64,000 nt of DNA from Dehalococcoidia bacterium. GTDB lineage: Bacteria > Chloroflexota > Dehalococcoidia > Tepidiformales > Tepidiformaceae. Positions within the stretch are counted from its first letter, which is position 1. Every line of letters begins with the position of its first letter. The stretch covers positions 1 to 64,000 of the forward strand of contig JAJEIT010000006.1 in assembly GCA_022827945.1 (NCBI GenBank), given 5' to 3'. Of the stretch, positions 1 through 64,000 are shown one piece after another. The translations under genes were made by a program, and so were the position numbers. The notes under the pieces were generated by a model. The model saw nothing but the letters and a program-made list of their open reading frames with translations. It did no database searches and was not told the origin of the DNA.

Positions 1-281
1 GCGGCGGACGGCGCTTCGGCGGACGCCGGCGCCTGTGCCGACTCTGCAACAAGGTGCGCTGCTCGCCGGGCGACGAGTACAAGGTGGACTACAAGGATGT
101 CGACCGCCTGCGGCACTTCATCAATGACCGCGGAAAGATCGAGCCGCGGCGGAAGCTGGCGACCTGCGCGCTGGCGCAGCGGGCGATCTCGCACGCGGTG
201 AAGCGGGCGCGCCACGTGGGGCTGCTGCCCTACACGCTGCAGCACGTGCGCGAGACCCGCATCTTCCCGCTGCGGGGATAG
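1..281 (+). CDS. rpsR: 30S ribosomal protein S18, 5'-truncated by window edge
   Basis: S18 of the small ribosomal subunit platform. The open frame runs from the left edge (codons in frame from base 3) to TAG at 279-281, so the true start lies outside the window. The visible part begins with an Arg/Gly-rich N-terminal tail, then a Cys cluster (CRLCNKVRC) and a further Cys in ATCALAQR, as in zinc-binding forms of S18. The conserved core DYKDVDRLRHFI, GKIEPRR and RARHVGLLPY is clear. The family is about 75-100 residues. GTG at 54 is an internal codon and not the start, because the Cys cluster precedes it. Confidence 0.95.
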   Translation, partial: GGRRFGGRRRLCRLCNKVRCSPGDEYKVDYKDVDRLRHFINDRGKIEPRRKLATCALAQRAISHAVKRARHVGLLPYTLQHVRETRIFPLRG

Positions 282-293
282 GGCCTCGACCCG

Positions 294-1298
294 ATGACAC
301 GTCGCGACCGCACGACGGGGCTTCCCGTCGCCCAGCGGGGGCGGCGCGCCGCCGCGCGTGCGGGCGAAGGCGGCGGGTTCTCCGCACAGCGACTGACCCG
401 CTTCGGGATCATCGGGGTGGCGGTAGCAGCCCTCCTCGTCGTGGTCGCTCTGCTGGCCTACAACTGGTATGACAGCAGCATCGCGCAGCCCGGCAAGACG
501 GTTCTGCGCGTGGGCGAGGAGGAGTTCTCCCTCTCGTATTACGCCGCACGGCTGCCCGAGTTCGCGCGGAGCGAGGGCGCCCAAAGCGGGCTCCTGCTGA
601 CGGAGGCATTGCTGGGCAAGCTGGAGGAGGAGGGGCTCGTACTGACGGCGGCGGCGGAACGCGGGATCGTGCTGAGCGATGACGACGTCACCGCCGCGAT
701 CGCGGCCTGGCTCGGCGTCCCCCTGGACACCTCCCGCGGCAGCCTGTTCGATTCCCGCTACCGGCACGAGCTGCGCAACTCGGGACTGAGCGACAGCCAC
801 TACCGCGAGCAGACGAGGGCGAGGGAGGCGGAAACGCGCCTCCGCGAGTCGCTGCGCGAGGAGATCGGCGAGACCGGAGCCCTCCTGCACCTCCGCGTGG
901 TCACAGCCGCCTCGATCGAGGAGGCGGAAGCCCTGCGGGCGCGCATCGAGGAGGGCGAGGACATGGGCACGATCGCGCAGGTCGACTCGCTGCACGAGGA
1001 GTCGCGCCAGAACGACGGCCTCTGGACCTCGCCGCCGGCGCTGCTCGAGGCGGCGCTCCAGGACGCGCTGGCGAATGCGGACGAGGGCGCGCTGCTCGAC
1101 CCGGTAGAAGCCGGCGGCGCCTTCTGGGTGATCCGGCTGGAGACCCGGGAAGCGGCAGGGCCGTACACAGACAGGCACATCGCGGAGCTCACGGAGCTGC
1201 GCTTCGAAGAAGCGATCGAAGCGGCGCGCGAACGTGTGACAATCGAGCGCGACTTCACGACAGACGACGCCAACTGGGCGATCGAAGAGGCGAGCTAG
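294..1298 (+). CDS. Membrane-anchored SurA/PpiC-like peptidyl-prolyl isomerase family protein
   Basis: 334 aa. A basic N-terminal tail (about 1-36) is followed by one membrane helix (about 37-57), so the rest should be extracytoplasmic. Residues about 65-190 look like the SurA N-terminal chaperone fold (LRVGEEEFSLSYYAARLPEF, paired helices with many Glu/Arg). Residues about 198-284 resemble a parvulin domain: LHLRVVTAASIEEAEALRARI, then the DGLWT and FWVIRLE strands. The canonical parvulin catalytic residues are not obvious, so it may act more as a holdase than an isomerase. It starts 13 nt after rpsR and is followed closely by hom. Confidence 0.7.
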   Translation: MTRRDRTTGLPVAQRGRRAAARAGEGGGFSAQRLTRFGIIGVAVAALLVVVALLAYNWYDSSIAQPGKTVLRVGEEEFSLSYYAARLPEFARSEGAQSGLLLTEALLGKLEEEGLVLTAAAERGIVLSDDDVTAAIAAWLGVPLDTSRGSLFDSRYRHELRNSGLSDSHYREQTRAREAETRLRESLREEIGETGALLHLRVVTAASIEEAEALRARIEEGEDMGTIAQVDSLHEESRQNDGLWTSPPALLEAALQDALANADEGALLDPVEAGGAFWVIRLETREAAGPYTDRHIAELTELRFEEAIEAARERVTIERDFTTDDANWAIEEAS

Positions 1299-1301
1299 AC
1301 C

Positions 1302-2600
1302 GTGGCAAACGAAATCGGCATCGGCTTCCTGGGCATGGGAAACGTCGGCGAGAAGGTAGTGGCGACGCTGCTGGAGCGAGCGGACCCGTTCCGCGAGCAG
1401 ACGGGCGCGTCGCTCACGCTGCGCCGCGTGGCGGTGAAGGATCCGACCCGCTCCCGCGGCATCGACCTGCCGGCGGGTGTGCTCACGGGCGATGCCGGCG
1501 ATGTGCTGGACGACCCCTCGATCGACGTCGTCGTGGAAGTGATCGGCGGGGACGGGGCCGCGGGCGACTACGTGCGCCGCGCGCTGGCTGGCGGCAAGCA
1601 CGTCGTCTCGGCGAACAAGGAGCTCGTTGCCAAGGCGGGGCCGGAGCTGTTCGAGCTGGCGCGGGCGAACGGGGCGGCACTGCGCTTCGAGGCGAGCGTG
1701 GGCGGCGGCATCCCCGTCATCTCGCCGCTCCTGCGCGACCTTCCGGCGAACCGGGTGCTCGCCATCCGGGCAATTATCAACGGGACGACGAACTTCATCC
1801 TGACCAACATGGCGCAGCGCGGCGACAGCTTCGAGGACGCGCTCGCCGAGGCGCAGGAATTGGGCTACGCCGAGCCGGACCCGACGAACGACGTCGACGG
1901 CTACGACGCAGCCTTCAAGATCGCCCTCATGGCGGGCCTCGCCTTCGGGACGTACGTGCCCCCCGAGTCGGTGGCGACCGAGGGGATCCGTGCGCTGGCC
2001 CCGCAGGACTTCGAGTACGCGCGCGAGCTCGGCTACGTGATCAAGCTGCTGGCCATCGCCGAGCGGCACGAAGACGGCGTGCTGGCCCGCGTCCACCCGG
2101 CGCTCCTGCCGGAGTCGGAGCCGCTGGCGCGCGTCGACGGCGTGCAGAACGCGGCCCAGATCCAGGGCGACCTCGCGGGCACGCTCACGTTCCAGGGGGC
2201 GGGAGCGGGAGCCGCGCCAACGACGAGCGCCGTGCTCGCCGATGTGCTCGACATCTCGCGGTCGCTGGCGGAGGGGGCGCAGCCACGCTGGGACCCCGGT
2301 CACTGGCGGAGCGGGGAGACGCTGGGGCTCGGGGCTCTGGAGACGCGCTACTATCTCCGCATGACCGTTGTCGATCAGCCGGGCGTGCTCGCGCAGATCG
2401 CGCGCGTCCTCGGAGAGGCGAAAGTGAGCATCGCGGCCGTGGATCAGCGCGAGACGGACCAGGAGCGGGGCACGGCTGAACTGGCGCTCATGACGCACCG
2501 CGCGCGCGAGCTGGCGGTGACCGGCGCGATCGACACCCTCCAGGGCCTTGACGAGGTGATCGAGGTGAACGCCATGCTGCGGGTGGAGGGCGCCACATGA
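1302..2600 (+). CDS. hom: Homoserine dehydrogenase
   Basis: 432 aa; reduces aspartate semialdehyde to homoserine with NAD(P)H, the branch point to threonine and methionine. GTG start, 3 nt after the upstream stop. The Rossmann motif GFLGMGNVG lies at about 8-16. Lys106 in SANKELVAK, the substrate loop ASVGGGIPVI (131-140), INGTTNFILT (159-168) and NDVDG with Lys206 in AAFK are all present. A C-terminal ACT domain (about 350-432, starting RYYLRMTVVDQPGVLAQIA) suggests feedback control, usually by threonine. The next gene overlaps by ATGA and thrC follows, giving a threonine-synthesis operon. Confidence 0.96.
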   Translation: MANEIGIGFLGMGNVGEKVVATLLERADPFREQTGASLTLRRVAVKDPTRSRGIDLPAGVLTGDAGDVLDDPSIDVVVEVIGGDGAAGDYVRRALAGGKHVVSANKELVAKAGPELFELARANGAALRFEASVGGGIPVISPLLRDLPANRVLAIRAIINGTTNFILTNMAQRGDSFEDALAEAQELGYAEPDPTNDVDGYDAAFKIALMAGLAFGTYVPPESVATEGIRALAPQDFEYARELGYVIKLLAIAERHEDGVLARVHPALLPESEPLARVDGVQNAAQIQGDLAGTLTFQGAGAGAAPTTSAVLADVLDISRSLAEGAQPRWDPGHWRSGETLGLGALETRYYLRMTVVDQPGVLAQIARVLGEAKVSIAAVDQRETDQERGTAELALMTHRARELAVTGAIDTLQGLDEVIEVNAMLRVEGAT

Positions 2601-3604
2601 CCTCCGAACCTGCCCTGCGCTCGATCGAAGAAACGCTCGTCCTCCTGGAGAACCAGGCCCGGGCCCAGCGGGAGGCGGGCGAAGCGCTGGCGCGCGAGCT
2701 CGACCAGCTGCGCCGTCAGGTCGAGGCGGTCGCCGATCAGGGTGAGGAGCAGGGGCGTTCGACGAGGCAGATCGAAGCGACGGTCTCTCGCTACCAGGGG
2801 CTCCCCCAGAAGGTCACGGAACTCTCGCAGGACACCGAACAGATCCGCACGGCGCTCACCGAAACGCGCTCGGCGCTGGAGACGAGCGAGCGCACGCGCG
2901 ACGCCGAGGCGCTCGCCGCCAGCCGGGAGCTTCGAGAAGCCCTGCGCCGCCTGGACGGCATGGAGGACCGGCTCGAATTGCTGACCTCCGAGGCGGCGAC
3001 GCGCGAGTCGAAGCTGGAGCAGCTGGGCCAGACGCTCAGCGTGCTGACGGACTGGCAGCAGGAGATACGGCAGCAGGCAGAGCAGTTCGACCTGCGGCTG
3101 CAGCGGCTCACGGAGGTGAGCGAAGAGGTGGAGGCGCGGGTGCTTGCCGCCGCCCAGGCGTTGCAGGAGCGCCCCCTGGAGGTCATCCACGAGCGGCTGC
3201 AGATCCTGGGGGAGCTGGCGCACCGGGCCGAGGAGGCGATCGAGTCCCTGCAGGGTTCGCAGGAGCTCGGCGAGGAAGTGCGCGAGGAGATGGGACGCCG
3301 GCGGGATGAGCAGGAACGCATCGAAGCCCAGGTCAGCCGCGTCGAAGGCGCCGTCGACAACCTTGCGCGGCAGCTCGACGAGGCCCGGGGCGAAACGGCG
3401 CTGCTCGACGGGCGGCACTCGGGCCTGAGCGAGCGCGTGGGCCTCATCCGCCGGGACATCTCGGAGATGGTCGACCACGTACGCGAGGAGTTCGGCCGCT
3501 ACAGCGAGATGCAGGAGCGGTCGCGCAAGCGCCAGATCGAGGCGCTGGAGCAGGAGCTGCGGGAGCTGAAGTTCCACGGGCTCCGGCCGCCGGACGAGCC
3601 GTGA
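2597..3604 (+). CDS. Coiled-coil protein of unknown function, inserted between hom and thrC
   Basis: 335 aa, very rich in Glu, Arg, Gln and Leu, with heptad-like spacing over almost the whole length. There is no signal peptide or membrane helix, so it is probably a cytoplasmic rod. No enzymatic motif is recognised. ATG overlaps the hom stop (ATGA) and its TGA overlaps the thrC GTG (GTGA), so it is translationally coupled to both threonine-pathway enzymes. Function unknown; a scaffold role for Hom/ThrC is only a guess from position. Confidence 0.8.
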   Translation: MTSEPALRSIEETLVLLENQARAQREAGEALARELDQLRRQVEAVADQGEEQGRSTRQIEATVSRYQGLPQKVTELSQDTEQIRTALTETRSALETSERTRDAEALAASRELREALRRLDGMEDRLELLTSEAATRESKLEQLGQTLSVLTDWQQEIRQQAEQFDLRLQRLTEVSEEVEARVLAAAQALQERPLEVIHERLQILGELAHRAEEAIESLQGSQELGEEVREEMGRRRDEQERIEAQVSRVEGAVDNLARQLDEARGETALLDGRHSGLSERVGLIRRDISEMVDHVREEFGRYSEMQERSRKRQIEALEQELRELKFHGLRPPDEP

Positions 3605-4662
3605 GCGAGCCGCCACGGCGCGGGGTGCTGGAGCGCTGGGCCGAGGTCCTCCCGCTCACCCCGCAGACACCACGCATCACGCTGGGCGAGGGCGACACGC
3701 CCCTCGTGCGATCGGTCGCGATCGAGCGGGAGCTCGCCGTCGACGAGCTCTGGTTCAAGCTGGAGAGCTCGAATCCGACGGGGTCGTTCAAGGACCGGGG
3801 CATGGTGGTGGCGGTGGCCAAGGCCATGGAGCGGGGCGCGGAGGCGGTGCTCTGCGCGAGCACGGGCAACACCAGCGCGAGCGCGGCGGCCTACGCGGCC
3901 CGCTGCGGGCTGCAGGCGAGCATCCTCGTGCCGCAGGGGCGCGTGGCGGCGGGGAAGCTCGCGCAGGCGGTCGCCTTCGGGGCGCGCATCGTCGAGGTCG
4001 AGGGGAGCTTCGACCACGCCCTCACGCTGGCGCGGACCGTTGCCGACAGCCACCCCATCGCGCTCGTGAACTCGGTAAACCCGGACCGCATCGAAGGCCA
4101 GAAGACGGCCTCGTACGAGATCTGCGAGACGTTGGGCGACGCACCCGACGCCCTCGCCATCCCCGTGGGGAACGCCGGCAACATCACCGCCTACTGGAAG
4201 GGGTTCGTGGAGTGCGCGGAGCGGGACTACGCCTCCCTGCACCCGCGGATGCTCGGGTTCCAGGCGGCGGGAGCGGCGCCGATCGTGCGCGGAGAACCGG
4301 TCGACAACCCGCAGACCGTGGCGACCGCCATCCGCATCGGGAACCCCGCCAGCTGGAAGCCGGCGGAGCAGGCTCGCGACGAGAGCGAAGGACTCATCGA
4401 CGCGGTCGGCGACGACGAGATCCTCGACGCCTACCGCCTTCTCGCAGGTTCGGAGGGGCTGTTCGTCGAGCCCGCCAGCGCGGCCAGCGTGGCCGGGCTG
4501 CGGAAGCTGAATCGCGACGGCGGGCTGCGGGGCGGACGGGTGGTCGCCGTGCTGACCGGATCGGGGCTGAAGGACCCGGAAACGGCGGAGAACGCGAACA
4601 CGCCGGACGTGGTTCGGGCAACGGCCACGATCGAGGGCGTGGAGCGGGCGCTGGGGCTGTAG
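3601..4662 (+). CDS. thrC: Threonine synthase
   Basis: 353 aa PLP enzyme converting O-phosphohomoserine to threonine. Lys64 in NPTGSFKDRGM is the PLP Schiff-base lysine. CASTGNTSASAAAYAA is the phosphate-binding loop, followed by a Gly-rich IPVGNAGNITAYW segment and a C-terminal VLTGSGLKDP motif, all typical of the family. GTG start at 3601, overlapping the previous stop. The length matches the short bacterial/archaeal form. No homoserine kinase gene is visible in the window, so thrB must lie elsewhere. Confidence 0.96.
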   Translation: MSEPPRRGVLERWAEVLPLTPQTPRITLGEGDTPLVRSVAIERELAVDELWFKLESSNPTGSFKDRGMVVAVAKAMERGAEAVLCASTGNTSASAAAYAARCGLQASILVPQGRVAAGKLAQAVAFGARIVEVEGSFDHALTLARTVADSHPIALVNSVNPDRIEGQKTASYEICETLGDAPDALAIPVGNAGNITAYWKGFVECAERDYASLHPRMLGFQAAGAAPIVRGEPVDNPQTVATAIRIGNPASWKPAEQARDESEGLIDAVGDDEILDAYRLLAGSEGLFVEPASAASVAGLRKLNRDGGLRGGRVVAVLTGSGLKDPETAENANTPDVVRATATIEGVERALGL

Positions 4663-4669
4663 CGCCGGC

Positions 4670-4697
4670 TTGACCCCCCAGCGGCGGCCCGTAGACT
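4670..4697 (+). promoter_or_regulatory. Sigma-70-type promoter, predicted leaderless
   Basis: TTGACC (4670-4675), 16-bp spacer, TAGACT (4692-4697). The expected start point is 7-8 nt downstream, on or beside the A of the ATG at 4705, so the mRNA would have no 5' leader. No ribosome binding site precedes that ATG. Confidence 0.6.
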
Positions 4698-4704
4698 CGC
4701 GGCC

Positions 4705-5058
4705 ATGCGCACCCTCACGCGATTGATCGCTCCGGCCGCGCTCGCGGGCGTGCTCGCGCTCGCCGCCGCCGCGCCGCTTCTGGCGCTGGACGCGCCACCC
4801 GTCGGCGATGCTCCGCGCATCGTCGCGCAGGAGGCGGAGGCCGGTCGCGACGTGGTGCCCCCGCTGATCTGGGCGTTCGTCGGGGTCGGGCTGTTCTGCG
4901 GCGCGCTGGGCGTGCTCTACCTGTTGAAGCGCGAGCTCGGCGGCTTCGAGCTGAAGCCGGGGGCGTGGACCGCCCCCATCAGCGTAATCGAGAGCGAGAG
5001 CCTTCCGGTCGACGAGTCGGACTACCCCGAGCCCGAGGATGACGGCCACGGCCACTGA
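4705..5058 (+). CDS. Small membrane protein of unknown function
   Basis: 117 aa. An N-terminal hydrophobic signal-like segment (about 6-30, Ala/Leu-rich) and a second membrane helix (about 52-72, LIWAFVGVGLFCGALGVLYLL) flank a short polar loop. The C-terminal tail is acidic and ends in DDGHGH, a possible metal-binding tail. No family recognised. Its end lies 16 nt before the preferred rdgB start. Confidence 0.6.
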   Translation: MRTLTRLIAPAALAGVLALAAAAPLLALDAPPVGDAPRIVAQEAEAGRDVVPPLIWAFVGVGLFCGALGVLYLLKRELGGFELKPGAWTAPISVIESESLPVDESDYPEPEDDGHGH

Positions 5059-5074
5059 GGCGCACACCCTTCCC

Positions 5075-5668
5075 GTGACCCGTCTGCTGCTGGCGACCAA
5101 CAACCCCGGCAAGGTTCGCGAAATGCGGAGGCTGCTCGCGGGCGAGCCGTTCGAGGTGGTCACGCCCGCCGACCTGGGCATCGCGCTCGACGTGGTCGAG
5201 GACGGCGACGGGTACGCGGAGAACGCGGCGCTGAAGGCACACGCCTTCGCGGCGGCGGGCGGGTGCCTCGCCCTGGCTGACGACTCGGGCATCGAGGTGG
5301 ACGCCCTTGAGGGAGCGCCCGGTCCGCTCTCCGCGCGCTACGGCGGCCCGGGCCTCGACGACGCGGGACGCACGCAGCTCATGCTGCGGGAGCTGCGCGA
5401 CGTTCCCGACGGCGAGCGCGGGGCGCGCTACCGCGCGGTCGTCGCCGTCGCGTGGCCGGACGGGGGCATCGAACGGTTCGAGGGGACGTGGGAGGGGTCG
5501 ATCGGACGCGAGCCGCGAGGCGAGAACGGATTCGGTTACGACCCCATCTTCCGCACGCCGGAGGGCCGCAGCGCAGCCGACCTGAGCGCCGAGGAGAAGG
5601 ACGCGGTCAGCCACCGGGGGCAGGCGGTGCGCGCCGCCGCTCGCTGGCTGCGGGTACGAGACGGCTAG
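5075..5668 (+). CDS. rdgB: XTP/dITP diphosphatase (RdgB/HAM1 family)
   Basis: About 197 aa; hydrolyses non-canonical purine triphosphates (dITP, XTP) to monophosphates, cleaning the nucleotide pool. TNNPGK near the N-terminus, ENA, ADDSGIEVDAL, GENGFGYDP and SHRG are the family signatures. GTG 5075 is preferred because it begins directly before the first conserved strand (TRLLLATNN). An in-frame ATG at 5039 would overlap the previous gene. The TAG stop shares the palindrome CTAG (5665-5668) with the stop of the convergent EF-G-like gene. Confidence 0.93.
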   Translation: MTRLLLATNNPGKVREMRRLLAGEPFEVVTPADLGIALDVVEDGDGYAENAALKAHAFAAAGGCLALADDSGIEVDALEGAPGPLSARYGGPGLDDAGRTQLMLRELRDVPDGERGARYRAVVAVAWPDGGIERFEGTWEGSIGREPRGENGFGYDPIFRTPEGRSAADLSAEEKDAVSHRGQAVRAAARWLRVRDG

Positions 5669-7719
5669 CCGGCTGCGTCGTCGTCCTTGCTGGCGTCGAT
5701 GACCTTCTGGGCAACGTTGCCCGGCACTTCCTCGTAGCGGTCGAACTGGAGCTCGAAGAGGCCACGTCCCTGCGTCAGCGAGCGCAGGTCGGAAGCGTAG
5801 CGCTGCACTTCCGCAAGGGGCACGTCGGCTTCGACGACGCTCAGGCCACCGTCGGGCACGATGCCGTGGATGCGGGCACGCTTGGTGTTGAGGTCACCGA
5901 CGATGTCGCCCGCGTTCCCTTCCGGGCCGCGCACGCGGATGGTCATGACCGGCTCGAGGAGCACGCCGTGGGCGCCTTCCACGGCTTCCTTCAGCGCCTG
6001 GCTGGCCGCGAGCTTGAACGCCATCTCGCTGGAGTCGACCGGGTGGTGCTTGCCGTCGAACAGGGTGACCTCGCAATCGGTCAGCTCGTAGCCGGCGACC
6101 ACGCCTTCACGGGCCGTCTCCATGACCCCTTTCTCAACCGCGGGGATGAACTCGCGGGGAACGGAACCACCCACCACCTTGCTATTGAACTGCAGCCCGG
6201 AGCCCCGGGAGAGCGGCTTGATTTCGATGGCGACGCGGGCGTACTGGCCGTGGCCGCCCGTCTGCTTCTTGTGGGTGTAGTCGGCGGAAGAGGACCTGCC
6301 CACCGTCTCGCGGTAAGGCACGCGCGGCAGTGAGAGCTCGACTTCGAGGTTGAACTTCTGGAGCAGGCGCCCGACGGCGACGTCGAGGTGGGCGTCGCCG
6401 AGGCCTTCGAGGATGGTTTCGCTTGTGCTGGCGTCGCGGCGAAGGCGGAGCCCGGGGTCCTCCTCGACGAGGCGCTGGAGGCTGGGGCCGAGCTTGTCGA
6501 CGGCGGCGTTGGCGGCCGGGCGAACAGCCATGCTGTACACCGGCTCGGGGAAGATCATGGTGGGCAGCACGACCGGCTTGTCCTTCGTCGCGAGCGTGTC
6601 GCCGGTGCCGGTGTCGCTCAGCTTGGCGACGACGCCGATGTCGCCGGGCGAGAGCGCGTCGACGGGCTCCTGGTCCTTGCCGCGCTGGCGGTAGATGGTG
6701 CCGAGGCGCTCATCGGAGGACTTGTCGCTGTTCCAGAGGTGGCTGTCGGCCTTGACCGTGCCGGTCATGACGCGGAGGTAGCTGAGGCGGCCGACGTAGG
6801 GGTCGGCGGAGGTCTTGAAGACGAGGACGGCAGGCGATGCGCCGCCGCTCACCTCGAGGCTCTCGCCGTCGACATCGACGACCTCGCGTTGGGCGGGGGT
6901 AGGGGCGACGGCGACGAGGGTGTCGAGCACCTGACGCACGCCGACCTGGTGGGTCGCGGAGGCGCAGAGCACTGGCACGATGTCACCGGCGGCGAGGGCG
7001 GTGCGGAGGGCGCCGTGCAGCTCGTCGGCGGTAATCTCCTCGTCCTCGAAGTACTTCATCATCAGCTCTTCGTCGTTCTCGACGATGCTCTCGACAAGGG
7101 ACGAGCGCAGCTCGTCGGCGGTGTCCTGCAGGTCGGCCGGCACGTCACCTGGCTCGCCGCTCTCCCCGAGGTAGGCCTTCATGGCGAGAAGGTCGACGAC
7201 GCCACCGAGGTCGTGGCTCTGGCCGATGGGGAGGAAGAGGGGGGCAACGGCCGTGCCCCACTTCTCGCGGATGGCATTGAGGGCGATGTTGAAGTCCGCG
7301 TTCTCGCGGTCGAGGCGGTTGATGAGGATCATCCGGGGAAGCCCGCGCTCCTCGGCGATCTGCCAGACGCGGTCGGTGCCCACCTCGGGACCGGAGACGG
7401 CGTCGACGACGATGAGGGCGAGATCGGCGGCGCGGACGCCGCAGATGACCTCGGAGACAAAGTCGGCGTATCCAGGGGTGTCGACCAGGTTGATCTTCGC
7501 GCCGTTCCACTCGACCGGGAGGACGGAGAGGTTGAGGCTGAACTTGCGGCGGTGCTCGTCCTCGTCGTAGTCGCCGACGGTGTTCTGCTCCTCGATGGAG
7601 CCCATCCGCGTGACCGCGCCACTCACGAAGAGGGCGGCCTCCCCGAGCGTCGTCTTGCCGACGTTGCCGTGACCGGCGAGAACAACGTTGCGAATGTCTT
7701 CGGAGGAGTAGAGCTTCAT
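5665..7719 (-). CDS. EF-G-like translational GTPase (EF-G paralogue)
   Basis: 684 aa with the full EF-G domain order. P-loop GHGNVGKT (16-23), DTPG (80-83) and the guanine-specificity motif NRLD (134-137) instead of the usual NKMD. Switch I reads RRKFSLNLS instead of the RGITI type. Domain II, domain III (EGLGDAHLDV), domain IV (QTGGHGQYARV, SSEMAFKLAAS) and a C-terminal domain V are present. The altered G motifs match the EF-G2-like paralogue group better than housekeeping FusA, and no str operon surrounds it. ATG at 7719 is followed directly by the conserved N-terminus. The frame stays open far upstream (towards 10569), but that part is antisense to dinG and is not coding. Confidence 0.9.
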   Translation of the reverse strand: MKLYSSEDIRNVVLAGHGNVGKTTLGEAALFVSGAVTRMGSIEEQNTVGDYDEDEHRRKFSLNLSVLPVEWNGAKINLVDTPGYADFVSEVICGVRAADLALIVVDAVSGPEVGTDRVWQIAEERGLPRMILINRLDRENADFNIALNAIREKWGTAVAPLFLPIGQSHDLGGVVDLLAMKAYLGESGEPGDVPADLQDTADELRSSLVESIVENDEELMMKYFEDEEITADELHGALRTALAAGDIVPVLCASATHQVGVRQVLDTLVAVAPTPAQREVVDVDGESLEVSGGASPAVLVFKTSADPYVGRLSYLRVMTGTVKADSHLWNSDKSSDERLGTIYRQRGKDQEPVDALSPGDIGVVAKLSDTGTGDTLATKDKPVVLPTMIFPEPVYSMAVRPAANAAVDKLGPSLQRLVEEDPGLRLRRDASTSETILEGLGDAHLDVAVGRLLQKFNLEVELSLPRVPYRETVGRSSSADYTHKKQTGGHGQYARVAIEIKPLSRGSGLQFNSKVVGGSVPREFIPAVEKGVMETAREGVVAGYELTDCEVTLFDGKHHPVDSSEMAFKLAASQALKEAVEGAHGVLLEPVMTIRVRGPEGNAGDIVGDLNTKRARIHGIVPDGGLSVVEADVPLAEVQRYASDLRSLTQGRGLFELQFDRYEEVPGNVAQKVIDASKDDDAAG

Positions 7720-7762
7720 CGGTGGGCGCCTCGTGGCCGCTCGGGCCGGGGATTGGGGCGCG

Positions 7763-7818
7763 ATTGTACGCGCTCGGGTCCGTTGGCGGCGGCGGCGCGG
7801 AAGCGGCTCCTGTAGACT
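7763..7818. promoter_or_regulatory. Divergent -10 elements for the EF-G-like gene and dinG
   Basis: Minus-strand TACAAT (7768-7763) precedes the EF-G-like ATG by 43 nt. Plus-strand TAGACT (7813-7818) lies 12 nt before the dinG ATG, giving a leader of only about 6 nt. Neither has a convincing -35 box at normal spacing. Confidence 0.4.
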
Positions 7819-7830
7819 CCGTTCGCACGC

Positions 7831-10560
7831 ATGTTCGAGGAACCGCGCACCTACGTCGCACTCGACCTGGAGACGACGGGGCTTGACCCGACGGACGACC
7901 GGATCACCGAGATCGGGGCGATCCGTTTCGATGACGAGGGACGTGAGCTGGGCGTCTTCGATCAGCTGATCAACCCGGGGCGGCCGATCCCCGCGTTCAC
8001 CGAGAAGCTGACCGGAATCACGAACGAGGACGTCCAGCGGGCGCCACCGTTCGAGGCCATCGCGAACGACCTCGCGCAGTTCGTGGGGGAGAGTGCGGTC
8101 GTGGGGCAGAACGTGCGCTTCGACCTCGTGTTCCTGGCGGAAGCAGGACTCGAGTTCGAGGCGCCGGCGCTCGACACGCTGCGGTTCGCCCGCATCCTGT
8201 TCCCGGAGGGCCCCGGCGGGCTGGCGGACCTGGCGGCGGAGCTGGGCGTCGAGATGCCGGTCGCACACCGCGCCCTCGCGGACGCGCGCACGGCGGCATC
8301 GGTGTTCCTGGAGCTCAGGCGGCGGGCGGCATCGCTGCCGGCGGGCGAACGTGCCGCGCTGGCGCGGGTAGTGGCGCTCGACGAGCCGGATCTGGCGCGA
8401 GAGCTCGGGGGCGGCGCGGATGCGGAGGCCGACGAATTCGAAGCCCCCGCGCTGCCGGAGCGGTGGCAGCCGCCGGAGCCGCTGGCGCGGGCGGAGGTGC
8501 CCGAGCCGGTCACGGCGGAGGAAGTGCGGGAGGCGCTCGCGGGGGCGGCGCGCGTGGTGGAGCGGTTCGAGGAGCGCCCCCAGCAGGTGGAGATGGCGGA
8601 GGCAGTCGCGGGCGCGTTCTCGGACGGCGGCCACTGGCTGATCGAAGCGGGCACGGGCGTGGGCAAGTCGCTCGCGTACCTGATCCCGGCGGCGTTGTAC
8701 GCGCTCCGGAACGGAACGCGCGTCGTGATCTCGACGAACACGATCGCGCTGCAGGAGCAGCTCCTCGGGAAGGACGTGCCCGCGCTGCGCGAGATCCTGC
8801 GGGAGGCAGGAGCCATCGACCGGCCGGACGACCTGCGGGTGGCGCTGCTGAAAGGCCGCGCGAACTACCTGTGCGTGCAGCGCTGGATGGGCCACCCCGC
8901 CAGCCTCGCGGACCCGGACGTGGCCCGCCTGGCGGGGTCGCTGGCGCGCTGGCTGCCACAGACGCAGAGCGGCGACCGCTCGGAGCTGCGACTGGACCCG
9001 GGCGCGCGCGCCGCCTGGGCGCGTTTCTCGGCGTCGGACGCGGACTGCCTCTCGCGGCAGCATACGTTCGTGCGGGAGGGGCGCTGCTTCCTGCAGCGGG
9101 CGCGGAAGACGGCGGAAGGCGCGCACCTCGTGGTCGTGAACCACGCCCTGCTGCTGGCCGACCTCGCAAGCGGGGGGAGCGCCATTCCCGCGTTCGATCA
9201 CCTCATCATCGACGAGGCCCACAACCTCGAAGGACAGGCGACGCAGCAGTTCGGGTTGCACATCGGCGCGCGGCAGGTGACGGACGCGCTGGAGGCGATC
9301 CACCGGCCGCGGACGTCGGAGAGGCGCGAGGGCGGCGTGGTGGCGACGAGCGGGCTGCCGGAAGCGCTGGGGGCCGGGGCGATAGCCACCCTGAAGGCGG
9401 CCGTCGCGGCGGCGGCGAAGGGCGCAGAGGCCCCCTTCGAGTCGCTGGGGGCGCTCGCGGGCGAGTCTCGGGACGACCGCGTCAGCGTCACGCCGGGCGT
9501 GCGTTCGGGGTCGCGCTGGGGGGAGGTGGAGGAGGGGTGGACGGCGCTCGACGCCGCCCTCGCGACCGTGGTCGAGAGCAGCCGGGCAGCGGCAGGGTTG
9601 CTGGGCGGGGAGGATGGCGGGACGGCAGGGGAGGAGCTGGAGGCGGCTGCCGGGTGGCTGGAGGGGGTGAGGCTGGACCTCGCCCACCTCATCGAGGGGA
9701 GCGACCCCAACGCGATCACGTGGGTCTCGACGGTGCGGGGCGGGACGGGGGCGCTGAACTCCGCGCCCCTGGAAGTCGGACCGCGGCTCGCGGAGGAGCT
9801 GTTCGCCGGCCGCGCGACGGTGATCGCGACAAGCGCAACGCTGGCGGCGGGCGGGTCGATGGCGTTCACGGCGGACCAGATGGGGCTGCCGGACGCGGGC
9901 ACGCTGGCGCTGGGCTCGCCCTTCGACTACGAGCGCTCGACCCTGCTGGCAACCCCGACCGGGTTCCCCGACCCGGGCTCGCAGGGGTACGAGGAGGCTG
10001 CGGCGGACGCGGTCACGGAGCTCGCGCTCGCGTCGGAGGGGCGGGCGCTGGCGCTGTTCACCTCGCACGCATCGCTGCGGAGAGTTGCGGACCTGTCCCG
10101 CGGGGCGCTCGAAGCAGAGGGGATCAGCGTGCTCGTGCAGGACCGCGACGGCGCGCCCCGCCAGCTGATGCGCAACCTCATCGAGGATCCACGCTCTGTC
10201 ATCTTCGGGACCTCGAGCTTCTGGGAGGGGATCGACATCCGGGGCGAGGCGCTCTCGCTCGTCGTGATCGCCCGGCTCCCGTTCGCCGTGCCTACGGATC
10301 CGATCCACAAGGCGCGCTCGGCACTCTACGACGATCCTTTCGGGGAGTACTCGCTGCCGGGGGCGGTGCTGCGATTCCGGCAGGGCTTCGGGCGCCTCAT
10401 CCGCGACCGCGAGGACCGCGGCGTGGTGGCCGTGCTCGACAGCCGCGTCCGCACGAAGCGGTACGGACGCGAGTTCCTCGAGGCGATTCCCCGGTGCACG
10501 CGGCTCAATACGGGCGTCGAGGAGATCGCGGCCCGCGCGCGGGAGTGGCTCACCAGGTGA
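7831..10560 (+). CDS. dinG: DinG-family DNA helicase with N-terminal DnaQ-like 3'-5' exonuclease
   Basis: 909 aa. Residues 1-165 form a DEDDh exonuclease: DLETTG (12-17), QNVRFD and HRALADA. The remainder is an XPD/DinG superfamily 2 helicase with Walker A EAGTGVGKS (about 273-281), DEAH (about 462), SATLA, GTSSFWEGID and RFRQGFGRLIRD. Of the four cysteines that hold the Fe-S cluster in E. coli DinG, three align (C348, C406, C419); the fourth position is His411 (C-x4-H-x7-C). Likely acts in repair or at R-loops and stalled forks. The next gene overlaps by GTGA. Confidence 0.94.
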   Translation: MFEEPRTYVALDLETTGLDPTDDRITEIGAIRFDDEGRELGVFDQLINPGRPIPAFTEKLTGITNEDVQRAPPFEAIANDLAQFVGESAVVGQNVRFDLVFLAEAGLEFEAPALDTLRFARILFPEGPGGLADLAAELGVEMPVAHRALADARTAASVFLELRRRAASLPAGERAALARVVALDEPDLARELGGGADAEADEFEAPALPERWQPPEPLARAEVPEPVTAEEVREALAGAARVVERFEERPQQVEMAEAVAGAFSDGGHWLIEAGTGVGKSLAYLIPAALYALRNGTRVVISTNTIALQEQLLGKDVPALREILREAGAIDRPDDLRVALLKGRANYLCVQRWMGHPASLADPDVARLAGSLARWLPQTQSGDRSELRLDPGARAAWARFSASDADCLSRQHTFVREGRCFLQRARKTAEGAHLVVVNHALLLADLASGGSAIPAFDHLIIDEAHNLEGQATQQFGLHIGARQVTDALEAIHRPRTSERREGGVVATSGLPEALGAGAIATLKAAVAAAAKGAEAPFESLGALAGESRDDRVSVTPGVRSGSRWGEVEEGWTALDAALATVVESSRAAAGLLGGEDGGTAGEELEAAAGWLEGVRLDLAHLIEGSDPNAITWVSTVRGGTGALNSAPLEVGPRLAEELFAGRATVIATSATLAAGGSMAFTADQMGLPDAGTLALGSPFDYERSTLLATPTGFPDPGSQGYEEAAADAVTELALASEGRALALFTSHASLRRVADLSRGALEAEGISVLVQDRDGAPRQLMRNLIEDPRSVIFGTSSFWEGIDIRGEALSLVVIARLPFAVPTDPIHKARSALYDDPFGEYSLPGAVLRFRQGFGRLIRDREDRGVVAVLDSRVRTKRYGREFLEAIPRCTRLNTGVEEIAARAREWLTR

Positions 10561-10973
10561 GCCCACCACAGCCCCTGCCGCAGCGCATCGCGGGGGAGTG
10601 GGTCACGCTTCGCCGGGTCGAAGGGGAGGGGGCGGTGCGGTACGAGGTGCGGCGCAAGGGGAAGCGCGAGGTCATCGGCGAGGTGGCGATCGACCTCTCG
10701 GGGGAGGTTCCCTTCATCGGGCGGCTGTGCATCGACGAGGAGGCGCGGGGCTACGGGGTGGGCTCGGGGGCGGCGACGGCACTGCTGAAGACGCTGAGGC
10801 GCCGTTACCCCGTCGTGCGGACGTGGGCGCCGCCGGACCGGGGGCTGGCGGTGTACTTCTGGGTGCGGATGGGGTTCCGCCCGATCCACGGGGAGGGGCC
10901 GGACGGGGGGCTGTGGTTCGAGCAGGTGCTGCGCCCGGCACGTTCCCGGCGCAGGGCTGGACAGAGGAGGTAA
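10557..10973 (+). CDS. GNAT-family N-acetyltransferase
   Basis: 138 aa. GTG start overlapping the dinG stop (GTGA). The acetyl-CoA-binding motif A is visible as LCIDEEARGYGVGSGAA (R-G-x-G-x-G pattern), followed by a helix and the VYFWVRMGF strand typical of GNAT domains. The substrate cannot be told. The overlap implies co-transcription with dinG. Confidence 0.75.
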   Translation: MSPPQPLPQRIAGEWVTLRRVEGEGAVRYEVRRKGKREVIGEVAIDLSGEVPFIGRLCIDEEARGYGVGSGAATALLKTLRRRYPVVRTWAPPDRGLAVYFWVRMGFRPIHGEGPDGGLWFEQVLRPARSRRRAGQRR

Positions 10974-11027
10974 GGTAGTAGGGATGGATTCGCGCGCGGC
11001 GGGGCGCCGAACCCAACGGGGTTTGAC

Positions 11028-11222
11028 ATGCACGCCAGCAGGCATCGCGCGGCAACTGGAACCTGCACGCACCACTGGATCATCGCGACGCCCAACGGGC
11101 ACCTCAGCCGGGGCATCTGCAAGCACTGCGGAAGCGAACGCGACTTCGAGAATTCGGAGACGGAACGGCTCTGGCGCAACCGCCGCTCCGGGCGGAAGGA
11201 ACCGGCGCCGGACGGCGGGTAG
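11028..11222 (+). CDS. Zinc-ribbon-like microprotein (C-x-H-H ... C-x2-C)
   Basis: 64 aa. Cys13, His15, His16, Cys31 and Cys34 form the pattern CTHHWIIATPNG...GICKHCGSERDF, followed by FENS and a basic tail. This resembles small uncharacterised proteins I recall from Chloroflexota, with the CxHHW(x)I...G.CKxCG...F signature. It is probably a single metal-binding knuckle. ATG at 11028 has no good ribosome binding site. Function unknown. Confidence 0.6.
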   Translation: MHASRHRAATGTCTHHWIIATPNGHLSRGICKHCGSERDFENSETERLWRNRRSGRKEPAPDGG

Positions 11223-11231
11223 CGCGCGCCG

Positions 11232-11237
11232 TACACT
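11232..11237 (+). promoter_or_regulatory. -10 element of pyrD, predicted leaderless
   Basis: TACACT ends 6 nt before the pyrD GTG (11244), the spacing expected for a leaderless transcript. No clear -35 box or ribosome binding site. Confidence 0.45.
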
Positions 11238-11243
11238 GAACCT

Positions 11244-12179
11244 GTGACACCACAACTGGCGGTTGAGCTCGCACCCGAGCGCAAGACAAACCTGAGCCTT
11301 CGCAACCCGGTGATGCCGGCTTCCGGCACGTTCAGCTGGGGGCTGGAGTTCGCGCGGCAGTTCGATGTGAACCGGCTCGGGGCGGTCGTGTCCAAGGGCG
11401 TGACGCCGCTGCCGCGGGCGGGCAACCCCCAGCCCCGCGTGGCGGAGACGCCCTCGGGCATGCTGAACTCGATCGGCCTCCAGAACCTCGGCCCGGACCG
11501 CATCATCGCGGAGATGGCGCCCGTCTGGGCGGGCTGGGATGCGCCCGTCATCGTGAACATCGCCGGGGAGACCGCGAGCGACTACGGCGACCTGGCGCGA
11601 GCCTTCGACGGCGTGCCCGGGGTGGCCGCTCTGGAGCTCAACTTCAGCTGCCCGAACGTCGACAACGGCCTCGACTTCGGCCTGGACGCCCATGCGGCGG
11701 CGCAGGCGACGCGGGCGGCGGTGCGGTCCTGCGAACTGCCCGTCATCGTGAAGCTGACGCCGGCCGCGCCGGACCCGGCGGCCATCGCCCGCGCCTGCGT
11801 GGACGAGGGCGCCTCCGCCATCTGCGCCATCAACACGGTTCCCGGGCTCGCCATCGACACGGAGGCGCGGAGGCCGGTGCTGCCGCGGGCGAGCGGCGGG
11901 CTGAGCGGCCCCGCGATCAAGCCGGTCGCGCTGAGGGTCGTGTACGAGGTGGCGCAGGCGGTGCGAGCGCCGGTCATCGGCTGCGGGGGCATTAGCAACG
12001 GGCGGGACGCGGTCGAGTTCCTGATGGCGGGGGCGACGGCGGTGCAGGTGGGGACGGCCTCGTTCTCGAACCCGAGGGCGCCGCTGGACGTGCTGGAAGG
12101 GCTGGAGGCCTGGCTGGAGGCGCACGAGGTCGCGGATGTCCACGACATCATCGGGTGCGCCCAGCCGCTGCCCGCCTAG
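11244..12179 (+). CDS. pyrD: Dihydroorotate dehydrogenase, class 1
   Basis: 311 aa FMN enzyme oxidising dihydroorotate to orotate in pyrimidine synthesis. The catalytic Cys is in LNFSCPNVDNG, as in class 1 enzymes. NPVMPASGTFSWG, VSKGVTPLPRAGNPQPR, NSIGLQN, IVKLTP, AINTV and GCGGISNGRDAVEFLMAGA are conserved substrate and FMN loops. Class 1B enzymes pair with PyrK, which is not in this window. GTG start 6 nt after a -10 box. pyrF lies at 43 kb, so the pathway is scattered. Confidence 0.95.
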   Translation: MTPQLAVELAPERKTNLSLRNPVMPASGTFSWGLEFARQFDVNRLGAVVSKGVTPLPRAGNPQPRVAETPSGMLNSIGLQNLGPDRIIAEMAPVWAGWDAPVIVNIAGETASDYGDLARAFDGVPGVAALELNFSCPNVDNGLDFGLDAHAAAQATRAAVRSCELPVIVKLTPAAPDPAAIARACVDEGASAICAINTVPGLAIDTEARRPVLPRASGGLSGPAIKPVALRVVYEVAQAVRAPVIGCGGISNGRDAVEFLMAGATAVQVGTASFSNPRAPLDVLEGLEAWLEAHEVADVHDIIGCAQPLPA

Positions 12180-12212
12180 GGCCTGCGCGAGGCGTGGGGT
12201 ACGCTGACTGCA

Positions 12213-12289
12213 CGGGGTGTAGCTCAGCCCGGCAGAGCGCGCGGTTTGGGGCCGCGAGGTCCCCGGTTCAAATCCGGGCACCCCGACCA
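12213..12289 (+). tRNA. tRNA-Pro (anticodon TGG)
   Basis: 77 nt cloverleaf. Acceptor CGGGGTG pairs with CACCCCG; D stem GCTC/GAGC; anticodon stem CGCGG/CCGCG with loop TTTGGGG giving TGG; T arm CCCGG-TTCAAAT-CCGGG; discriminator A and encoded CCA. A -10-like TACGCT lies 7 nt upstream. Confidence 0.97.
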
Positions 12290-12314
12290 ACACCACTACC
12301 CAAGGGGCGTGAGC

Positions 12315-14636
12315 ATGCCGACGCGAGGCTTCAGTGCGTGCGCGGCGCTCCTGCTGGCGGGATGCGCGCTGGTGCTGTCGGGATGTGGATCGCCTGATCC
12401 CACGCCGCCTCCGTCGACGCAGACCCCCGAGGCAACGGAGACCACCGCGCCCGCCACGCCGACACCCACAACGGCTACGGCGACCGCTACCCCCTCGCCA
12501 ACCTCAGCACCGGCCGTAGAGCCGCCGGCGGAAGACCATGTGGTCCTCGCGGCCGAGCTGGCGGAGATCGCGCTCGCTCCTGTACTCGAGGAGTTCGGCG
12601 AGGACGCGGAGGCGCTCACGGCGCACGCGTTTCCCCTGGGCGTTCGAGACGACGAGGGCGCGCTCTGGGCGGTGGTCACGAACGGCCCGCAGCCCTACTA
12701 CCAGGGGGCGGACGGAAACGGGGTCAACTTCTTCCACTTTGTCGCGCTATACCGGCGCACCAACGACGCTTCGTGGTCGGACGTGCTGTCCCAGGTGACC
12801 CTGGAGACTGCCCCCCAGCGGACGCACACCGTCGAGGTGCTCGACCCGGGACCGCGACGGACCGCGGGGCCTGGCGTGCTGATCGCCATTCGCGGTCAGA
12901 CAGGCGCGCACGCGGGAACGTTCGATGTGCTGCTGGCCGAGAGTGAGCTGCTCAGGACGGTGGTCTCGCAGATCAGCGCGGGGCCCGACTCGGGCACCAT
13001 CGCCGACCTCGACGGCGACGGCGTCGCGGAGCTCGTCTTCAACACTTCGGATCCGTACGTGTTCTGCTACGCCTGCGCCGTGGAAGAGCGCCGCGAGCAG
13101 GTCTACCGCTGGACCGGCCTCGAATACGAGCAGGTGCCACTGGAGGCGCCGGACGACCTCGAAGGGGACCTGGCCGCAGAGGCGGCGCGGGTCGTGCGGT
13201 TGGCCGAGGCGAACCTGTGGCGGGACGCAGCCTCGCTCGCGATCGAGACCTCGCGGCAGGCGCCGGAACACGAGGGCTTACGCTGGCTCTCTACACTGGT
13301 GAACCGGATGGCCGCCCTGCGGATCGCCTACGCAGGCTCGCCGGGTCAGCCGCTGCTGACGAACGTGCTGGCGGGCGAGTACGGGGCGGCGTTCGCGTTG
13401 ATGCGGGCGCTCACGCCGGAGGAGGCGTTCGCGCTCAACGGGCCACTCATCAGTGGCACGGCAGCCGAGACCGCCTTGCCGACGATGGTCTCGTACCTCC
13501 TCTTCTACGCGGACGAAGCGCTGAAGGTTCGCGACGACGACCCGGCCATCCACGCCGTGCGCGCCCTGGGCCAGGTGCTCGCTTCGCCGGAGGAGCTGAG
13601 CCGGGCGCGCTCGTCGATTGGGCGGGCGCTGCGACTGGCGCCCGACGACACCTTCCTGCAGGAGGCGAAGGCGTACCTGGACTCAGTCGAGGTCGCGCCC
13701 GGCCTTCCCCCGGACGCACCGGATCCCGAGACGCTGCTCGACGCACCCGATCCCTCGTTCTTCGAGCAGTACACGCTGGGCACGGGGGACCGGGGGCGAG
13801 CCGTGCGGGCGCTGCACCAGCGGCTCGCGCGGGCGCCCTCGCTCGGGTTCCGGTATCCGGGCCGCTACTACGACGTCTACGACGAACCGACGCGGGAGGC
13901 CGTGCTGAAATTGCAGGTGGAGGCGGGGCTGGCCCCGACGGGGGTCGTCGATGGCCCGACCTGGGACGCGCTGGAGCGACTGGTGGCAACGAGCCGGCAA
14001 CCGAGCGATGTCGGGCCGTCCAGCCCCCCACCGTCCGTGACGCATCCCGCGCACGGCGCGGCGGGCGAGCCGGTTGTCTACCTCACGTTCGACGACGGTC
14101 CCCACCCGACCTGGACGCCACAGGTGCTCGAGGTGCTCGCGCGGCACGGCGCGACGGCGACGTTCTTCGTGCTGGGGCAGAACGTGCTGGCCTACCCGGA
14201 ACTGGCGGCACGCCTGGTGGAGGAGGGGCACGACCCCGAGAACCACACCTTCGACCACGCCTCGCTCGACAAGGTGGACCGGGAGACGTTCATCGCCGAG
14301 GTGCGGGATACGGACCGGGCGATCCACGAGGCAGCAGGCGAGGGGGCCGATCCGATCGCCTGCCTGCGGCCACCGTACGGCGCTTACGACGCCCAGACGG
14401 GCACGCTCGCGACCGAGCTGGGGAAGACGCTCACGCTGTGGACCGTCGACCCGCAGCACTGGCGCAGGCCAGGCGCGGACCAGATCGCGGAGCACCTGCT
14501 CACGCACGCACGCCCCGGAGCGGTCCTGCTGATGCACGACGGTGGAGGGGAGCGCTCGCAGACAGTTGCGGCCCTCGACAGGGTCCTCCGGGAGCTCTCG
14601 GCGCGCGGCTTCACGTTCGCACTGCTGTGCCAGTAA
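12315..14636 (+). CDS. Lipoprotein with peptidoglycan-binding and polysaccharide deacetylase (NodB) domains
   Basis: 773 aa, start ATG 12315 with AAGGGG upstream. Lipobox LSGC (Cys24), then a Thr/Pro-rich linker (about 27-70). The middle has a DLDGDG calcium-type loop and a helical repeat-like region. A PG_binding_1-like domain (GTGDRGRAVRALHQRL ... TGVVDGPTWDAL) precedes a C-terminal carbohydrate esterase 4 domain: YLTFDDGPHPTWT, HTFDHASL (metal His pair), RPPYGAYD and LLMHDGGGERSQT. Probably an envelope-anchored peptidoglycan or glycan N-deacetylase. It lies just downstream of tRNA-Pro and could be partly co-transcribed. Confidence 0.9.
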   Translation: MPTRGFSACAALLLAGCALVLSGCGSPDPTPPPSTQTPEATETTAPATPTPTTATATATPSPTSAPAVEPPAEDHVVLAAELAEIALAPVLEEFGEDAEALTAHAFPLGVRDDEGALWAVVTNGPQPYYQGADGNGVNFFHFVALYRRTNDASWSDVLSQVTLETAPQRTHTVEVLDPGPRRTAGPGVLIAIRGQTGAHAGTFDVLLAESELLRTVVSQISAGPDSGTIADLDGDGVAELVFNTSDPYVFCYACAVEERREQVYRWTGLEYEQVPLEAPDDLEGDLAAEAARVVRLAEANLWRDAASLAIETSRQAPEHEGLRWLSTLVNRMAALRIAYAGSPGQPLLTNVLAGEYGAAFALMRALTPEEAFALNGPLISGTAAETALPTMVSYLLFYADEALKVRDDDPAIHAVRALGQVLASPEELSRARSSIGRALRLAPDDTFLQEAKAYLDSVEVAPGLPPDAPDPETLLDAPDPSFFEQYTLGTGDRGRAVRALHQRLARAPSLGFRYPGRYYDVYDEPTREAVLKLQVEAGLAPTGVVDGPTWDALERLVATSRQPSDVGPSSPPPSVTHPAHGAAGEPVVYLTFDDGPHPTWTPQVLEVLARHGATATFFVLGQNVLAYPELAARLVEEGHDPENHTFDHASLDKVDRETFIAEVRDTDRAIHEAAGEGADPIACLRPPYGAYDAQTGTLATELGKTLTLWTVDPQHWRRPGADQIAEHLLTHARPGAVLLMHDGGGERSQTVAALDRVLRELSARGFTFALLCQ

Positions 14637-14702
14637 GGCCCGTTCGCTGGCGGCCCAGAACAGGGCTGCTACCATGACCGGAGCCCACACGGAGCACCAC
14701 TT

Positions 14703-15140
14703 GTGAGCGACGACTTTGGCATCGACCTGGACGAGGTGCGCCGCGTCATCGAGGACTCGGAGGTGCTGATCATCCGGCTCGAGACGGTGGGCAGCCGCGT
14801 ACTGGTCGACTTCCGCAGCACCGCCGCGGAGCCTCCCTACATCTCGCGCGTTCCGCGGGTGAATTCGGTGGAGGAACGGGTGCGGGCGGTCAAGGAGCTG
14901 CGGCCGGCGTTCCCCTATCCCGAGAAGCTGATGTCGTTCGCGTGGCCGCGCCGGGTCAGCGTCATCGGGGAGTCCGGTCTTTGGGACGTCGTGCGGGGGC
15001 GGATGGAAGCGATCGGCGGCGAGGCGGCAGGGGAGGCGGCGGTGCGGGTACACCGCGAGCTGCTCGACGAGGAGCGGCGCGAGGTACTGGCCGCGGTGCG
15101 TGGGGGTGAAGGCATGCGCACCATCTGGCAGCGCGAATGA
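14703..15140 (+). CDS. Conserved-looking protein of unknown function
   Basis: 145 aa, soluble, GTG start. Predicted alternating strands (EVLIIRLETVGSRVLVDFRS) followed by helices rich in Arg/Glu. It contains a striking YPEKLMSFAWPRRVSVIG segment. No family recognised. Its stop overlaps the ltaE ATG (ATGA), so it is coupled to threonine aldolase. TACCAT at 14670 may be the -10. Confidence 0.65.
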   Translation: MSDDFGIDLDEVRRVIEDSEVLIIRLETVGSRVLVDFRSTAAEPPYISRVPRVNSVEERVRAVKELRPAFPYPEKLMSFAWPRRVSVIGESGLWDVVRGRMEAIGGEAAGEAAVRVHRELLDEERREVLAAVRGGEGMRTIWQRE

Positions 15141-16174
15141 GCGACACGCGTCCCATCGACCTGCGCAGCGACACGGTGACGCAACCGGACGCCGCGATGC
15201 GCCGCGCCATGGCCGAGGCGGAGGTCGGCGACGATGTTTTCGGGGACGACCCGAGCGTGAACCGGCTCGAAGCGATGGCGGCCGAGCGCGTGGGCAAGGA
15301 AGCGGCCGTCTACGTGCCGAGCGGCACCATGGCGAACCTGATAGCGGTCCTGAGCCACACACGTCCCACGGACGAGGTACTCCTCGGCAGCCAGGCGCAC
15401 ATCTTCAATGCCGAGGTCGCGGGGTCGGCGCGAATCGGGGGCGTGCAACTGCGCCCCCTGCCGAACGATGCCGGTGGCGGGCTCGACGAGGGCGACGTGG
15501 AGGCGGCGATCCGCGAGCCGAACCTCCACGCGCCACGAACGGCCCTGCTCTGCCTGGAGAACACGCACAACAGCTGCGGGGGCCAGGTCCTCCCGGCGGC
15601 GAAGACGGAGGCGCTGGCCGCCATTGCGCGCGGAGCGGGGGCGGCCGTGCACCTCGACGGGGCCCGCATCTTCAACGCCGAAGTCGCAAGCGAAACGCCC
15701 GCGGCCGAGCTCGCCGCGGCCGCCGACTCGGTCTCGTTCTGCCTCTCGAAGGGGCTGGCGTGCCCGGTGGGCTCGGTGCTCTGCGGCCCGGGCGAGCTGA
15801 TCGAACGAGCGCGGCGGGAGCGGAAGATGCTGGGCGGCGGGATGCGGCAGGCGGGAGTGCTCGCGGCGGCAGGAATCCACGCGCTGGAGCACAACATCGA
15901 GCGTCTTTCGGAGGATCACGCGAACGCGCACACGCTGGCGGAGGGGCTGGGACGGCTGGGGCCCTTCGACGTTCAACTACCGGCGACCAACATCGTCATC
16001 CTGCGCGTCCTTGAAGGGACGCGGGAGGGGTGGCTGGCGGCGTTCGCCGACCAGGGCGTGCGGGCGGTGCCGTTCGGCGCGGGACGCATCCGCATGGTCA
16101 CGCACAAGGACGTCGATGCGGTCGCAATCGACGAGGCGCTGCGACGCATCGAGCGGGCGGTGGCGGCGGCGTGA
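15137..16174 (+). CDS. ltaE: Low-specificity L-threonine aldolase
   Basis: 345 aa PLP enzyme splitting L-threonine or allo-threonine to glycine and acetaldehyde. DLRSDTVTQP, GDDVFGDDPSVNRLE, PSGTMAN, the HLDGARIFNA aspartate that contacts the pyridine nitrogen, and SFCLSKGLACPVGS with the Schiff-base lysine match the family. Overlaps both neighbours (ATGA before, GTGA after). Together with hom/thrC it suggests active threonine-glycine exchange. Confidence 0.95.
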   Translation: MSDTRPIDLRSDTVTQPDAAMRRAMAEAEVGDDVFGDDPSVNRLEAMAAERVGKEAAVYVPSGTMANLIAVLSHTRPTDEVLLGSQAHIFNAEVAGSARIGGVQLRPLPNDAGGGLDEGDVEAAIREPNLHAPRTALLCLENTHNSCGGQVLPAAKTEALAAIARGAGAAVHLDGARIFNAEVASETPAAELAAAADSVSFCLSKGLACPVGSVLCGPGELIERARRERKMLGGGMRQAGVLAAAGIHALEHNIERLSEDHANAHTLAEGLGRLGPFDVQLPATNIVILRVLEGTREGWLAAFADQGVRAVPFGAGRIRMVTHKDVDAVAIDEALRRIERAVAAA

Positions 16175-16953
16175 GGCGCTGGCTGGGGTTGGCCGTGGCG
16201 GCGCTGGCGGGCGCGGCGCTCGTGGCGTGCGGCAGTGAACCGATCGAGTCGCACGCCCCGGTGTTCACGGAAGCGCCCTGGACCGGACCCGAACGGCTCC
16301 ACTACAACCTCACGCAGCGAGACAACCTCGAAGGGACCTGCGTGCTGGAGACGAATCCAGAGGTCTCTCCGGGGGTTACGGAGGTGCGGCGGCTCTGTCG
16401 CGACGCCGCAGAAGGCCGCTACGAGGACAACGGTTCCGCGCTCGTGGACTCGGCCACGCTGCGGCCGTTCTCGTCGCTGCGCGTTGTGCTCGACCTGGAG
16501 GACGGCAACGCTCGCCACTTCGCCACCACCTACCTGCCGGAGGAGCGGACCGTCCGTTTCGACTCGAAGCAGTACGAGGCAGGCGGGGAGGAGCCGAGCG
16601 AAACCCTCTCGGCGGAACGGGAGCTCCCGGACCCGATCGAGGGCGTGCCGGAGCCGGCCTGGTACGACGACGAGGAGCTGCTCTGGCTGGTGCGGGGAAT
16701 CCCCCTCCGGGAAGGCTTCGAGGGGTCCTTCACGAACGTCAACGCCTCCACGGGCAGGGTCTTTTCGGCGGAGGTCGCGGTGGAGGAACAGGAAGAAGTG
16801 GAGGTTCCGGCGGGCTCGTTCCAGACTTGGAAGGTCAGGATCGAGACGAGCACGGTGACGCAGCTGATCTGGCTTGAGGTAGACGCTCCACACCGGGTCG
16901 TGAGGGCGAGAATCGAACGCCTGACGTACGAACTGACGGTCATCGAGAAGTAG
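16171..16953 (+). CDS. Lipoprotein of unknown function
   Basis: 260 aa. GTG start overlapping the ltaE stop. The short signal RRWLGLAVAALAGAALVAC ends in a lipobox with Cys. The mature part is beta-rich with LHYNLTQRDNLEGTC, EVPAGSFQTWKVRIETS and LIWLEVDAPHRVVRARI. The pattern 'measured by PAGxFxTxKV, then WxExdxPhrVVR' resembles DUF3108-like beta-barrel proteins, but I hold that loosely. Probably extracytoplasmic. Confidence 0.65.
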   Translation: MRRWLGLAVAALAGAALVACGSEPIESHAPVFTEAPWTGPERLHYNLTQRDNLEGTCVLETNPEVSPGVTEVRRLCRDAAEGRYEDNGSALVDSATLRPFSSLRVVLDLEDGNARHFATTYLPEERTVRFDSKQYEAGGEEPSETLSAERELPDPIEGVPEPAWYDDEELLWLVRGIPLREGFEGSFTNVNASTGRVFSAEVAVEEQEEVEVPAGSFQTWKVRIETSTVTQLIWLEVDAPHRVVRARIERLTYELTVIEK

Positions 16954-17044
16954 CCGCTGGAGCAGACGCGTGACACGGCGCGGGGGTTCGAGGAAAGCCC
17001 CTCTTGACCCTCCGGCAGGCGCCGGGAGCTTCTCGCCAGAACTT

Positions 17045-17054
17045 ATAAATTTAT
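17045..17054. promoter_or_regulatory. AT-only palindrome upstream of the PhoB-like regulator
   Basis: ATAAATTTAT is a perfect 10-bp palindrome in otherwise GC-rich DNA, 15 bp upstream of the -35 box. Possible operator or UP element. The rest of 16954-17126 holds no gene. Confidence 0.3.
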
Positions 17055-17068
17055 GTCGCTCGATTCTC

Positions 17069-17096
17069 TTGACACCCCCCACCAGCATCCTAGTAT
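17069..17096 (+). promoter_or_regulatory. Consensus-like sigma-70 promoter of the PhoB-like regulator
   Basis: TTGACA (17069-17074), 16-bp spacer, TAGTAT (17091-17096). This is the strongest -35 box seen in the window. The expected start near 17103 leaves about 24 nt before the TTG start codon. Confidence 0.7.
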
Positions 17097-17126
17097 TCCC
17101 GAGCCACCCGAGAACGCGAGAACTCA

Positions 17127-17801
17127 TTGCCCGTAGTAGTTGCCGTTAGCCGAGACCCCCGTATGCGAGAGGCGCTCCATACCTACCTCCGCGAGCGGGG
17201 GTACGAGGTGGCAACCTATCCCAACTACGACGTGTTGATGGCCCAGTTCGACCCCCTGGCGCCGGCCGTGCTGGTGGTTGACGTTCAGGGTGTGCCCCGG
17301 GGCGAGCCGGGCTCCCGGTTCACGCAGTTCAGCCAGTGGCTGGCGCGCACGTACCAGGATCGCGAGACTCCTTCGCTGGTGTACATGCTGCGGAAAGGGT
17401 CGCGGAGGCCGCATTTCCACATTCCCGGCCCCGTGATCAAGAAGCCCTTCCCCCTGGAAAAGCTGGGCGAGACGCTCCGGACCATGCTCGGGGACCCGAC
17501 TCGCACCGCACGGGCGCCCTTCGAGGTTGAGACGGACACCAACACCCTCAAGGGAACCGAGGGGTCCGAGCACCTGACGAACATCGAAGCGAACCTGCTG
17601 GCCTACCTGATGGCGCACGAGGGCGAAATCCTGCATCCCCGCACGCTCCTGGCCGAGGTCTGGCAGTACCACGACGACGCCGGAGCGAACACGCTCGTGC
17701 GCGCGCACGTGAGCAACCTGCGCCGCAAGATGCGGGCGGTGCTCGGCAGCGACGAGCAGCTTGAGACGATCCGTGGCAAGGGCTACCGGTTCGTCGCCTG
17801 A
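17127..17801 (+). CDS. OmpR/PhoB-family response regulator
   Basis: 224 aa. The N-terminal receiver-like domain keeps acidic residues in VSRDP, a possible phospho-acceptor Asp52 in VVDVQG and Lys in VIKKPFP. Its middle is divergent, so phosphorylation is uncertain. The C-terminal winged helix (about 130-224) is clear: LTNIEANLLAYLM, ILHPRTLLAEVWQY, VRAHVSNLRRKM and IRGKGYRFV. TTG 17127 is chosen because the first strand PVVVAV is needed; ATG 17163 would delete it. No histidine kinase is adjacent, so it is an orphan regulator. Confidence 0.85.
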   Translation: MPVVVAVSRDPRMREALHTYLRERGYEVATYPNYDVLMAQFDPLAPAVLVVDVQGVPRGEPGSRFTQFSQWLARTYQDRETPSLVYMLRKGSRRPHFHIPGPVIKKPFPLEKLGETLRTMLGDPTRTARAPFEVETDTNTLKGTEGSEHLTNIEANLLAYLMAHEGEILHPRTLLAEVWQYHDDAGANTLVRAHVSNLRRKMRAVLGSDEQLETIRGKGYRFVA

Positions 17802-17826
17802 CCCGCCTCCCTGAACCCGAACTCCC

Positions 17827-20202
17827 GTGACCCTCCCCCTTCTGGCCGCGGCGTGGCTCCTGGGTTTCGCCGTGGTTGGCGTGTGGGGTGCGCCCCTGTG
17901 GGTGGCGGGGGCGTGGTTCGCGGCTGTCGCGCCGGGGGCCTGGGCGCTGCGCGGGCGGGGAGCGGCCGCACTGCTGGGAGCAACCGCGGTGATGGCGCTC
18001 CTCGGGGCCTGGCGCTTCGAGGCATGGGCGGATGAACTGCTGCCCGACCTCGCCCGCTCGGTCGGCACGGAGGTAACGCTTGAGGGACGCATCGACTCGG
18101 AGCCGGACCCGGGACTGACCACGCATCGCTACCACGTCCGGGCGGAGCGGGTGGAGGACGGCGGGGTCTGGCGCGAGACGGAGGGTCGCGCGCTGGTCAC
18201 GGTGCGCCAGACCGAGCGCCTGGGATACGGGACACCGGTGCGGCTCTCGGGGGCGCTGGAGGCGCCGCCCGAACTCGAGGCGTTCGATTACCGCGCCTTC
18301 CTCGCCCGACGCGACATCGTCGGGACGATGAGCTTCCCGCAGGTGGAGCAGGTGGGGGAGGGACCACGCGGCAGCCCCCGCGCACTGGCCGCGGAGATGC
18401 GGCTGCGGCTCGAACGCTCGATGCAGGCGGCACTGCCCGAGCCGGCGGCCGCGCTCGGATCGGGAATCGTGATGGGCCGCGACGGAACGATGCCGCGGGA
18501 GCTCACAGAGGCATTCCGGGAGACGGGGCTGGCGCACTTCGTCGCGGTCTCGGGCTCGAACATCGCGCTGGTGACGGCGCTCGCGTTCCTGCTGTTCGTA
18601 CCGCTCGTGGGTCGCAACTGGGCCACCCTGCCGGCCGCCGCTTCGCTCGTGCTGTACGTGTTCCTCGCAGGGGCGGAGGAGACAGTCGTGCGGGCGGGAG
18701 TCATGGCGCTCATCGTGCTCGTCGGGTTCTGGCTGGGGCGGCCACGAAGCGGTCTCGCGGCGCTGGCGGCGGCGGCCATCGTGATGACGGCCGCACAGCC
18801 CCGGCTGGCACTGGAGGCGGGGTTCCAGCTGAGCGTAGCCTCGACCGCCGGCCTCATCGTCTTCGGGCCTTGGATCCGCTACGGACTGGCTTGGGCGGCG
18901 GCCAGGGTGGGGGCGGCGGGCGTCGTTCCCAACGTGCTGCTCGATGTGGCGTCGCTGTCGCTGGCCGCCTGGGTCGCCGCGCTTCCGATCATCTGGGTGA
19001 CGTTCGGACAGGTGTCGCTCATCGGGCCGCTGGTGAACATCCCCACCGTGCCCGTGTTCGCACTCGCGTTCTGGCTGAGCGGGGCGGCGGCGATCGCGGG
19101 AGCGGTGTGGGAGCCGGCGGGGTGGGCGGCGGGGCTCGTCGCGTACTACCCGCTGGCATTCATCATCTGGATGGCGGAGGCGGGGGCGAGCGTGCCCCGG
19201 GCGGCGGTCGCGGTGCCCCGCTTCGGGGCGGAAGCGGCGCTCCTCGCGACAGCCGTGCTTGGCGCGCTCGCGTGGCCCGCCTATCGCTACCTCGCGCCCA
19301 GGCTGGCGCCACAGGAGCCGCGAAGGGATGTCGTGCGGACCGTACGCGCGGCTGCCCTGACGAGCGGCGCGGGAGCGCTGGTAGCGGCGGTCGTCGCGGT
19401 CAGCGTCTGGCCTGCGGGTGGGCCCGGGGCATTGCAGGTCACGGTGCTGGACGTGGGGCAGGGGGACGCCATCCTCGTGACGACGCCGAATGGGGAACGG
19501 GTGGTGGTGGACGGCGGTCCGAGCGGCATCATCCTGGCGCGCGAGCTCGGGGACGTGCTGCCGCACTGGCAGCGGGGGATCGCGGCGGTCGTGCTCACGC
19601 ACCCCGACGCGGACCACGTCGGCGGGCTGCCGGCGCTGCTGGAACGCTTCGACGTGCGGCAGGTGTACGACAACGGGGAACCTCGCGACACGGCTGTCTT
19701 CGCGCGCTACGAGGCGGCGGCGGGGACGCGTCAGACGCTGCGTCACGGGGACGTGTTCGAGGTCGACGGGGTGCGTTTCGAGACGCTCTGGCCACCTCCC
19801 GGGCCGCTCGATGGACCGCGGAACATGTGGTCGGTCGTGCTGCGGGTGACCTACGGCGACGCCACCATCCTGCTGACCGGCGACATTGACGAGACAGCCC
19901 AGCGCGCGCTGCTCGCCTCCGGCGATGTCGGCGCGCACGTGCTCAAGGTTCCGCACCACGGGGCCAGCACCAACGCGGACGGGTTCTTCGACGCCACGGG
20001 GGCATGGGTCACGGTCATCTCGGCAGGCAAGGGGAACCGCTTCGGGCACCCCACGGACGAAACGCTCGTGGACCTGGAAGGACGAGCCGTGCTGCGCACC
20101 GACCTCCACGGTCGCGTCACGATCGTGAGCGATGGGGACAGCATCACGGTGCGGGCGGAGCGCTGGGAGGCGAGCTTTGCGCCTGCCGGGGGGGAGGGGT
20201 AG
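17827..20202 (+). CDS. comEC: ComEC/Rec2-family DNA uptake channel with C-terminal metallo-beta-lactamase domain
   Basis: 791 aa, GTG start. N-terminal helices and an OB-like region (DUF4131), then about ten membrane segments of the Competence domain ([30 protein letters not shown]). From about 538 comes an MBL domain: [41 protein letters not shown] and FGHPTDET. In the family this channel passes single-stranded DNA across the inner membrane. comEA and pili genes are not in the window. Confidence 0.94.
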
Positions 20203-20215
20203 CGTAGCTGACCCC

Positions 20216-20947
20216 ATGCCAGCACGAGTCGACGGCCGCCAGGCCCACGAACTGCGCCCGATCACGATCGAGACGGGCTACCAGGAGTTCGCCGAGGGGA
20301 GCTGCCTCATCGGCTTCGGCAAGACGCGCGTGCTCTGCGCGGCGAGCGTCGCCGAGCGGCAGCCGGGCTGGCTGCGGAACACGCAGAGCGGCTGGGTCAC
20401 GGCCGAATACTCGATGCTGCCCCGGTCGACCTCGACGCGGACGCAGCGGGAGGTCGAGCGGGGCCGTCCGGGCGGGCGCACGCAGGAGATTCAGCGGCTC
20501 ATCGGCCGCTCCCTGCGCGCCGCCGTCGACCTCGACCTGCTGGGGCCTCGCACCATCACCGTGGACTGCGACGTGCTGCAGGCGGACGGAGGCACCCGGA
20601 CCGCGTCGGTCACGGGCGGTTTCGTCGCGCTGCGGCTGGCGGCGGAGAAGCTGGCCCTGGCCAACCTCATCCCCCCGGAAACGATCACGACCCAGGTGGC
20701 GGCCGTTTCGGCGGGGATCGTCGCCGGCACGCCGGTGCTCGACCTCTGCTACGAGGAGGACTCGTCCGCGGAGGTGGACTTCAACGTGGTGATGACGGGT
20801 GAGGACGCGTTCGTCGAGGTGCAGGGGACGGCCGAAGGGAAGCCGTTCGACGGGGCGTCGCTGGACGCGCTCGTGGAGCTGGCGCGGGGCGGCATCACGG
20901 AGCTGTTCGAGCGGCAGCGCGAGGCGCTGCGGGCAGCTCAGACGTAG
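20216..20947 (+). CDS. rph: Ribonuclease PH
   Basis: 243 aa phosphorolytic 3'-5' exoribonuclease trimming tRNA 3' ends. Begins [19 protein letters not shown], with [61 protein letters not shown] and [20 protein letters not shown] 20216 gives the normal family length. The frame opens earlier but has no homology there. Its end overlaps the convergent HIT gene by 10 nt. Confidence 0.97.
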
Positions 20948-21270
20948 GGCCCGAGGTGCGTGCCGCCGACGATATGAAGATGCCCGTGCTCCTGGCTCTG
21001 CATCGCCTCGAAGCCGAAGTTGGAGAGCAGGCGGAACCCGTCGGGGCAGGCCTCGGCGCCGATCTTGTGAGCGATGCGGCCCACGGCCTCGATGCCGTCC
21101 TCCCAGAGTTCGGCCTGGGTGCGGTGCTCCTTCGTCATCGCAAGCAGCATGACGGGAACCCAGCGGAGCACGTTCTGGATGACGATGACCTCGTCGTCCT
21201 CGTAGATGACGTTCGCGGGCTCGGTTCCGGCGACGATGTTGCAGAAGACGCAGTACGGGGCACGCTTCAT
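20938..21270 (-). CDS. HIT-family (histidine triad) nucleotide hydrolase/transferase
   Basis: 110 aa. HGHLHIVGG is the histidine triad (HxHxH). Cys pair CVFC near the N-terminus and [19 protein letters not shown] fit the Hint branch, which hydrolyses AMP-amine phosphoramidates. The usual P-K-x-H loop is replaced by AMTKEHR. Minus-strand TAGAAT (21288-21283) lies 12 nt before the ATG. Confidence 0.9.
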
Positions 21271-21335
21271 GGCGGGAGTCCGATTCTACAGGGCAGGGGC
21301 CTGACCACGATGGCAGCGCCCGCGGAGGTTGGACG

Positions 21336-22601
21336 ATGCCGAGGCTGATGCCCATCCGGGGGCTGCGCTACACGGCCAAGGCAGGGCCGCTCGACCAGCT
21401 GCTGGCCCCGCCGTTCGATGTGATCGGCGCGCGCGAACGCGAACGGCTGGCGAAGCTGTCGCCGCACAACGCCGTGCGGCTGGAGGCTGCGGGCAGCGGG
21501 TACGCAGCGATTGCGGCAGAACTGGAGGGGTGGATCGCGGACGGCATCGTCGAGCGGGATGTGGAGCCGATGCTGTACGTCTACGAGCAGGTCTTCGTGG
21601 AGGCGAGCGTCGAGCGCAGGCGACGGGCGCTCATCTGCGGGGTGGAGTCGCAGCCGTGGGAAGCGGGAGCGGTGCTGCCGCACGAGTTCACCATGTCGGC
21701 GCCGAAGGAGGATCGCCTGCGGCTGCTGCAGGCCACCGCCACGCAGTTCAGCCCTATCTTCATGCTGGCCCGGGACCGTTCAGGACAGCTGGCAGAGCTG
21801 TTGGCGAGCACGGCGGGGAATTTCGAGCCGGATGCTTCCGGCGAGACCGCCGACGGCGTCACGCACCGCCTCTGGGTGCTGCCCGCGGACCGCGAGCGGC
21901 TGCGGCAGCTCGCGCCGCTGCTCTCGGAGGCGTTCTACATCGCCGACGGGCACCACCGTTACGAGACGTCGTTCGCGTATCGCACCTGGCTCGCGGAGCG
22001 CGACGGGACGCTCGCCGGCGACCATCCCGCGCGGTTCGCGATGGCAGGCGTCGTACCGGTCGAGGACGAAGGGCTGGTCGTGCGACCGCTGCATCGCTTC
22101 GTGCCGCGGGAAGCGCCCCCCGACTGGCGCGAACGACTGGCGCCGTTGTTCGACATCGAAGAGGCCGGGGCGGGCATCGAGCCCGAGGCGCTCGAGGCGC
22201 TCCGGGCCGGCTCGCCGGGTGCGATCGTGGCAGTCAACCTGGCGCCGGGCAGCGTCCACCTGCTGCGGCCGAAGAGCGCGGACGCCGTCGCGAGCCTCGC
22301 GCCGGCGGGTGCGAGCGCGCGCTGGGTCTCGGCGGCGCCGATCCTGCTGCGGCTCGGGGTGCTGGACCCGTTGTGGGCCATCAGCGACGACGACCTGCGG
22401 GCAGGAGCCGTGACGTTCACGCACGAGGTGCATGAGGTGGTCGAGGCGCTCCGGGGCGGGGGAACCGGTTTCCTGCTCCAGCACGTGCCCGCGAGCGAGG
22501 TCATCGGGCTCGCCGACGGGGGTGAGCGGCTGCCGCAGAAGTCGACCTTCTACTATCCGAAGCTGGGGACAGGGCTCGTCTTCGGGCCGCTCTCGCCCTA
22601 G
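21336..22601 (+). CDS. DUF1015 family protein
   Basis: 421 aa soluble protein. DUF1015 signatures: LAPPFDVI near the start, ADGHHRYETSFAYR in the middle and QKSTFYYPKLGTGLVF at the end. The biochemical role of the family is unknown. ATG 21336 has GGAGG at 21323-21327 upstream. The TAG shares the CTAG palindrome (22598-22601) with the convergent acetyltransferase gene. No substrate can be inferred from neighbours. Confidence 0.9.
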   Translation: MPRLMPIRGLRYTAKAGPLDQLLAPPFDVIGARERERLAKLSPHNAVRLEAAGSGYAAIAAELEGWIADGIVERDVEPMLYVYEQVFVEASVERRRRALICGVESQPWEAGAVLPHEFTMSAPKEDRLRLLQATATQFSPIFMLARDRSGQLAELLASTAGNFEPDASGETADGVTHRLWVLPADRERLRQLAPLLSEAFYIADGHHRYETSFAYRTWLAERDGTLAGDHPARFAMAGVVPVEDEGLVVRPLHRFVPREAPPDWRERLAPLFDIEEAGAGIEPEALEALRAGSPGAIVAVNLAPGSVHLLRPKSADAVASLAPAGASARWVSAAPILLRLGVLDPLWAISDDDLRAGAVTFTHEVHEVVEALRGGGTGFLLQHVPASEVIGLADGGERLPQKSTFYYPKLGTGLVFGPLSP

Positions 22602-23154
22602 GCCTGCCCGACTCGTTTCGCCATGAGAATGTCCGGCTTCCCCGGGCCGTTCGCGTCCGGGATCACGCCGACCACGGAGAAGCCGCAGGCGCGGTAGAAG
22701 GCGTACGGGTGCCGGCCCGTGTTCTCGATGTTCGCGAGGTGTTCGAGGGGGTCCGGGTAAAGATCGGTGTCGCTCAGAGAAGTGCGCCCGTCCTCGTCGT
22801 CGGCGCCCAGGTAGAGGGTGGTCGCGCCCCGCGCCGCCACCTGCCGTTCGAGGTCGGCCACAAGCGCGTGGCCGATGCCCTCGCCCTGGCGGGCGGGATC
22901 GAGGGCGAGAGGATGGAGCTCCCAGGCATGGCCGTCGTACTCGCGGATGCCGCCGACCCACCCCCCACGAGGCCACCTTCGCGGGCGACGCGGCTGACAC
23001 GATCCTCGCCGAAGGAATCGCGCACCTCGGCCTCCGCGCTTGCGAGGTCGGGCCAGGCGGGAGAGTGGTCCCGGAACGCCTCGACGACGATGCGCGCGAC
23101 CTGCGCGATGGCGGGCTTGTCTGTCGGGTCGAGGTCGGTGATTTCGAGGGCCAC
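22598..23154 (-). pseudogene. GNAT acetyltransferase (AAC(6')-like) with a 1-nt frameshift
   Basis: Two frames together make one GNAT protein of about 185 aa. The first runs from ATG 23154 (MALEITDLDPTDKPAIAQV) to about 22963. It should continue as WVGGIREYDGHAWELHPLAL, then the acetyl-CoA motif RQGEGIGHALV and FYRACGFSVVGVIPDANG, which lie in another frame down to 22598. The break falls in the run of six C at 22961-22966 (plus strand); one extra base there would restore the full reading frame. Both halves are otherwise intact with family motifs, so the cause may be a sequencing error, a recent mutation or slippage. Downstream of serA on the same strand. Confidence 0.8.
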
Positions 23155-23168
23155 TGGTAGCCGGTCCG

Positions 23169-24767
23169 CTAGAGGCGGACGAGGCGGGCGCTGGCGATGC
23201 CTTCGACCGCCTCGATCATGTCGAGGGCGTCGGCGTCAGGTTCGTCGTCAACCATGAGGACCATGAGGGCCCGTCCGCGGGGGCTGCTGCGGCCGACGCG
23301 CATGGCGCTGATGTTGATGTCCTGCGCCCCGAGCAGCGTCCCGAGGCTGCCGATCATGCCGGGCCGGTCCTCGTTCTCGCAGACGAGCAGGAAGCCGTTG
23401 GGGTCGGGGACGATGTCGATGTCAAGGTCGTTGATGCGGACGAGCGTGGGGCGCGAGTGGCTGGCGGTGCCGCTGACCGTGACCTGCGCCTCGCTGCTGC
23501 CGACCCGCAGCTCGATCAGGTTGTGGAACTCCTCGTGCGAGGCGCGGAGGCGCTCGTCGATGGTCCAGCCTCGGGCCTCGGCGATGCTCGTGGCGTTCAC
23601 GAGGTTCACGTTCTGCTCGCTGATGGGGCGCAGCAGGCCACGGATGGCGAACGCCTTGAGCGGGGTAACGTCGTGCTCGGCAATCTCGCCGAAGAAGGAG
23701 AGGTCGATTGTCGTGAGCTGGCCGCTGAGGAGCTGCGTCGCGACCGTGCCCAGCATCTCCGCGACGGCAATGTAGGGCCCGACGACCTCGAGGGTCTCGG
23801 GCGGCACGAGGGGGGCGTTGACGGGGTAGCGGGGCGGGCGTCCCGCGAGCACGTCGAGCACCTGCTCGGCGATGTCGATGGCGATCCGCTCCTGCGCCTC
23901 GACGGTCGAGCCGGCGAGGTGGGGAGTGACGATGATGCGCTCCTCCTCGAAGAGGGGGTGCTCGCCGGGGGGCTCCGAGGTGAACACGTCGAGGGCGGCG
24001 CCGGCGACCTTCCCCGAGCGCACGGCCTCGAGCAGGTCGTTCTCGTCGATGATGCCGCCGCGAGCCGCGTTCACCAGGCGCACGCCGTCCTTCATGGCAG
24101 CGAACTGCTCCCGCGCGATCATGCCGCGGGTGGAGGCCGTCAGCGGCGTGTGCACGCTGATGAAGTCGCTCTCGGCGTAGAGACGCCCAAGCTCGACCGG
24201 CTCGGCGCCCAGGCCACGCACGCGCTCGACGGGGACGAACGGGTCGTGGGCGACGACGTTCATCTCGAAGGCGAGGGCGCGGCGGGCCATCTCCGAGCCG
24301 ATCGGACCGAAGCCGACAAGCCCGAGGGTGCGTCCGCGAAGCTCGGCGCCCATGAAGTCGCGCCGGCGCCACTCGCCGCCGCGAAGGGAGCGGTCGGCCC
24401 GGGGGATATGGCGGGCGAGAGCGACGAGGAGGGCGAAGGCGTGCTCGGCGGCGGCGATCGTGTTGCCGCGGGGCGCGTTCACGACGACGATGCCGCGCTC
24501 GGTGGCGGCCTCGAGGTCGACGTTGTCCACGCCAGTGCCGGCACGGGCCACGATCTGGAGGCGACCGGCGTTGGAGAGGGCGTCGGCCGTGACCTTGGCC
24601 TCACTGCGCACGACCAGGGCTTCGTAGCCGGCAAGGGCCTCACGCAACTCGCCCGATGAGAGGCCGGTGCGGACATCAACCTCGGCCTCTTGCTCGAGCA
24701 AAGCGATGCCTTCATCCGCGATGGGGTCGGCGATGAGGACTCGGGGGCGGGGGCCGGGTTCGGTCAC
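23169..24767 (-). CDS. serA: D-3-phosphoglycerate dehydrogenase (long form with ASB and ACT domains)
   Basis: 532 aa; oxidises 3-phosphoglycerate, the first step of serine synthesis. Substrate domain start VLIADPIADEGIALL; Rossmann VGFGPIG (151-157); NAARGGIIDE; TPHLAGST with the catalytic His. Residues about 325-450 form the allosteric substrate-binding domain and about 455-532 an ACT domain (FLLVCENEDRPGMIGSLGTLL), usually the serine-sensing site. GTG 24767 overlaps the stop of a 12-codon upstream ORF. The class V aminotransferase lies upstream on the same strand, separated by the phd gene. Confidence 0.96.
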   Translation of the reverse strand: MTEPGPRPRVLIADPIADEGIALLEQEAEVDVRTGLSSGELREALAGYEALVVRSEAKVTADALSNAGRLQIVARAGTGVDNVDLEAATERGIVVVNAPRGNTIAAAEHAFALLVALARHIPRADRSLRGGEWRRRDFMGAELRGRTLGLVGFGPIGSEMARRALAFEMNVVAHDPFVPVERVRGLGAEPVELGRLYAESDFISVHTPLTASTRGMIAREQFAAMKDGVRLVNAARGGIIDENDLLEAVRSGKVAGAALDVFTSEPPGEHPLFEEERIIVTPHLAGSTVEAQERIAIDIAEQVLDVLAGRPPRYPVNAPLVPPETLEVVGPYIAVAEMLGTVATQLLSGQLTTIDLSFFGEIAEHDVTPLKAFAIRGLLRPISEQNVNLVNATSIAEARGWTIDERLRASHEEFHNLIELRVGSSEAQVTVSGTASHSRPTLVRINDLDIDIVPDPNGFLLVCENEDRPGMIGSLGTLLGAQDINISAMRVGRSSPRGRALMVLMVDDEPDADALDMIEAVEGIASARLVRL

Positions 24768-24802
24768 GGGGCGGGCTCGTGGATGGGGAGGGGTGGGGCC
24801 AT
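24764..24802 (-). CDS. Putative leaderless 12-codon upstream ORF coupled to serA
   Basis: ATG at 24802 opens a short frame encoding MAPPLPIHEPAP and stops at TGA 24766-24764, which overlaps the serA start as GTGA. A -10 box ends 6 nt before this ATG. serA itself lacks a ribosome binding site, so ribosomes may load on the leaderless ATG and reinitiate at serA. Proposed from layout only. Confidence 0.4.
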   Translation of the reverse strand: MAPPLPIHEPAP

Positions 24803-24808
24803 GGGCTC

Positions 24809-24814
24809 AGCATA
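24809..24814 (-). promoter_or_regulatory. -10 element upstream of serA
   Basis: Minus-strand TATGCT, followed by GAGCCC and ATG (24802). This is the same 6-nt spacing seen at pyrD and selA. No clear -35 box. Confidence 0.45.
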
Positions 24815-24872
24815 GCGCCGCCGGAGGTTACGGCCTCTGGGAAAAGAGCCGGGCGTTCAGGGCGATAGCCGT

Positions 24873-25181
24873 TCACTCATCTTCCCGGTCGATGAAGGGA
24901 ATCTCCCTTGAGGAGTCGCGGCGGTCGGGTAATTCAAGGTCAACCCCGCGAGGCATGTTCTCGACGAGCCACTTGCCCATCGGCATTTCTTCGGGGACGC
25001 GCCTGCGCCACTCAAGGTCATTCGTCCGGACCTGCCACTCTCGTTCGGGGACGACGACGAAGGGCTTGCGGAGGCCGATTCGCTGCGGGCCCTCCTCCTC
25101 GGCGAGGCGGAGGATCTCGGAGAGGCGGGCCTTTGCCTCGGCAATCGTCCAGGTGCGGGGCGTTTCGGGCTGGGTCGTCAT
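24873..25181 (-). CDS. Phd/YefM-type antitoxin-like protein without an adjacent toxin
   Basis: 102 aa. The N-terminal region WTIAEAKARLSEILRLAEEEGPQ followed by IGLRKPFVVVPEREW matches the Phd/YefM DNA-binding fold. The C-terminal part is longer than usual, with a GKWLVENMPRGVDLELP segment; in this family that end wraps the toxin. The ribosome site GAGGAGG stands 5 nt before the ATG. No Doc, RelE or PIN gene lies on either side: serA is downstream and the aminotransferase upstream. An operator-like palindrome sits in its upstream region. Confidence 0.75.
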   Translation of the reverse strand: MTTQPETPRTWTIAEAKARLSEILRLAEEEGPQRIGLRKPFVVVPEREWQVRTNDLEWRRRVPEEMPMGKWLVENMPRGVDLELPDRRDSSREIPFIDREDE

Positions 25182-25196
25182 GGCGCCTCCTCGATA

Positions 25197-25223
25197 TGGA
25201 CTAGTCTAGACTAGACTAGTCCA
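25197..25223. promoter_or_regulatory. 27-bp perfect palindrome, likely operator of the Phd-type gene
   Basis: Arms of 13 bp (25197-25209 and 25211-25223) around a single central A at 25210. It contains repeated CTAG steps (ACTAGTCTAG / CTAGACTAGT). It lies 16-42 bp upstream of the antitoxin ATG, where an autorepressing Phd protein would bind. Confidence 0.7.
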
Positions 25224-25270
25224 CTTTTCTTGTTCGCAGCCCTTCGTCCCCCTGCAGAAGAGTGGAAGGC

Positions 25271-26365
25271 CTAGGCCGTGGCGCCGGCGGGGGTTTCGGC
25301 GAGGAGGCGCTCGAGCACGTCGAGGGCGGCGGCGATGTCGTCCTGGCTGAAGTGCCCCATGTGGCCCACGCGGAAGATCTTGCCCCGGAGGCTCTGCTGG
25401 CCGCCGCCAAACACGACGCCGAACTCCTCGCGGGCGCGTTTCGCGATCCCGGGGCCGTCGACATCGTCGGGCCAGTGCACGGCGGTGACGGTGTCGGAGG
25501 CGAAACGCTCGTCCTGCGCGAACAGCTCGAGGCCCATCGCGCGGACACGGTCGCGGGTGTACTGGGCGACGGCATGGTGGCGGCTGTAGATACCCTCCAG
25601 GCCCTCGGCGCGGAGGGAGTCGAAGGCCTTGTCGAGCCCGTAGAAGATCGACAGTGCCGGGGTCCACGGTGTCTGCGCGTTCTCCAGTGAGGTGCGGTAG
25701 CGGCGCAGGTCGAAGTAGAACCGCGGCATGGTCGCGGTTTCGGAGGCTTCCCAGGCGCGCTCGCTGAGCCAGAGGAATGCCAGCCCAGGGGGCACCATCC
25801 AGCCCTTCTGCGAGCCGCTCACGAGGACGTCGACGCCCCAGCGCTCAGCCGGGCAGGGGATGGACGAGACGCTGCTGACACCGTCGACGATGAGCAGCGG
25901 CCCGCGCTCGCGGACGGCGGCGCCGATGGCCTCGAGCGGGTTCGTGATGCCGGTCGAGGTCTCGTTGTGGGTGACGAGGACCGCCTTGATCGAAGGGTCC
26001 GCGTCGAGACGGCGAGCAATCTCGTCGGCGTCGGCGGCGCCGCCCCACTCGACCTCGTAGCGCACCACCTCGGCGCCGTAAGTCTCGGCGATCGAAGCGA
26101 GACGGTTGCCAAAGACGCCGATGGAGACCGCGAGGACGCGGTCGCCGGGGCTAAGCGTGTTGATGACGGCGGCTTCGAGCCCGCCGGTTCCGGAAGCCGT
26201 GATCGTGAGCACGTCCGTGGAGACGCCGAATACCCAGTTCAGACCCTCGGTGACGCGCTTGATGATGTCCGCGAACTCCGGTCCGCGGTGATTCATCATG
26301 GGCCCGCCAACGGCTTCGAGGACATCGTCGGGGCACGGGGTCGGTCCAGGGATTCGGAGGTTCAC
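25271..26365 (-). CDS. Class V aminotransferase (alanine-glyoxylate / serine-pyruvate type)
   Basis: 364 aa PLP enzyme. NLRIPGPTPCP start, NHRGPEF, TASGTGGLEAAV, THNETSTGITNP, LIVDGVSSVSSIP with the PLP-binding Asp, and SGSQKGWMVPPG with the Schiff-base Lys. It may supply or consume serine/glyoxylate, and lies upstream of serA on the same strand with phd in between. GTG 26365 is preferred since it precedes the conserved NLRIPGPTP and has GGAAGA upstream; TTG 26377 is possible. Exact substrate cannot be read from sequence; a phosphoserine role is less likely. Confidence 0.88.
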   Translation of the reverse strand: MNLRIPGPTPCPDDVLEAVGGPMMNHRGPEFADIIKRVTEGLNWVFGVSTDVLTITASGTGGLEAAVINTLSPGDRVLAVSIGVFGNRLASIAETYGAEVVRYEVEWGGAADADEIARRLDADPSIKAVLVTHNETSTGITNPLEAIGAAVRERGPLLIVDGVSSVSSIPCPAERWGVDVLVSGSQKGWMVPPGLAFLWLSERAWEASETATMPRFYFDLRRYRTSLENAQTPWTPALSIFYGLDKAFDSLRAEGLEGIYSRHHAVAQYTRDRVRAMGLELFAQDERFASDTVTAVHWPDDVDGPGIAKRAREEFGVVFGGGQQSLRGKIFRVGHMGHFSQDDIAAALDVLERLLAETPAGATA

Positions 26366-26444
26366 GGCTCTTCCCAATGAGGTTTCTTCCCGAAGATTCT
26401 GGCCTAGCGCGCTGCTACAAACACGATCGGGGGCCGGTCCGCGT

Positions 26445-26450
26445 TAAGAT
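26445..26450 (+). promoter_or_regulatory. -10 element of selA, predicted leaderless
   Basis: TAAGAT ends 6 nt before the selA ATG at 26457. No ribosome binding site is present. The 26378-26456 gap also must hold the divergent aminotransferase promoter, which I could not place. Confidence 0.45.
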
Positions 26451-26456
26451 CACGAC

Positions 26457-27827
26457 ATGTCGTCGACCTTTCGCGCGATCCCGAGCGTCGATGCGGTGCT
26501 GGGCGAGCTACGCAGCAATGGCTCGTGGCCGCACACCCTCGCGGTGGAAGCGGCGCGCACGGCCATCGAGCGGGCGCGGGAGGCGGTGAAGGAGGGGGCG
26601 GAGGCGCCGAGCGTCGCGACCATCTCGGCGGAGGCGGAGGCGATTCTGGAGGAGCTGGCGCGCCCGTCTCTGCGGCGGGTCGTGAACGCGACGGGCGTCA
26701 TCCTGCAGACGAACCTGGGACGGGCGCCGCTGAGCGAGCGGGCGATGGCGGCGATGGCCGAGGCCGCCCGCGACTACACAAACCTCGAGTTCGACCTGGA
26801 GCACGGGAGCCGGGGCAGCCGGCACGAGCACGTGCGCGACCTGCTGCGGCGCACGACGGGCGCGGACGACGGGCTGGCGGTGAACAACAACGCGGCCGCC
26901 CTGCTGATGGCCCTGCACGTGTTCGCACGGGGCGGGGAGGTGATCGTGTCGCGCGGGGAGGCGGTGGAGATCGGGGGGCGTTTCCGCATTCCCGACGTCC
27001 TGCGCGAGAGCGGGGCGGAGCTGGTGGAGGTGGGGACCACGAACCGGACCTACGTCGAGGACTACGCGAACGCGATCAGCGAGGAGACGGCGGCGATCCT
27101 GCGGGTGCACCGCTCGAACTTCCAGGTCACCGGATTCACCGCCCGACCCGAGCTCGGGGACCTGGCGGCGCTCGCGCGGGAGCATGGGGTGCTGTTGCTC
27201 GACGACCTCGGCAGCGGGTGCCTGGTCGAGACGGCCGACTACGGCGTCGAGCACGAGCCAACGGTGCGGGAAAGCCTCGAGGGTGGAGCCGATCTGACGC
27301 TGTTCAGCGGGGACAAGCTCCTGGGCGGGCCGCAATGCGGGCTCATCGTCGGGCAGGGGGAGCTGGTGGCGACGCTCCGGCGCCATCCGCTGGCCCGAGC
27401 CTTGCGGGTCGACAAGCTCACGATTGCGGCGCTCAACGCGACGCTGATGGCGTACGTGGGAGGAACCGAGCGCGAGGAGATCCCGGTCTGGCGGATGCTG
27501 GCGCTCGAGCGGGAGCACCTGGAGCCGCGGGCGCGGGCGTGGGCGGAAGCAGGGGGCGGCCGCGTGGTGGAGTCCCGCTCGATGATAGGGGGCGGGGCGG
27601 CGCCCGGGGCGGGGCGGACGACCTGGTGCGCGGCGCTGCAGGGGGAGCAGGGCGGAGAGGGGCTGGCGCGGTCGTTGCGGCACGCGCACCCGCCGATCGT
27701 GGCGCGTGTGGAGGCGGGCGAGACGCTGCTCGACCCGCGTACCGTCGCCGAGCGCGACGACGAACACGTTACGGCCACCATCGAGGCGCTGCTGCGGACG
27801 GGGTCGTCAGACGGTTCACACTTGTAA
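26457..27827 (+). CDS. selA: L-seryl-tRNA(Sec) selenium transferase
   Basis: 456 aa PLP enzyme converting Ser-tRNA(Sec) to selenocysteinyl-tRNA(Sec). Full-length SelA with the N-terminal IPSVDAVL segment, NATGVILQTNLGRAPL, NNNAAALLMAL, SRGEAVEIGGRFRIPDV, GTTNRT, LLLDDLGSGCLV and the PLP lysine K287 in SGDKLLGGPQ. The N-terminal domain argues against the shorter SelA-like ammonia-lyase paralogues. selB, selC and selD are not in the window, and none of the tRNAs here is tRNA-Sec. rex follows from its own promoter. Confidence 0.93.
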   Translation: MSSTFRAIPSVDAVLGELRSNGSWPHTLAVEAARTAIERAREAVKEGAEAPSVATISAEAEAILEELARPSLRRVVNATGVILQTNLGRAPLSERAMAAMAEAARDYTNLEFDLEHGSRGSRHEHVRDLLRRTTGADDGLAVNNNAAALLMALHVFARGGEVIVSRGEAVEIGGRFRIPDVLRESGAELVEVGTTNRTYVEDYANAISEETAAILRVHRSNFQVTGFTARPELGDLAALAREHGVLLLDDLGSGCLVETADYGVEHEPTVRESLEGGADLTLFSGDKLLGGPQCGLIVGQGELVATLRRHPLARALRVDKLTIAALNATLMAYVGGTEREEIPVWRMLALEREHLEPRARAWAEAGGGRVVESRSMIGGGAAPGAGRTTWCAALQGEQGGEGLARSLRHAHPPIVARVEAGETLLDPRTVAERDDEHVTATIEALLRTGSSDGSHL

Positions 27828-27837
27828 CACTGGCCCG

Positions 27838-27865
27838 TTGACCCCCTCAGAAGGCGGGGTATAGA
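27838..27865 (+). promoter_or_regulatory. Sigma-70-type promoter of rex
   Basis: TTGACC (27838-27843), 16-bp spacer, TATAGA (27860-27865). It gives a leader of about 80 nt before the rex ATG. Confidence 0.65.
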
Positions 27866-27880
27866 GTGCGCCGCATCCGT

Positions 27881-27898
27881 ATGTTCGATTTTTCACAA
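27881..27898. promoter_or_regulatory. Weak candidate Rex site in the rex leader
   Basis: The right half TTCACAA (27892-27898) matches the Rex consensus TTGTGAA-N4-TTCACAA perfectly, but the left half matches only 3 of 7. It lies about 10-27 nt after the expected start point, where binding could block transcription. Confidence 0.35.
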
Positions 27899-27951
27899 CC
27901 GCTGGCCGCCTGAGCGGCGCGGGGGCGCGAGCAGGAGGGCCGGCCCGCCGA

Positions 27952-28590
27952 ATGACCTCTGACATCCCCGAGGTTGTCATCAACCGGCTGCCGCTCTACG
28001 CGAGGGCGCTGACCACGCTTGCGGCAGCAGGCCAGACGGTGGTCAGCTCGCAGACGCTCGGCGAACAACTCGATGTGACGCCGGCGCAGATTCGCAAGGA
28101 TCTGAGCTACTTCGGGCGCTTCGGCAAGCAGGGCCGCGGCTACAACGTGGGCGACCTGCTGGACCGGCTGCGCACGATCCTCGGGTTGGACAGGTCCTGG
28201 AGCGTGTGCGTAGTCGGCATCGGGCGGCTGGGCCAGGCGATCCTGGAGTACGACGGGTTCGCGCAGCAGGGGTTCGACACCGTGGCGGCGTTCGATGCGG
28301 CACCCGACGTCGCAGGGCGGACGATCCAGGGCATCGAGGTGCGTTCGATGGACGACCTTGAGGACTACCTCAGCAGCAAGCAGGTCGACATCGCGGTCGT
28401 GGCGGTCCCGGCGGAGGCGGCCCAGGCAGTCGTCGACCGGCTGGTCGAGAGCGGCGTACACGCCATCCTGAACTACGCGCCGATCTCGGCGCACGTTCCC
28501 GAAGGCGTCTCCATCCGGCAAATCGACCCCGTCGTGATGATGCAGGGGATGACGTACTACCTGAAGGAGCTCGCGCCGCACGCCAGCTAG
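27952..28590 (+). CDS. rex: Redox-sensing transcriptional repressor Rex
   Basis: 212 aa. N-terminal winged helix (about 8-80) with the signature DVTPAQIRKDLSYFGRFGKQG and GYNV; then a Rossmann domain with VVGIGRLGQAI (GxGxxG, 89-94). The family binds DNA when NADH/NAD+ is low and releases it when NADH rises, controlling respiration and fermentation genes. ATG 27952, with AGGAGG about 12 nt upstream. A near-consensus target overlaps the ATP synthase promoter in this window. Its TAG shares CTAG (28587-28590) with the convergent gene. Confidence 0.97.
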   Translation: MTSDIPEVVINRLPLYARALTTLAAAGQTVVSSQTLGEQLDVTPAQIRKDLSYFGRFGKQGRGYNVGDLLDRLRTILGLDRSWSVCVVGIGRLGQAILEYDGFAQQGFDTVAAFDAAPDVAGRTIQGIEVRSMDDLEDYLSSKQVDIAVVAVPAEAAQAVVDRLVESGVHAILNYAPISAHVPEGVSIRQIDPVVMMQGMTYYLKELAPHAS

Positions 28591-29168
28591 GCCGCGACGG
28601 CCAGCTTCACGCGCTCCAGGAAGGGCTCGACCTCGGCCGGGGAGCGGAGGCGGATGAACCGTGTCCCCTCGTACTGCGGGTCGGTCATCGCGGCGGAGTA
28701 GGCGATACGGCGACGGCGGTGGCTCTTGAGGGTCCACCAGATGAGCGATCGATCCCAGGGCAGGAAGTGCTCCCAGAAGCGCTCGCGGTTCGTGCCCCAG
28801 AGCAGCTCCCGCGTGCGCCAGCGCCGGAACGAACGCGCGAACGTACGGGGAAGCGTGACGCGCAGGGGAAAGTCGAGCCAGACGACGGTGTCGGCGGCGG
28901 CCCAGACGACAGGCCGGAGGATGCGGCCGTAGTTGCCGTCGATGGCCCAGCGGGGCTCGGCCATGGCGGCGCGCAGGCGCTCAACCATGACCTCATCGGA
29001 AGCCTGCACCCAGTTCGGCTCCCAGTTGAGGGCGTCGAGCTCGACGTGGCGCAGGCCGAGCCGCTCGGCGAGGGCGGCGGCGAGCGTGGTCTTGCCCGAG
29101 CAGCTATCGCCGACGACGCTGATGTTCGGCCCCACGACGATGGGTTCGGCGGACGATCTTTCAGACAC
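28587..29168 (-). CDS. P-loop NTPase, adenylate kinase / FlaR-like ('topology modulation') family
   Basis: About 193 aa. Walker A VVGDSCSGKTT near the N-terminus, WAIDGNYGRIL, TVVWLDFPLRVTLPRTF and an Arg-rich lid (RSFRRWRTRELLWGTNRE) are characteristic of the FlaR-like small kinase group, whose substrate is unknown. GTG 29168 chosen as the first start after mreB (18 nt gap). Last gene of a murA-mreB-NTPase run on the minus strand. Confidence 0.8.
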   Translation of the reverse strand: MSERSSAEPIVVGPNISVVGDSCSGKTTLAAALAERLGLRHVELDALNWEPNWVQASDEVMVERLRAAMAEPRWAIDGNYGRILRPVVWAAADTVVWLDFPLRVTLPRTFARSFRRWRTRELLWGTNRERFWEHFLPWDRSLIWWTLKSHRRRRIAYSAAMTDPQYEGTRFIRLRSPAEVEPFLERVKLAVAA

Positions 29169-29185
29169 GAAGGGCCGAGGGTAGG

Positions 29186-30247
29186 TCAGCGATCGGGTTG
29201 GGGGAAGAGGCCGACGAGCTGCTCCTCCTCGGTGGGGAGGCTGCGCTCGATGATCTCGAGGTGGTCGAGGGCGATGGCGGCTCCGACCGCGACGCATTCG
29301 AGGGGGCTGTCGGCGACGTAGCAGGGGACGCCGGTCTCCTGCGTGAGCAGCTCATCGAAGTGGCGCAGGAGGGCGCCGCCCCCGGTCAGGACGATGCCGT
29401 GATCGATGACGTCGGCGGCGAGTTCGGGGGGCGTGCGCTCGAGGACGCTGCGAACGGCCTGGATGATCTGCCCGAGCGAGTCCTGGATGGCCTGGGCGAT
29501 CTCGTCGCTGTTGAGGGTGATGGTGCGGGGCAGGCCGCTGAGCTGGTCGCGGCCGCGTACCTGGGTCGAGATGCCCTCGTCGAGGGGGATGGCGGAGCCG
29601 ATCGCGATCTTGATCTCCTCAGCGGTGCTCTCGCCAATGACGAGGTTGTGACGGCGGCGGACGAACGCCTGGATGGCCTCGTCGATGCGGTCTCCGGCGA
29701 CGCGCACGGATTCGCTGACGACGATGCCGTAGAGGGAGATGACCGCGGCCTCGGTGCGGCCGCCGCCGATGTTCACGATCATGTTGCCGCGGGGCGTGCC
29801 CACGGGGACGCCGGCGCCGATGGCGGCGGCGAGGGGCTCGGGGACGAGGTGGGCGGGGCGGCGGGCGCCGGCCTGCTCGGCGGCGTCACGCACGGCCCGC
29901 TGCTCGACGCTGGTCACACCGGCGGGAACGGTCACCATGATCTCGGGGCGGATGAGGTTGAAGCGGCCCGTCACGACACCGATGAAGTAGCGCATCATCG
30001 CCTCCGTCGTGAGGTAGTCGGCGATGACGCCCTCGCGCATGGGCCGGATGATGCTGAGCGCGCCGGGCGTGCGGCCCTGCATCATGCGAGCCTCGGCGCC
30101 GACGGCGACGATGGCGTCGTCCCGGTTATGTCGCGCTACTACCGAGGGTTCGTTGACGACGATGCCCTGCCCCTGGACGAAGACGAGGATGTTGGCGGTG
30201 CCGAGGTCGATGCCCGCGCGCGTGTTCGAGATGAAACCAAACGCCAT
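29186..30247 (-). CDS. mreB: Rod-shape-determining actin homologue MreB
   Basis: 353 aa. Actin-fold motifs: [19 protein letters not shown] (phosphate 1), [48 protein letters not shown] (phosphate 2), [11 protein letters not shown] and LTGGGALL (adenosine motif). It forms membrane-associated filaments that guide side-wall synthesis. mreC/mreD are not adjacent; murA-like is 5 nt upstream. Confidence 0.96.
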
Positions 30248-30252
30248 ATCGA

Positions 30253-31527
30253 CTACACCCGCTCCAGCTCGGCGCCGAGCCCGCGCAGCTTCTCGTCGAG
30301 GCGCTCGTACTTGCGGTCGAGGTGGTAGATGTCGTCGATGACGGTCGTGCCGCTGGCCGCAAGGCCGGCGAGCAGAACGGCCGCTCCGGCGCGCACGTCG
30401 AGGGCGCGGGCGCGGGCGCCGTGGAGGGGCGTGGGGCCGCTGACGATGGCGGAGGAGCCGGTGCTCACGATCTCCGCGCCCATCTTGCGGAGCTCGTCGA
30501 CGTAGAGCATGCGGTTATCAAACACCCGCTCGTGGATGATGGAGACGCCGTCGGCCTGGGTGAGGAGGGCGCCCATGGGGGCGTGGAGGTCGGTGGGGAG
30601 GCCGGGGTAGGGCAAAGCCTGGAAGCCGACGGGGGCGAGCCGCCCCCCGGCGGCGACGCGCAGGGAACCCTCGCGCGCCTCGACGGTGGCGCCGGCGGCG
30701 CGGAGCTTCGTGATGAGCGCGTCCATGACCCCCACGGGCGCGTCGACGAGCTCGACGTCGCCGTGGGTCATGGCGGTGGCGATGGCGAAAGTGCCTGCCT
30801 CGATGCGGTCGGGGACGAGGGCGAACGTCGTGCCATGCAGGCGCTCGACGCCCTCGATCGTGACGACCTGCGTGCCCACGCCGGAGATGCGCGCCCCCAT
30901 CGAGTTGAGCAAGGCGGCAAGAGCCTGGACCTCGGGCTCGGTGGCCGCGTTGATGATGGTCGTCTCGCCGCGGGCAAGCGTAGCCGCGAGCATGAGATTC
31001 TGGGTCCCGGAGACGGAGGGGTAGTCGGCAAAGACGCGCGTTCCGGCGAGGCCTTTCGGGGCGTGGGCCTGGTAGTGCTCGCCGACGCGGTCGATGGTGG
31101 CGCCCATGGCCTCGAAGCCGTCGAGGTGGACGGCGATGGGGCGTTGGCCGATCACATCGCCGCCGGGGGGCGGGAGGGCGGCGAAACCGTGGCGGGCAAG
31201 CAGGGGGCCCATCACCTGGAAGGAAGCGCGGTTCTCCGAGACAAGGTCGATGGGCGCCTCAAGCGTGCCAACCTTCGCCGCGTTGATCTCGACGCGGCTG
31301 GGCTCGGGGCGCTCGACCGTGGCGCCGAGGTGCGCGAGCAGGCCGGCGAGGGAGTCGATATCGGAGACGGCGGGGACGTTCTCGAGGACGACGGTATCGT
31401 CGGTGAGGAGGGCGGCGCACATCGAGGCAAGAGCCGCGTTGGCCGAGCCGGAGATGCGCACGGACCCGTTGAGGACAGCGCCACCGCGCACCTGGTAGCG
31501 GGAGCCGTGTGCGCGCTTCGAATCCAT
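30253..31527 (-). CDS. MurA-like UDP-GlcNAc 1-carboxyvinyltransferase with substituted active-site residues
   Basis: 424 aa, ATG 31527. Whole-length match to the EPSP-synthase-like MurA fold: [81 protein letters not shown] (catalytic Asp), [31 protein letters not shown] and [19 protein letters not shown]. Two key sites differ: Cys115 of E. coli is Asp124 here ([11 protein letters not shown]), which predicts fosfomycin insensitivity, and Lys22 is Ala29 (SGSANAAL instead of GAKNAAL). Either a divergent MurA or a paralogue with another job. murI at 44 kb implies peptidoglycan is made. Confidence 0.85.
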
Positions 31528-31536
31528 CTGGGTTTC

Positions 31537-31565
31537 AGTATGGGGACAGGCCGAACGTGCGGCAA
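31537..31565 (-). promoter_or_regulatory. Promoter of the murA-mreB operon
   Basis: Minus-strand TTGCCG (31565-31560), 17-bp spacer, CATACT (31542-31537), 9 nt before the murA-like ATG. Near-leaderless. Confidence 0.5.
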
Positions 31566-31592
31566 TCGAACGGACAGATGACGGCATGGGTA

Positions 31593-31611
31593 TCCTCCGG
31601 TGACCGGAGGA
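31593..31611. promoter_or_regulatory. 19-bp palindrome covering the VOC gene's ribosome binding site
   Basis: TCCTCCGGT-G-ACCGGAGGA: 9-bp arms, central G at 31602. The right arm carries the GGAGG ribosome site of the 31617 gene, and the left arm overlaps a -10-like TATCCT. It could act as a DNA operator or, in RNA, hide the ribosome site. Confidence 0.5.
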
Positions 31612-31616
31612 GCGCC

Positions 31617-31982
31617 GTGACAGAGACTCGCCCCTGCTTTGCCGCCTTTCACGTCGAGAACCTGGAGGCTTCGGCGCGGTTCTACCGCGACGGCCTCGGC
31701 ATCGACCTGCACACGAACGACGACCCGCGCCACGAGGAGATCTCATGGCGCGACCCGTACTTCCACTTCGCCCTGTTTCCGAAGGAAGCGCCGCGTGAGC
31801 CCGCGCTCGGCCTCTTCGTCGAGGACCTCGAGGCCGCCCACGAGCGACTTGTCGGGATGGGCGCGCAAGTCGATCGGACGCCGTACGTCGCGCCCTGGGG
31901 ACGGGAGGCGCGCTACCTCGATCCGGACGGCAACCTGATCAGCATCACCGAGCGCAAAACGCACCGCACGCAGGGTCAGTGA
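31617..31982 (+). CDS. VOC-superfamily (glyoxalase/bleomycin-resistance fold) protein
   Basis: 121 aa. CFAAFHVENLEASARFYRDGLGI is the first betaalphabetabetabeta module and GLFVEDLEAAHERLVGMGAQV the second, ending in REARYLDPDGNLISI with the usual metal-ligand Glu region. Metal and substrate unknown. GTG 31617 follows GGAGG at good spacing; the frame is open upstream but without similarity. It lies between convergent atpC and divergent murA. Confidence 0.8.
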   Translation: MTETRPCFAAFHVENLEASARFYRDGLGIDLHTNDDPRHEEISWRDPYFHFALFPKEAPREPALGLFVEDLEAAHERLVGMGAQVDRTPYVAPWGREARYLDPDGNLISITERKTHRTQGQ

Positions 31983-31992
31983 AGGGCGCCGC

Positions 31993-32438
31993 CTAGCCTC
32001 CCGGCATGGGCGGGCCGGGGCGCCGGCGGCGGCGTTCGGCCACGCGCAGACGGAGGAGAGCGCGCTGCATGGACGCCTGGGCGCGAGCGAGGTCGGCTTC
32101 GCTCACGCCCTCGTCGCGGGCGCCCGCGAGCTGCTCCTCGGCGCGGCGGCGGGCCTGCTCGGCGCGATCCACATCGATTTCCTCCGCAGCCTCCGCCACA
32201 TCGGCGAGGACGGTGACGTGGTTGCTGTGCACCTCGAGGAAGCCGCCGCCGATGGCGAAGGCGGACTCCTCGTTGCCGCGCCGGAAGATGAGCTCGCCGT
32301 AGTCGAGCGTCGTCATGAGCGGGGCATGGCGAGGCAGGATCGCGAGCTGCCCCTCGCTGCCGGGAGCGATGAGCACCTCGACGTCCTCTTCGGTGCGGAC
32401 GACACGCTCGGCGGTGACGATTTCGACGAAGAGCGGCA

Positions 32439-32439
<1 letters not shown>
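31993..32439 (-). CDS. atpC: ATP synthase F1 subunit epsilon
   Basis: 148 aa. N-terminal beta-sandwich (VEIVTAERVV, GSEGQLAILPRHAPLMTTL, FAIGGGFLEVHSNHVTVLAD) and a C-terminal helical hairpin (AEQARRRAEEQL ... RAQASMQRALLRLRVAERRRRR) that can brake the motor. The GTG start overlaps the atpD stop by one base (TAGTG). Last gene of the ATP synthase operon. Confidence 0.95.
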
Positions 32440-35266
<2,827 letters not shown>

Positions 35267-35274
<8 letters not shown>

Positions 35275-36163
35275 TAACGACGGCCTCGGCGCCACCGACG
35301 ATGTCGAGGAGCTGGGTGGTGATCTCCTCCTGGCGGGCCTTGTTGTAAGTGAGGGTCAGCTCGCGCTCGATCTCGTTGGCGTTGTCGGTCGCGTTCTTCA
35401 TCGCGACCATGCGGGCCGACTGCTCGGAAGCAGCCGACTCAAGGATGGCGGCGTGGACCTGCATCTCGACGTAGCGGGGCAGGAGGCGCTCGAAGACCTG
35501 GCCGGGGTCGGGCTCGAAGATGTACTCCTGCCTGAAGGCCTCGGCTTCCGCCTCGTCTTCGGCCGTGGGCGGCTCGACGGGGAGGAGGCGGCGCACGACC
35601 GGCCGCTGGTTCACCGTGCTGACGAACTCCGCAAAGCTGATGAACACCTGGTCGACGTTGCCCGCGAGGTAGTCGTCCATGACGAGCCGGGCGATGACGC
35701 TCGTATCGGTGAGGGCGGGGTAGTCGCCGAGCTCGGTGAACTCGGCGGCGACGTTCTGGCGGGAGCGAACGAAGAAGTCCCGGCCCTTGCGGCCAACGGC
35801 GACGATCGCCGTTGGCGTTTCGGCCTCGCCGACGAAGCCACCGGCGCTGTTGTTGAGGTTGGCGTTCAGAGCGCCGCAGAGACCGCGGTCGGGGGTGATG
35901 TGGAGGATGCCGACGTTTTCGACGGGGCGCTGGGTGAGGAAGGGATGCGACTCCTCGCTGTCGCCGTCCTCGCCGCCGCCGGGGGCGGTGGAGGCGAGAG
36001 AGGAGAGGACGAGCTGGATCTTCTCCGCGTAGGGGCGGCCCTCGGTGGCCCGCTCCTGGGCGCGACGCATCTTGGACGCGGCCACGAGCTGGAGCGCGTT
36101 CGTGATCTTGGCGGTATTGCGAACCGACCCGATGCGGCGGCGGAGCTGTTGGATGGTGGGCAT
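35267..36163 (-). CDS. atpG: ATP synthase F1 subunit gamma
   Basis: 298 aa central rotor shaft. N-terminal helix IQQLRRRIGSVRNTAKITNALQLVAASKMRRAQ, the Rossmann-like middle with ITPDRGLCGALNANL, and C-terminal helix MVAMKNATDNANEIERELTLTYNKARQEEITTQLLDIVGGAEA are family signatures. ATG 36163, 9 nt after atpA. Confidence 0.97.
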
Positions 36164-36171
36164 GGCGCTCC

Positions 36172-37674
36172 CTAGTAGGGGACGGTCTCCTTGAACTCGG
36201 CGACGGCGTCCCGCAGCTCCTGGTCGGTCTCGTCGCTGATCGTGCGCTCGGACTCGATGCGGGCGGCGAGCTCGGGCTTGTTGCTGGAGAGGTAGCCGGT
36301 GAAGGCGGTCTCGAAGTCCGCGATCTTCTCGGTGGGCACGTCATCGAGCAGCCCGTTGGTGAGGGCGAAGATGACGGCGACCTCCTCGGGCAGGCTCAGC
36401 GGCGCGAACTGGGGCTGCTTGAGCACCTCGTTGGCGCGCAGGCCGCGCTCGAGCTGCCGCTGGGTTGCGGCGTCGAGGTCGCTCGTGCCGAACTGGGCGA
36501 ACGCCTGCAGCTCGCGGAACTGGGCGTGGTCGAGCTTGAGCCGCCCGGCGACGGAGCGCATGGCGCGCGTCTGGGCGGAGCCGCCCACGCGGCTCACGGA
36601 GAGGCCGACGTTGAGGGCGGGGCGGATGCCAGCGTTGAAGAGGTCCGGCTCCAGGTAGATCTGGCCGTCGGTAATGGAGATGACGTTGGTGGGGATGTAG
36701 GCCGAGACATCGTTGGCCTGCGTCTCGATGATGGGGAGGGCCGTGAGCGAGCCGCCCGCCTCCAGCTTGGCCGCACGCTCGAGCAGGCGGCTGTGGAGGT
36801 AGAAGACGTCGCCGGGGTACGCCTCGCGCCCGGGAGGACGGCGGAGGAGCAGCGAGATCTGGCGGTAGGCCCAGGCGTGCTTGCTCAGGTCGTCGTAGAT
36901 GATGAGGGCGTCGCGCCCGCTCTCCATGATCTCCTCGCCCATGGCGCAGCCGGCGTAGGGCGCGAGGTACTGGAGGGCAGCCGACTCGGAGGCGCCGGCG
37001 GCGACGATGATGGTGTGCTCCATGGCGCCGTACTCTTCGAGCTGGCCGAGCACCTGGGCGACCTTGCCGGCCTTCTGGCCGATGGCCACGTAGATGCAGA
37101 CGAGGTCGCCGCCCTTCTGGTTGATGATCGTGTCGAGGGCGATGGCGCTCTTGCCGGTGGAGCGGTCGCCGATGATGAGCTCGCGCTGGCCGCGGCCGAT
37201 GGGAATCATCGAGTCGATGGCCTTGATGCCGGTCTGGACGGGCGTATCGACGCTCTGGCGGAGGGTGACGCCGGGGGCGATGCGCTCGACCGGGCGAGTC
37301 TTCGTCGAGCCGATGGGGCCCTTGCCGTCGATGGGGTTCCCGAGGGCATCGACGACGCGGCCGATGAGCTCGTCGCCCACGGGCACCTCGATGATGCGGC
37401 CGGTGGCGCGCACCTCGTCGCCCTCCTTGATGTCCTCGTAGTCACCGAGGACGACGGCGCTGACGGACTCTTCCTCCAGGTTGAGGGCGAGGCCCATGGT
37501 GCCGTTGGGGAACTCGAGCAGTTCGGAGTAGCGAGCATTGCTGAGGCCGTGAGCGCGAGCCACGCCGTCGCCGGCTTCGATGACGACGCCAACGTCGGTC
37601 GCGACGGACGGAGCCTCGAACTGCTCGATCTGCTCGCGGAGGATGGATGCAATCTCTTCGGCGCGAACGGCCAT
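36172..37674 (-). CDS. atpA: ATP synthase F1 subunit alpha
   Basis: 500 aa. P-loop GDRSTGKS (169-176; usually GDRQTGKT), [65 protein letters not shown] and the arginine-finger region [17 protein letters not shown]. Holds the non-catalytic nucleotide sites. Standard position between atpH and atpG. Confidence 0.97.
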
Positions 37675-37701
37675 AGTGGTTCCCTCTTGTGTGGTGCGGC
37701 C

Positions 37702-38232
37702 CTAGGCGCCGCTCAGCTCCTGGCGCAGCCGCCGAAGACGGCTACGCACGCTGCCATCGATGAGATGGTCGTCGATGCGGAGGACGACGCCACCGATGAT
37801 GTCGGAGTCGACACTGGCGGTGGCGGTGATCTGCTTCCCCAGAGCCTCGCCCAGACGCTGCTCCATGGCGGCAACCTGGGCGTCCTGCAAGGGGACGGCA
37901 GTGGTGATCTCGGCCTGCGCGAGGCCCTCATGCTCGTCGGCGAGACGGTTGAAGGCGTCCGCGACCTCGCGGGCCTCCATCGTGCGCCCCTTGGCGATGA
38001 GCAGCCTGGCGAGGTTCAGCGCGAGCGGCCCCACTTCGAGGGCGCGTGCGGCCCCTGCCTGCCGTTCGGCCACGGGCACGCGCGGGGCGGCGAACCAGCC
38101 CGCGGCGTCGGAGTCCGCCAGGACGGCGGCGACGTCGTCGAGGTCGGCGCGCCACTGGGCGATCGCATCGCCGTCGCGGGCGATGGCGAAGGCCGCCTGT
38201 GCGTAGCGCTTTGCCGCCTGCCTGTCGGCCAT
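37702..38232 (-). CDS. atpH: ATP synthase F1 subunit delta
   Basis: 176 aa. N-terminal six-helix domain starting DRQAAKRYAQAAFAIARDG and C-terminal ITTAVPLQDAQVAAMEQRLGEAL ... VDSDIIGGVVLRIDDHLIDGSVRSRLRRL, typical of the stator-linking subunit. ATG directly abuts the atpF stop. Confidence 0.95.
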   Translation of the reverse strand: MADRQAAKRYAQAAFAIARDGDAIAQWRADLDDVAAVLADSDAAGWFAAPRVPVAERQAGAARALEVGPLALNLARLLIAKGRTMEAREVADAFNRLADEHEGLAQAEITTAVPLQDAQVAAMEQRLGEALGKQITATASVDSDIIGGVVLRIDDHLIDGSVRSRLRRLRQELSGA

Positions 38233-38745
38233 CTAGCTGCGCTCCCCGAGGTCGGACTCAGCCAGGGTCTCTTCGATGATGCGCTGGTGGGCGCTGTCGT
38301 CGAGGGACTGGCGGATGACCCGCTCGGCGGCGGTGACGGTGATCTCGGCGAACTCCGCGCGGAGGTCGGCGATGGCACGGTCACGCTCCAGCTGGATTTC
38401 CTGGACCGAGCGCTCGGCTGCTGCCTCGCGGTCGCGTTCCGCCTGCTGGCGGGCCTCGTCCTGGATGCGGGCCGCCACCTGCTGGGCGTTGGCCACGATC
38501 TCCTGACCCTGTCCGCGGGCCTCGGCAAGCTGGGCCTCGATGCGCTCCTGCGCGTCGGAGGCTTCGGCGCGGGCCTGTTCGGCGGCGCCGAGGCCTTCGG
38601 CGATGCGCTCGCGACGCTGGTCGAGCATGCGCAGGACCGGCTTGTAGAGGGTGAAGCGCAGGATGAGGAGCAGAACCACGAAGTTCGCGATCTGCGCGAT
38701 CAACTGCGGCAGATTGATACCGAGAGCGGTGAAAGCCTCGCCCAT
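38233..38745 (-). CDS. atpF: ATP synthase Fo subunit b
   Basis: 170 aa. One N-terminal membrane helix (about 10-32, LPQLIAQIANFVVLLLILRFTLYKPV) followed by a long charged helix rich in Ala, Glu, Arg and Gln that forms the peripheral stalk. Single copy, so a b2 homodimer is expected. Confidence 0.95.
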   Translation of the reverse strand: MGEAFTALGINLPQLIAQIANFVVLLLILRFTLYKPVLRMLDQRRERIAEGLGAAEQARAEASDAQERIEAQLAEARGQGQEIVANAQQVAARIQDEARQQAERDREAAAERSVQEIQLERDRAIADLRAEFAEITVTAAERVIRQSLDDSAHQRIIEETLAESDLGERS

Positions 38746-38783
38746 CGCGAGCTCCCTTCTTCCCGATTGGCGTTTCCGCCGGG

Positions 38784-39113
<330 letters not shown>

Positions 39114-40424
39114 CTACTGCCCCGGGGTCCCCTGGGATTCCATGTCGTCGTGGCCGGCTTCGCCTTCGTGGTCGTCGTGCTCCTCGTCGTGGTGCTCGAC
39201 GGCCATGACCGCGAACACGAGCGTGAGGAGTGCGAAGACCGCGGCCTGGATGAAGCCGACGAAGAGCTCCAGGCCGTAAATGATGTCGACGATGAGGAAC
39301 GGCAAGAGGAAGGTGAGCATCAAGATGAGCACCTCCCCGGCGAAGATGTTTCCGAAGAGCCTGAAGGCGAAGCTGACGATGCGGATGAACTCCGAAAGCA
39401 GCTCGAGGATGCCGACGAAGAAGGGGATGGCGCCGCTGAAGTTGAAGAACTTCCCGAGGTAGCTGAACCCGAGGGTGCGCAGGCCCCAGAACTCGACCAT
39501 GAAGAACGAGATGAGCGCCAGCGCGATGGTGTTGTTGACGTCGCTGTAGACCGAGCGGAAGAGCGGGATGATGAGGGCCAGCTTCTGGCCGGGGAAGTCG
39601 ATGCCGCCGACGATAAGCTCGTCACCGAGAATGTCGCTGGCGACGCCATGACCGTGATCGCCGGGCAGGAGGTCGGGCGCGTCGGGGTCGGCCGCAAGGG
39701 CGGCGAGTGCGCCCTCCAGCATGGCGGGCGTGACCTCGACGGCGCCGTGGCCACCCCCACCCTCGACGTAGTCCTCCGTGTCGAAGTCGGTGAAGGTCTC
39801 CGCGAGGAAGACGATGTACTTGTCGAGCGCCTGCTCGGCGGAGACGGGCGTCTCGGGCGTGGCGCCCATCTCGAAGTGGGCGTCGTCCGCATTCGGCCGG
39901 ACGAGGCCGATTCCGACGTTGTCCACGAGCCAACCGGAGGAGTGCGCGATCTCCTCCTTGAAGGGCTCGTGATCGACGTGGTGCTCCTCGATGTAGTGGA
40001 AGACCTCGACGCCGATGTCCTCCGTCTTGCCGATGGCGTTGAAGAAGGGCAGGAGGCCCATCCAGTTGGCGAGGAGGATGAAGATGAAGAAGGTCGCGAT
40101 GACGGGGAAGAAGCGGCGGGCGTTGCTGGTGCCGGCGATGTCCTCCAGCTGACCCATCAGGAACTCGATGATGGACTCGACGAAGTTCTGGGCGCCCGTG
40201 GGGATGAGCTTCATCGTGCGGGTCGCGAGGAAGCAGCCGACGAGGAGAATGAACATCGCCGCCCAGGCGGAGATCATCGTGTTGGAGATGTTGAGGAAGC
40301 CGACCTTGGTGATGACCTCGGCGGGAACGATGATCTCGGGCTGCGGGCCGCGGGCGACGATGAGGCCGACGACGACCCACGCGAGCGCCGCGATGATGAT
40401 GAGAGGGAGCCTGAACCTTCTCAC
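39114..40424 (-). CDS. atpB: ATP synthase Fo subunit a with a large extra loop and His/Asp-rich tail
   Basis: 436 aa against about 230-310 in most bacteria. Canonical parts: WMGLLPFF (about 121-128), the essential Arg355 in SFAFRLFGN, and FIQAAVFALLTLVFA near the end. Between about 132 and 283 lies an acidic, His-containing hydrophilic insertion (EVFHYIEEHHVDHEPFK, EGGGGHGAVEV, LPGDHGHG) between membrane helices. The C-terminus ends with a tail such as EHHDEEHDDHEGEAGHDD. GTG 40424 overlaps the atpI stop. Confidence 0.95.
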   Translation of the reverse strand: MRRFRLPLIIIAALAWVVVGLIVARGPQPEIIVPAEVITKVGFLNISNTMISAWAAMFILLVGCFLATRTMKLIPTGAQNFVESIIEFLMGQLEDIAGTSNARRFFPVIATFFIFILLANWMGLLPFFNAIGKTEDIGVEVFHYIEEHHVDHEPFKEEIAHSSGWLVDNVGIGLVRPNADDAHFEMGATPETPVSAEQALDKYIVFLAETFTDFDTEDYVEGGGGHGAVEVTPAMLEGALAALAADPDAPDLLPGDHGHGVASDILGDELIVGGIDFPGQKLALIIPLFRSVYSDVNNTIALALISFFMVEFWGLRTLGFSYLGKFFNFSGAIPFFVGILELLSEFIRIVSFAFRLFGNIFAGEVLILMLTFLLPFLIVDIIYGLELFVGFIQAAVFALLTLVFAVMAVEHHDEEHDDHEGEAGHDDMESQGTPGQ

Positions 40425-40681
40425 TCGCTACCGCCGTTGGCGCCGTTGGCGCCACCGCCAAAGCGTTTCATGAAGGGGAGAAGCATGCGGATTCCGCCAC
40501 CGATGGCCAGAGTCAGTCCCAGGACTATCCCCAGGAGGATGAAGAGCGGCTCGAGTCCGGTGAGGTTGTCGAGCCAGAGTCCGAGCACGATTCCGACGAC
40601 GATGCAGGTGGCGAAATACCAGCCTGCCCCCATGAGGTAAGCGGTTGGCGCTATCCATCCGCCGCGCTCGGGCTTCGCCAT
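40421..40681 (-). CDS. atpI: AtpI/AtpZ-like small membrane protein
   Basis: 86 aa with two membrane helices (about 13-36 and 45-68; YFATCIVVGIVLGLWLDNL, LFILLGIVLGLTLAIGGGI), the usual first gene of atp operons, implicated in c-ring assembly or Mg/Ca handling. ATG 40681 chosen because ATG 40732 lies within the promoter. Confidence 0.8.
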   Translation of the reverse strand: MAKPERGGWIAPTAYLMGAGWYFATCIVVGIVLGLWLDNLTGLEPLFILLGIVLGLTLAIGGGIRMLLPFMKRFGGGANGANGGSE

Positions 40682-40702
40682 GACCGCGCTCAAACCGCGG
40701 GG

Positions 40703-40732
40703 ATCATAGGGTGATTGTGAAGAGATGCGCAA
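40703..40732 (-). promoter_or_regulatory. ATP synthase operon promoter
   Basis: Minus-strand TTGCGC (40732-40727), 18-bp spacer, TATGAT (40708-40703), about 21 nt before the atpI ATG. Confidence 0.65.
40715..40732. promoter_or_regulatory. Near-consensus Rex operator overlapping the atp promoter
   Basis: Plus-strand TTGTGAA-GAGA-TGCGCAA against the consensus TTGTGAA-N4-TTCACAA: left half 7/7, right half 5/7. It covers the -35 box and part of the spacer, so a bound Rex would block RNA polymerase. Confidence 0.55.
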
Positions 40733-40756
40733 GCGAGCATCGGGGCCGCCCCGCGC

Positions 40757-41290
40757 TTACCGGTTGGGATCGTCGAACCCGCTCAGATCGAGGCCCTCGA
40801 TGAAGTCCTTGAACGGCCCGAGGCGCTCCAGTTCGGCGGGATCGACGGGCTTCTCCGGCTCGCGCTCGACACCCTCCTGCTCGTCGCCGTCGCGGATGAT
40901 CTCGCCGCCCTGGTCGAGGACAGCCTCTTCGGCATAGATGGGGGAGCCGGTGCGGACGGCGAGGGAGATGGCGTCGGAGGGACGGGAGTCGATCTCGACG
41001 GCGTCGCCGTTCACATCGAGGACGATGCGGGCGTAGTAGGTGTCGCGCGCGAGGTCGTTCAGGAGGATGTACTGCACCTTCCCGCCGAGCTGCTCGATGA
41101 CGTTGCAGAGCAGGTCGTGGGTCTGGGGGCGGGGCGGGGTGACGTCGTGGAGGCGGAGGGAGATGCTCTCGGCCTCGTAGGGGCCGATCCAGATGGTGAG
41201 GTAGCGATCAGTCTCCTTCTCCCGAAGGATGGCGATGCGCTGGTAGCTGTTCAGCGAGAGACGGATGCTCTCGATGCTCATCTCGCGCAT
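40757..41290 (-). CDS. Bifunctional nuclease (DUF151/BFN) family protein
   Basis: 177 aa. Core MSIESIRLSLNSYQRIAIL ... LTIWIGPYEAESISLRL ... QTHDLLCNVIEQLGGKVQYILLNDL, then YYARIVLDVNGDAVEIDSRPSDAISLAVRTGSPIYAEE, the DUF151 signature with the SRPSDA motif. Acidic C-terminal tail. Plant members are reported nucleases; the bacterial role is unclear. ATG 41290, with ATG 41281 possible. Confidence 0.9.
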   Translation of the reverse strand: MREMSIESIRLSLNSYQRIAILREKETDRYLTIWIGPYEAESISLRLHDVTPPRPQTHDLLCNVIEQLGGKVQYILLNDLARDTYYARIVLDVNGDAVEIDSRPSDAISLAVRTGSPIYAEEAVLDQGGEIIRDGDEQEGVEREPEKPVDPAELERLGPFKDFIEGLDLSGFDDPNR

Positions 41291-41373
41291 GTCCCACCCC
41301 CCGCCGGAAGGTTCCGGCTCGATCGGCTCGATGATAGGTGGGCGCAGCGAGGGGCGGCAAGGCGCGCCGCCGC

Positions 41374-42738
41374 TCAGGACCGGAGATTGACGACGGTGGC
41401 GGCGGCGATGCTGACGGCGAGGATGGCCATGACGGGCTGCACGCCGAGCCAGTCTCCGAGGGCGCCGGCGCCCAGCACCGGCAGGGAAGCGGCCAGCGCC
41501 GCCATCGCTCCTTGCGTCGCGACCACGCGGCCCTGGAGGGCCAGCGGGACCCGGTCGTTGAGGACGGTTTGCGCGGCAACGCTCACGTTCGCATAGGCGA
41601 ATCCGAGGGGGAGGACGATCACCATCGCGAGCAGGGCGCCGCTGTCGAAGTCCCCGAGATGGACATCGTCGAGCCAGGCGAAGGCGCCGTAGCCGGCGAG
41701 GAAGGACGCTTCCTCGTTGACGAAAGCGAGGGCCAGTAGCAATCCCGTGAAGGCCGCGAACCCGACGGAGCTGAGGAGACCGTGGGGCAGGTGGTGCGCC
41801 AGCGGCCCGGCAATGCGCAGGCCAACGATGACCCCGATGGCGGCTGGCGTCAGGACGAGGGCGCCGATCTCGAAGGGAAGCTCGAGGATGTCGCGGATGT
41901 AGGTGGGGATGAGGCCGCCAAGGATGATGAGCATCATCGTGATGAGGGTGAGCTCGATGGCGGCCTTGAAGACCACGGGGTCGCGGCGCATGGCCCGCCA
42001 GCCGACCTGCCACCAGGAAGCGCCCTCGGCGGGTTGCGGGGGGATCGCCTCGGGAACAGCGCCGACCACTGCCGGGTCGGCTGCCGGCTCGGGCGGCAGG
42101 AACACGTCGGGTTCCTCCCGTGTGCGCGCCACGGGACCGATGCGGACGGCCTCAAGGGCCGCGATCACGAACAGCGCCGCGCCGATCCCGAAGAGCGCGT
42201 CGGCGCGCTCGAAGACGCGCAGGACGACCGGCGTGAGCACGGCAAACCCGACGATCTGGGCAGCCCCGCCAACCGCCTGGCCGATGGCGTTCGCGCGGGC
42301 GAGCTCGCCCCGCGTGACGATCGAGGGAAGGATCGAGCCCTCGGCGGCCGCGACGAAAGGCGCGGCGACGGCAAGGAGGACGGCAACCACGTAAAGCGTC
42401 CCGGTCTCTCCGGGATACACGATGAAGCCGACGCAGACAGCGGCGCGAGCGAGGTTGCCGAGCGCGACGATGAGACGGCGGGGGATGGCGTCCGCGGCAA
42501 CGCCGGCGATGATGCCCGCGACCATCATGGGCACGACGAGGGCGAGGACGAGGAGGCTGGTGTAGAAGGCCTTGCCTGTGGCGTCGAGGACGAGGAGGAC
42601 GAGTGCGAGGTTGAGGGCGTTCTGGGCGATGCGGGAGAAGAAGCGGGAGGAACTGAGGCGGCGAAACGGGATCTGCTGGAGGAGGGCAGGGGGCGCCGAG
42701 GGCTCGGCGACGTCCTCCCAGGCAGGGGCTGCGCTCAC
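41374..42738 (-). CDS. MFS-type transporter
   Basis: 454 aa, about 12 membrane helices in two halves joined by a Pro/Glu-rich cytoplasmic loop (about 205-245). RFFSRIAQNALNLALVLLVL and the helix 2-3 loop DAIPRRLIVALGNLAR fit the MFS_3-like drug exporter type. Substrate unknown. GTG 42738 overlaps the stop of the DUF951 gene (GTGA). Confidence 0.8.
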   Translation of the reverse strand: MSAAPAWEDVAEPSAPPALLQQIPFRRLSSSRFFSRIAQNALNLALVLLVLDATGKAFYTSLLVLALVVPMMVAGIIAGVAADAIPRRLIVALGNLARAAVCVGFIVYPGETGTLYVVAVLLAVAAPFVAAAEGSILPSIVTRGELARANAIGQAVGGAAQIVGFAVLTPVVLRVFERADALFGIGAALFVIAALEAVRIGPVARTREEPDVFLPPEPAADPAVVGAVPEAIPPQPAEGASWWQVGWRAMRRDPVVFKAAIELTLITMMLIILGGLIPTYIRDILELPFEIGALVLTPAAIGVIVGLRIAGPLAHHLPHGLLSSVGFAAFTGLLLALAFVNEEASFLAGYGAFAWLDDVHLGDFDSGALLAMVIVLPLGFAYANVSVAAQTVLNDRVPLALQGRVVATQGAMAALAASLPVLGAGALGDWLGVQPVMAILAVSIAAATVVNLRS

Positions 42739-42926
42739 GAGGCGGCGCTGACCCGCGACTTCGCGCGCTGCTCGAAGCGGCGGCGCTCCAGCATCACGCG
42801 GCGCCCGCACTCAAGGCAGACGAGGCCGATATCGGCCCCGACGCGGTAGACGCGCCACTCCCAGCCGCCGCAGGGGTGGCGCCGGCGCATCCGCCAGACA
42901 TCGCCGACGGCTACCTCGTCGTTCAC
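42735..42926 (-). CDS. DUF951 family protein
   Basis: 63 aa. RRHPCGGWEWRVYRVGADIG and LVCLECGRRVMLERRRFE: the conserved HPCG ... CxxC pattern of DUF951, probably a small metal-binding protein, widespread in Firmicutes and Chloroflexota. Its ATG overlaps the pyrF stop (42923). Confidence 0.9.
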   Translation of the reverse strand: MNDEVAVGDVWRMRRRHPCGGWEWRVYRVGADIGLVCLECGRRVMLERRRFEQRAKSRVSAAS

Positions 42927-43687
42927 GGGGCGGGGGCATTGAGGGCGTCGCGCAGCTCCCGCGCGGCGGCGCCCGGGTCCGGGGCGTTGGCGATGCTGCG
43001 GGAGGCGTTCACGACCATGAGACCGTACTCGGCCTTCGTCGCGGCCACGACCTCTGCGGGGTCGCCGCCCTGCGCGCCGACGCCGGGCACGAGCAGGGTC
43101 GCCCGCGGGGCAAGCTCGCGCACGCGCGCGAGCTCGGCGGGCGCGGTCGCGCCGACGACGAGGCCGACATTCGCGCTCCAGGACGGCATCTCGGCGGCGA
43201 GGCGTTCGTAGAGGGGCCCGCCGTTCGCGAGCGTGGCGTTCTGGATGGTGGCGGAGCCGGGGTTGGAGGTGCGGCAGAGGAGGTAGACGCCCCGGTCCTC
43301 GTAGTCGAGGAAGGGCTGCACGGCATCCTGGCCCTGGAAGGGATTCACGGTGGCGGCGTCGAAGTCCCAGACCTCGAAGAGGGCGCGGGCGTAGGCGGCA
43401 GCCGTGTTCCCCATGTCGCCGCGCTTGGCGTCGGCGATGACGGGGATGCCGTCGGGGATGGCTTCGAGAGTCTCTTCGAGGGCGTGCAGACCGGGGATGC
43501 CGAACTGCTCGTAGAAGGCGAGGTTGGGCTTGTAGCAGGCGGCGTAGGGGGCTGTCGCTTCGATGATGCGGCGGTTGCGATCCGCGACCTCCGCGATGGG
43601 CGTGTCGCCGGCGGGGTCGAGACCGACGCAGACGTAGCTGCCGACCTCGCGGCTGCGGCGGGTGAGGCGCTCGACGTAGGACGTCAC
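42923..43687 (-). CDS. pyrF: Orotidine 5'-phosphate decarboxylase (type 2)
   Basis: 254 aa; last step of UMP synthesis. VCVGLDPAGDTP, YKPNLAFYEQFG, the catalytic DAKRGDMGNTAAAYA (DxKxGD), VNPFQGQDAVQPF and LLVPGVGAQGGDP identify the long type 2 form. GTG overlaps the murI stop (GTGA), so murI-pyrF-DUF951-MFS form one overlapping run. Confidence 0.95.
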   Translation of the reverse strand: MTSYVERLTRRSREVGSYVCVGLDPAGDTPIAEVADRNRRIIEATAPYAACYKPNLAFYEQFGIPGLHALEETLEAIPDGIPVIADAKRGDMGNTAAAYARALFEVWDFDAATVNPFQGQDAVQPFLDYEDRGVYLLCRTSNPGSATIQNATLANGGPLYERLAAEMPSWSANVGLVVGATAPAELARVRELAPRATLLVPGVGAQGGDPAEVVAATKAEYGLMVVNASRSIANAPDPGAAARELRDALNAPAP

Positions 43688-44475
43688 GACTGCGCCTCCG
43701 CCTCCTGCTCGCGGGGAGCGAAACCGAGCCTGGGCAGCGCTTCGAGGAAGGCCTCGCGGTTGCCGGAGACGATCAGGTCGAGGGCGCCCTCGGCGTCGGG
43801 GGGCGCTTCCAGGTCGAGCTCCTGGAGCAGGTCGCGGGCGCGCCTGGCGACCGGTTCGCCAGTGCCGAGCACGGACACGCCCGGGAACTCGGCGGTGATG
43901 GCGGGCGCGAGGAACTCGTAGTGGGTGCAGCCGAGCACGACGATGTCGGCGCCGTTGGCGACGGGGCGGGCGAGGGCGGCGCGCACGGCCTTGCGGGCAG
44001 CGGGCGTGGCGACTTCGCCGCGCTCGACCAGCTCGGCCAGGTCGTGGCCGACGACGCGGTCGATGGCAGCCCCGGTGCCGAACTCGTCGACGACGCTGGC
44101 GTAGAGGTCGCCGTCGAACGTGCCGGGCGTGGCGAGGATGGCGACGCGTCCGCTGCGGGAGGCGCGCGTCGCGGGCTTCACGGCGGGCACCATGCCGACG
44201 AAGGGCAGGTCGAAGAGCTGGCGCAGGTCGGCGACGGCCGCGGCGGAAGCGGTGTTGCAGGCCACGACGATGAGCTTGGCGTCGGCCTCGACGAGGCGAT
44301 GGGCGATGGCAAAGGCGCGCTTGCGCACCTCGCCCGGGTCGCGGGGGCCGTAGGGGAAGTACGCGGTGTCGGCGAAGTAGACGGTGCGCTCGCGGGGCGC
44401 GAGGCGTCGGAATTCGCGGAAAACGCTGAGCCCGCCGACGCCGGAATCGAACATGCCGACGGGTCGCGGGTCCAT
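43684..44475 (-). CDS. murI: Glutamate racemase
   Basis: About 263 aa; makes D-glutamate for peptidoglycan. VGMFDSGVGGLSVF, YFADTAYFPYG, VACNTASAAAV (first catalytic Cys) and VVLGCTHYEFL (second Cys). ATG 44475 is preferred as it directly precedes the conserved start; ATG 44487 is in frame. Supports a peptidoglycan wall, consistent with mreB. Confidence 0.94.
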   Translation of the reverse strand: MDPRPVGMFDSGVGGLSVFREFRRLAPRERTVYFADTAYFPYGPRDPGEVRKRAFAIAHRLVEADAKLIVVACNTASAAAVADLRQLFDLPFVGMVPAVKPATRASRSGRVAILATPGTFDGDLYASVVDEFGTGAAIDRVVGHDLAELVERGEVATPAARKAVRAALARPVANGADIVVLGCTHYEFLAPAITAEFPGVSVLGTGEPVARRARDLLQELDLEAPPDAEGALDLIVSGNREAFLEALPRLGFAPREQEAEAQS

Positions 44476-44555
44476 CGCTTCAAGCATACGGCTTCGATGG
44501 ACTTGCCGCCGCCGGCAGACGTGCGCGCGAGCGACCCAGCGGGCATGCTGCGACC

Positions 44556-45317
44556 ATGACGAAACGGCTCGATGTGGCCCTGCTGCCCTCGGAGGCGGAG
44601 GTGATGGAGGCCGACGCCTTCCTCGTCATCGACGTGCTGCGCGCGACGACGACGATCGCGACGCTGTTCGAGGGCGGGCTCGCCGACCTCGTGGTCGTCG
44701 ACGAGATCGAGGCCGCGCGGGAGCGGGCGCAGGCCGAGGGGCGAGTCCTGTTCGGCGAGGTGGGCGGCCTTCCGCCGGAAGGGTTCGACTACGGGAACTC
44801 ACCGGCGGAGGCGGCCGGACTGGACGTGGAGGGCAAGGGGGCGGTGCTGTTCACCACGAACGGGACGCGCGCAATCTGCGGGTCGGCGGGCCGGGGAGCA
44901 GTGGTGACGGCGGCGTTCTCGAACGCGGGGGCGGCGGCGCGCTGGGCGGCGGGGTTCGACCGCGTGGCGCTGGTGTGCGCGGGAAACTCCGGCGGCCAGC
45001 GCTTCGCGCTGGAGGACTTCGCGGCGGCGGCCAGGCTGGTGCAGCTCATCTCGAGGGAGAGCCCCGGGCTGGAGCTGGGGGACGCGGCGGGGGTGGCCGC
45101 GGGACTCACTGGCTACGAGGACTGGATCGCGCCGGGGCTACCCCAACGGACGGACCGGAGCGCGCGCCTGATCGCGGGAGCCCACCATGCCCAGGGCCTG
45201 AAGGCGCTGGGGCTGGGCGCGGACATCGCCTTCGCGGCGCGCGAGGACACCTCGGCGGCGATCCCGCGGGTGGCGGAGCACGGGGAGGGGTGGGCGCTCC
45301 TGCGGAACGAGCGCTAG
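44556..45317 (+). CDS. comB: ComB-family 2-phosphosulfolactate phosphatase
   Basis: 253 aa. VDV...FLVIDVLRATTTIATLFEGG, LFGEVGGLPPEGFDYGNSPAE, VLFTTNGTRAI and ALVCAGNSGG are family motifs. In methanogens ComB acts in coenzyme M synthesis; the role in bacteria without that pathway is not established, so the name is by family only. CATGCT ends 6 nt before the ATG. TAG shares CTAG with the convergent DUF4129 gene. Confidence 0.85.
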   Translation: MTKRLDVALLPSEAEVMEADAFLVIDVLRATTTIATLFEGGLADLVVVDEIEAARERAQAEGRVLFGEVGGLPPEGFDYGNSPAEAAGLDVEGKGAVLFTTNGTRAICGSAGRGAVVTAAFSNAGAAARWAAGFDRVALVCAGNSGGQRFALEDFAAAARLVQLISRESPGLELGDAAGVAAGLTGYEDWIAPGLPQRTDRSARLIAGAHHAQGLKALGLGADIAFAAREDTSAAIPRVAEHGEGWALLRNER

Positions 45318-46672
45318 TCGCGGCGCTCCCAGCGGCGGCGGAGGTCGGCGAGCGTTGATTCATCAGGGGGACGGCCGGAGTAGCGCGCGTATTCGAAGGC
45401 GGCGGTGATCTCGTCCGTGACGTCCTGGTGGAAGGCGGTGATGAGGACGGGCGCGAACTCGTGCGGGGTCTGACCCTCGCGCCGGGCTTGCCCTTCCCTG
45501 CGGGCGGACTCAAGCACTTCGAGGTAGAGGCGCGTGACGCCTTCTCCCGCGGGCTCGCGACGGCGTTCGCGGCGAAGGAGGTTGCGGGCGGCGCCTCGCA
45601 GGTCTTCGCCCAGACTGCCGACCGCCTCCGACTCGGAGGCGTCCAGGCCGCGGTCGCCGGCACGCCGGCGGAGCACGGCGAGGATGAATATCAACGCGGC
45701 CACGAAGGCGACGCCGAGGAAGATCGTGCCGCCCGCCAGGGTGTAGCGGGCAGCGCGAGCGGCGAGCGAGTCGCCGTTTGCAATGCTCTCTGTCTCGCCG
45801 GTTTCCGGGGGCACGGGCGCTTCGATCTGTGGCGGCTCGGTCTCGCCGCCGGCCCCCAGCAGCCAGAGGATGAACTCGAAGAAGTTCGTGAGCACCCAGG
45901 CGATCGGAATGAAGAGCGCGTACGTCAGGAACCAGGCGATGGCCCTGCCGACAACAGATGCCGGCGTCGAAAGGAAGTCGATGAGGGGTTCGAGGAGGAC
46001 GCCGACGAGGAGCACGCCAAGGGCGGCGAAGGCGGCTGTTCCGATGAGCAGTGCCGTGGTGACGCTCCCGGAGCGGAGACTGCCCATGCTGGAGCCGCTC
46101 TGGGAGAGCTGCGAGCAGGCCAGTGCGGCAAGCGCTACCCCGTAGAAGACGACACCGGCGCGGGTGACGTACTCGGCCTGCTCGCTCCCTGCCGATATCA
46201 GCAGGGCAACCGTTACGAGCGCGAAGGGGGGGGCGAGGGCGCGAGGGGCGTTCTCGATCCAGACGCCGCTGCGGGAGCGCCAGGCCGCCCATGCCCACAA
46301 CAGGACGAGGAGGAAGCTGCTCGTCATGACGGCGGGAACCCACTCCTTGATGGTGCCGGTTCGGATGACGAAGTCGGTGAGCCAGCCGAAGTCCCAGAGG
46401 GCCAGGTCGCCCGCGTACTGGAGCCGCAGGGCGCCGTACAGGAGAAGGAGGCCGACCACGCCAACCGCCAGTGCCCGCTTGCCGGCCCCGACGCCGAACC
46501 AATCGAGTACGGCAGGGGCGAAGAAGGAGACGAAGGCGATTACGACGAAGCCGGGCGCGCTCACCAGCTCGTTCCCGGGCTCGGGGAAGATGCGCATGAA
46601 GACCTCGCCGACGGTGTAGAAGGCGAGCGCTTCGGCGCCGAGCAGCAACACGAGGGCGGCGCGCCGGATCAC
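45314..46672 (-). CDS. Membrane protein with C-terminal DUF4129 domain, no transglutaminase core
   Basis: 452 aa. About seven or eight membrane helices in the first 265 residues, a linker (PPQIEAPVPPETGE), another helix (about 305-330) and a cytoplasmic DUF4129-like tail (YLEVLESARREGQARREGQTPHEFAPVLI ... YARYSGRPPDES). In TgpA-type proteins a transglutaminase domain sits between these parts; I see no Cys-His-Asp core here. GTG overlaps the DUF58 stop. Confidence 0.75.
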   Translation of the reverse strand: MIRRAALVLLLGAEALAFYTVGEVFMRIFPEPGNELVSAPGFVVIAFVSFFAPAVLDWFGVGAGKRALAVGVVGLLLLYGALRLQYAGDLALWDFGWLTDFVIRTGTIKEWVPAVMTSSFLLVLLWAWAAWRSRSGVWIENAPRALAPPFALVTVALLISAGSEQAEYVTRAGVVFYGVALAALACSQLSQSGSSMGSLRSGSVTTALLIGTAAFAALGVLLVGVLLEPLIDFLSTPASVVGRAIAWFLTYALFIPIAWVLTNFFEFILWLLGAGGETEPPQIEAPVPPETGETESIANGDSLAARAARYTLAGGTIFLGVAFVAALIFILAVLRRRAGDRGLDASESEAVGSLGEDLRGAARNLLRRERRREPAGEGVTRLYLEVLESARREGQARREGQTPHEFAPVLITAFHQDVTDEITAAFEYARYSGRPPDESTLADLRRRWERRD

Positions 46673-47880
46673 ACGAGCACCTCGCTTGCCTCGAAGCGGC
46701 GTCCCGCGACGCGGACCGGCAGGCCAGTCAGCTTGTCGAGATCGACACGGTCGGAGGTGACGACAACGGCGACGCGGTAACCCTCGCCCTGCAGCCGCCG
46801 CATGGCCTCCGCGAGCTCGTCGGGAATGAAGGCGGCGGCGAGGATGAGGGTGGAGCCGAGGGGGAGGCGACTCGCCTCGCGGCGGAGGCGGCCCGCGAGA
46901 TCTCCCATGGTGAGGGGCTGCACGACGGCCAGGGTCTCGAGGATGCGGGGGAGCTGGGTGCGGGCGCGAGAGGGCGGGAGGCGGATGGGGCGGTCGGAGT
47001 TGGGGAGCGAACCGTTCGCGAGGAGCCCGACAGCGTAGCGGCGGCCAGTGGCCCAGACGGCGAGCGAGGCGGCCATGGAGACCGTGCGCTCGAGGTCATC
47101 CTTCAGGTAGCCCTCCCACGAGTGCTCGAGGGTGTCGATGTTGAGGAGGACGTAGAGGTGCTGGACGGCGGAGGGCTCGTACACGCGGGACTGAAGCTCG
47201 CCGTGGCGGGCGGTGGCTTTCCAGTCGATGCGGCGGAGGGGGTCGCCGGGCTCATAATCGCGGAGACCGGCGATGCGGAGGGGATCCTCGAAGATGCGAT
47301 TGCGGCCCTTGGAGTCGCCGAGGGGGCGGTCGGCGGGAAAGCCGAGGTCGTCGAGGGCGAAGACGCGCGGATAGGCGATGAAGGGCGTCATCTCAGACGC
47401 ATCGAGGTGGCGGGGGAAGATGCCGAGAATGTCGGCGGAGTGGAGCTGGGTGGGGCCGATCTGGAACTGGCCACGCTCGCGGGAGCTGACCTGCATGCGC
47501 CAGCGCCTGCGCTCGTACCAGCCGAGGGCGCCACGCCGCGTCAGCCAGTTGAGGCCCGGCGCGGAGGCCGCAGGAAGCTCCTCGCCCTCCAATTCGAGCT
47601 CCTCGGAGATTGCGACCCGCAAGTCGAACCAGGGGAGGGGGAGGGGCTTTCGGTTCTCGATCTCGAAGCGCAGCTCGACCTGCTCGCCCTGGAAGGCGCG
47701 GGCCTCACTGAGGCTGCTGCGGACGCTTACGCGCCGGAAGATGTAGCGCGCCCAGAGGCGGCTGATTGCGCCCACGATGAGGACGACGACGCCGATGCCC
47801 GTGACCATCGGCTGGCCCGTGCCGGCCCCAACGCCGATCAGGATCGGGCCCGCGAGCAGCCAGAGGTCGCGGAAGACCAT
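46669..47880 (-). CDS. DUF58 domain protein
   Basis: 403 aa. Two N-terminal membrane helices, an Ig-like middle domain and the DUF58 signature RDYEPGDPLRRIDWKATARHGELQSRVYEPSA followed by a vWA-like region. The family accompanies MoxR ATPases and is thought to link them to envelope targets. It lies between moxR-like and DUF4129 genes. Confidence 0.9.
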   Translation of the reverse strand: MVFRDLWLLAGPILIGVGAGTGQPMVTGIGVVVLIVGAISRLWARYIFRRVSVRSSLSEARAFQGEQVELRFEIENRKPLPLPWFDLRVAISEELELEGEELPAASAPGLNWLTRRGALGWYERRRWRMQVSSRERGQFQIGPTQLHSADILGIFPRHLDASEMTPFIAYPRVFALDDLGFPADRPLGDSKGRNRIFEDPLRIAGLRDYEPGDPLRRIDWKATARHGELQSRVYEPSAVQHLYVLLNIDTLEHSWEGYLKDDLERTVSMAASLAVWATGRRYAVGLLANGSLPNSDRPIRLPPSRARTQLPRILETLAVVQPLTMGDLAGRLRREASRLPLGSTLILAAAFIPDELAEAMRRLQGEGYRVAVVVTSDRVDLDKLTGLPVRVAGRRFEASEVLV

Positions 47881-47912
47881 GCCTTAGCGCCCGCGAGCGG
47901 GTGGCGGCGACA

Positions 47913-49007
47913 TCAGCGGCGCTGCCAGGGCGACCCGTCGCCGGACAACGAGGCGGTTGGAGCGGGACGCGAGGAGGCCGCAGGGGCGGGACGGGAGGCG
48001 CCCGCTCGTGCGGCAACGCTCGGGGCCGGCTCGTCCTCGATGGGGACGGGGACGCGCTCGAGGACGTCCGCGATGAGGTCCTCGACCTCGCGGCCGCGGA
48101 GGCGGGTCTGGGTGGAGAGGATAAGGCGGTGGGGAAGGACGTGGGGGGCCATCGCCTTCACGTCGTCGGGGAGGACATAGTCGCGCCCGTTGATGGCGGC
48201 AAAGGCGCGGGCGGAACGGAAGAGCGCGAGACTGGCGCGGGGGCTGGCGCCCAGCTCGAAGGCGGCCTCGTTGCGCGTCTCGCGCACGATGCGGACGGCG
48301 TAGCGGCGAATGGCCGGGTCGACGTGCAGCCGCTGGAGCGCATCCGCCATCTGCAAGAGCCGCTCCGCGGTCACGACCGGCTGGAGAGCGTCGAGGGGGT
48401 TGGTGTGCTCCTGGCGGGCGAGGATCTCGTCCTCGTCGTCCTCGCCGGGGTAGCCGAGCTTGAGGCGCAGGAGGAAGCGGTCGAGCTGGGCCTCAGGGAG
48501 CGGGAACGTGCCTTCGAGCTCGACCGGGTTCTGGGTTGCGATCACGAGGAAGGGGCGGGGAAGGAACGTGGTCTCGCCCTCAACCGTGAGCTGGCGCTCC
48601 TCCATCGCCTCGAGAAGGGCGGCCTGGGTGCGGGGGGTGGCGCGGTTGATCTCGTCGGCGAGGACGACCTGGGCGATGAGCGGCCCTTCCCGGAAGGCGA
48701 AGTCCTGGGTCTTCTGGTCGAAATAGTGGATGCCCGTGATGTCGGAGGGCATGAGGTCAGGCGTGAACTGGATGCGTTTGAAGGAGCAGCCGAGGGAGCG
48801 GGCGATGGCCTTCGCGAGGGTGGTCTTGCCGGTGCCGGGGACGTCCTCAAGGAGGATGTGGCCCTCGCACAGGAGGGCGACCAGGGCGAGCTGGACGACC
48901 TCGCTCTTCCCAACGATGACGCGCTCGACGCTTGAGCCGAGGTCGGAAGCAACCCCGTAGATGGTGTTGACGTCCTCCGTGGAGAGGCGGGTGGTGGCAT
49001 CGGTCAT
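47913..49007 (-). CDS. MoxR-family AAA+ ATPase
   Basis: 364 aa. Walker A EDVPGTGKTTLAKAIA, Walker B VVLADEINRATPRTQAALLEAMEERQLT, sensor 1 VIATQNPVELEGTFPLPEAQLDRFLLRL, sensor 2 GASPRASLALFRSARAFA. Chaperone-like ATPase of the MoxR-DUF58-DUF4129 cassette. ATG 49007; the open frame upstream is antisense to the MBL gene. The Ala/Pro/Ser-rich C-terminal tail (about 335-364) is unusual. Minus-strand TACGAT (49034-49029) may be its -10. Confidence 0.93.
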   Translation of the reverse strand: MTDATTRLSTEDVNTIYGVASDLGSSVERVIVGKSEVVQLALVALLCEGHILLEDVPGTGKTTLAKAIARSLGCSFKRIQFTPDLMPSDITGIHYFDQKTQDFAFREGPLIAQVVLADEINRATPRTQAALLEAMEERQLTVEGETTFLPRPFLVIATQNPVELEGTFPLPEAQLDRFLLRLKLGYPGEDDEDEILARQEHTNPLDALQPVVTAERLLQMADALQRLHVDPAIRRYAVRIVRETRNEAAFELGASPRASLALFRSARAFAAINGRDYVLPDDVKAMAPHVLPHRLILSTQTRLRGREVEDLIADVLERVPVPIEDEPAPSVAARAGASRPAPAASSRPAPTASLSGDGSPWQRR

Positions 49008-49078
49008 GGGGGCCCCCTGGCAGGGGGAATCGTAGGGCGTGGGCCGGACCAGCGCGAATCCCGTGGCAAACTGAGGAA

Positions 49079-50056
49079 ATGGCCGACGTGCGCTCGATCG
49101 CGCTGGGCGACAACACCGTGCACCTGATTGAACAGGCCGGCGCGCGGCTGCTGGTCGACACGGGCCCCGACTTCGCGGGGGCCTGGGAGGCCCTGCAGGC
49201 AGAGATCGAGGGCGAGCTGCCGGACGTCGTCGTCGCGACCCACGGACATCACGACCACGCCGGACTGGGGCAGAGGTGGCAGGCTGCCGGGACGCCCATC
49301 TGGGTAGGAGCCTCCGATGGACCGCTGACGGCGCGTCCACTGCTGCAGTCGCCGGCGGAGACGGCGGCGATGCTGGCGTGGGCGAAGCGCACGGGCGCAC
49401 CCCCCGAGACGCTCGCGCACGTGCGGCAGCGGGTGGAAACGCGACGGGCGGCGGCGCTGCGTGCGGCGGAGTCGTCCGAGTACCTCGAAGACGGCGTTCG
49501 CTGGCCGACGGGGCTGCGCTACCCGCCGTTCGAGGCCGACCGGCTCGTCGACGGCGACATGGAGGTGGGGGGCGTCGAGATCCTGGCGGCGCCGGGACAC
49601 ACGCCGGGAAACGTCGTGCTGGCGGTGCGGGAGGAGGGGTGGCTGTTCTCCGGGGACCAGCTCCTGCCGGACGTCGATCCGCTGCCCGCCATCCAGTTCG
49701 TGACGGAGGGAGAGGGGCTGCGCCGCTTCCCCACGCTGGCGCACTTCGCAGCCTCCCTTGAACGGCTGGCGGAGTGTGGCTTCACCCGCTGCTTCCCCGG
49801 TCACGGCGAGCCGTTCGACGGGGCCGGGGAGGCGCTGGCGGGGGCGCTGGCGCGGATCGAGCGCCGCTGCGCGCGGGTGCGGGAGTCGCTCAGGGAAGTG
49901 GGACCCACGACCGTGTACGAGCTGTGCGCGCGGCTCTACCCGCGCGGCACGGAACGGCGCTTCTGGCAGACGGCATCGAGCGTCCAGGGACATCTCGACC
50001 TGCTGGCGTCGCGGGGTGAAGCGCGGGAGGTCGAGGGGCGGTGGGAGGCCTGCTAG
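49079..50056 (+). CDS. Metallo-beta-lactamase-fold hydrolase
   Basis: 325 aa. THGHHDHAG is the metal-binding HxHxDH motif; AAPGHTPGN, FSGDQLLPDV and FPGHGEPF supply the remaining ligands. The C-terminal 75 residues look like the winged-helix cap found in LACTB2-type proteins (TVYELCARLYPRG). Substrate unknown. Divergent from the moxR-like gene. Confidence 0.9.
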   Translation: MADVRSIALGDNTVHLIEQAGARLLVDTGPDFAGAWEALQAEIEGELPDVVVATHGHHDHAGLGQRWQAAGTPIWVGASDGPLTARPLLQSPAETAAMLAWAKRTGAPPETLAHVRQRVETRRAAALRAAESSEYLEDGVRWPTGLRYPPFEADRLVDGDMEVGGVEILAAPGHTPGNVVLAVREEGWLFSGDQLLPDVDPLPAIQFVTEGEGLRRFPTLAHFAASLERLAECGFTRCFPGHGEPFDGAGEALAGALARIERRCARVRESLREVGPTTVYELCARLYPRGTERRFWQTASSVQGHLDLLASRGEAREVEGRWEAC

Positions 50057-50110
50057 CAGGTCGCTGGCGCCTCGCGGGGTTGCCGTGAGCGCCTATCATC
50101 AACGTCAGGC

Positions 50111-50196
50111 GCTGGGGTGGCGGAACTTGGCAGACGCAGCGGACTTAAAATCCGTGGCCGAAAGGCGTGAGGGTTCGAATCCCTCCCCCGGTACCA
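50111..50196 (+). tRNA. tRNA-Leu (anticodon TAA)
   Basis: 86 nt class II tRNA. Acceptor GCTGGGG/CCCCGGT (two wobble pairs), anticodon loop CTTAAAA, long variable arm, T arm GAGGG-TTCGAAT-CCCTC, discriminator A and encoded CCA. Confidence 0.95.
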
Positions 50197-50226
50197 GCCC
50201 CTTCCGGCACAGCCTCACCGGCGTCC

Positions 50227-50255
50227 TTGACGCGCGAACAGCGCAGCCATACGCT
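50227..50255 (+). promoter_or_regulatory. Promoter of the B12-riboswitch operon
   Basis: TTGACG (50227-50232), exactly 17 bp, TACGCT (50250-50255). Expected start near 50262, just before the aptamer. Confidence 0.65.
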
Positions 50256-50264
50256 CGCGATGGC

Positions 50265-50440
50265 TCTTTTCGTTCGGGTGCCCGTCCCAGGGAGAATAGG
50301 GAAGGCGGTGAGAATCCGCCGCGGTAGCGCCACTGTAAGCGGGAGACGGGAGCCGAGGTCCACTGTCGGAAAACCGACGGGAAGGGCCCGGCACAACAGC
50401 CCACCCGCAAGCCAGGAGACCTGCCTGGACGAGAGGTGAC
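50265..50440 (+). ncRNA. Cobalamin (B12) riboswitch aptamer
   Basis: Conserved elements in order: GGTGCCC near 50278, AGGGAAGGCGGTGAGAATCC, GCCACTGTAAGCGGG, GTCCACTG...GGGAAGG, and the B12 box AGCCAGGAGACCTGCC at about 50410-50425. It precedes the btuCFD-cobTSU operon, which it should repress when cobalamin is abundant. Confidence 0.95.
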
Positions 50441-50505
50441 ATCTCTCCGCATAGAGAGGTGCCCTCGATCTTCGGGTAGCGATTCCGAAACAGGTCGAAG
50501 ACGGT

Positions 50506-50540
50506 ACCTCCAGCGGCAGAGACGCTGGAGGTTTTGTTTT
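50506..50540 (+). terminator. Riboswitch expression platform: terminator hairpin that also holds the btuC ribosome site
   Basis: Ten-base-pair stem ACCTCCAGCG (50506-50515) / CGCTGGAGGT (50523-50532), loop GCAGAGA, then the T-rich run TTTTGTTTT. The 3' arm contains GGAGG (50527-50531), 7 nt from the TTG start of the permease gene at 50539, so one hairpin can end transcription and also mask translation. Confidence 0.8.
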
Positions 50541-51615
50541 GCAGGCGGTTGGGCTCACGACCCTGCGCAGCTATCGCCAGTTGGGCATCAGCGCCCGGCT
50601 GGCGATCGGCGGGACGATCCTGCTGGCGCTCGTGATCGTCGTGGGCCTGATCTCCCTGAGCCTCGGGCCGGTCGACATCTCCATCAGCGACGTTGCCTGG
50701 ATCGTGCTGTCCGCGCTCGGACTGGATACACCAGGGTTCGGACGGACCGAGCAGCTCGTGATCGAGCAGATCCGGCTGCCGCGGATCATCGTGGGCGCGG
50801 CGGTGGGGATGGCGCTGGGGGTGGCCGGGGCGACGATGCAGGGCCTGTTCCGCAACCCCATGGCCGACCCGGGCATCATCGGCGTGTCCGCGGGCGGGGC
50901 GCTGGGGGCGGTGATCGCGATCGCGGCCGGCCTGTCGGGCCTTTTCTTCCTGGCGCTGCCGCTCTTCGCCTTCGCGGGGGCCCTCGCAGCGGCGTTCCTG
51001 GTCTACGGCATCGCCGTGTTCGGGGGGCACTTCTCCATGGCGACGCTGCTGCTGGCCGGCGTCGCCGTGAACGCGTTCCTGGGCGCCATCGTCTCGGCGA
51101 TCATCATCTTCCTGCCCGACAACGAGCTGCTGCGCGAGGTCCTCTTCTGGCTGGCGGGGGGCCTGGACGCGCGCGCCTGGGAGCATGTGCGCATCGCCGG
51201 GCCGCTCATCCTGGGGAGCACGGTCGTGCTCCTGATCATGGCGCGGGACCTGAACCTGCTGATGCTGGGAGACGACGAAGCGCGCTCAATGGGCGTGCGC
51301 GTGGGCCTCACGCGGAGCGCGCTGCTGGCGACAGCGGCGCTGGCCACGGGCGCGGCGGTGGCCGTGAGCGGAACGATCGCCTTCGTGGGGCTGGTCACAC
51401 CGCACGTCCTGCGGCTGGTGCTGGGGCCGGACAACCGCGTGCTCATCCCGATGAGCGCCCTCGGCGGCGCCATCTTCGTGATGGTGGCCGACACGGTCGC
51501 CCGGATGGTCATCCAGCCGGCCGAGATGCGCGTCGGGATTCTCACGGCGTTCGTGGGAGCGCCGTTCTTCATCGCCCTGCTCATCAAGAACAAGCGGCAG
51601 GTGTACTCGCTGTGA
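50539..51615 (+). CDS. btuC: Corrinoid ABC transporter permease (FecCD/BtuC family)
   Basis: 358 aa, about ten membrane helices. RLPRIIVGAAVGMALGVAGATMQGLFRNPMADPGIIGVSAGGALGA is the FecCD signature region (in pieces RNPMADP, GVSAGG). GTIAFVGLVTPHVLR is the coupling segment to the ATPase. TTG 50539 follows the GGAGG embedded in the terminator stem. The substrate is assigned from the B12 riboswitch and cob genes. Confidence 0.93.
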   Translation: MQAVGLTTLRSYRQLGISARLAIGGTILLALVIVVGLISLSLGPVDISISDVAWIVLSALGLDTPGFGRTEQLVIEQIRLPRIIVGAAVGMALGVAGATMQGLFRNPMADPGIIGVSAGGALGAVIAIAAGLSGLFFLALPLFAFAGALAAAFLVYGIAVFGGHFSMATLLLAGVAVNAFLGAIVSAIIIFLPDNELLREVLFWLAGGLDARAWEHVRIAGPLILGSTVVLLIMARDLNLLMLGDDEARSMGVRVGLTRSALLATAALATGAAVAVSGTIAFVGLVTPHVLRLVLGPDNRVLIPMSALGGAIFVMVADTVARMVIQPAEMRVGILTAFVGAPFFIALLIKNKRQVYSL

Positions 51616-51641
51616 GCGCGCGCCTGCCCATAGGAGCAATC

Positions 51642-52820
51642 GTGTCCCTGAAGTCACTCCGCCTTCTGATCGTGCCGCTGGTCTTCCTCGTGCTGGGGCT
51701 GGCGCTTGCGGCCTGTGGCTCCGACGAGGAGGAGCCGGCCGCAACGGTCGAGCCAACTCAGGCATCGACGCCCGATCCGACCGCAGAGCCAACGGAGACG
51801 CCGACCGAAGCCCCGACGGATACGCCCACGGCGGCAACGGCAGCGCCCACCGAGGCGGCGACGCCCGAACCCACGCCGGAGCCGACCCCGGCCGCGCGCT
51901 CGCTCGAGGGCGTGCGCGGGATCGTCGACCACACGAACGCGGGCTGGCCGCGCGAGGTCGAGGGGCTGAACGGCGTCGTCAGCATTCCGGCGAAGCCGCT
52001 GCGCATCATCACCGCGTCGGTGGGCCACGACGAGATCACACTGGCGATCGTGCCGAGTGAACGGCTGGTGGCCGTGGGAGAGGCGACGAAGAGCGAGACG
52101 TACTCGAACGTTGCCCACCTGGTGCAGGAGAAGGCCGAGATCTCGCGGGATCCGGAAGTGATCATCGCGCAGGCGCCGGACGTGGTCGTAACAAGCCCAT
52201 GGTTCCCGATCGAGGTGGTCGAGGCGCTGCAACGGGCCGGCATCCCCGTCATCCAGACGGAGCTGGAGCAGGGCCCCGAGGCGCGCATCAACGCGATCCT
52301 GCTGATGGGCTACATCTACGGCGAGGAGGACCGAGCCTTCGAGTTCGCCGGCGAGGTGCAGGCGCGCTACGAAGCGCTCGTGGCGGTCACGAGCGCGAAG
52401 GATCCGAAGCCACGCGTGCTCGCGCTCACGCAGTACGCGGACACGCTCTGGGTTGCGGGCGGAACTTCGACCGAAGGCGGGGTAATCACGGCGGCGGGCG
52501 GCCTGAACGCCGCCGAGGACGCGGGCGTCACGGGGAATCAGACGACCAGCCTCGAGGGCGTGATCGCAATGGCGCCGGACGTCATCATCATTCCCCAGCC
52601 GGTGGCCTTCGGCGCGGAGGAGTTCCGGCAAAGCTTGCTGGAGCACGAAGCGCTGGCGGAGCTCCCGGCGATCAAGAACGGGGCCGTCTTTGTCGTGGAG
52701 AGCAAGCACTTCACGACGCTCTCGTACTGGAACATTCGCGGGGCGGAGGATCTGGCGCGCATGCTGTGGCCGGACGACTTCCCCGATCCGCCCGCGGAGT
52801 CCTTCAGCCTGGCCGAGTAG
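51642..52820 (+). CDS. btuF: Corrinoid-binding lipoprotein (BtuF-like)
   Basis: 392 aa. Signal peptide with lipobox LAAC (Cys25), then a long Thr/Pro/Glu/Ala-rich tether (about 30-85), then a helical-backbone binding protein: LRIITASVGHDEITLAIVP, DPEVIIAQAPDVVVTSP, LEGVIAMAPDVIIIPQP. GTG 51642 is chosen because AGGAG lies 7 nt upstream; GTG 51612 overlapping btuC is possible. Delivers corrinoid to BtuCD. Confidence 0.9.
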   Translation: MSLKSLRLLIVPLVFLVLGLALAACGSDEEEPAATVEPTQASTPDPTAEPTETPTEAPTDTPTAATAAPTEAATPEPTPEPTPAARSLEGVRGIVDHTNAGWPREVEGLNGVVSIPAKPLRIITASVGHDEITLAIVPSERLVAVGEATKSETYSNVAHLVQEKAEISRDPEVIIAQAPDVVVTSPWFPIEVVEALQRAGIPVIQTELEQGPEARINAILLMGYIYGEEDRAFEFAGEVQARYEALVAVTSAKDPKPRVLALTQYADTLWVAGGTSTEGGVITAAGGLNAAEDAGVTGNQTTSLEGVIAMAPDVIIIPQPVAFGAEEFRQSLLEHEALAELPAIKNGAVFVVESKHFTTLSYWNIRGAEDLARMLWPDDFPDPPAESFSLAE

Positions 52821-52828
52821 GTGACCAC

Positions 52829-53707
52829 ATGACTTCCAACGGCAACTCCCCGGAATCGGTCGACGCACGGGCCGTCTCGTTCAGCGTCGAGGCGAAGACG
52901 CTGCTGGACGCGGTCGACATGCGCGCCCAGCGGGGGCAGTTCGTGGGCTTGATCGGCCCGAACGGGGCAGGCAAGTCGACGCTGCTGCGGACCCTCTCGG
53001 GGGTGCTCCGGCACCAGGAAGGCGCGGTCTGGCTGGAGGGCGCGGACCTGTCGTCGATGGCGGCGAGGGATGTCGCCGCCATGCTCGCGCTGGTCCCGCA
53101 GATCGCGCCCTACACGCAGGGGTTTACGGCGTTCGAGCTGGTCCTGATGGGCCGCTACCCGCACCTGGGGCGGTTCGAGGTGGAGGGGCAGGCGGACGAC
53201 CGCATCGCGGAGAAGGCGATGCGGCTGACCGAGACGGAGGAGTTCGCCACGAGGACGCTGGAGACGCTCTCGGGGGGCGAGCGCCAGCGCGTGTTCCTCG
53301 CGCGGGCGCTGGCCCAGCAGCCCCGCATCCTCCTCCTGGACGAGCCGACGTCGAACCTCGACATCCTGCACCAGCTCACCATCCTCGGGCTGGTGCGGCA
53401 GCTCGTCGACGACGGGCTAACGGCCATCGCCGCCATCCACGACCTGAACCTGGCGGCGCGCTACTGCGACCGGCTCGTCCTGATCAGCAACGGCGCGGTG
53501 GTCACGGAAGGGCCGCCGGAGGACGTGCTGACGCCCGAGACGATCGAGTCCGCCTTCGGGGTGCGGTCGGCGGTGTATCGCGACCCGGCGACGGACGCGC
53601 TCGCAATCAGCCTGATCAGTCCGGCACAGGTCAACGGCGTCTCCTTCGGGTCGAACGGCAGCGCCGCCGCCGGCAGCAACGGCGTTCCCAGTGCCTCCCG
53701 AAGCTGA
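52829..53707 (+). CDS. btuD: Corrinoid ABC transporter ATPase (BtuD-like)
   Basis: 292 aa. Walker A GPNGAGKST, Q-loop LVPQIAPY, signature LSGGERQRV, Walker B ILLLDEPTS, H-loop AIHDLN. A Ser/Gly/Asn-rich C-terminal tail ends the protein. ATG 52829, 8 nt after the btuF stop. Confidence 0.93.
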   Translation: MTSNGNSPESVDARAVSFSVEAKTLLDAVDMRAQRGQFVGLIGPNGAGKSTLLRTLSGVLRHQEGAVWLEGADLSSMAARDVAAMLALVPQIAPYTQGFTAFELVLMGRYPHLGRFEVEGQADDRIAEKAMRLTETEEFATRTLETLSGGERQRVFLARALAQQPRILLLDEPTSNLDILHQLTILGLVRQLVDDGLTAIAAIHDLNLAARYCDRLVLISNGAVVTEGPPEDVLTPETIESAFGVRSAVYRDPATDALAISLISPAQVNGVSFGSNGSAAAGSNGVPSASRS

Positions 53708-53783
53708 CCCGAACGACGGGAGCGCCCCGAAGGAAGGGGCAACCGGGGCGCGGGAGCGGCGGCGTGTTCGTCAGGGGCTCGCA

Positions 53784-54845
53784 GTGTCAATCGAGGACGT
53801 CGTGGCGGCAATCGCACCGGCCGACCCCCTCGCGCGGGAGGCGGCCCAGCTCCGCCAGGAGCGGCTGACAAAGCCGCCCGGCAGCCTCGGGCGGCTCGAG
53901 GAACTGTCGCTGCAGGTGGCGGCGATCCAGGGGACCGAATGCCCGGTTGTGCGGGGAAGGACGGTGATCGTAGCGGCGGGGGACCACGGGGTGGTGGCGC
54001 AGGGGGTCACGGGGTACCCGCAGGAGGTCACGGCGCAGATGGTGCTGAATTTCCTCTCGGGAGGGGCGGCGGTCAGCGTGATGGCGCGACGGGCGGGGGC
54101 GAAGCTGGTCATCGTCGACGCGGGGGTGGCGACACCGGTCCCGGAGCATCCCGACCTTCGCGTCGTGGGGATGGGCCGGGGCACCGCCGACATGACGCAT
54201 GGACCGGCGATGTCGCGGGAGCAGGCGGAGGCGTGCGTGCTGGCCGGGGTCGAGCTGGCGCGGGAGGCGGCGGAGGGCGGGGCGGACCTCATCGGAACGG
54301 GGGACATGGGTATCGGGAACACGACCGCGTCGAGCGCCATCACGGCGGCCGTGACCGGCCGCTCACCCCGGGAGACGACGGGCCGGGGCACGGGGCGGAA
54401 CGACGAGGAACTGGCGGCGAAGGCGGCAGTCGTCGAACGGGCGCTGGCGGTGAACCGTCCCGACGCAGGGGATGGGCTGGACATCCTCGCGAAGGTCGGC
54501 GGCTTCGAGATCGGGGCGCTGGCGGGAGTGGTGCTGGGCGGCGCCGTCGCGCAGCGGGTTGTGGTCGTTGACGGGTTCATCTCGGGGGCGGCGGCGCTCA
54601 TCGCGCACAGGCTCTGCCCGACCGTCGCCGACTACCTCGTGGCCTCGCACCTGTCGGCGGAGGCGGGACATCGCATCGCGCTCGCGCACCTGGGCCTGCG
54701 GCCGCTGCTCGACCTGGGGATGCGGCTGGGGGAGGGGACGGGAGCCGTGCTCGCGATGGGGCTGGTCGAGGCGGCGGCCGCGTGCCTCTCGGAGATGGCG
54801 ACGTTCGACGAAGCGGGCGTGTCCGGCGCCGACTCCGGGGACTGA
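53784..54845 (+). CDS. cobT: Nicotinate-nucleotide--dimethylbenzimidazole phosphoribosyltransferase
   Basis: 353 aa; activates the lower-ligand base for cobamide assembly. KPPGSLGRLEEL, AAGDHGVVAQGVTGYPQEV, TGDMGIGNTT and the C-terminal GEGTGAVLAM with the catalytic Glu. GTG 53784 with CAGGGG upstream gives the family length; GTG 53691 would add a tail overlapping btuD. Confidence 0.95.
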   Translation: MSIEDVVAAIAPADPLAREAAQLRQERLTKPPGSLGRLEELSLQVAAIQGTECPVVRGRTVIVAAGDHGVVAQGVTGYPQEVTAQMVLNFLSGGAAVSVMARRAGAKLVIVDAGVATPVPEHPDLRVVGMGRGTADMTHGPAMSREQAEACVLAGVELAREAAEGGADLIGTGDMGIGNTTASSAITAAVTGRSPRETTGRGTGRNDEELAAKAAVVERALAVNRPDAGDGLDILAKVGGFEIGALAGVVLGGAVAQRVVVVDGFISGAAALIAHRLCPTVADYLVASHLSAEAGHRIALAHLGLRPLLDLGMRLGEGTGAVLAMGLVEAAAACLSEMATFDEAGVSGADSGD

Positions 54846-54858
54846 GGGAGCGGTCGCC

Positions 54859-55620
54859 GTGACAGGGCTGCGGCTGGCAATCGGGTTCCTGACGGTGCTG
54901 CCCCTGGCGCCCGCGGGGGAGGCGCGGATGGGACCAGCGCGCGCGTGGTTCCCGCTGGTGGGGCTGGGCCTGGGAGGAGTCCTGCTGGGGCTGGACGTCG
55001 CGGCGCGGGAAGCGCTGCCGGAGCTGGTGGCGGGGGCAATCCTCGTCGCGGTGCTGCTGGTGCTGACGCGGGCAATTCACACCGAGGGGTTCCTCGACTG
55101 CTGCGACGGGCTCTTCGGCGGCTACACGCGGGAGGACCGGCTGCGCATCCTGCGCGACAGCCGTGTGGGCGCGTTCGCGGTCATCGGGGGGGCGGCGCTG
55201 CTGCTCCTGAAGTGGAGCGCCCTCGCGGGCATCCCGGACGACGCTCGCACCGGCCTGCTGCTGGTCTTCCCGTGTCTCTCGCGGTTCGGGATGCTCGCGA
55301 CGATGGCGGCTTTCCCCTACGCCCGGGAACAGGGGCTGGGGACGGCGTTCCAGGAGGGGCGGGGCTGGTGGCAGGTCATGGTGGGAGCGGCCACGGCTGC
55401 CGCGGCGGCGGTGCTGTTCCTCGGGAGCGGGGGCGCGGTCCTGTTCGGCGTCGCCGCTCTGGCGGCGCTGGGGTTGGGCAGGTGGATGTCGGGGATGCTG
55501 GGCGGAATGACGGGGGACACGTACGGCGCCGTCAACGAGGTCGGGGAGGTGACGGTGCTCGTGCTGGGGATCGCGTTGTTCTCAGCGGTTCCCGAGATAT
55601 TCGGGACGCCACTCTGGTAG
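54859..55620 (+). CDS. cobS: Adenosylcobinamide-GDP ribazoletransferase (cobalamin synthase)
   Basis: 253 aa integral membrane enzyme joining AdoCbi-GDP and alpha-ribazole. About six hydrophobic segments. The acidic active-site motif reads HTEGFLDCCDGLFGGYTREDRLRILRDSRVG (key residues E, D, D, D), and VNEVGEVTVL near the end. GTG 54859 follows GAGGGAG. Lies between cobT and cobU. Confidence 0.92.
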   Translation: MTGLRLAIGFLTVLPLAPAGEARMGPARAWFPLVGLGLGGVLLGLDVAAREALPELVAGAILVAVLLVLTRAIHTEGFLDCCDGLFGGYTREDRLRILRDSRVGAFAVIGGAALLLLKWSALAGIPDDARTGLLLVFPCLSRFGMLATMAAFPYAREQGLGTAFQEGRGWWQVMVGAATAAAAAVLFLGSGGAVLFGVAALAALGLGRWMSGMLGGMTGDTYGAVNEVGEVTVLVLGIALFSAVPEIFGTPLW

Positions 55621-55641
55621 ACCGGGCATGGGGAGGAAGGC

Positions 55642-56193
55642 GTGAGCAAGCGACTGACCCTGGTCCTCGGCGGTGCGCGGGCGGGGAAGAGCACGTACGC
55701 CCAGGAGCTCGCGGCGGGCGTCGAGCGGGTACTGTTCGTGGCGACGGCGGAGGCGGGCGACCGCGACATGGAGGCGCGGATCGAGGCGCACCGCGAGAGC
55801 CGCCCGGCCGAGTGGGACACGATCGAGGAGCCGCTCGACCTCGTCGGGGCGCTGGAGCCGCTGGCGGGCCGCTACGACACGGTGCTGCTGGACTGCCTCA
55901 CGCTGTGGGTCAGCAACCTCCTGCTCCGGGACGGTGAGGGCGAGGCGGCTAACGCAGACATCCCCGCCGAGGTCCGCGGATTGCTCGAGGCGTACGAGCG
56001 GGGAACGGCATCGTGGATCGTGGTCAGCAACGAGGTGGGGCTGGGCGTCGTCGCGCCGACGAGACTGGGGCGGCTCTACACCGACGAGCTGGGGCGGGCG
56101 AACCAGCTGGTGGCGGCGGCGGCCGACGACGTGTTCTTCCTGGCGGCCGGTCTGCCGCTGAACCTGAAGAAGCTCAGCGGCAGCGCTGACTAG
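55642..56193 (+). CDS. cobU: Bifunctional adenosylcobinamide kinase / GTP:adenosylcobinamide-phosphate guanylyltransferase
   Basis: 183 aa. Walker A GGARAGKST (10-18), the guanylylated-His region RIEAHRESRP (His50), LLDCLTLWVSNLLL and VSNEVGLGVVAPTRLGRLYTDELGRANQ. With cobT and cobS it completes the nucleotide loop; no ring-synthesis cbi/cob genes are present, so the operon is for salvage. Confidence 0.95.
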   Translation: MSKRLTLVLGGARAGKSTYAQELAAGVERVLFVATAEAGDRDMEARIEAHRESRPAEWDTIEEPLDLVGALEPLAGRYDTVLLDCLTLWVSNLLLRDGEGEAANADIPAEVRGLLEAYERGTASWIVVSNEVGLGVVAPTRLGRLYTDELGRANQLVAAAADDVFFLAAGLPLNLKKLSGSAD

Positions 56194-56410
56194 CCCTCGG
56201 CTTCCAGGCCCACCAGGCGCTAGACGAACTCCATATCGACGTGCGCGCGTACGGTCACCGCAAGATCGAGTGCGAAACGACCCGACCACTCCTCCGGCAC
56301 GAGGCATGATCATGACCCGATTTGCCGTTCGCAGGCGGGACGTTGCTCAAGAGAGATGCCCGCCTGGGGACAAAATCATGTCAAATCTTGTAAAACCCCT
56401 TTGCCTCGGG

Positions 56411-56443
56411 GACATTCCGGTACAGAATGTCAGCATGCTCACA
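56411..56443. promoter_or_regulatory. Overlapping inverted repeats, probable MarR operator
   Basis: GACATTC (56411-56417) / GAATGTC (56425-56431), perfect 7-bp arms with 7-bp spacer. It overlaps TGTCAGCA-TGCTCACA (56428-56443), a palindrome with one mismatch. The half-site TGTCAGC recurs before the second MarR gene. Confidence 0.55.
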
Positions 56444-56446
56444 CAT

Positions 56447-56476
56447 TTGACCGCCCGCGTGTATGCGCGAGACTAT
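56447..56476 (+). promoter_or_regulatory. Possible promoter of the first MarR gene
   Basis: TTGACC (56447-56452), 18-bp spacer, GACTAT (56471-56476). The -10 is weak. The inverted repeats end 3 bp upstream of the -35. Confidence 0.35.
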
Positions 56477-56520
56477 CGAGTGAACCATACTGCGCTATGC
56501 ACCAATTGCTGGAGTGACCC

Positions 56521-57024
56521 GTGTCTTCGAACATAACTAATACAGCAGCTGCGCCAGGGACCGACGAGCAGTCGGGAGAGGGATCGGCCTCCCCCGAACT
56601 AACCGACGGCGTTGTTCAACTGATCAACGCCGTGGTGAAGGGGGTCGAACGGCAAATTGAGCCGGCCGGCCTCATCAGTATGGAGTTCTCCATCCTGAAG
56701 TCCTTCGCCGAGAAGAGCGAATGGACGGTGACCCAACTCTCGGACGTCCTTCCGGCCGATGCCCCGCGCATCAGCCGTCTCGTCTCGAAACTGGTCGACC
56801 GGGGGCTGCTGCGCCGCCGGCGCCGCACCGACGACCGGCGGGTCGTGCTGCTTCGGCTGACGCAGCAGGGGAAGGACCTTTCCGACGAGCTTCGGCAGCG
56901 GGTGAGCGAGCACGAAATCCGCCTGCTGGAGGGCGTTAGCCCGGAGGAGCTGGACACGCTCCGGGCCGTGACCTCAAAGATCCTGGCCAACCACGCGGTC
57001 ATGGAGCAGACCCGGGGGCGCTAG
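56521..57024 (+). CDS. MarR-family transcriptional regulator (first of a tandem pair)
   Basis: 167 aa. Low-complexity N-terminal tail (about 1-28), then the MarR winged helix: ISMEFSILKSFAEKSEWTVTQLSDVL, ISRLVSKLVDRGLLRRRR and the wing TDDRRVVLLRLTQQGKDL, with a helical dimerisation end. GTG start after GGAG. Ligand and targets unknown; likely binds its own upstream repeats. Confidence 0.88.
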   Translation: MSSNITNTAAAPGTDEQSGEGSASPELTDGVVQLINAVVKGVERQIEPAGLISMEFSILKSFAEKSEWTVTQLSDVLPADAPRISRLVSKLVDRGLLRRRRRTDDRRVVLLRLTQQGKDLSDELRQRVSEHEIRLLEGVSPEELDTLRAVTSKILANHAVMEQTRGR

Positions 57025-57118
57025 GCGCTCACGGCTCTGCCCCTTACGCACACCCGGGACGGCGGATATTTCCGTAGCCCACTGTCCCGCTTGCTTGTCC
57101 ACACGGTTGCACGTGCGG

Positions 57119-57144
57119 AACGCTGACACGATTATGTCAGCGTT
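57119..57144. promoter_or_regulatory. 26-bp perfect inverted repeat before the second MarR gene
   Basis: AACGCTGACA (57119-57128), spacer CGATTA, TGTCAGCGTT (57135-57144). It ends 20 bp before the ATG at 57165, so it probably overlaps the promoter. Confidence 0.7.
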
Positions 57145-57164
57145 GTAGCACGGGATATGGTGAC

Positions 57165-57647
57165 ATGGACCAGCAAGCTGAACGGGACCCTCGACCTCAC
57201 ACGCGCACATCGCAATTCGATCTGGAGAGCTGGGTCGCCGGCCTGGCCCACGCGGTCGCGACGAGCATCGAGCGTCAGGCCGCGAGACATGGCCTCACGT
57301 TTTCCGAGTTCACGCTCTTGCGGGCGCTCATCGAGAAGCAGGAGCGCACGTTCTCGCAGCTTGCCGACGCGCTTCCTGTCGAGCGCGATAAGCTCGCGCA
57401 CATGGTCGGGACGCTCGTGGACCGGGGCCTGCTCCACCGGCGCGACCGAGCAAGCGACCCGCGAGCCATGCTGCTCGCGTTGACTCGGCGCGGCCGGTAC
57501 CTGGCCTGGAGGCTGCACACGCGGATGCAGGCCGAACACTCGGGGTTGCTGGAAGGGGTCAGCGACGAGGAGTTGGCAACGCTGTCGGCGGTCGTCGCCA
57601 GGATCGTCGAGAATCACGCCGCCCTCGAGCAATCGAGGCTCCGGTAG
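57165..57647 (+). CDS. MarR-family transcriptional regulator (second of a tandem pair)
   Basis: 160 aa. WVAGLAHAVATSIERQAARHGLTFSEFTLLRALIEKQERTFSQL, then KLAHMVGTLVDRGLLHRRD and SDPRAMLLALTRRGRYLAWRL as recognition helix and wing. It resembles its upstream neighbour in layout, and both end with EELxTLxAV...I..NHA.(M/L)EQ, so the pair likely arose by duplication. ATG 57165. Targets unknown. Confidence 0.88.
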   Translation: MDQQAERDPRPHTRTSQFDLESWVAGLAHAVATSIERQAARHGLTFSEFTLLRALIEKQERTFSQLADALPVERDKLAHMVGTLVDRGLLHRRDRASDPRAMLLALTRRGRYLAWRLHTRMQAEHSGLLEGVSDEELATLSAVVARIVENHAALEQSRLR

Positions 57648-57718
57648 GAAGCGGGGGCGGGAAGCCTGGGATCCGGGGGATCGACCGAAGGGATTCGCCG
57701 GGAGCCGGGGATTGGCGC

Positions 57719-57795
57719 TGGTGGGCGATACTGGACTCGAACCAGTGGCCTCGTCGGTGTGAACGACGCGCTCTAACCATCTGAGCTAACCGCCC
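57719..57795 (-). tRNA. tRNA-Val (anticodon CAC)
   Basis: 77 nt on the minus strand. Acceptor GGGCGGT/ATCGCCC, D stem GCTC/GAGC, anticodon stem CGTCG/CGACG with loop TTCACAC, T arm CTGG-TTCGAGT-CCAG, A plus encoded CCA. Minus-strand TAGACT (57813-57808) is a likely -10. Confidence 0.96.
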
Positions 57796-57852
57796 AGCGC
57801 GGATCTGAGTCTAGGGCCGGCCCACCTCATCCGCCACCGTTCGGGGCCGCGT

Positions 57853-57881
57853 TTGAAGGCGAGGGGACGCCGGAAGATAAT
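57853..57881 (+). promoter_or_regulatory. Promoter of the tRNA-Leu/tRNA-Arg pair
   Basis: TTGAAG (57853-57858), 17-bp spacer, GATAAT (57876-57881), 10 nt before the mature tRNA-Leu 5' end. Confidence 0.5.
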
Positions 57882-57891
57882 GGTCGTTGGC

Positions 57892-57979
57892 GCCGAAGTG
57901 GCGGAACAGGCAGACGCGCTACGTTCAGGGCGTAGTGCCCCTTGCGGGCGTGTGAGTTCAAATCTCACCTTCGGCACCA
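57892..57979 (+). tRNA. tRNA-Leu (anticodon CAG)
   Basis: 88 nt class II tRNA. Acceptor GCCGAAG/CTTCGGC, anticodon stem CTACG/CGTAG with loop TTCAGGG, long variable arm, T arm GTGAG-TTCAAAT-CTCAC, A plus encoded CCA. Confidence 0.96.
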
Positions 57980-57987
57980 GAAAACGT

Positions 57988-58063
57988 GCGCCAGTAGCTC
58001 AGTGGATAGAGCGCTACCCTGCGGAGGTAGAGGTCAGAGGTTCGAATCCTCTCTGGCGTACCA
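57988..58063 (+). tRNA. tRNA-Arg (anticodon GCG)
   Basis: 76 nt. Acceptor GCGCCAG/CTGGCGT, D stem GCTC/GAGC, anticodon stem CTACC/GGTAG with loop CTGCGGA giving GCG, T arm AGAGG-TTCGAAT-CCTCT, A plus encoded CCA. Most bacteria read CGN with an ACG (inosine) tRNA, so GCG is notable. Confidence 0.92.
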
Positions 58064-58092
58064 CTCCTCACTCATGCGGTCCGCGACCCGGG

Positions 58093-58632
58093 TCACGCCC
58101 CTGGCGGGCTCTCGGCCGAAGCCGCCTGCGCGAGTGCGAGCGCCTCGGCGAGGCGGGCGGCGGCAACGGTGGCGAAGGGCTCCTCGTTGCGCTCGATCAT
58201 GTTCTGCACCCGCTCGCAGGCGTCGCGAGCGCCTTCGATGAGGTCCTGCGGGTAGGCGAGCGCGACCTGGTGCTCGGCGAACTCGTCCTCGTCGAGGACG
58301 CGGACGGCACCCGAGCGGAGGCGGACCACATCGAGGTCGAGGTCGATCATCGTGGCCCGCCCCTCGCTCCAGACGGCCGGGGTGGCGATGTCGACGTACA
58401 CCTCCGGTTCGCCGGACTCCTGCCAGATGCCCGCCCACCAGTCGTCGGTGACCAGCTTGAGGTTGGTGGTCTTGAACGTGATGGGCGGCTCGTCGCTGCG
58501 CTGGGCAAGGGTGCCGGGCGGTCCCCAGAGCCAGGTTCCGTACTCGTCCTCTGCAAGCCAGCGGAGGTCGTACTGCCAGTGCTGGGTATCGGGGTACTTG
58601 CGGAAGTCGACGCGAACGCGGTCGGGGGGCAT
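58093..58632 (-). CDS. DUF402 family protein
   Basis: 179 aa. QYDLRWLAEDEYGTWLW, then VYVDIATPAVWSEGRATMIDLDLDVVRL and DEDEFAEHQVALAYPQDLI match the DUF402 (FAU-1/ YgaC-like) core, where conserved Asp/Glu may bind metal. Members are suggested to act on RNA or nucleoside phosphates; the role here is unknown. A weakly conserved helical C-terminus follows. Divergent from the CaiB-type gene. Confidence 0.85.
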   Translation of the reverse strand: MPPDRVRVDFRKYPDTQHWQYDLRWLAEDEYGTWLWGPPGTLAQRSDEPPITFKTTNLKLVTDDWWAGIWQESGEPEVYVDIATPAVWSEGRATMIDLDLDVVRLRSGAVRVLDEDEFAEHQVALAYPQDLIEGARDACERVQNMIERNEEPFATVAAARLAEALALAQAASAESPPGA

Positions 58633-58739
58633 CGAGCCAGCCTAGGCAGGCCGCTGGCCAGCGACAAATCCGGCCAACTGCGCGCGGCAACGCTCTAGAC
58701 TGCGGCTGGACGACGGGCCAACGCCCCCGGAGGTTCCTC

Positions 58740-59930
58740 ATGCCGGCGCTGGATGGAGTGCGAATCCTCGACATGACGCAGTACGAGGCGGGAACCTCGT
58801 GCACGCAGGCGCTCGCGTGGCTGGGCGCCGATGTCGTGAAAGTCGAGCGTCCGGGGGTGGGCGACCCCGGGCGTGGGGTCTACACGGGCCAGGACAACTC
58901 CCCGTACTTCGTCAACTGGAACAGCAACAAGCGCAGCCTCGCCCTCGACCTGCAGGACCCGCGGGGGCGGGAGCTCCTGCTTCGGCTGGCGCCGCACTAC
59001 GACGTGTTCGTCGAGAACTACGGGCCGGGCGTGATGGAGAAGCTCGACCTGACCTACGAGGTGATGAAGGAGGCCAACCCGGCGATCATCTACGCCCGCA
59101 TCAAGGGGTTCGGCCTCTCGGGCCCGTATTCCGGCTACAAGTGCTTCGACATGATCGCGCAGGCAGCGGGGGGCTCCGTGGCGGTAACCGGCGAACCGGA
59201 CGGACCGCCCCTGCGCCCGGGGATCACCGTCGGCGACTCGGGGACGGGCGTGCAGATGGCGCTCGCCATCTGCGCCGCCTACATCCAGCGCCTGCGGACG
59301 GGCGAGGGGCAGGCCCTCGAGATCTCCATGCAGGAGGCGATGACGTACTGGCTGCGGACGGCCATCTCCAGCGGGGCGGACTGGGGACGCAAGGCCGCGC
59401 CACGCACGGGCCGCGGGGCGCAGGCGACCTCCCGTCTCTACGCGTGCGCTCCCGGCGGGCCGAACGACTACGTCATCCTGCTGATCGTGACCCCCCGCAT
59501 GTGGGACGCCTTCTGCGACGCCATCGGGCGGCCGGACCTCGGGGAAGACGAGCGATTCGCGACCGCAGCGGCCCGCAGGGAGAACAGCGATGCGCTGACT
59601 GAGGAGATCGAGGCCTGGACGCGCCGGCGCGACAAGCAGGAGGTGATGCGCCTTCTCGGGGAGGCGGGCGTGCCCTGCGGCGCCGTGCTCGATACCCAGG
59701 ACATCTACGAAGACCCGCACCTGAACGCGCGCGGCTTCGTGAAGACGGTCGAGCACCAGGAGTGGGGCGAAGTGCAGCTGCTGGGCTGGCCGCCACGCAT
59801 GTCGGCCAGCGACGTGCCCCTGGTGGGGTCGCCGCTGCTCGGCCAGCACACGCACGAGGTGCTAACGGACGACCTGGGGCTGGGCGACGCGGAGCTGGCG
59901 GAGCTGGCGGAGGCGGGCGTCATCGGCTGA
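58740..59930 (+). CDS. CaiB/BaiF-family (class III) CoA transferase
   Basis: 396 aa. VRILDMTQYEAGTSCTQALAWLGADVVKVERPG, NKRSLALDL, VENYGPGVMEKL, IKGFGLSGPYSGYKCFDMIAQA and the catalytic Asp166 in VGDSGTGVQMA, plus a C-terminal DPHLNARGF region. Moves CoA between carboxylic acids; substrate unknown. ATG 58740 after GGAGG; TAGACT at 58696 is a candidate -10. Convergent with the flavoprotein gene, which may share a catabolic route. Confidence 0.93.
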   Translation: MPALDGVRILDMTQYEAGTSCTQALAWLGADVVKVERPGVGDPGRGVYTGQDNSPYFVNWNSNKRSLALDLQDPRGRELLLRLAPHYDVFVENYGPGVMEKLDLTYEVMKEANPAIIYARIKGFGLSGPYSGYKCFDMIAQAAGGSVAVTGEPDGPPLRPGITVGDSGTGVQMALAICAAYIQRLRTGEGQALEISMQEAMTYWLRTAISSGADWGRKAAPRTGRGAQATSRLYACAPGGPNDYVILLIVTPRMWDAFCDAIGRPDLGEDERFATAAARRENSDALTEEIEAWTRRRDKQEVMRLLGEAGVPCGAVLDTQDIYEDPHLNARGFVKTVEHQEWGEVQLLGWPPRMSASDVPLVGSPLLGQHTHEVLTDDLGLGDAELAELAEAGVIG

Positions 59931-59940
59931 GGCAACGCGA

Positions 59941-59967
59941 AGAGGCCGGGCGAATCGCCCGGCCTCT
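59941..59967. terminator. Strong hairpin between convergent genes
   Basis: 12-bp perfect stem AGAGGCCGGGCG (59941-59952) / CGCCCGGCCTCT (59956-59967) with loop AAT. There is no T-run on either side, but its place between two convergent stops suggests a bidirectional terminator or RNA-stabilising element. Confidence 0.55.
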
Positions 59968-59994
59968 CGGTGTGGGTGCGGAGGGGTTGGTCGG

Positions 59995-61212
59995 CTAGGC
60001 GCCCTGGAACTCGAAGTCGGGCTCGTGGCCGAGGTAGAGCTTGCCGATGGTCTCGTACAGCGGGTGCGCGACCCAGCGGTGGGAGGCGCAGCCGTGTGCG
60101 TCGCGGAGCTTGCGCTCCAGCGGGCTGTACATGCGCGCGCCGGTGGTGCCGGCGGTGTTGTGGATCAAGTCCACGGCGTGCATGCAGGCGTTGGCGGCGA
60201 AGGTGCAGGCGAGCCGCGCTTTCTTCGTGATTTCGGCGCTGGGATGCTCGGCCCCGGCGTGGAGCTCGTCCTCGACCTCGCGCATCGATTCCATCACGAA
60301 GGCGCGGGCGGCCTGCACGGTGGCCTCGGCCTCGCCCGTCCGGTACTGGGCGACGGGGCGCTCGCGGAGGGTGCCGCTGGAGAGCATCGGGACCTTGTTC
60401 TGGGCGAGGTCCTCGAACACGTCGAGGGCGCCGCGGCCGACACCGAGCGCCACCGCAGCCTTGTTGTAGGACAGGCGCAGGGGCACGGGGATGCGGAACA
60501 CGGGGTTCGGGTAGTGCGCCGGGAGCGACACCAGCTCCACGTCCCGCCACTTCTTCTCGATGATGGCGCCGTCGCACTTGACGTCGTGGCTACCGGAGCC
60601 GCGGAGGCCGGCAACATCCCACGTGTCGACGATCTCGAACTTGGACTTGTTGACGAAGAACATCTTCATCTTGGGCATGCCGGTGGCCTCGTCCATGATC
60701 GGGCCCTCGGCGTCTTCGCTTTCGTAGATGGGGCAGGACATGAAGGCCCACTCGACCTGGTGGCAGCCGCTCTGGAAGGTGGTCTGGCCCCAGATCTTGA
60801 AGTCGCCGTTGGGCTGCTCGACGGCCTTGCCGGGAATGGTGCCGGGCCCACCGCCGCCGCACATGATGACGCGCGGGTTGTCGAGGTAGACCTCCTTGGC
60901 GAGGTCCTTGTCCATGCCGCCGGCGGCCATCGCGTTGATCTCGGAGCCGATCATCACGTTCCAGCCGACGGATGCGTCGATGGCGGAGATGGCTTCGAGG
61001 ACCTCGATGGTCTCCATCGAGCTCGCATCCTCGCCGCCGAGCTCCGGCGGGAGGGTGAAGCGGAAGATACCCTCGTCGATGAGGATGTTGACGGTTTCGT
61101 CGGGGAGACGGCGCAGCTTCTGCGCCTCGTCGCCGCCTTCGCGAATGACCTGGGTGAGTTTGTGCACGCGCTCGAGAGCGGTGCCTTCGAGCGTCGTTGA
61201 GGCTACTGCCAC
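59995..61212 (-). CDS. Acyl-CoA-dehydrogenase-fold flavoprotein (HsaA/DszC-like monooxygenase type)
   Basis: 405 aa. GIFRFTLPPELGGEDASSMETIEVLEAISAIDASVGW, CGGGGPGTIPGKAVEQPNGDFKIWGQTTFQSGC, WDVAGLRGSGSHDVKCDG and a helical C-terminal Acyl-CoA_dh_2-like half. The catalytic base of acyl-CoA dehydrogenases is not evident, and SGC...AF fits the flavin-dependent monooxygenase branch. GTG 61212 with GGGAGG 5 nt upstream; the frame upstream is not needed. Confidence 0.85.
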   Translation of the reverse strand: MAVASTTLEGTALERVHKLTQVIREGGDEAQKLRRLPDETVNILIDEGIFRFTLPPELGGEDASSMETIEVLEAISAIDASVGWNVMIGSEINAMAAGGMDKDLAKEVYLDNPRVIMCGGGGPGTIPGKAVEQPNGDFKIWGQTTFQSGCHQVEWAFMSCPIYESEDAEGPIMDEATGMPKMKMFFVNKSKFEIVDTWDVAGLRGSGSHDVKCDGAIIEKKWRDVELVSLPAHYPNPVFRIPVPLRLSYNKAAVALGVGRGALDVFEDLAQNKVPMLSSGTLRERPVAQYRTGEAEATVQAARAFVMESMREVEDELHAGAEHPSAEITKKARLACTFAANACMHAVDLIHNTAGTTGARMYSPLERKLRDAHGCASHRWVAHPLYETIGKLYLGHEPDFEFQGA

Positions 61213-61262
61213 TGGGGCCTCCCTGTGATTGCCTGAGGATGGGTTCGCGCTAAAGCCACGCG

Positions 61263-61291
61263 AGTATACCGCCATGCGCGTACCGGGTCAG
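61263..61291 (-). promoter_or_regulatory. Promoter of the flavoprotein gene
   Basis: Minus-strand CTGACC (61291-61286), 17-bp spacer, TATACT (61268-61263). Back-to-back with the TPP operon promoter. Confidence 0.6.
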
Positions 61292-61306
61292 GCGGCGAAG
61301 CGGCGG

Positions 61307-61335
61307 TTGACGCAGGGGAAGGCCGCGCCTAGCGT
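61307..61335 (+). promoter_or_regulatory. Promoter of the TPP-riboswitch operon
   Basis: TTGACG (61307-61312), exactly 17 bp, TAGCGT (61330-61335); start expected near 61342. Confidence 0.6.
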
Positions 61336-61362
61336 GGAGGGTGCAAATTCCGGATACGGAAT

Positions 61363-61449
61363 CTGCCGCCGGGGGGGCCGAAAGGCTGAGATCCGCGAGG
61401 ACCACCCCAGGAACCTGATCTCGGTAATGCGAGCGTAGGGAAGCGGCGT
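61363..61449 (+). ncRNA. Thiamine pyrophosphate (TPP) riboswitch
   Basis: P1 GCCGC (61365-61369) / GCGGC (61443-61447), GGCCGAAAGGCTGAGA with the CTGAGA box, then GGAACCTGATC, GGTAATGC and GAGCGTAGGGAA. It precedes a thiamine-binding protein and a ThiXYZ-like transporter. From 61450 to 61610 there is a GC-rich leader with a stem GCCGGG/CCCGGC (61513-61530) but no T-run, so control may be translational. Confidence 0.93.
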
Positions 61450-61610
61450 GAAGGCAACAGCAACGGCAGGCAGTACGGACCCGGCGCACGAGCGCCACAT
61501 GGCTGTGCGCCTGCCGGGCGCGGACCCGGCCCCAACGGGCTGAGCCACCCCTCACCCACCCCGAGCCCCCGCAGCGATCAGGCGCCCCCGGCAGCGCAAG
61601 GAGGGTGCGC

Positions 61611-61910
61611 ATGATCGTGGAATTGCAGTGCCTGGCGAGTCCGGCCGGCACGCCCGACGACCCCTACAAGCACATCGACGCCGCCATCGGAGTCGTGCAG
61701 GGCTCGGGATTGAAGTACGAGGTGGGCGCCCTCGGCACGACCGTCGAGGGCGAGCCCGACGAGGTCTGGCCGCTGATGCGGCAGGTCCACGAGGCCTGCC
61801 TGAACGCCGGCGCACAGGGCCTCGTGACGGTTATCAAAGTCGAGCAGACCGCCCAGATCGACGGGCCAACGATCGAGAGCCTGACCGGGAAGTTCCGCGA
61901 TGGCAGTTGA
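61611..61910 (+). CDS. Thiamine-binding protein (MTH1187/YkoF-like)
   Basis: 99 aa ferredoxin-like fold. MIVELQCLASPAGTPDDPYKHIDAAIGVVQGSGLKYEVGALGTTVEGEPDEVW matches (in segments) the thiamine-binding/UPF0045 superfamily. ATG 61611 has AAGGAGG 6 nt upstream; GTG 61605 overlaps that site and is rejected. Probably binds thiamine or its pyrimidine in the cytoplasm, possibly regulating or feeding the transporter encoded next. Its stop overlaps the permease ATG. Confidence 0.8.
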   Translation: MIVELQCLASPAGTPDDPYKHIDAAIGVVQGSGLKYEVGALGTTVEGEPDEVWPLMRQVHEACLNAGAQGLVTVIKVEQTAQIDGPTIESLTGKFRDGS

Positions 61911-62736
61911 GGTTCCCTCCCTGCCGCGCACGCTCCCGGCGTGGGGGTTGCTGAGGCGGACGGGAGCCGCCGCGTTGGAGTACGCGCCCGCGCTCGTGCT
62001 GCTGGTGGCGCTGGTCGGGTTGTGGGAGCTCATGGTCCAGGTGCTCGACACGCGGCCGTACATCCTTCCGGCGCCGAGCGCCATCTGGGACGTGTTTGCC
62101 GAAAAGGGTCACCTCTTCCCCGCCCACATCCGAACGACGGCAGTGGAAGCGATCGCCGGCATCGGGGCCGCGGCCGCGGGGGGCGTGATCCTGGCGGTGC
62201 TGATCGCGAGCATCCCCATCGTGCGCCGCGTCCTCTACCCGATCGCGGTCACGTCCCAAACGATCCCGATGATCGTGCTGGCCCCGCTGCTCGTCGTCTG
62301 GCTCGGCCTTGGGATCGAGCCGAAGGTCACGGTCGTGGGGCTGGTCTGCTTCTTCCCGATCGTCGTGAGCACGGTTGACGGCCTCGCGTCGGCGGACCGG
62401 GAGATGGTGGCGCTGGTTCGCAGCATGGGGGCGAGCAGGCTGGAGGTCCTGCGGCACGTGCTCATCCCCTCCGCCGTTCCCTCGTTCTTCGCGGGACTCA
62501 AGATCGCCGCCGCCTACGCAGTGATCGGAGCGATCTTCGGCGAGTGGGTGGGAGCGCAGAGCGGTCTGGGCATCTTCATCATCCGCTCCCGCTCGGCCTA
62601 CCAGACCGACCAGATATTCGCCGCGATCGTCGTGGTCGCGCTGCTCAGCATCGCCCTCTTCGTGGCGGTGCACCTGCTGGCGAGGGTCGCCTCGCCCTGG
62701 AAATACGCCAACGACCAAGGAGAGAACGGCTCATGA
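61900..62736 (+). CDS. Thiamine-precursor ABC transporter permease (ThiX-like)
   Basis: 278 aa, six membrane helices. LELMVQVLDTRPYILPAPSAI-type start of SsuC/TauC/ThiX permeases, SQTIPMIVLAPLLVVWLG, and the EAA loop SADREMVALVRSMGASRLEVLRHVLIPSAVP. The thiamine-precursor role comes from the TPP riboswitch. Overlaps both neighbours. Confidence 0.88.
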   Translation: MAVEVPSLPRTLPAWGLLRRTGAAALEYAPALVLLVALVGLWELMVQVLDTRPYILPAPSAIWDVFAEKGHLFPAHIRTTAVEAIAGIGAAAAGGVILAVLIASIPIVRRVLYPIAVTSQTIPMIVLAPLLVVWLGLGIEPKVTVVGLVCFFPIVVSTVDGLASADREMVALVRSMGASRLEVLRHVLIPSAVPSFFAGLKIAAAYAVIGAIFGEWVGAQSGLGIFIIRSRSAYQTDQIFAAIVVVALLSIALFVAVHLLARVASPWKYANDQGENGS

Positions 62737-63731
62737 GATTCCTGAACGCACGGTACCTGCTCATACCCCTGCTGCTGGTGGCGCTGGGGCTGGTCGTCAT
62801 CGCGTGTGGCGACGACGAACCGGACGAGCCCACGGACGTCACCTTCATGCTCGACTGGACGCCGAACACGAACCACGCGGGCGTCTACATCGCGAAGGCG
62901 AAGGGGTGGTACGAGGACGCCGGCCTCAATGTCGAGATCGTCCAGCCGGGCGAGAACATCGTCGACCAAGCGGTGGGAGCCGGAGTCGCGCACTTCGGCA
63001 TTTCGGTACAGGAGAACGTGATCCCGGCACGTGAGCAGGGCGTTCCCGTGGTCTCGATCGCGGCCGTCATCGAGCACAACACGTCGAGCCTGATCGCACT
63101 CGCGGACGAGGGGATCGAGGGCCCCGGCGACCTCGCCGGCAAGACCTACGGCGGCTGGGGCGGCCCGCTGGAGACGGCGCTGATCTCGGCGCTCGTCGAG
63201 TGCGGCGGCGGCGACCCGAGCACGGTCGATTACGCCATCATCGGAAACGTCGACTACATCGTCGGGATGGAGCAGGGCGACTACGACTTCGTCTGGATCT
63301 TCGACGCCTGGGACGGCATCCGCTACACGGAGGTGCTGGGCCGGGACGTGTCGTTCGTGCGCTTCATCGACCACACGGACTGTATCCCCGACTGGTACAC
63401 GCCGGTCATCGTCACCAGCGAGTCGCTGATCGACGAGGATCCCGACCTGGTCGAGGCCTTCATGGAGGCGACAGCGCGGGGCTACCGCTACGCGATCGAG
63501 AACCCGGAGGAAGCGGCCGAGATCCTGCTGGAGGCCGCTCCGGAGCTCGACGAGGCGCTGGTGAAGGCGAGCGCGGCGTATCTTGCCGGGCGGTACACCT
63601 CGGACCCCGACAACTGGGGTCGCCAGGAGATGGACGTCTGGACCCGCTTCGAGAGCTTCCTGCGGGAGGCGGGTCTGACCGAGTCGGCGATCGACGTGGA
63701 GGACGCGTTCACGAACGACTTCCTCCCGTAG
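62733..63731 (+). CDS. Thiamine-pyrimidine-binding lipoprotein (ThiY/NMT1-like)
   Basis: 332 aa. Signal ending in lipobox VIAC (Cys25), then [60 protein letters not shown] and [15 protein letters not shown], typical of the NMT1/THI5-like binding proteins. It probably captures an aminopyrimidine thiamine breakdown product or HMP. ATG 62733 overlaps the permease stop; AGGAGA upstream. Confidence 0.9.
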
Positions 63732-63739
63732 GGGGAGCG

Positions 63740-64000
63740 ATGAGCGAGGCAGCCGTCGCCATACGCGGGCTGCGACACACGTATCCGGGGACCCGCCCCG
63801 TCGAGGTGCTCGACGGGGTGGACCTGGAGGCGGCGCCGGGCGCGTTCGTGAGCCTCGTGGGGCCGAGCGGCTGCGGCAAGAGCACGCTCCTGCAGGTGCT
63901 CGCGGGGCTGCTCGCGCCGGACGCGGGCGAGGCGCTGATCGAGGGGCGGTCGACGATCGGGGAGCCCGGACTGGCGGCCTACATGCCCCAGAAGGACCTG
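63740..64000 (+). CDS. ABC transporter ATPase (ThiZ-like), cut by window end
   Basis: First 87 codons only. [10 protein letters not shown], Walker [21 protein letters not shown] and the Q-loop AAYMPQKDL are visible; the signature and Walker B lie beyond the edge. ATG 63740, GGGGGAG upstream, 8 nt after the binding-protein stop. Completes the ThiXYZ-like transporter. Confidence 0.93.

Follow-up and report, generated by a model that had tools for sequence, protein, structure and literature searches.

A predicted leaderless mini-ORF at the start of serA, and its possible role as a ribosome-delivery device in Tepidiformaceae

How do ribosomes reach the start of serA in a Tepidiformaceae genome where the GTG that opens the gene is without a Shine–Dalgarno (SD) sequence? 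The gene lies in the window, by which we mean the entire stretch of 64,000 nucleotides that was analyzed, at 23169..24767 on the minus strand, and it encodes a D-3-phosphoglycerate dehydrogenase of 532 aa (TIGR01327, 624 bits against a cut-off of 454). The best duplex that can be formed with the anti-SD over positions -20..-3 relative to its GTG (24767-24765) is -2.2 kcal/mol, where called genes have a median of -5.8 and random sites one of -2.9; a preliminary description of the locus was thus right to credit this start with no ribosome site of its own. Here, we examine the small reading frame that ends on that GTG and suggest that it probably serves to bring ribosomes to it.

The start of serA and its promoter

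Read 5' to 3' on the minus strand, a -10 box TATGCT (24814-24809), which is kept in the related genomes G007 and G001, is followed by the 6-nt spacer GAGCCC (24808-24803) and then by an ATG (24802-24800). This ATG opens a predicted leaderless mini-ORF of 12 codons, MAPPLPIHEPAP plus stop (24764..24802), in a frame different from that of serA; counterparts of 14 and 16 codons are found in G007 and G001, respectively. The stop TGA (24766-24764) overlaps the serA start in a GTGA (24764..24767). The preliminary description had set out this arrangement exactly, to the base.

Statistics for the genus were gathered on about 2.0 Mb of contigs from five genomes (the window's own contig C22, G001, G006, G007, and G008), whose gene starts are approximate because genes were called with a simple, home-made codon-usage script. 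In the first 1.2 Mb, TANNNT ended 6 nt before 3.3% of the start candidates versus 0.12% of internal start codons, and 7 nt before 2.1% versus 0.30%, which corresponds to enrichments of about 28-fold and 7-fold. Over the larger set, upstream RTGs that carry TANNNT at 6–7 nt were in the gene frame in 161 of 191 cases, the figure for all upstream RTGs being 1992 of 5621. The leaderless promoters of the genus prefer C before the ATG and display no visible -35 motif; a consensus promoter scan, which found no sigma-70 site, is for this last reason uninformative here. Such promoter traits are hallmarks of leaderless genes (Zheng et al. 2011, PMC3160421), which have TANNNT some 12 bp ahead of their start; Chloroflexi are among the groups listed in that paper, with 4 of 12 genomes and 4–6% of genes. 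TANNNT at 6–7 nt before a start codon is, in this genus, a true leaderless-gene signature.

The serA mini-ORF shares both the promoter signature and the spacing of the leaderless genes in that survey, although what is leaderless here is a mini-ORF of 12 codons and not the gene itself. Its -10 box and its ATG are 6 nt apart, the most frequent distance in the genus signature, and the score of its promoter falls at the 58th percentile among the putative leaderless genes of the genus, so that the first base transcribed is probably the A at 24802 with which the mini-ORF opens.

In our judgment the mini-ORF is probably a leaderless device that delivers ribosomes to serA. Transcription from a serA-specific promoter would begin on the A at 24802 or no more than a base or two away from it; a 70S ribosome would initiate on the 5'-terminal ATG, read the 12 codons, terminate at the TGA within GTGA, and reinitiate on the overlapping, SD-less GTG. 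The sequence of the peptide would be irrelevant, and the mini-ORF would do the job that an upstream operon gene does in those relatives whose serA has no promoter of its own.

Farther upstream in the window is a gene for a PhnW/BhcA-type class V aminotransferase (25271..26377, minus strand). Between it and the serA promoter lies a small Phd/YefM-like ORF (24873..25181, minus strand) that scores just below the curated cut-offs (PF02604, 25.6 bits against 29.8; TIGR01552, 20.4 bits against 20.8). An alignment with G007 (locus L011) places a homologue directly upstream of the serA promoter there too, and the ORF is absent between the aminotransferase gene and serA in G001 and G003–G006. Directly upstream of the Phd-like ORF, at 25197-25223, there is a palindrome, TGGACTAGTCTAGACTAGACTAGTCCA, partly conserved in G007 (CTAGTCTAGTCTAGTCC), which is a possible operator-like site for the Phd-like protein.

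The upstream region in related genomes

The relatives compared are metagenome assemblies of Dehalococcoidia/Tepidiformaceae. A serA gene is present in nine genomes of the genus, one of which (G002) breaks off there at the end of its contig, leaving eight with a readable upstream region. The layout of promoter and mini-ORF is kept in three of these, the window genome (G000), G007, and G001, and is absent in five. G007 reads TATGCTGACCCCATG, MANGPNPVFQEPAP, GTGA, and G001 reads TATGCTGAAACCAATG, MALTDYTVSSQSSLHD, ATGACTGA, the last being an overlap of 8 nt. A strict pattern, CTATGCTGANNCCNATGGC, retrieved only G001, since the spacing varies by one base, and a search of a plasmid collection gave no match.

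The serA genes of G001 and the window have a DNA identity of only 73%. Upstream of them, a local alignment recovers a conserved promoter block, AGAGGCCGTAACC..TATGCTGAGCCCATGGC (24798..24838, minus strand), that ends at the start of the mini-ORF; its 42 columns, from AGAGGCCGTAACC to ATGGC, score 45, a value reached by none of 2000 shuffles (maximum 27). The similarity covers the promoter as far as the ATG and ends there, and the peptides of the three genomes differ. What all three have in common is an ATG at 6–7 nt from the -10 box and a stop that overlaps the serA start, over distances from mini-ORF start to serA of 35, 41, and 43 nt and with overlaps of -4, -4, and -8 (G000, G007, and G001). 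The net indel of 6 nt between G000 and G007 preserves the frame, while the G001 mini-ORF uses the other out-of-serA frame. Given an ATG at that position, the chance that all three mini-ORFs end at the serA start is, by our own count, about 2/27; this shared end is therefore supportive but not decisive.

The main argument for entry into serA by termination–reinitiation, and for a mini-ORF that takes the place of an upstream gene as ribosome donor, comes from the relatives that have no mini-ORF. In G003, G004, G005, and G006, the aminotransferase stop is located 10–12 nt before the same SD-less serA GTG, with neither promoter nor mini-ORF between the two genes, and the serA start of G008 shares an ATGA with the end of an upstream ORF. 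Wherever the region is readable, then, a stop codon coincides with the serA start or closely precedes it, so that serA appears normally to be entered by termination–reinitiation from an upstream stop. G003, G005, and G006 still retain a short stretch, AAGAGCCCG or AAGCGCCCG, that resembles the G007 leader at its 3' end; this would fit a deletion in which promoter and mini-ORF were lost and the aminotransferase stop came to lie next to serA.

The most serious alternative, to which we would assign something near one chance in four, accepts the promoter but takes the mini-ORF to be incidental, with ribosomes initiating directly at serA on a short SD-less leader that is rich in C and 35–43 nt long. 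The lack of conservation of the peptide favors it, as does the ease with which GTGA overlaps arise: 280 of 2215 control mini-ORFs, about 13%, had a -4 overlap with one candidate start or another. A GTGA alone being no rarity, the weight must rest on the promoter spacing and on the conservation in two relatives. Against an incidental mini-ORF are the position of the ATG, in all three genomes 6–7 nt from the -10 box, and that of the stop, which falls each time on the serA start, the G001 similarity that reaches the ATG and then stops, and the entry into serA from an upstream stop codon in the relatives. Counting against ribosome delivery are the small number of genomes, only three, that carry the layout and their differing frame relation (-4 in G000 and G007, -8 in G001).

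Leaderless mini-ORFs overlapping a gene start were in excess in the sampled contigs (8 of 22 versus 304 of 2215 control mini-ORFs, p=0.007, where any candidate start within 60 nt is counted and start positions are approximate); when the two serA cases are removed, p=0.048. We considered an amidohydrolase mini-ORF in G006 as a second conserved case and rejected it, its ATG being lost in the nearest relative and the layout not being conserved in its six relatives. Such layouts therefore also arise by chance, a point in favor of an incidental mini-ORF, and single cases without conservation are not to be trusted. About 40–60 nt upstream of the ATGA start of the amidohydrolase there is an invariant block, CCGGGGAATATCCT, in seven genomes of the genus (L200–L206), which is probably a promoter or operator.

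Proline codons and the minor alternatives

The leaderless start and the termination–reinitiation that the preliminary description had proposed are thus favored by the spacing of the genus promoters and by the layout in G007 and G001. It had further suggested that stalling on proline codons could couple serA to Pro-tRNA supply or EF-P activity, and had looked to related genomes for a leader of conserved length and proline content; the layout is indeed there, with 12, 14, and 16 codons, but the proline is not. Pro codons number 5 of 12 in G000, 4 of 14 in G007, and 0 of 16 in G001, and a Pro-Pro pair occurs only in G000. Five Pro codons in 12 are admittedly unusual, at most 1% of control mini-ORFs reaching that level, and this is what can be said for an attenuation in which Pro-codon- or EF-P-dependent stalling on the leader tunes serA. 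The absence of any Pro in G001 and of Pro-Pro in G007 speaks against it, as does the lack of a metabolic link, for serA makes serine and not proline; moreover, the fold predicted for the first 100 nt showed no attenuator-like hairpin. We regard this attenuation as very improbable. Most likely, the Pro codons are a product of the C-rich sequence that separates promoter from gene, and in a GC-rich genome relatives need to be compared before the codons of a mini-ORF are taken as a sign of regulation.

Equally improbable is a serA that truly starts at the ATG and is joined to it by a frameshift, whether error or programmed: the ATG does sit where the starts of leaderless genes sit, but it is out of the serA frame in three separate genomes, and relatives without this ATG conserve the GTG along with the residues that follow it.

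Known couplings and the wider family

Ribosome delivery by a short leaderless frame has a close precedent. In mycobacteria, "coupled" leaderless small ORFs that end in RTGA at the next gene are over-represented (Shell et al. 2015, PMC4633059), and it is their layout, not their peptide, that is conserved (PMC4633059). The serA mini-ORF resembles them in its size within 5–50 codons, its RTGA overlap, and a layout that is conserved where the peptide is not; the promoter spacing predicts a 5'-terminal RTG as well. It differs in that the host belongs to the Chloroflexota and not the Actinobacteria, in that it is a prediction from sequence, and in the overlap of G001, which is 8 nt. A review of translational coupling by NTGA overlap lists -4 and -8 among the enriched or preferred spacings and refers to a proposal in which short ORFs may do no more than bring in ribosomes (PMC12548453); both spacings occur at serA, where coupling is predicted. 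With the leader-peptide attenuators of amino-acid genes, among them the leaderless Cys-rich ORFs of mycobacteria (PMC4633059), the mini-ORF shares a short ORF before an amino-acid biosynthesis gene. Unlike them, the window leader has no serine enrichment, its Pro is not conserved, and neither terminator nor antiterminator was seen; nor is a regulatory codon run of their kind conserved among G000, G007, and G001.

Other genera of the family have a different arrangement at this gene. In 16 of 21 family loci (L034–L040, L042, L044–L046, L048–L051, and L053), an XRE helix-turn-helix domain of about 58 residues is fused, N-terminal and in frame, to SerA (PF01381, 40 bits against a cut-off of 23 in the one full-length protein scanned). 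The length of these proteins is constant, 587–590 aa, with no stop between the XRE and SerA parts. Two conserved palindromes lie upstream, ATGCAnTTTGCAT-like and ATGCAnnnTGCAT-like (ATGCA..TGCAT), the second of which overlaps the presumed -10 box just before the ATG; XRE-SerA is a probable enzyme–repressor fusion that would repress its own promoter. Across 294 sampled genomes of the class, which gave 15 matches, the fusion occurred only in the Tepidiformaceae (the match in G037 lies for the most part over SerA and does not represent a fusion). We found no description of it in open papers, which is weak evidence of absence, and it is possibly of greater interest than the mini-ORF. That the mini-ORF might be a remnant of this HTH domain was considered and is not supported: its frame is not that of serA, and a comparison by eye showed no similarity.

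If ribosome delivery is the true explanation of the serA mini-ORF, an ATG at 6–7 nt and a serA-overlapping stop are to be expected wherever TATGCTGA occurs. More tentatively, and with the balance of likelihood against so broad a statement, leaderless mini-ORFs may be interchangeable ribosome-delivery modules in Tepidiformaceae, which take over from the upstream gene once an SD-less member of an operon, serA for instance, acquires its own promoter, and which are lost on its return to the operon. The kind itself is already known, and the present case would extend coupled leaderless mini-ORFs from mycobacteria to the Chloroflexota. It suggests a route by which an SD-less gene may leave its operon without gaining a ribosome site.

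Follow-up and report, generated by a model that had tools for sequence, protein, structure and literature searches.

Rex and ATP synthase genes in described systems

The redox-sensing repressor Rex controls ATP synthase genes in Streptomyces avermitilis, where, as far as the accessible text of the study goes, it represses the atpIBEFHAGDC operon and NADH weakens its binding (PMC5355995). The same text reports a Rex footprint on the atpI promoter from -50 to -22 over TTGTGATACGGTTCACGA, which covers the -35 (PMC5355995). By our own count, this site scores 12/14. Contacts between Rex and its operator have been described for Thermotoga maritima, for which the accessible sections on a Rex-operator DNA crystal (7WB3) list twelve DNA-contacting residues (PMC8836258).

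Literature searches, whose coverage left out most subscription papers, turned up no paper that pairs Rex with Chloroflexus or Dehalococcoidia; when 'Rex operator' was combined with ATP synthase and NADH, the S. avermitilis study was the sole result. A comparison of Rex regulons published by Ravcheev and colleagues in J Bacteriol in 2012 reportedly places the Chloroflexi among the phyla with Rex, with the same generalised consensus.

The locus considered here lies in the window, the whole stretch of 64,000 nucleotides of contig JAJEIT010000006.1 that was analysed, whose nearest named relatives are Dehalococcoidia metagenome-assembled genomes (MAGs). Comparative sequence evidence indicates that an 18-bp element in this window is very probably the operator through which Rex would repress the atpI-B-E-F-H-A-G...D-C operon, with release by NADH and a switch shared with other respiratory operons.

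A predicted Rex operator before atpI

The original prediction of a near-consensus Rex site, matching 12 of 14 positions, was confirmed by a scan of the window, which places it at 40715-40732. The 18-mer TTGTGAAGAGATGCGCAA (plus strand) matches TTGTGAA-N4-TTCACAA at 12/14, within the limit of about three mismatches expected of a Rex operator, with one half matching in full (7/7) and its partner at 5/7. Along the direction of atp transcription it reads TTGCGCATCTCTTCACAA, with the variant half first and the consensus half TTCACAA second. The element sits within the 75-bp gap that separates atpI, with its ATG at 40681, from the preceding gene, which ends in TAA at 40757. This neighbour (40757-41293, minus strand) encodes a bifunctional nuclease domain protein (PF02577), and its stop lies 25 bp from the operator.

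Sites of this quality are rare. First-order Markov sequences with the composition of the window yield an expected 0.025 sites at 12/14 per 64 kb, and no second site of at least 11/14 occurs anywhere in the 64-kb window. In the whole genome (G000; 2,848,629 bases or 2.85 Mb in 99 contigs), the pattern is found at 26 places with at most three mismatches, compared to 7 for a reversed control pattern. At most two mismatches are reached at just 3 places, TTGTGAAGAGATGCGCAA among them, so that the concern that sites of equal score might be common did not materialise.

The operon downstream lies on the minus strand. Its first gene, atpI (40421-40681), scores above the PF09527 cut-off; a listed TTG start at 40732 falls inside the operator and is an unlikely start. 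The next gene, atpB (39114-40424), encodes subunit a, with PF00119 above cut-off in two stretches, matches to NCBIfam subunit A models and an insertion of ~150 residues. Further atp genes (35267-39047), named by recognition from the open reading frame list and translations without model runs, would encode the c (38784-39047), b (38233-38745), delta (37702-38232), alpha (36172-37674) and gamma (35267-36163) subunits. Beta and epsilon genes (31993-34664) follow after two non-atp genes and were recognised by eye from their translations, beta inside the frame 32439-34664 and epsilon at 31993-32439. The two genes separating gamma and beta (33878-35295, minus strand) resemble, again by eye, a HAD-like hydrolase and an enoyl-CoA-hydratase-like protein. 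The subunit a insertion spans residues about 130-281, between the two PF00119 stretches, and matches nothing in Pfam significantly. Full-length alignment to atpB is seen for most members of the family; outside it, the alignments of most class members fall into two pieces that leave the insertion out.

Promoter architecture and conservation in the family

A Rex operator would be expected to overlap or adjoin the promoter of a gene with a respiratory or redox role. Here, the minus strand reads TTGCGC (40732-40727), an 18-bp spacer (ATCTCTTCACAATCACCC) and the -10 hexamer TATGAT (40708-40703), such that the predicted operator covers the -35 and spacer of the atp promoter, whose -10 is conserved. 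The -35-like hexamer TTGCGC, itself part of the operator, is inferred and weak, matching TTGACA at 3/6 only, and an automatic sigma-70 scan did not list the atp promoter because of this low match. The putative promoter assignment therefore rests on the -10, which is kept at fixed spacing in 31/31 family promoters, as is the invariant TTGCGC 18 bp before it. The earlier claim that the site covers the -35 and spacer of the atpI promoter thus stands with regard to position and the conserved -10, and is weaker with regard to a -35 that matches at three positions and was missed by the scan.

From the -10 to the start codon, the short leader (40660-40700; family loci L017-L045) is conserved across genera as GG-TCTGGAG-TCCGGG, more than would be expected of a plain leader. 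A search of Rfam with positions 38000-43000 matched nothing.

Conservation was assessed in a family set of 36 genomes (G000-G035), 32 of which have a match to the a subunit. The contigs of two of these (G016 and G018) end at the a-subunit gene, leaving 30 genomes, and a second copy in G024 brings the number of readable promoters to 31. All 31, from 30 genomes and 14 genera, carry TTGCGC-N5-[TG]TCACAA followed by a TATNAT-like -10 at constant spacing; the row selection demanded the TTGCGC and TCACAA letters, yet every readable promoter passed. Relatives that keep the operon and lack the site, which would have spoken against the original prediction, were not found among these promoters. With one weight per genus, the TTGCGC and TCACAA columns hold 2 bits each and the -10 columns 1.2-2 bits, while columns from -45 to -12 are mostly below 0.5 bits. 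One genome (G031; 81% complete, 850 contigs) keeps the atp site, and rex was not found in it.

Two family members have additional copies. G024 carries two atp operons (L027 and L114), both with an operator of the TTGCGC-N5-TTCACAA type. In G008, a second a-subunit match (L117, contig C16) lacks the insertion and a Rex site and lies in a stretch of 41% GC; it is either a foreign operon or contamination.

The regulator and other predicted targets

The presence of rex in the window, also part of the original prediction, was verified at 27952-28590 (plus strand). The 212-aa product is a bona fide Rex. It scores 269.5 bits against the NCBIfam Rex subfamily model NF003995 (cut-off 126), combines the winged-helix N-terminal domain (PF06971) with the Rossmann domain (PF02629), and matches solved Rex chains (e.g. 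3ikt, E 6e-45, residues 2-206 covered). Of the DNA-contact residues expected of a Rex protein, R48, K49, Q46, G58, G61 and Y64 are present, and no other PF06971 protein is encoded in the genome. A candidate autoregulatory site, ATGTTCGATTTTTCACAA (27881-27898), scores 10/14 taken alone and follows a promoter with TTGACC (27838) and TATAGA (27860). The pattern TTTCACAA is kept upstream of rex in 29/30 family loci. The gene adjoining rex is selA (26457-27827, plus strand; TIGR00474), which suggests selenocysteine use; no tRNA-Sec was found within the window.

Related sites at other respiratory promoters had been anticipated, and they were found at nuoA, cox, the cytochrome b gene of the bc complex and rex itself. 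In the window's own genome, sites of at least 11/14 precede coxB, nuoA, a NuoE-like [2Fe-2S] gene, cytochrome b (bc complex) and ctaG. Sites of at least 10/14 at the gene start recur in 16/16 close orthologues of coxB, in 20/20 family members for nuoA and in 27/30 family loci for rex. The ctaG(-sco) site is present in 8/9 members of the genus and in 0/6 other family members, and is therefore genus-specific. More distant coxB-like matches (L148-L161, 14 rows) include four with a site of at least 10/14, two of these near the start, and a second nuoA (C98) has an 11/14 site about 210 bp upstream. Two other candidates were set aside: fdxA is a doubtful regulon member, with at least 10/14 in 6/9 genus members and a TTCACA that is also a good -35 for TACTAT, and a site at C95 was rejected, being downstream of its NifU-like gene.

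At cox, nuoA and rex, the site lies immediately downstream of a mostly TATA-type -10, with a TTGAC-type -35 at cox and rex. From there it would overlie the start point. In the window's own genome, the sites at cytochrome b and at the NuoE-like gene likewise come after a TATA-type -10. For cox, TTGCGC/TTGCGA-N-TTCACAA is found just downstream of a separate TTGACA/TATAAC-type promoter, so the variant half cannot serve there as a -35. This argues, from sequence comparison, that the variant half at atp is probably also kept for Rex. A single case of apparent loss fits the same picture. G016, in which rex was not found (86% complete) and which is the one such family member with both sites readable, contributes the sole coxB and nuoA rows without TTCACAA (TTGTGGCGAGACTCTCAA and TAGTGAAAATTTTGTAAA), as would be expected of decay.

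The operators also appear polarised. Apart from ctaG, which is even, the downstream half is the consensus one: this holds for cox, nuoA and rex as for atp, and also for the NuoE-like gene and cytochrome b. Across genera, the upstream half does not vary within atp and hardly varies within cox and rex; it is TTGCGC at atp, TTGCGC/A at cox and GTTAC/GTTCG at rex, with variable letters at nuoA. This polarity rests on orthologue alignments, as the -10-anchored nuoA and rex patterns already demanded the downstream half; the -10 filter was passed by 7/16 cox, 19/20 nuoA and 24/30 rex loci. The TTGCGC half departs from consensus at two positions and the departure itself is fixed, pointing to selection beyond plain consensus; the affinity could be tuned, or the half could be under a second constraint. 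A tentative extension, possible rather than probable, is that Rex in this family uses polarised operators with TTCACAA downstream and an operon-specific upstream half, giving a graded NADH set point for each operon, and that Rex control of atp is an old trait of the phylum.

Co-occurrence with rex across the class and phylum

If the element is a Rex operator, its presence should track rex. Outside the family, a class set of 22 genomes has a site of at least 10/14 in the promoter zone in 10/13 genomes with rex vs 1/9 without, for a zone of 300-480 bp that was fixed after sites had been seen. Among the genomes without rex, G042 has an 11/14 match ~900 bp away, outside the zone, two had short regions of 383 and 570 bp, and G050, in which rex was not found (85% complete), has a 10/14 site. 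The site is absent from 3/13 class genomes with rex at the 10/14 cut-off.

The pattern was repeated in an even sample of the phylum. Of its 101 genomes, 95 were analysed over the last 800 bp upstream of the a-subunit gene (620 bp in one region). The six uncounted genomes are the window's own, two that gave no match, and G047, G048 and G049, which were already in the class set. One copy each was read for G067 and G110, which have two a-subunit copies, and four genomes with sub-threshold PF06971 matches were scored as without rex. Sites of at least 11/14 are found in 23/37 genomes with rex vs 1/58 without (Fisher p 2e-11), leaving 14/37 rex genomes with no site at this cut-off, and sites of at least 12/14 in 14/37 vs 0/58 (Fisher p 3e-7). 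Genomes within one taxonomic family are not independent, and the test by family is weaker: a site in at least half of the genomes is found in 5/12 families with rex vs 0/24 without (p 0.002). Simulated sequences give a site in 1-3%. A reversed-motif control, which covered 65/95 regions, gave 0/33 with rex, where the real motif gave 22/33, and 2/32 without. Between families, the operator letters vary (GTGTGAATGTTTTCACAA, TTGTGAAAGAGTTCTCAA, TTGTGATATAATTCACTA and others) while the dyad stays, and the element shifts relative to the -10, which in some operators seems itself embedded. A conserved promoter alone does not explain varied operators that track rex.

Alternative explanations and proposed regulation

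The dyad could instead belong to a regulator of the CRP/FNR family; CRP/FNR operators and the Rex motif have the core TGTGA-N6-TCACA in common. The genome has three HTH_Crp_2 matches, such matches are present in 55/60 relatives, and the ctaG site TTGTGAGAAGAATCACAA and several class-level sites (TTGTGATATAATTCACTA) are compatible with either protein. However, site presence in the class set is indifferent to HTH_Crp_2 (9/18 genomes with a match vs 2/4 without) and follows rex instead, and G036 and G041 have both the site and rex, yet no CRP match. The two operators differ at four positions that played no part in the selection. At these, 40 core matches from 50 rex genomes show ratios of Rex to CRP base of 21:10, 24:10, 25:6 and 33:5. 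The flanking and inner bases are thus of the Rex type rather than the CRP type that would accompany the core in a CRP/FNR operator, and sequence comparison makes CRP an unlikely regulator of this site, with a small residual probability.

Even less probable is that the locus is merely a strongly conserved promoter, with TTGCGC as the -35 and an incidental resemblance to a Rex site. The atp operon is expected to be highly expressed, and the fixed 18-bp spacing of TTGCGC and TATGAT throughout the family would suit such a promoter. A sigma-70 promoter, however, needs no conserved spacer, and TTCACAA within this one is nearly invariant; the same TTGCGC/TTGCGA-N-TTCACAA recurs at cox, where a -35 role is impossible, other sequences of the same dyad take over outside the family, and site presence tracks rex. 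As for a chance match in a high-GC genome, the motif is degenerate over its 14 positions, and the reversed pattern finds its 7 places at up to three mismatches. Chance is nonetheless virtually excluded and already refuted by conservation: the 2.85 Mb hold only three places at up to two mismatches, and all 31 promoters of relatives keep the site.

Rex repression of the atp operon is therefore the preferred reading. The site, its promoter position, its conservation, its co-occurrence with rex and the related sites at other operons are established at the level of sequence. For this organism, we infer Rex binding, repression and the NADH response. At low NADH/NAD+, an NAD+-bound Rex dimer would occupy 40715-40732, over the -35 and spacer, and block RNA polymerase. 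A rise in NADH, as under oxygen or acceptor limitation or reductant overflow, would lead to NADH binding that moves the DNA-binding domains, upon which Rex would leave and ATP synthase would be made. Cytochrome oxidase and complex I would be under the same switch, as would rex itself and, very probably, the bc complex, so that the oxidative phosphorylation chain would be set together. The comparative evidence supports the predicted placing of ATP synthase under Rex. Its direction, with repression at low NADH/NAD+ and release as NADH rises, would follow from established Rex behaviour and from the accessible account of atpIBEFHAGDC in S. avermitilis (PMC5355995).

Judging from comparative sequence, Rex would bring both ATP synthase and further oxidative-phosphorylation operons under NADH sensing in a Chloroflexota clade that is known here from metagenome-assembled genomes only. 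Across the phylum, the presence of rex predicts an operator on the atp operon, and the fixed deviations from consensus offer a concrete, testable case of operator tuning.

Comparison with known systems

The protein and its operators can be compared with T. maritima Rex as far as the accessible crystal description goes (PMC8836258). Assuming collinear numbering, 9/12 contact residues are identical (R12, S33, Q46, R48, K49, S52, G58, G61 and Y64), whereas Q34, T43 and Q60 differ. The crystal operator ATTTGAGAAATTTATCACAAAA comes from a different gene (TM0201) and is asymmetric too: A replaces T at the fourth half-site position, for which that description reports no contact. In our reading, the half-site bases contacted in ATTTGAGAAATTTATCACAAAA are T1, T2, G3, G5 and A6. 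All five are retained in TTGCGA and four in TTGCGC; position 4 (consensus T) lies outside the reported contacts, and TTGCGC lacks the A contacted through Lys49 in T. maritima Rex.

The closest described system remains S. avermitilis, again within the accessible text (PMC5355995). Both loci share the target operon, the consensus TTGTGAANNNNTTCACAA, two mismatches and a position over the -35 and spacer. As in S. avermitilis, where NADH relieves repression, nuo and rex are predicted to be co-regulated. There, regulation was demonstrated by experiment, whereas here it is predicted from sequence. Unlike the S. avermitilis site (TTGTGATACGGTTCACGA), one half of the operator here is TTGCGC throughout a family, and the predicted targets include coxB and probably the bc complex. 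The kind of regulation is thus already known from the Streptomyces atpI promoter, while the lineage, the quantified phylum-wide co-occurrence of rex and site, and the asymmetric operators, with one fixed and one gene-specific half, are new.
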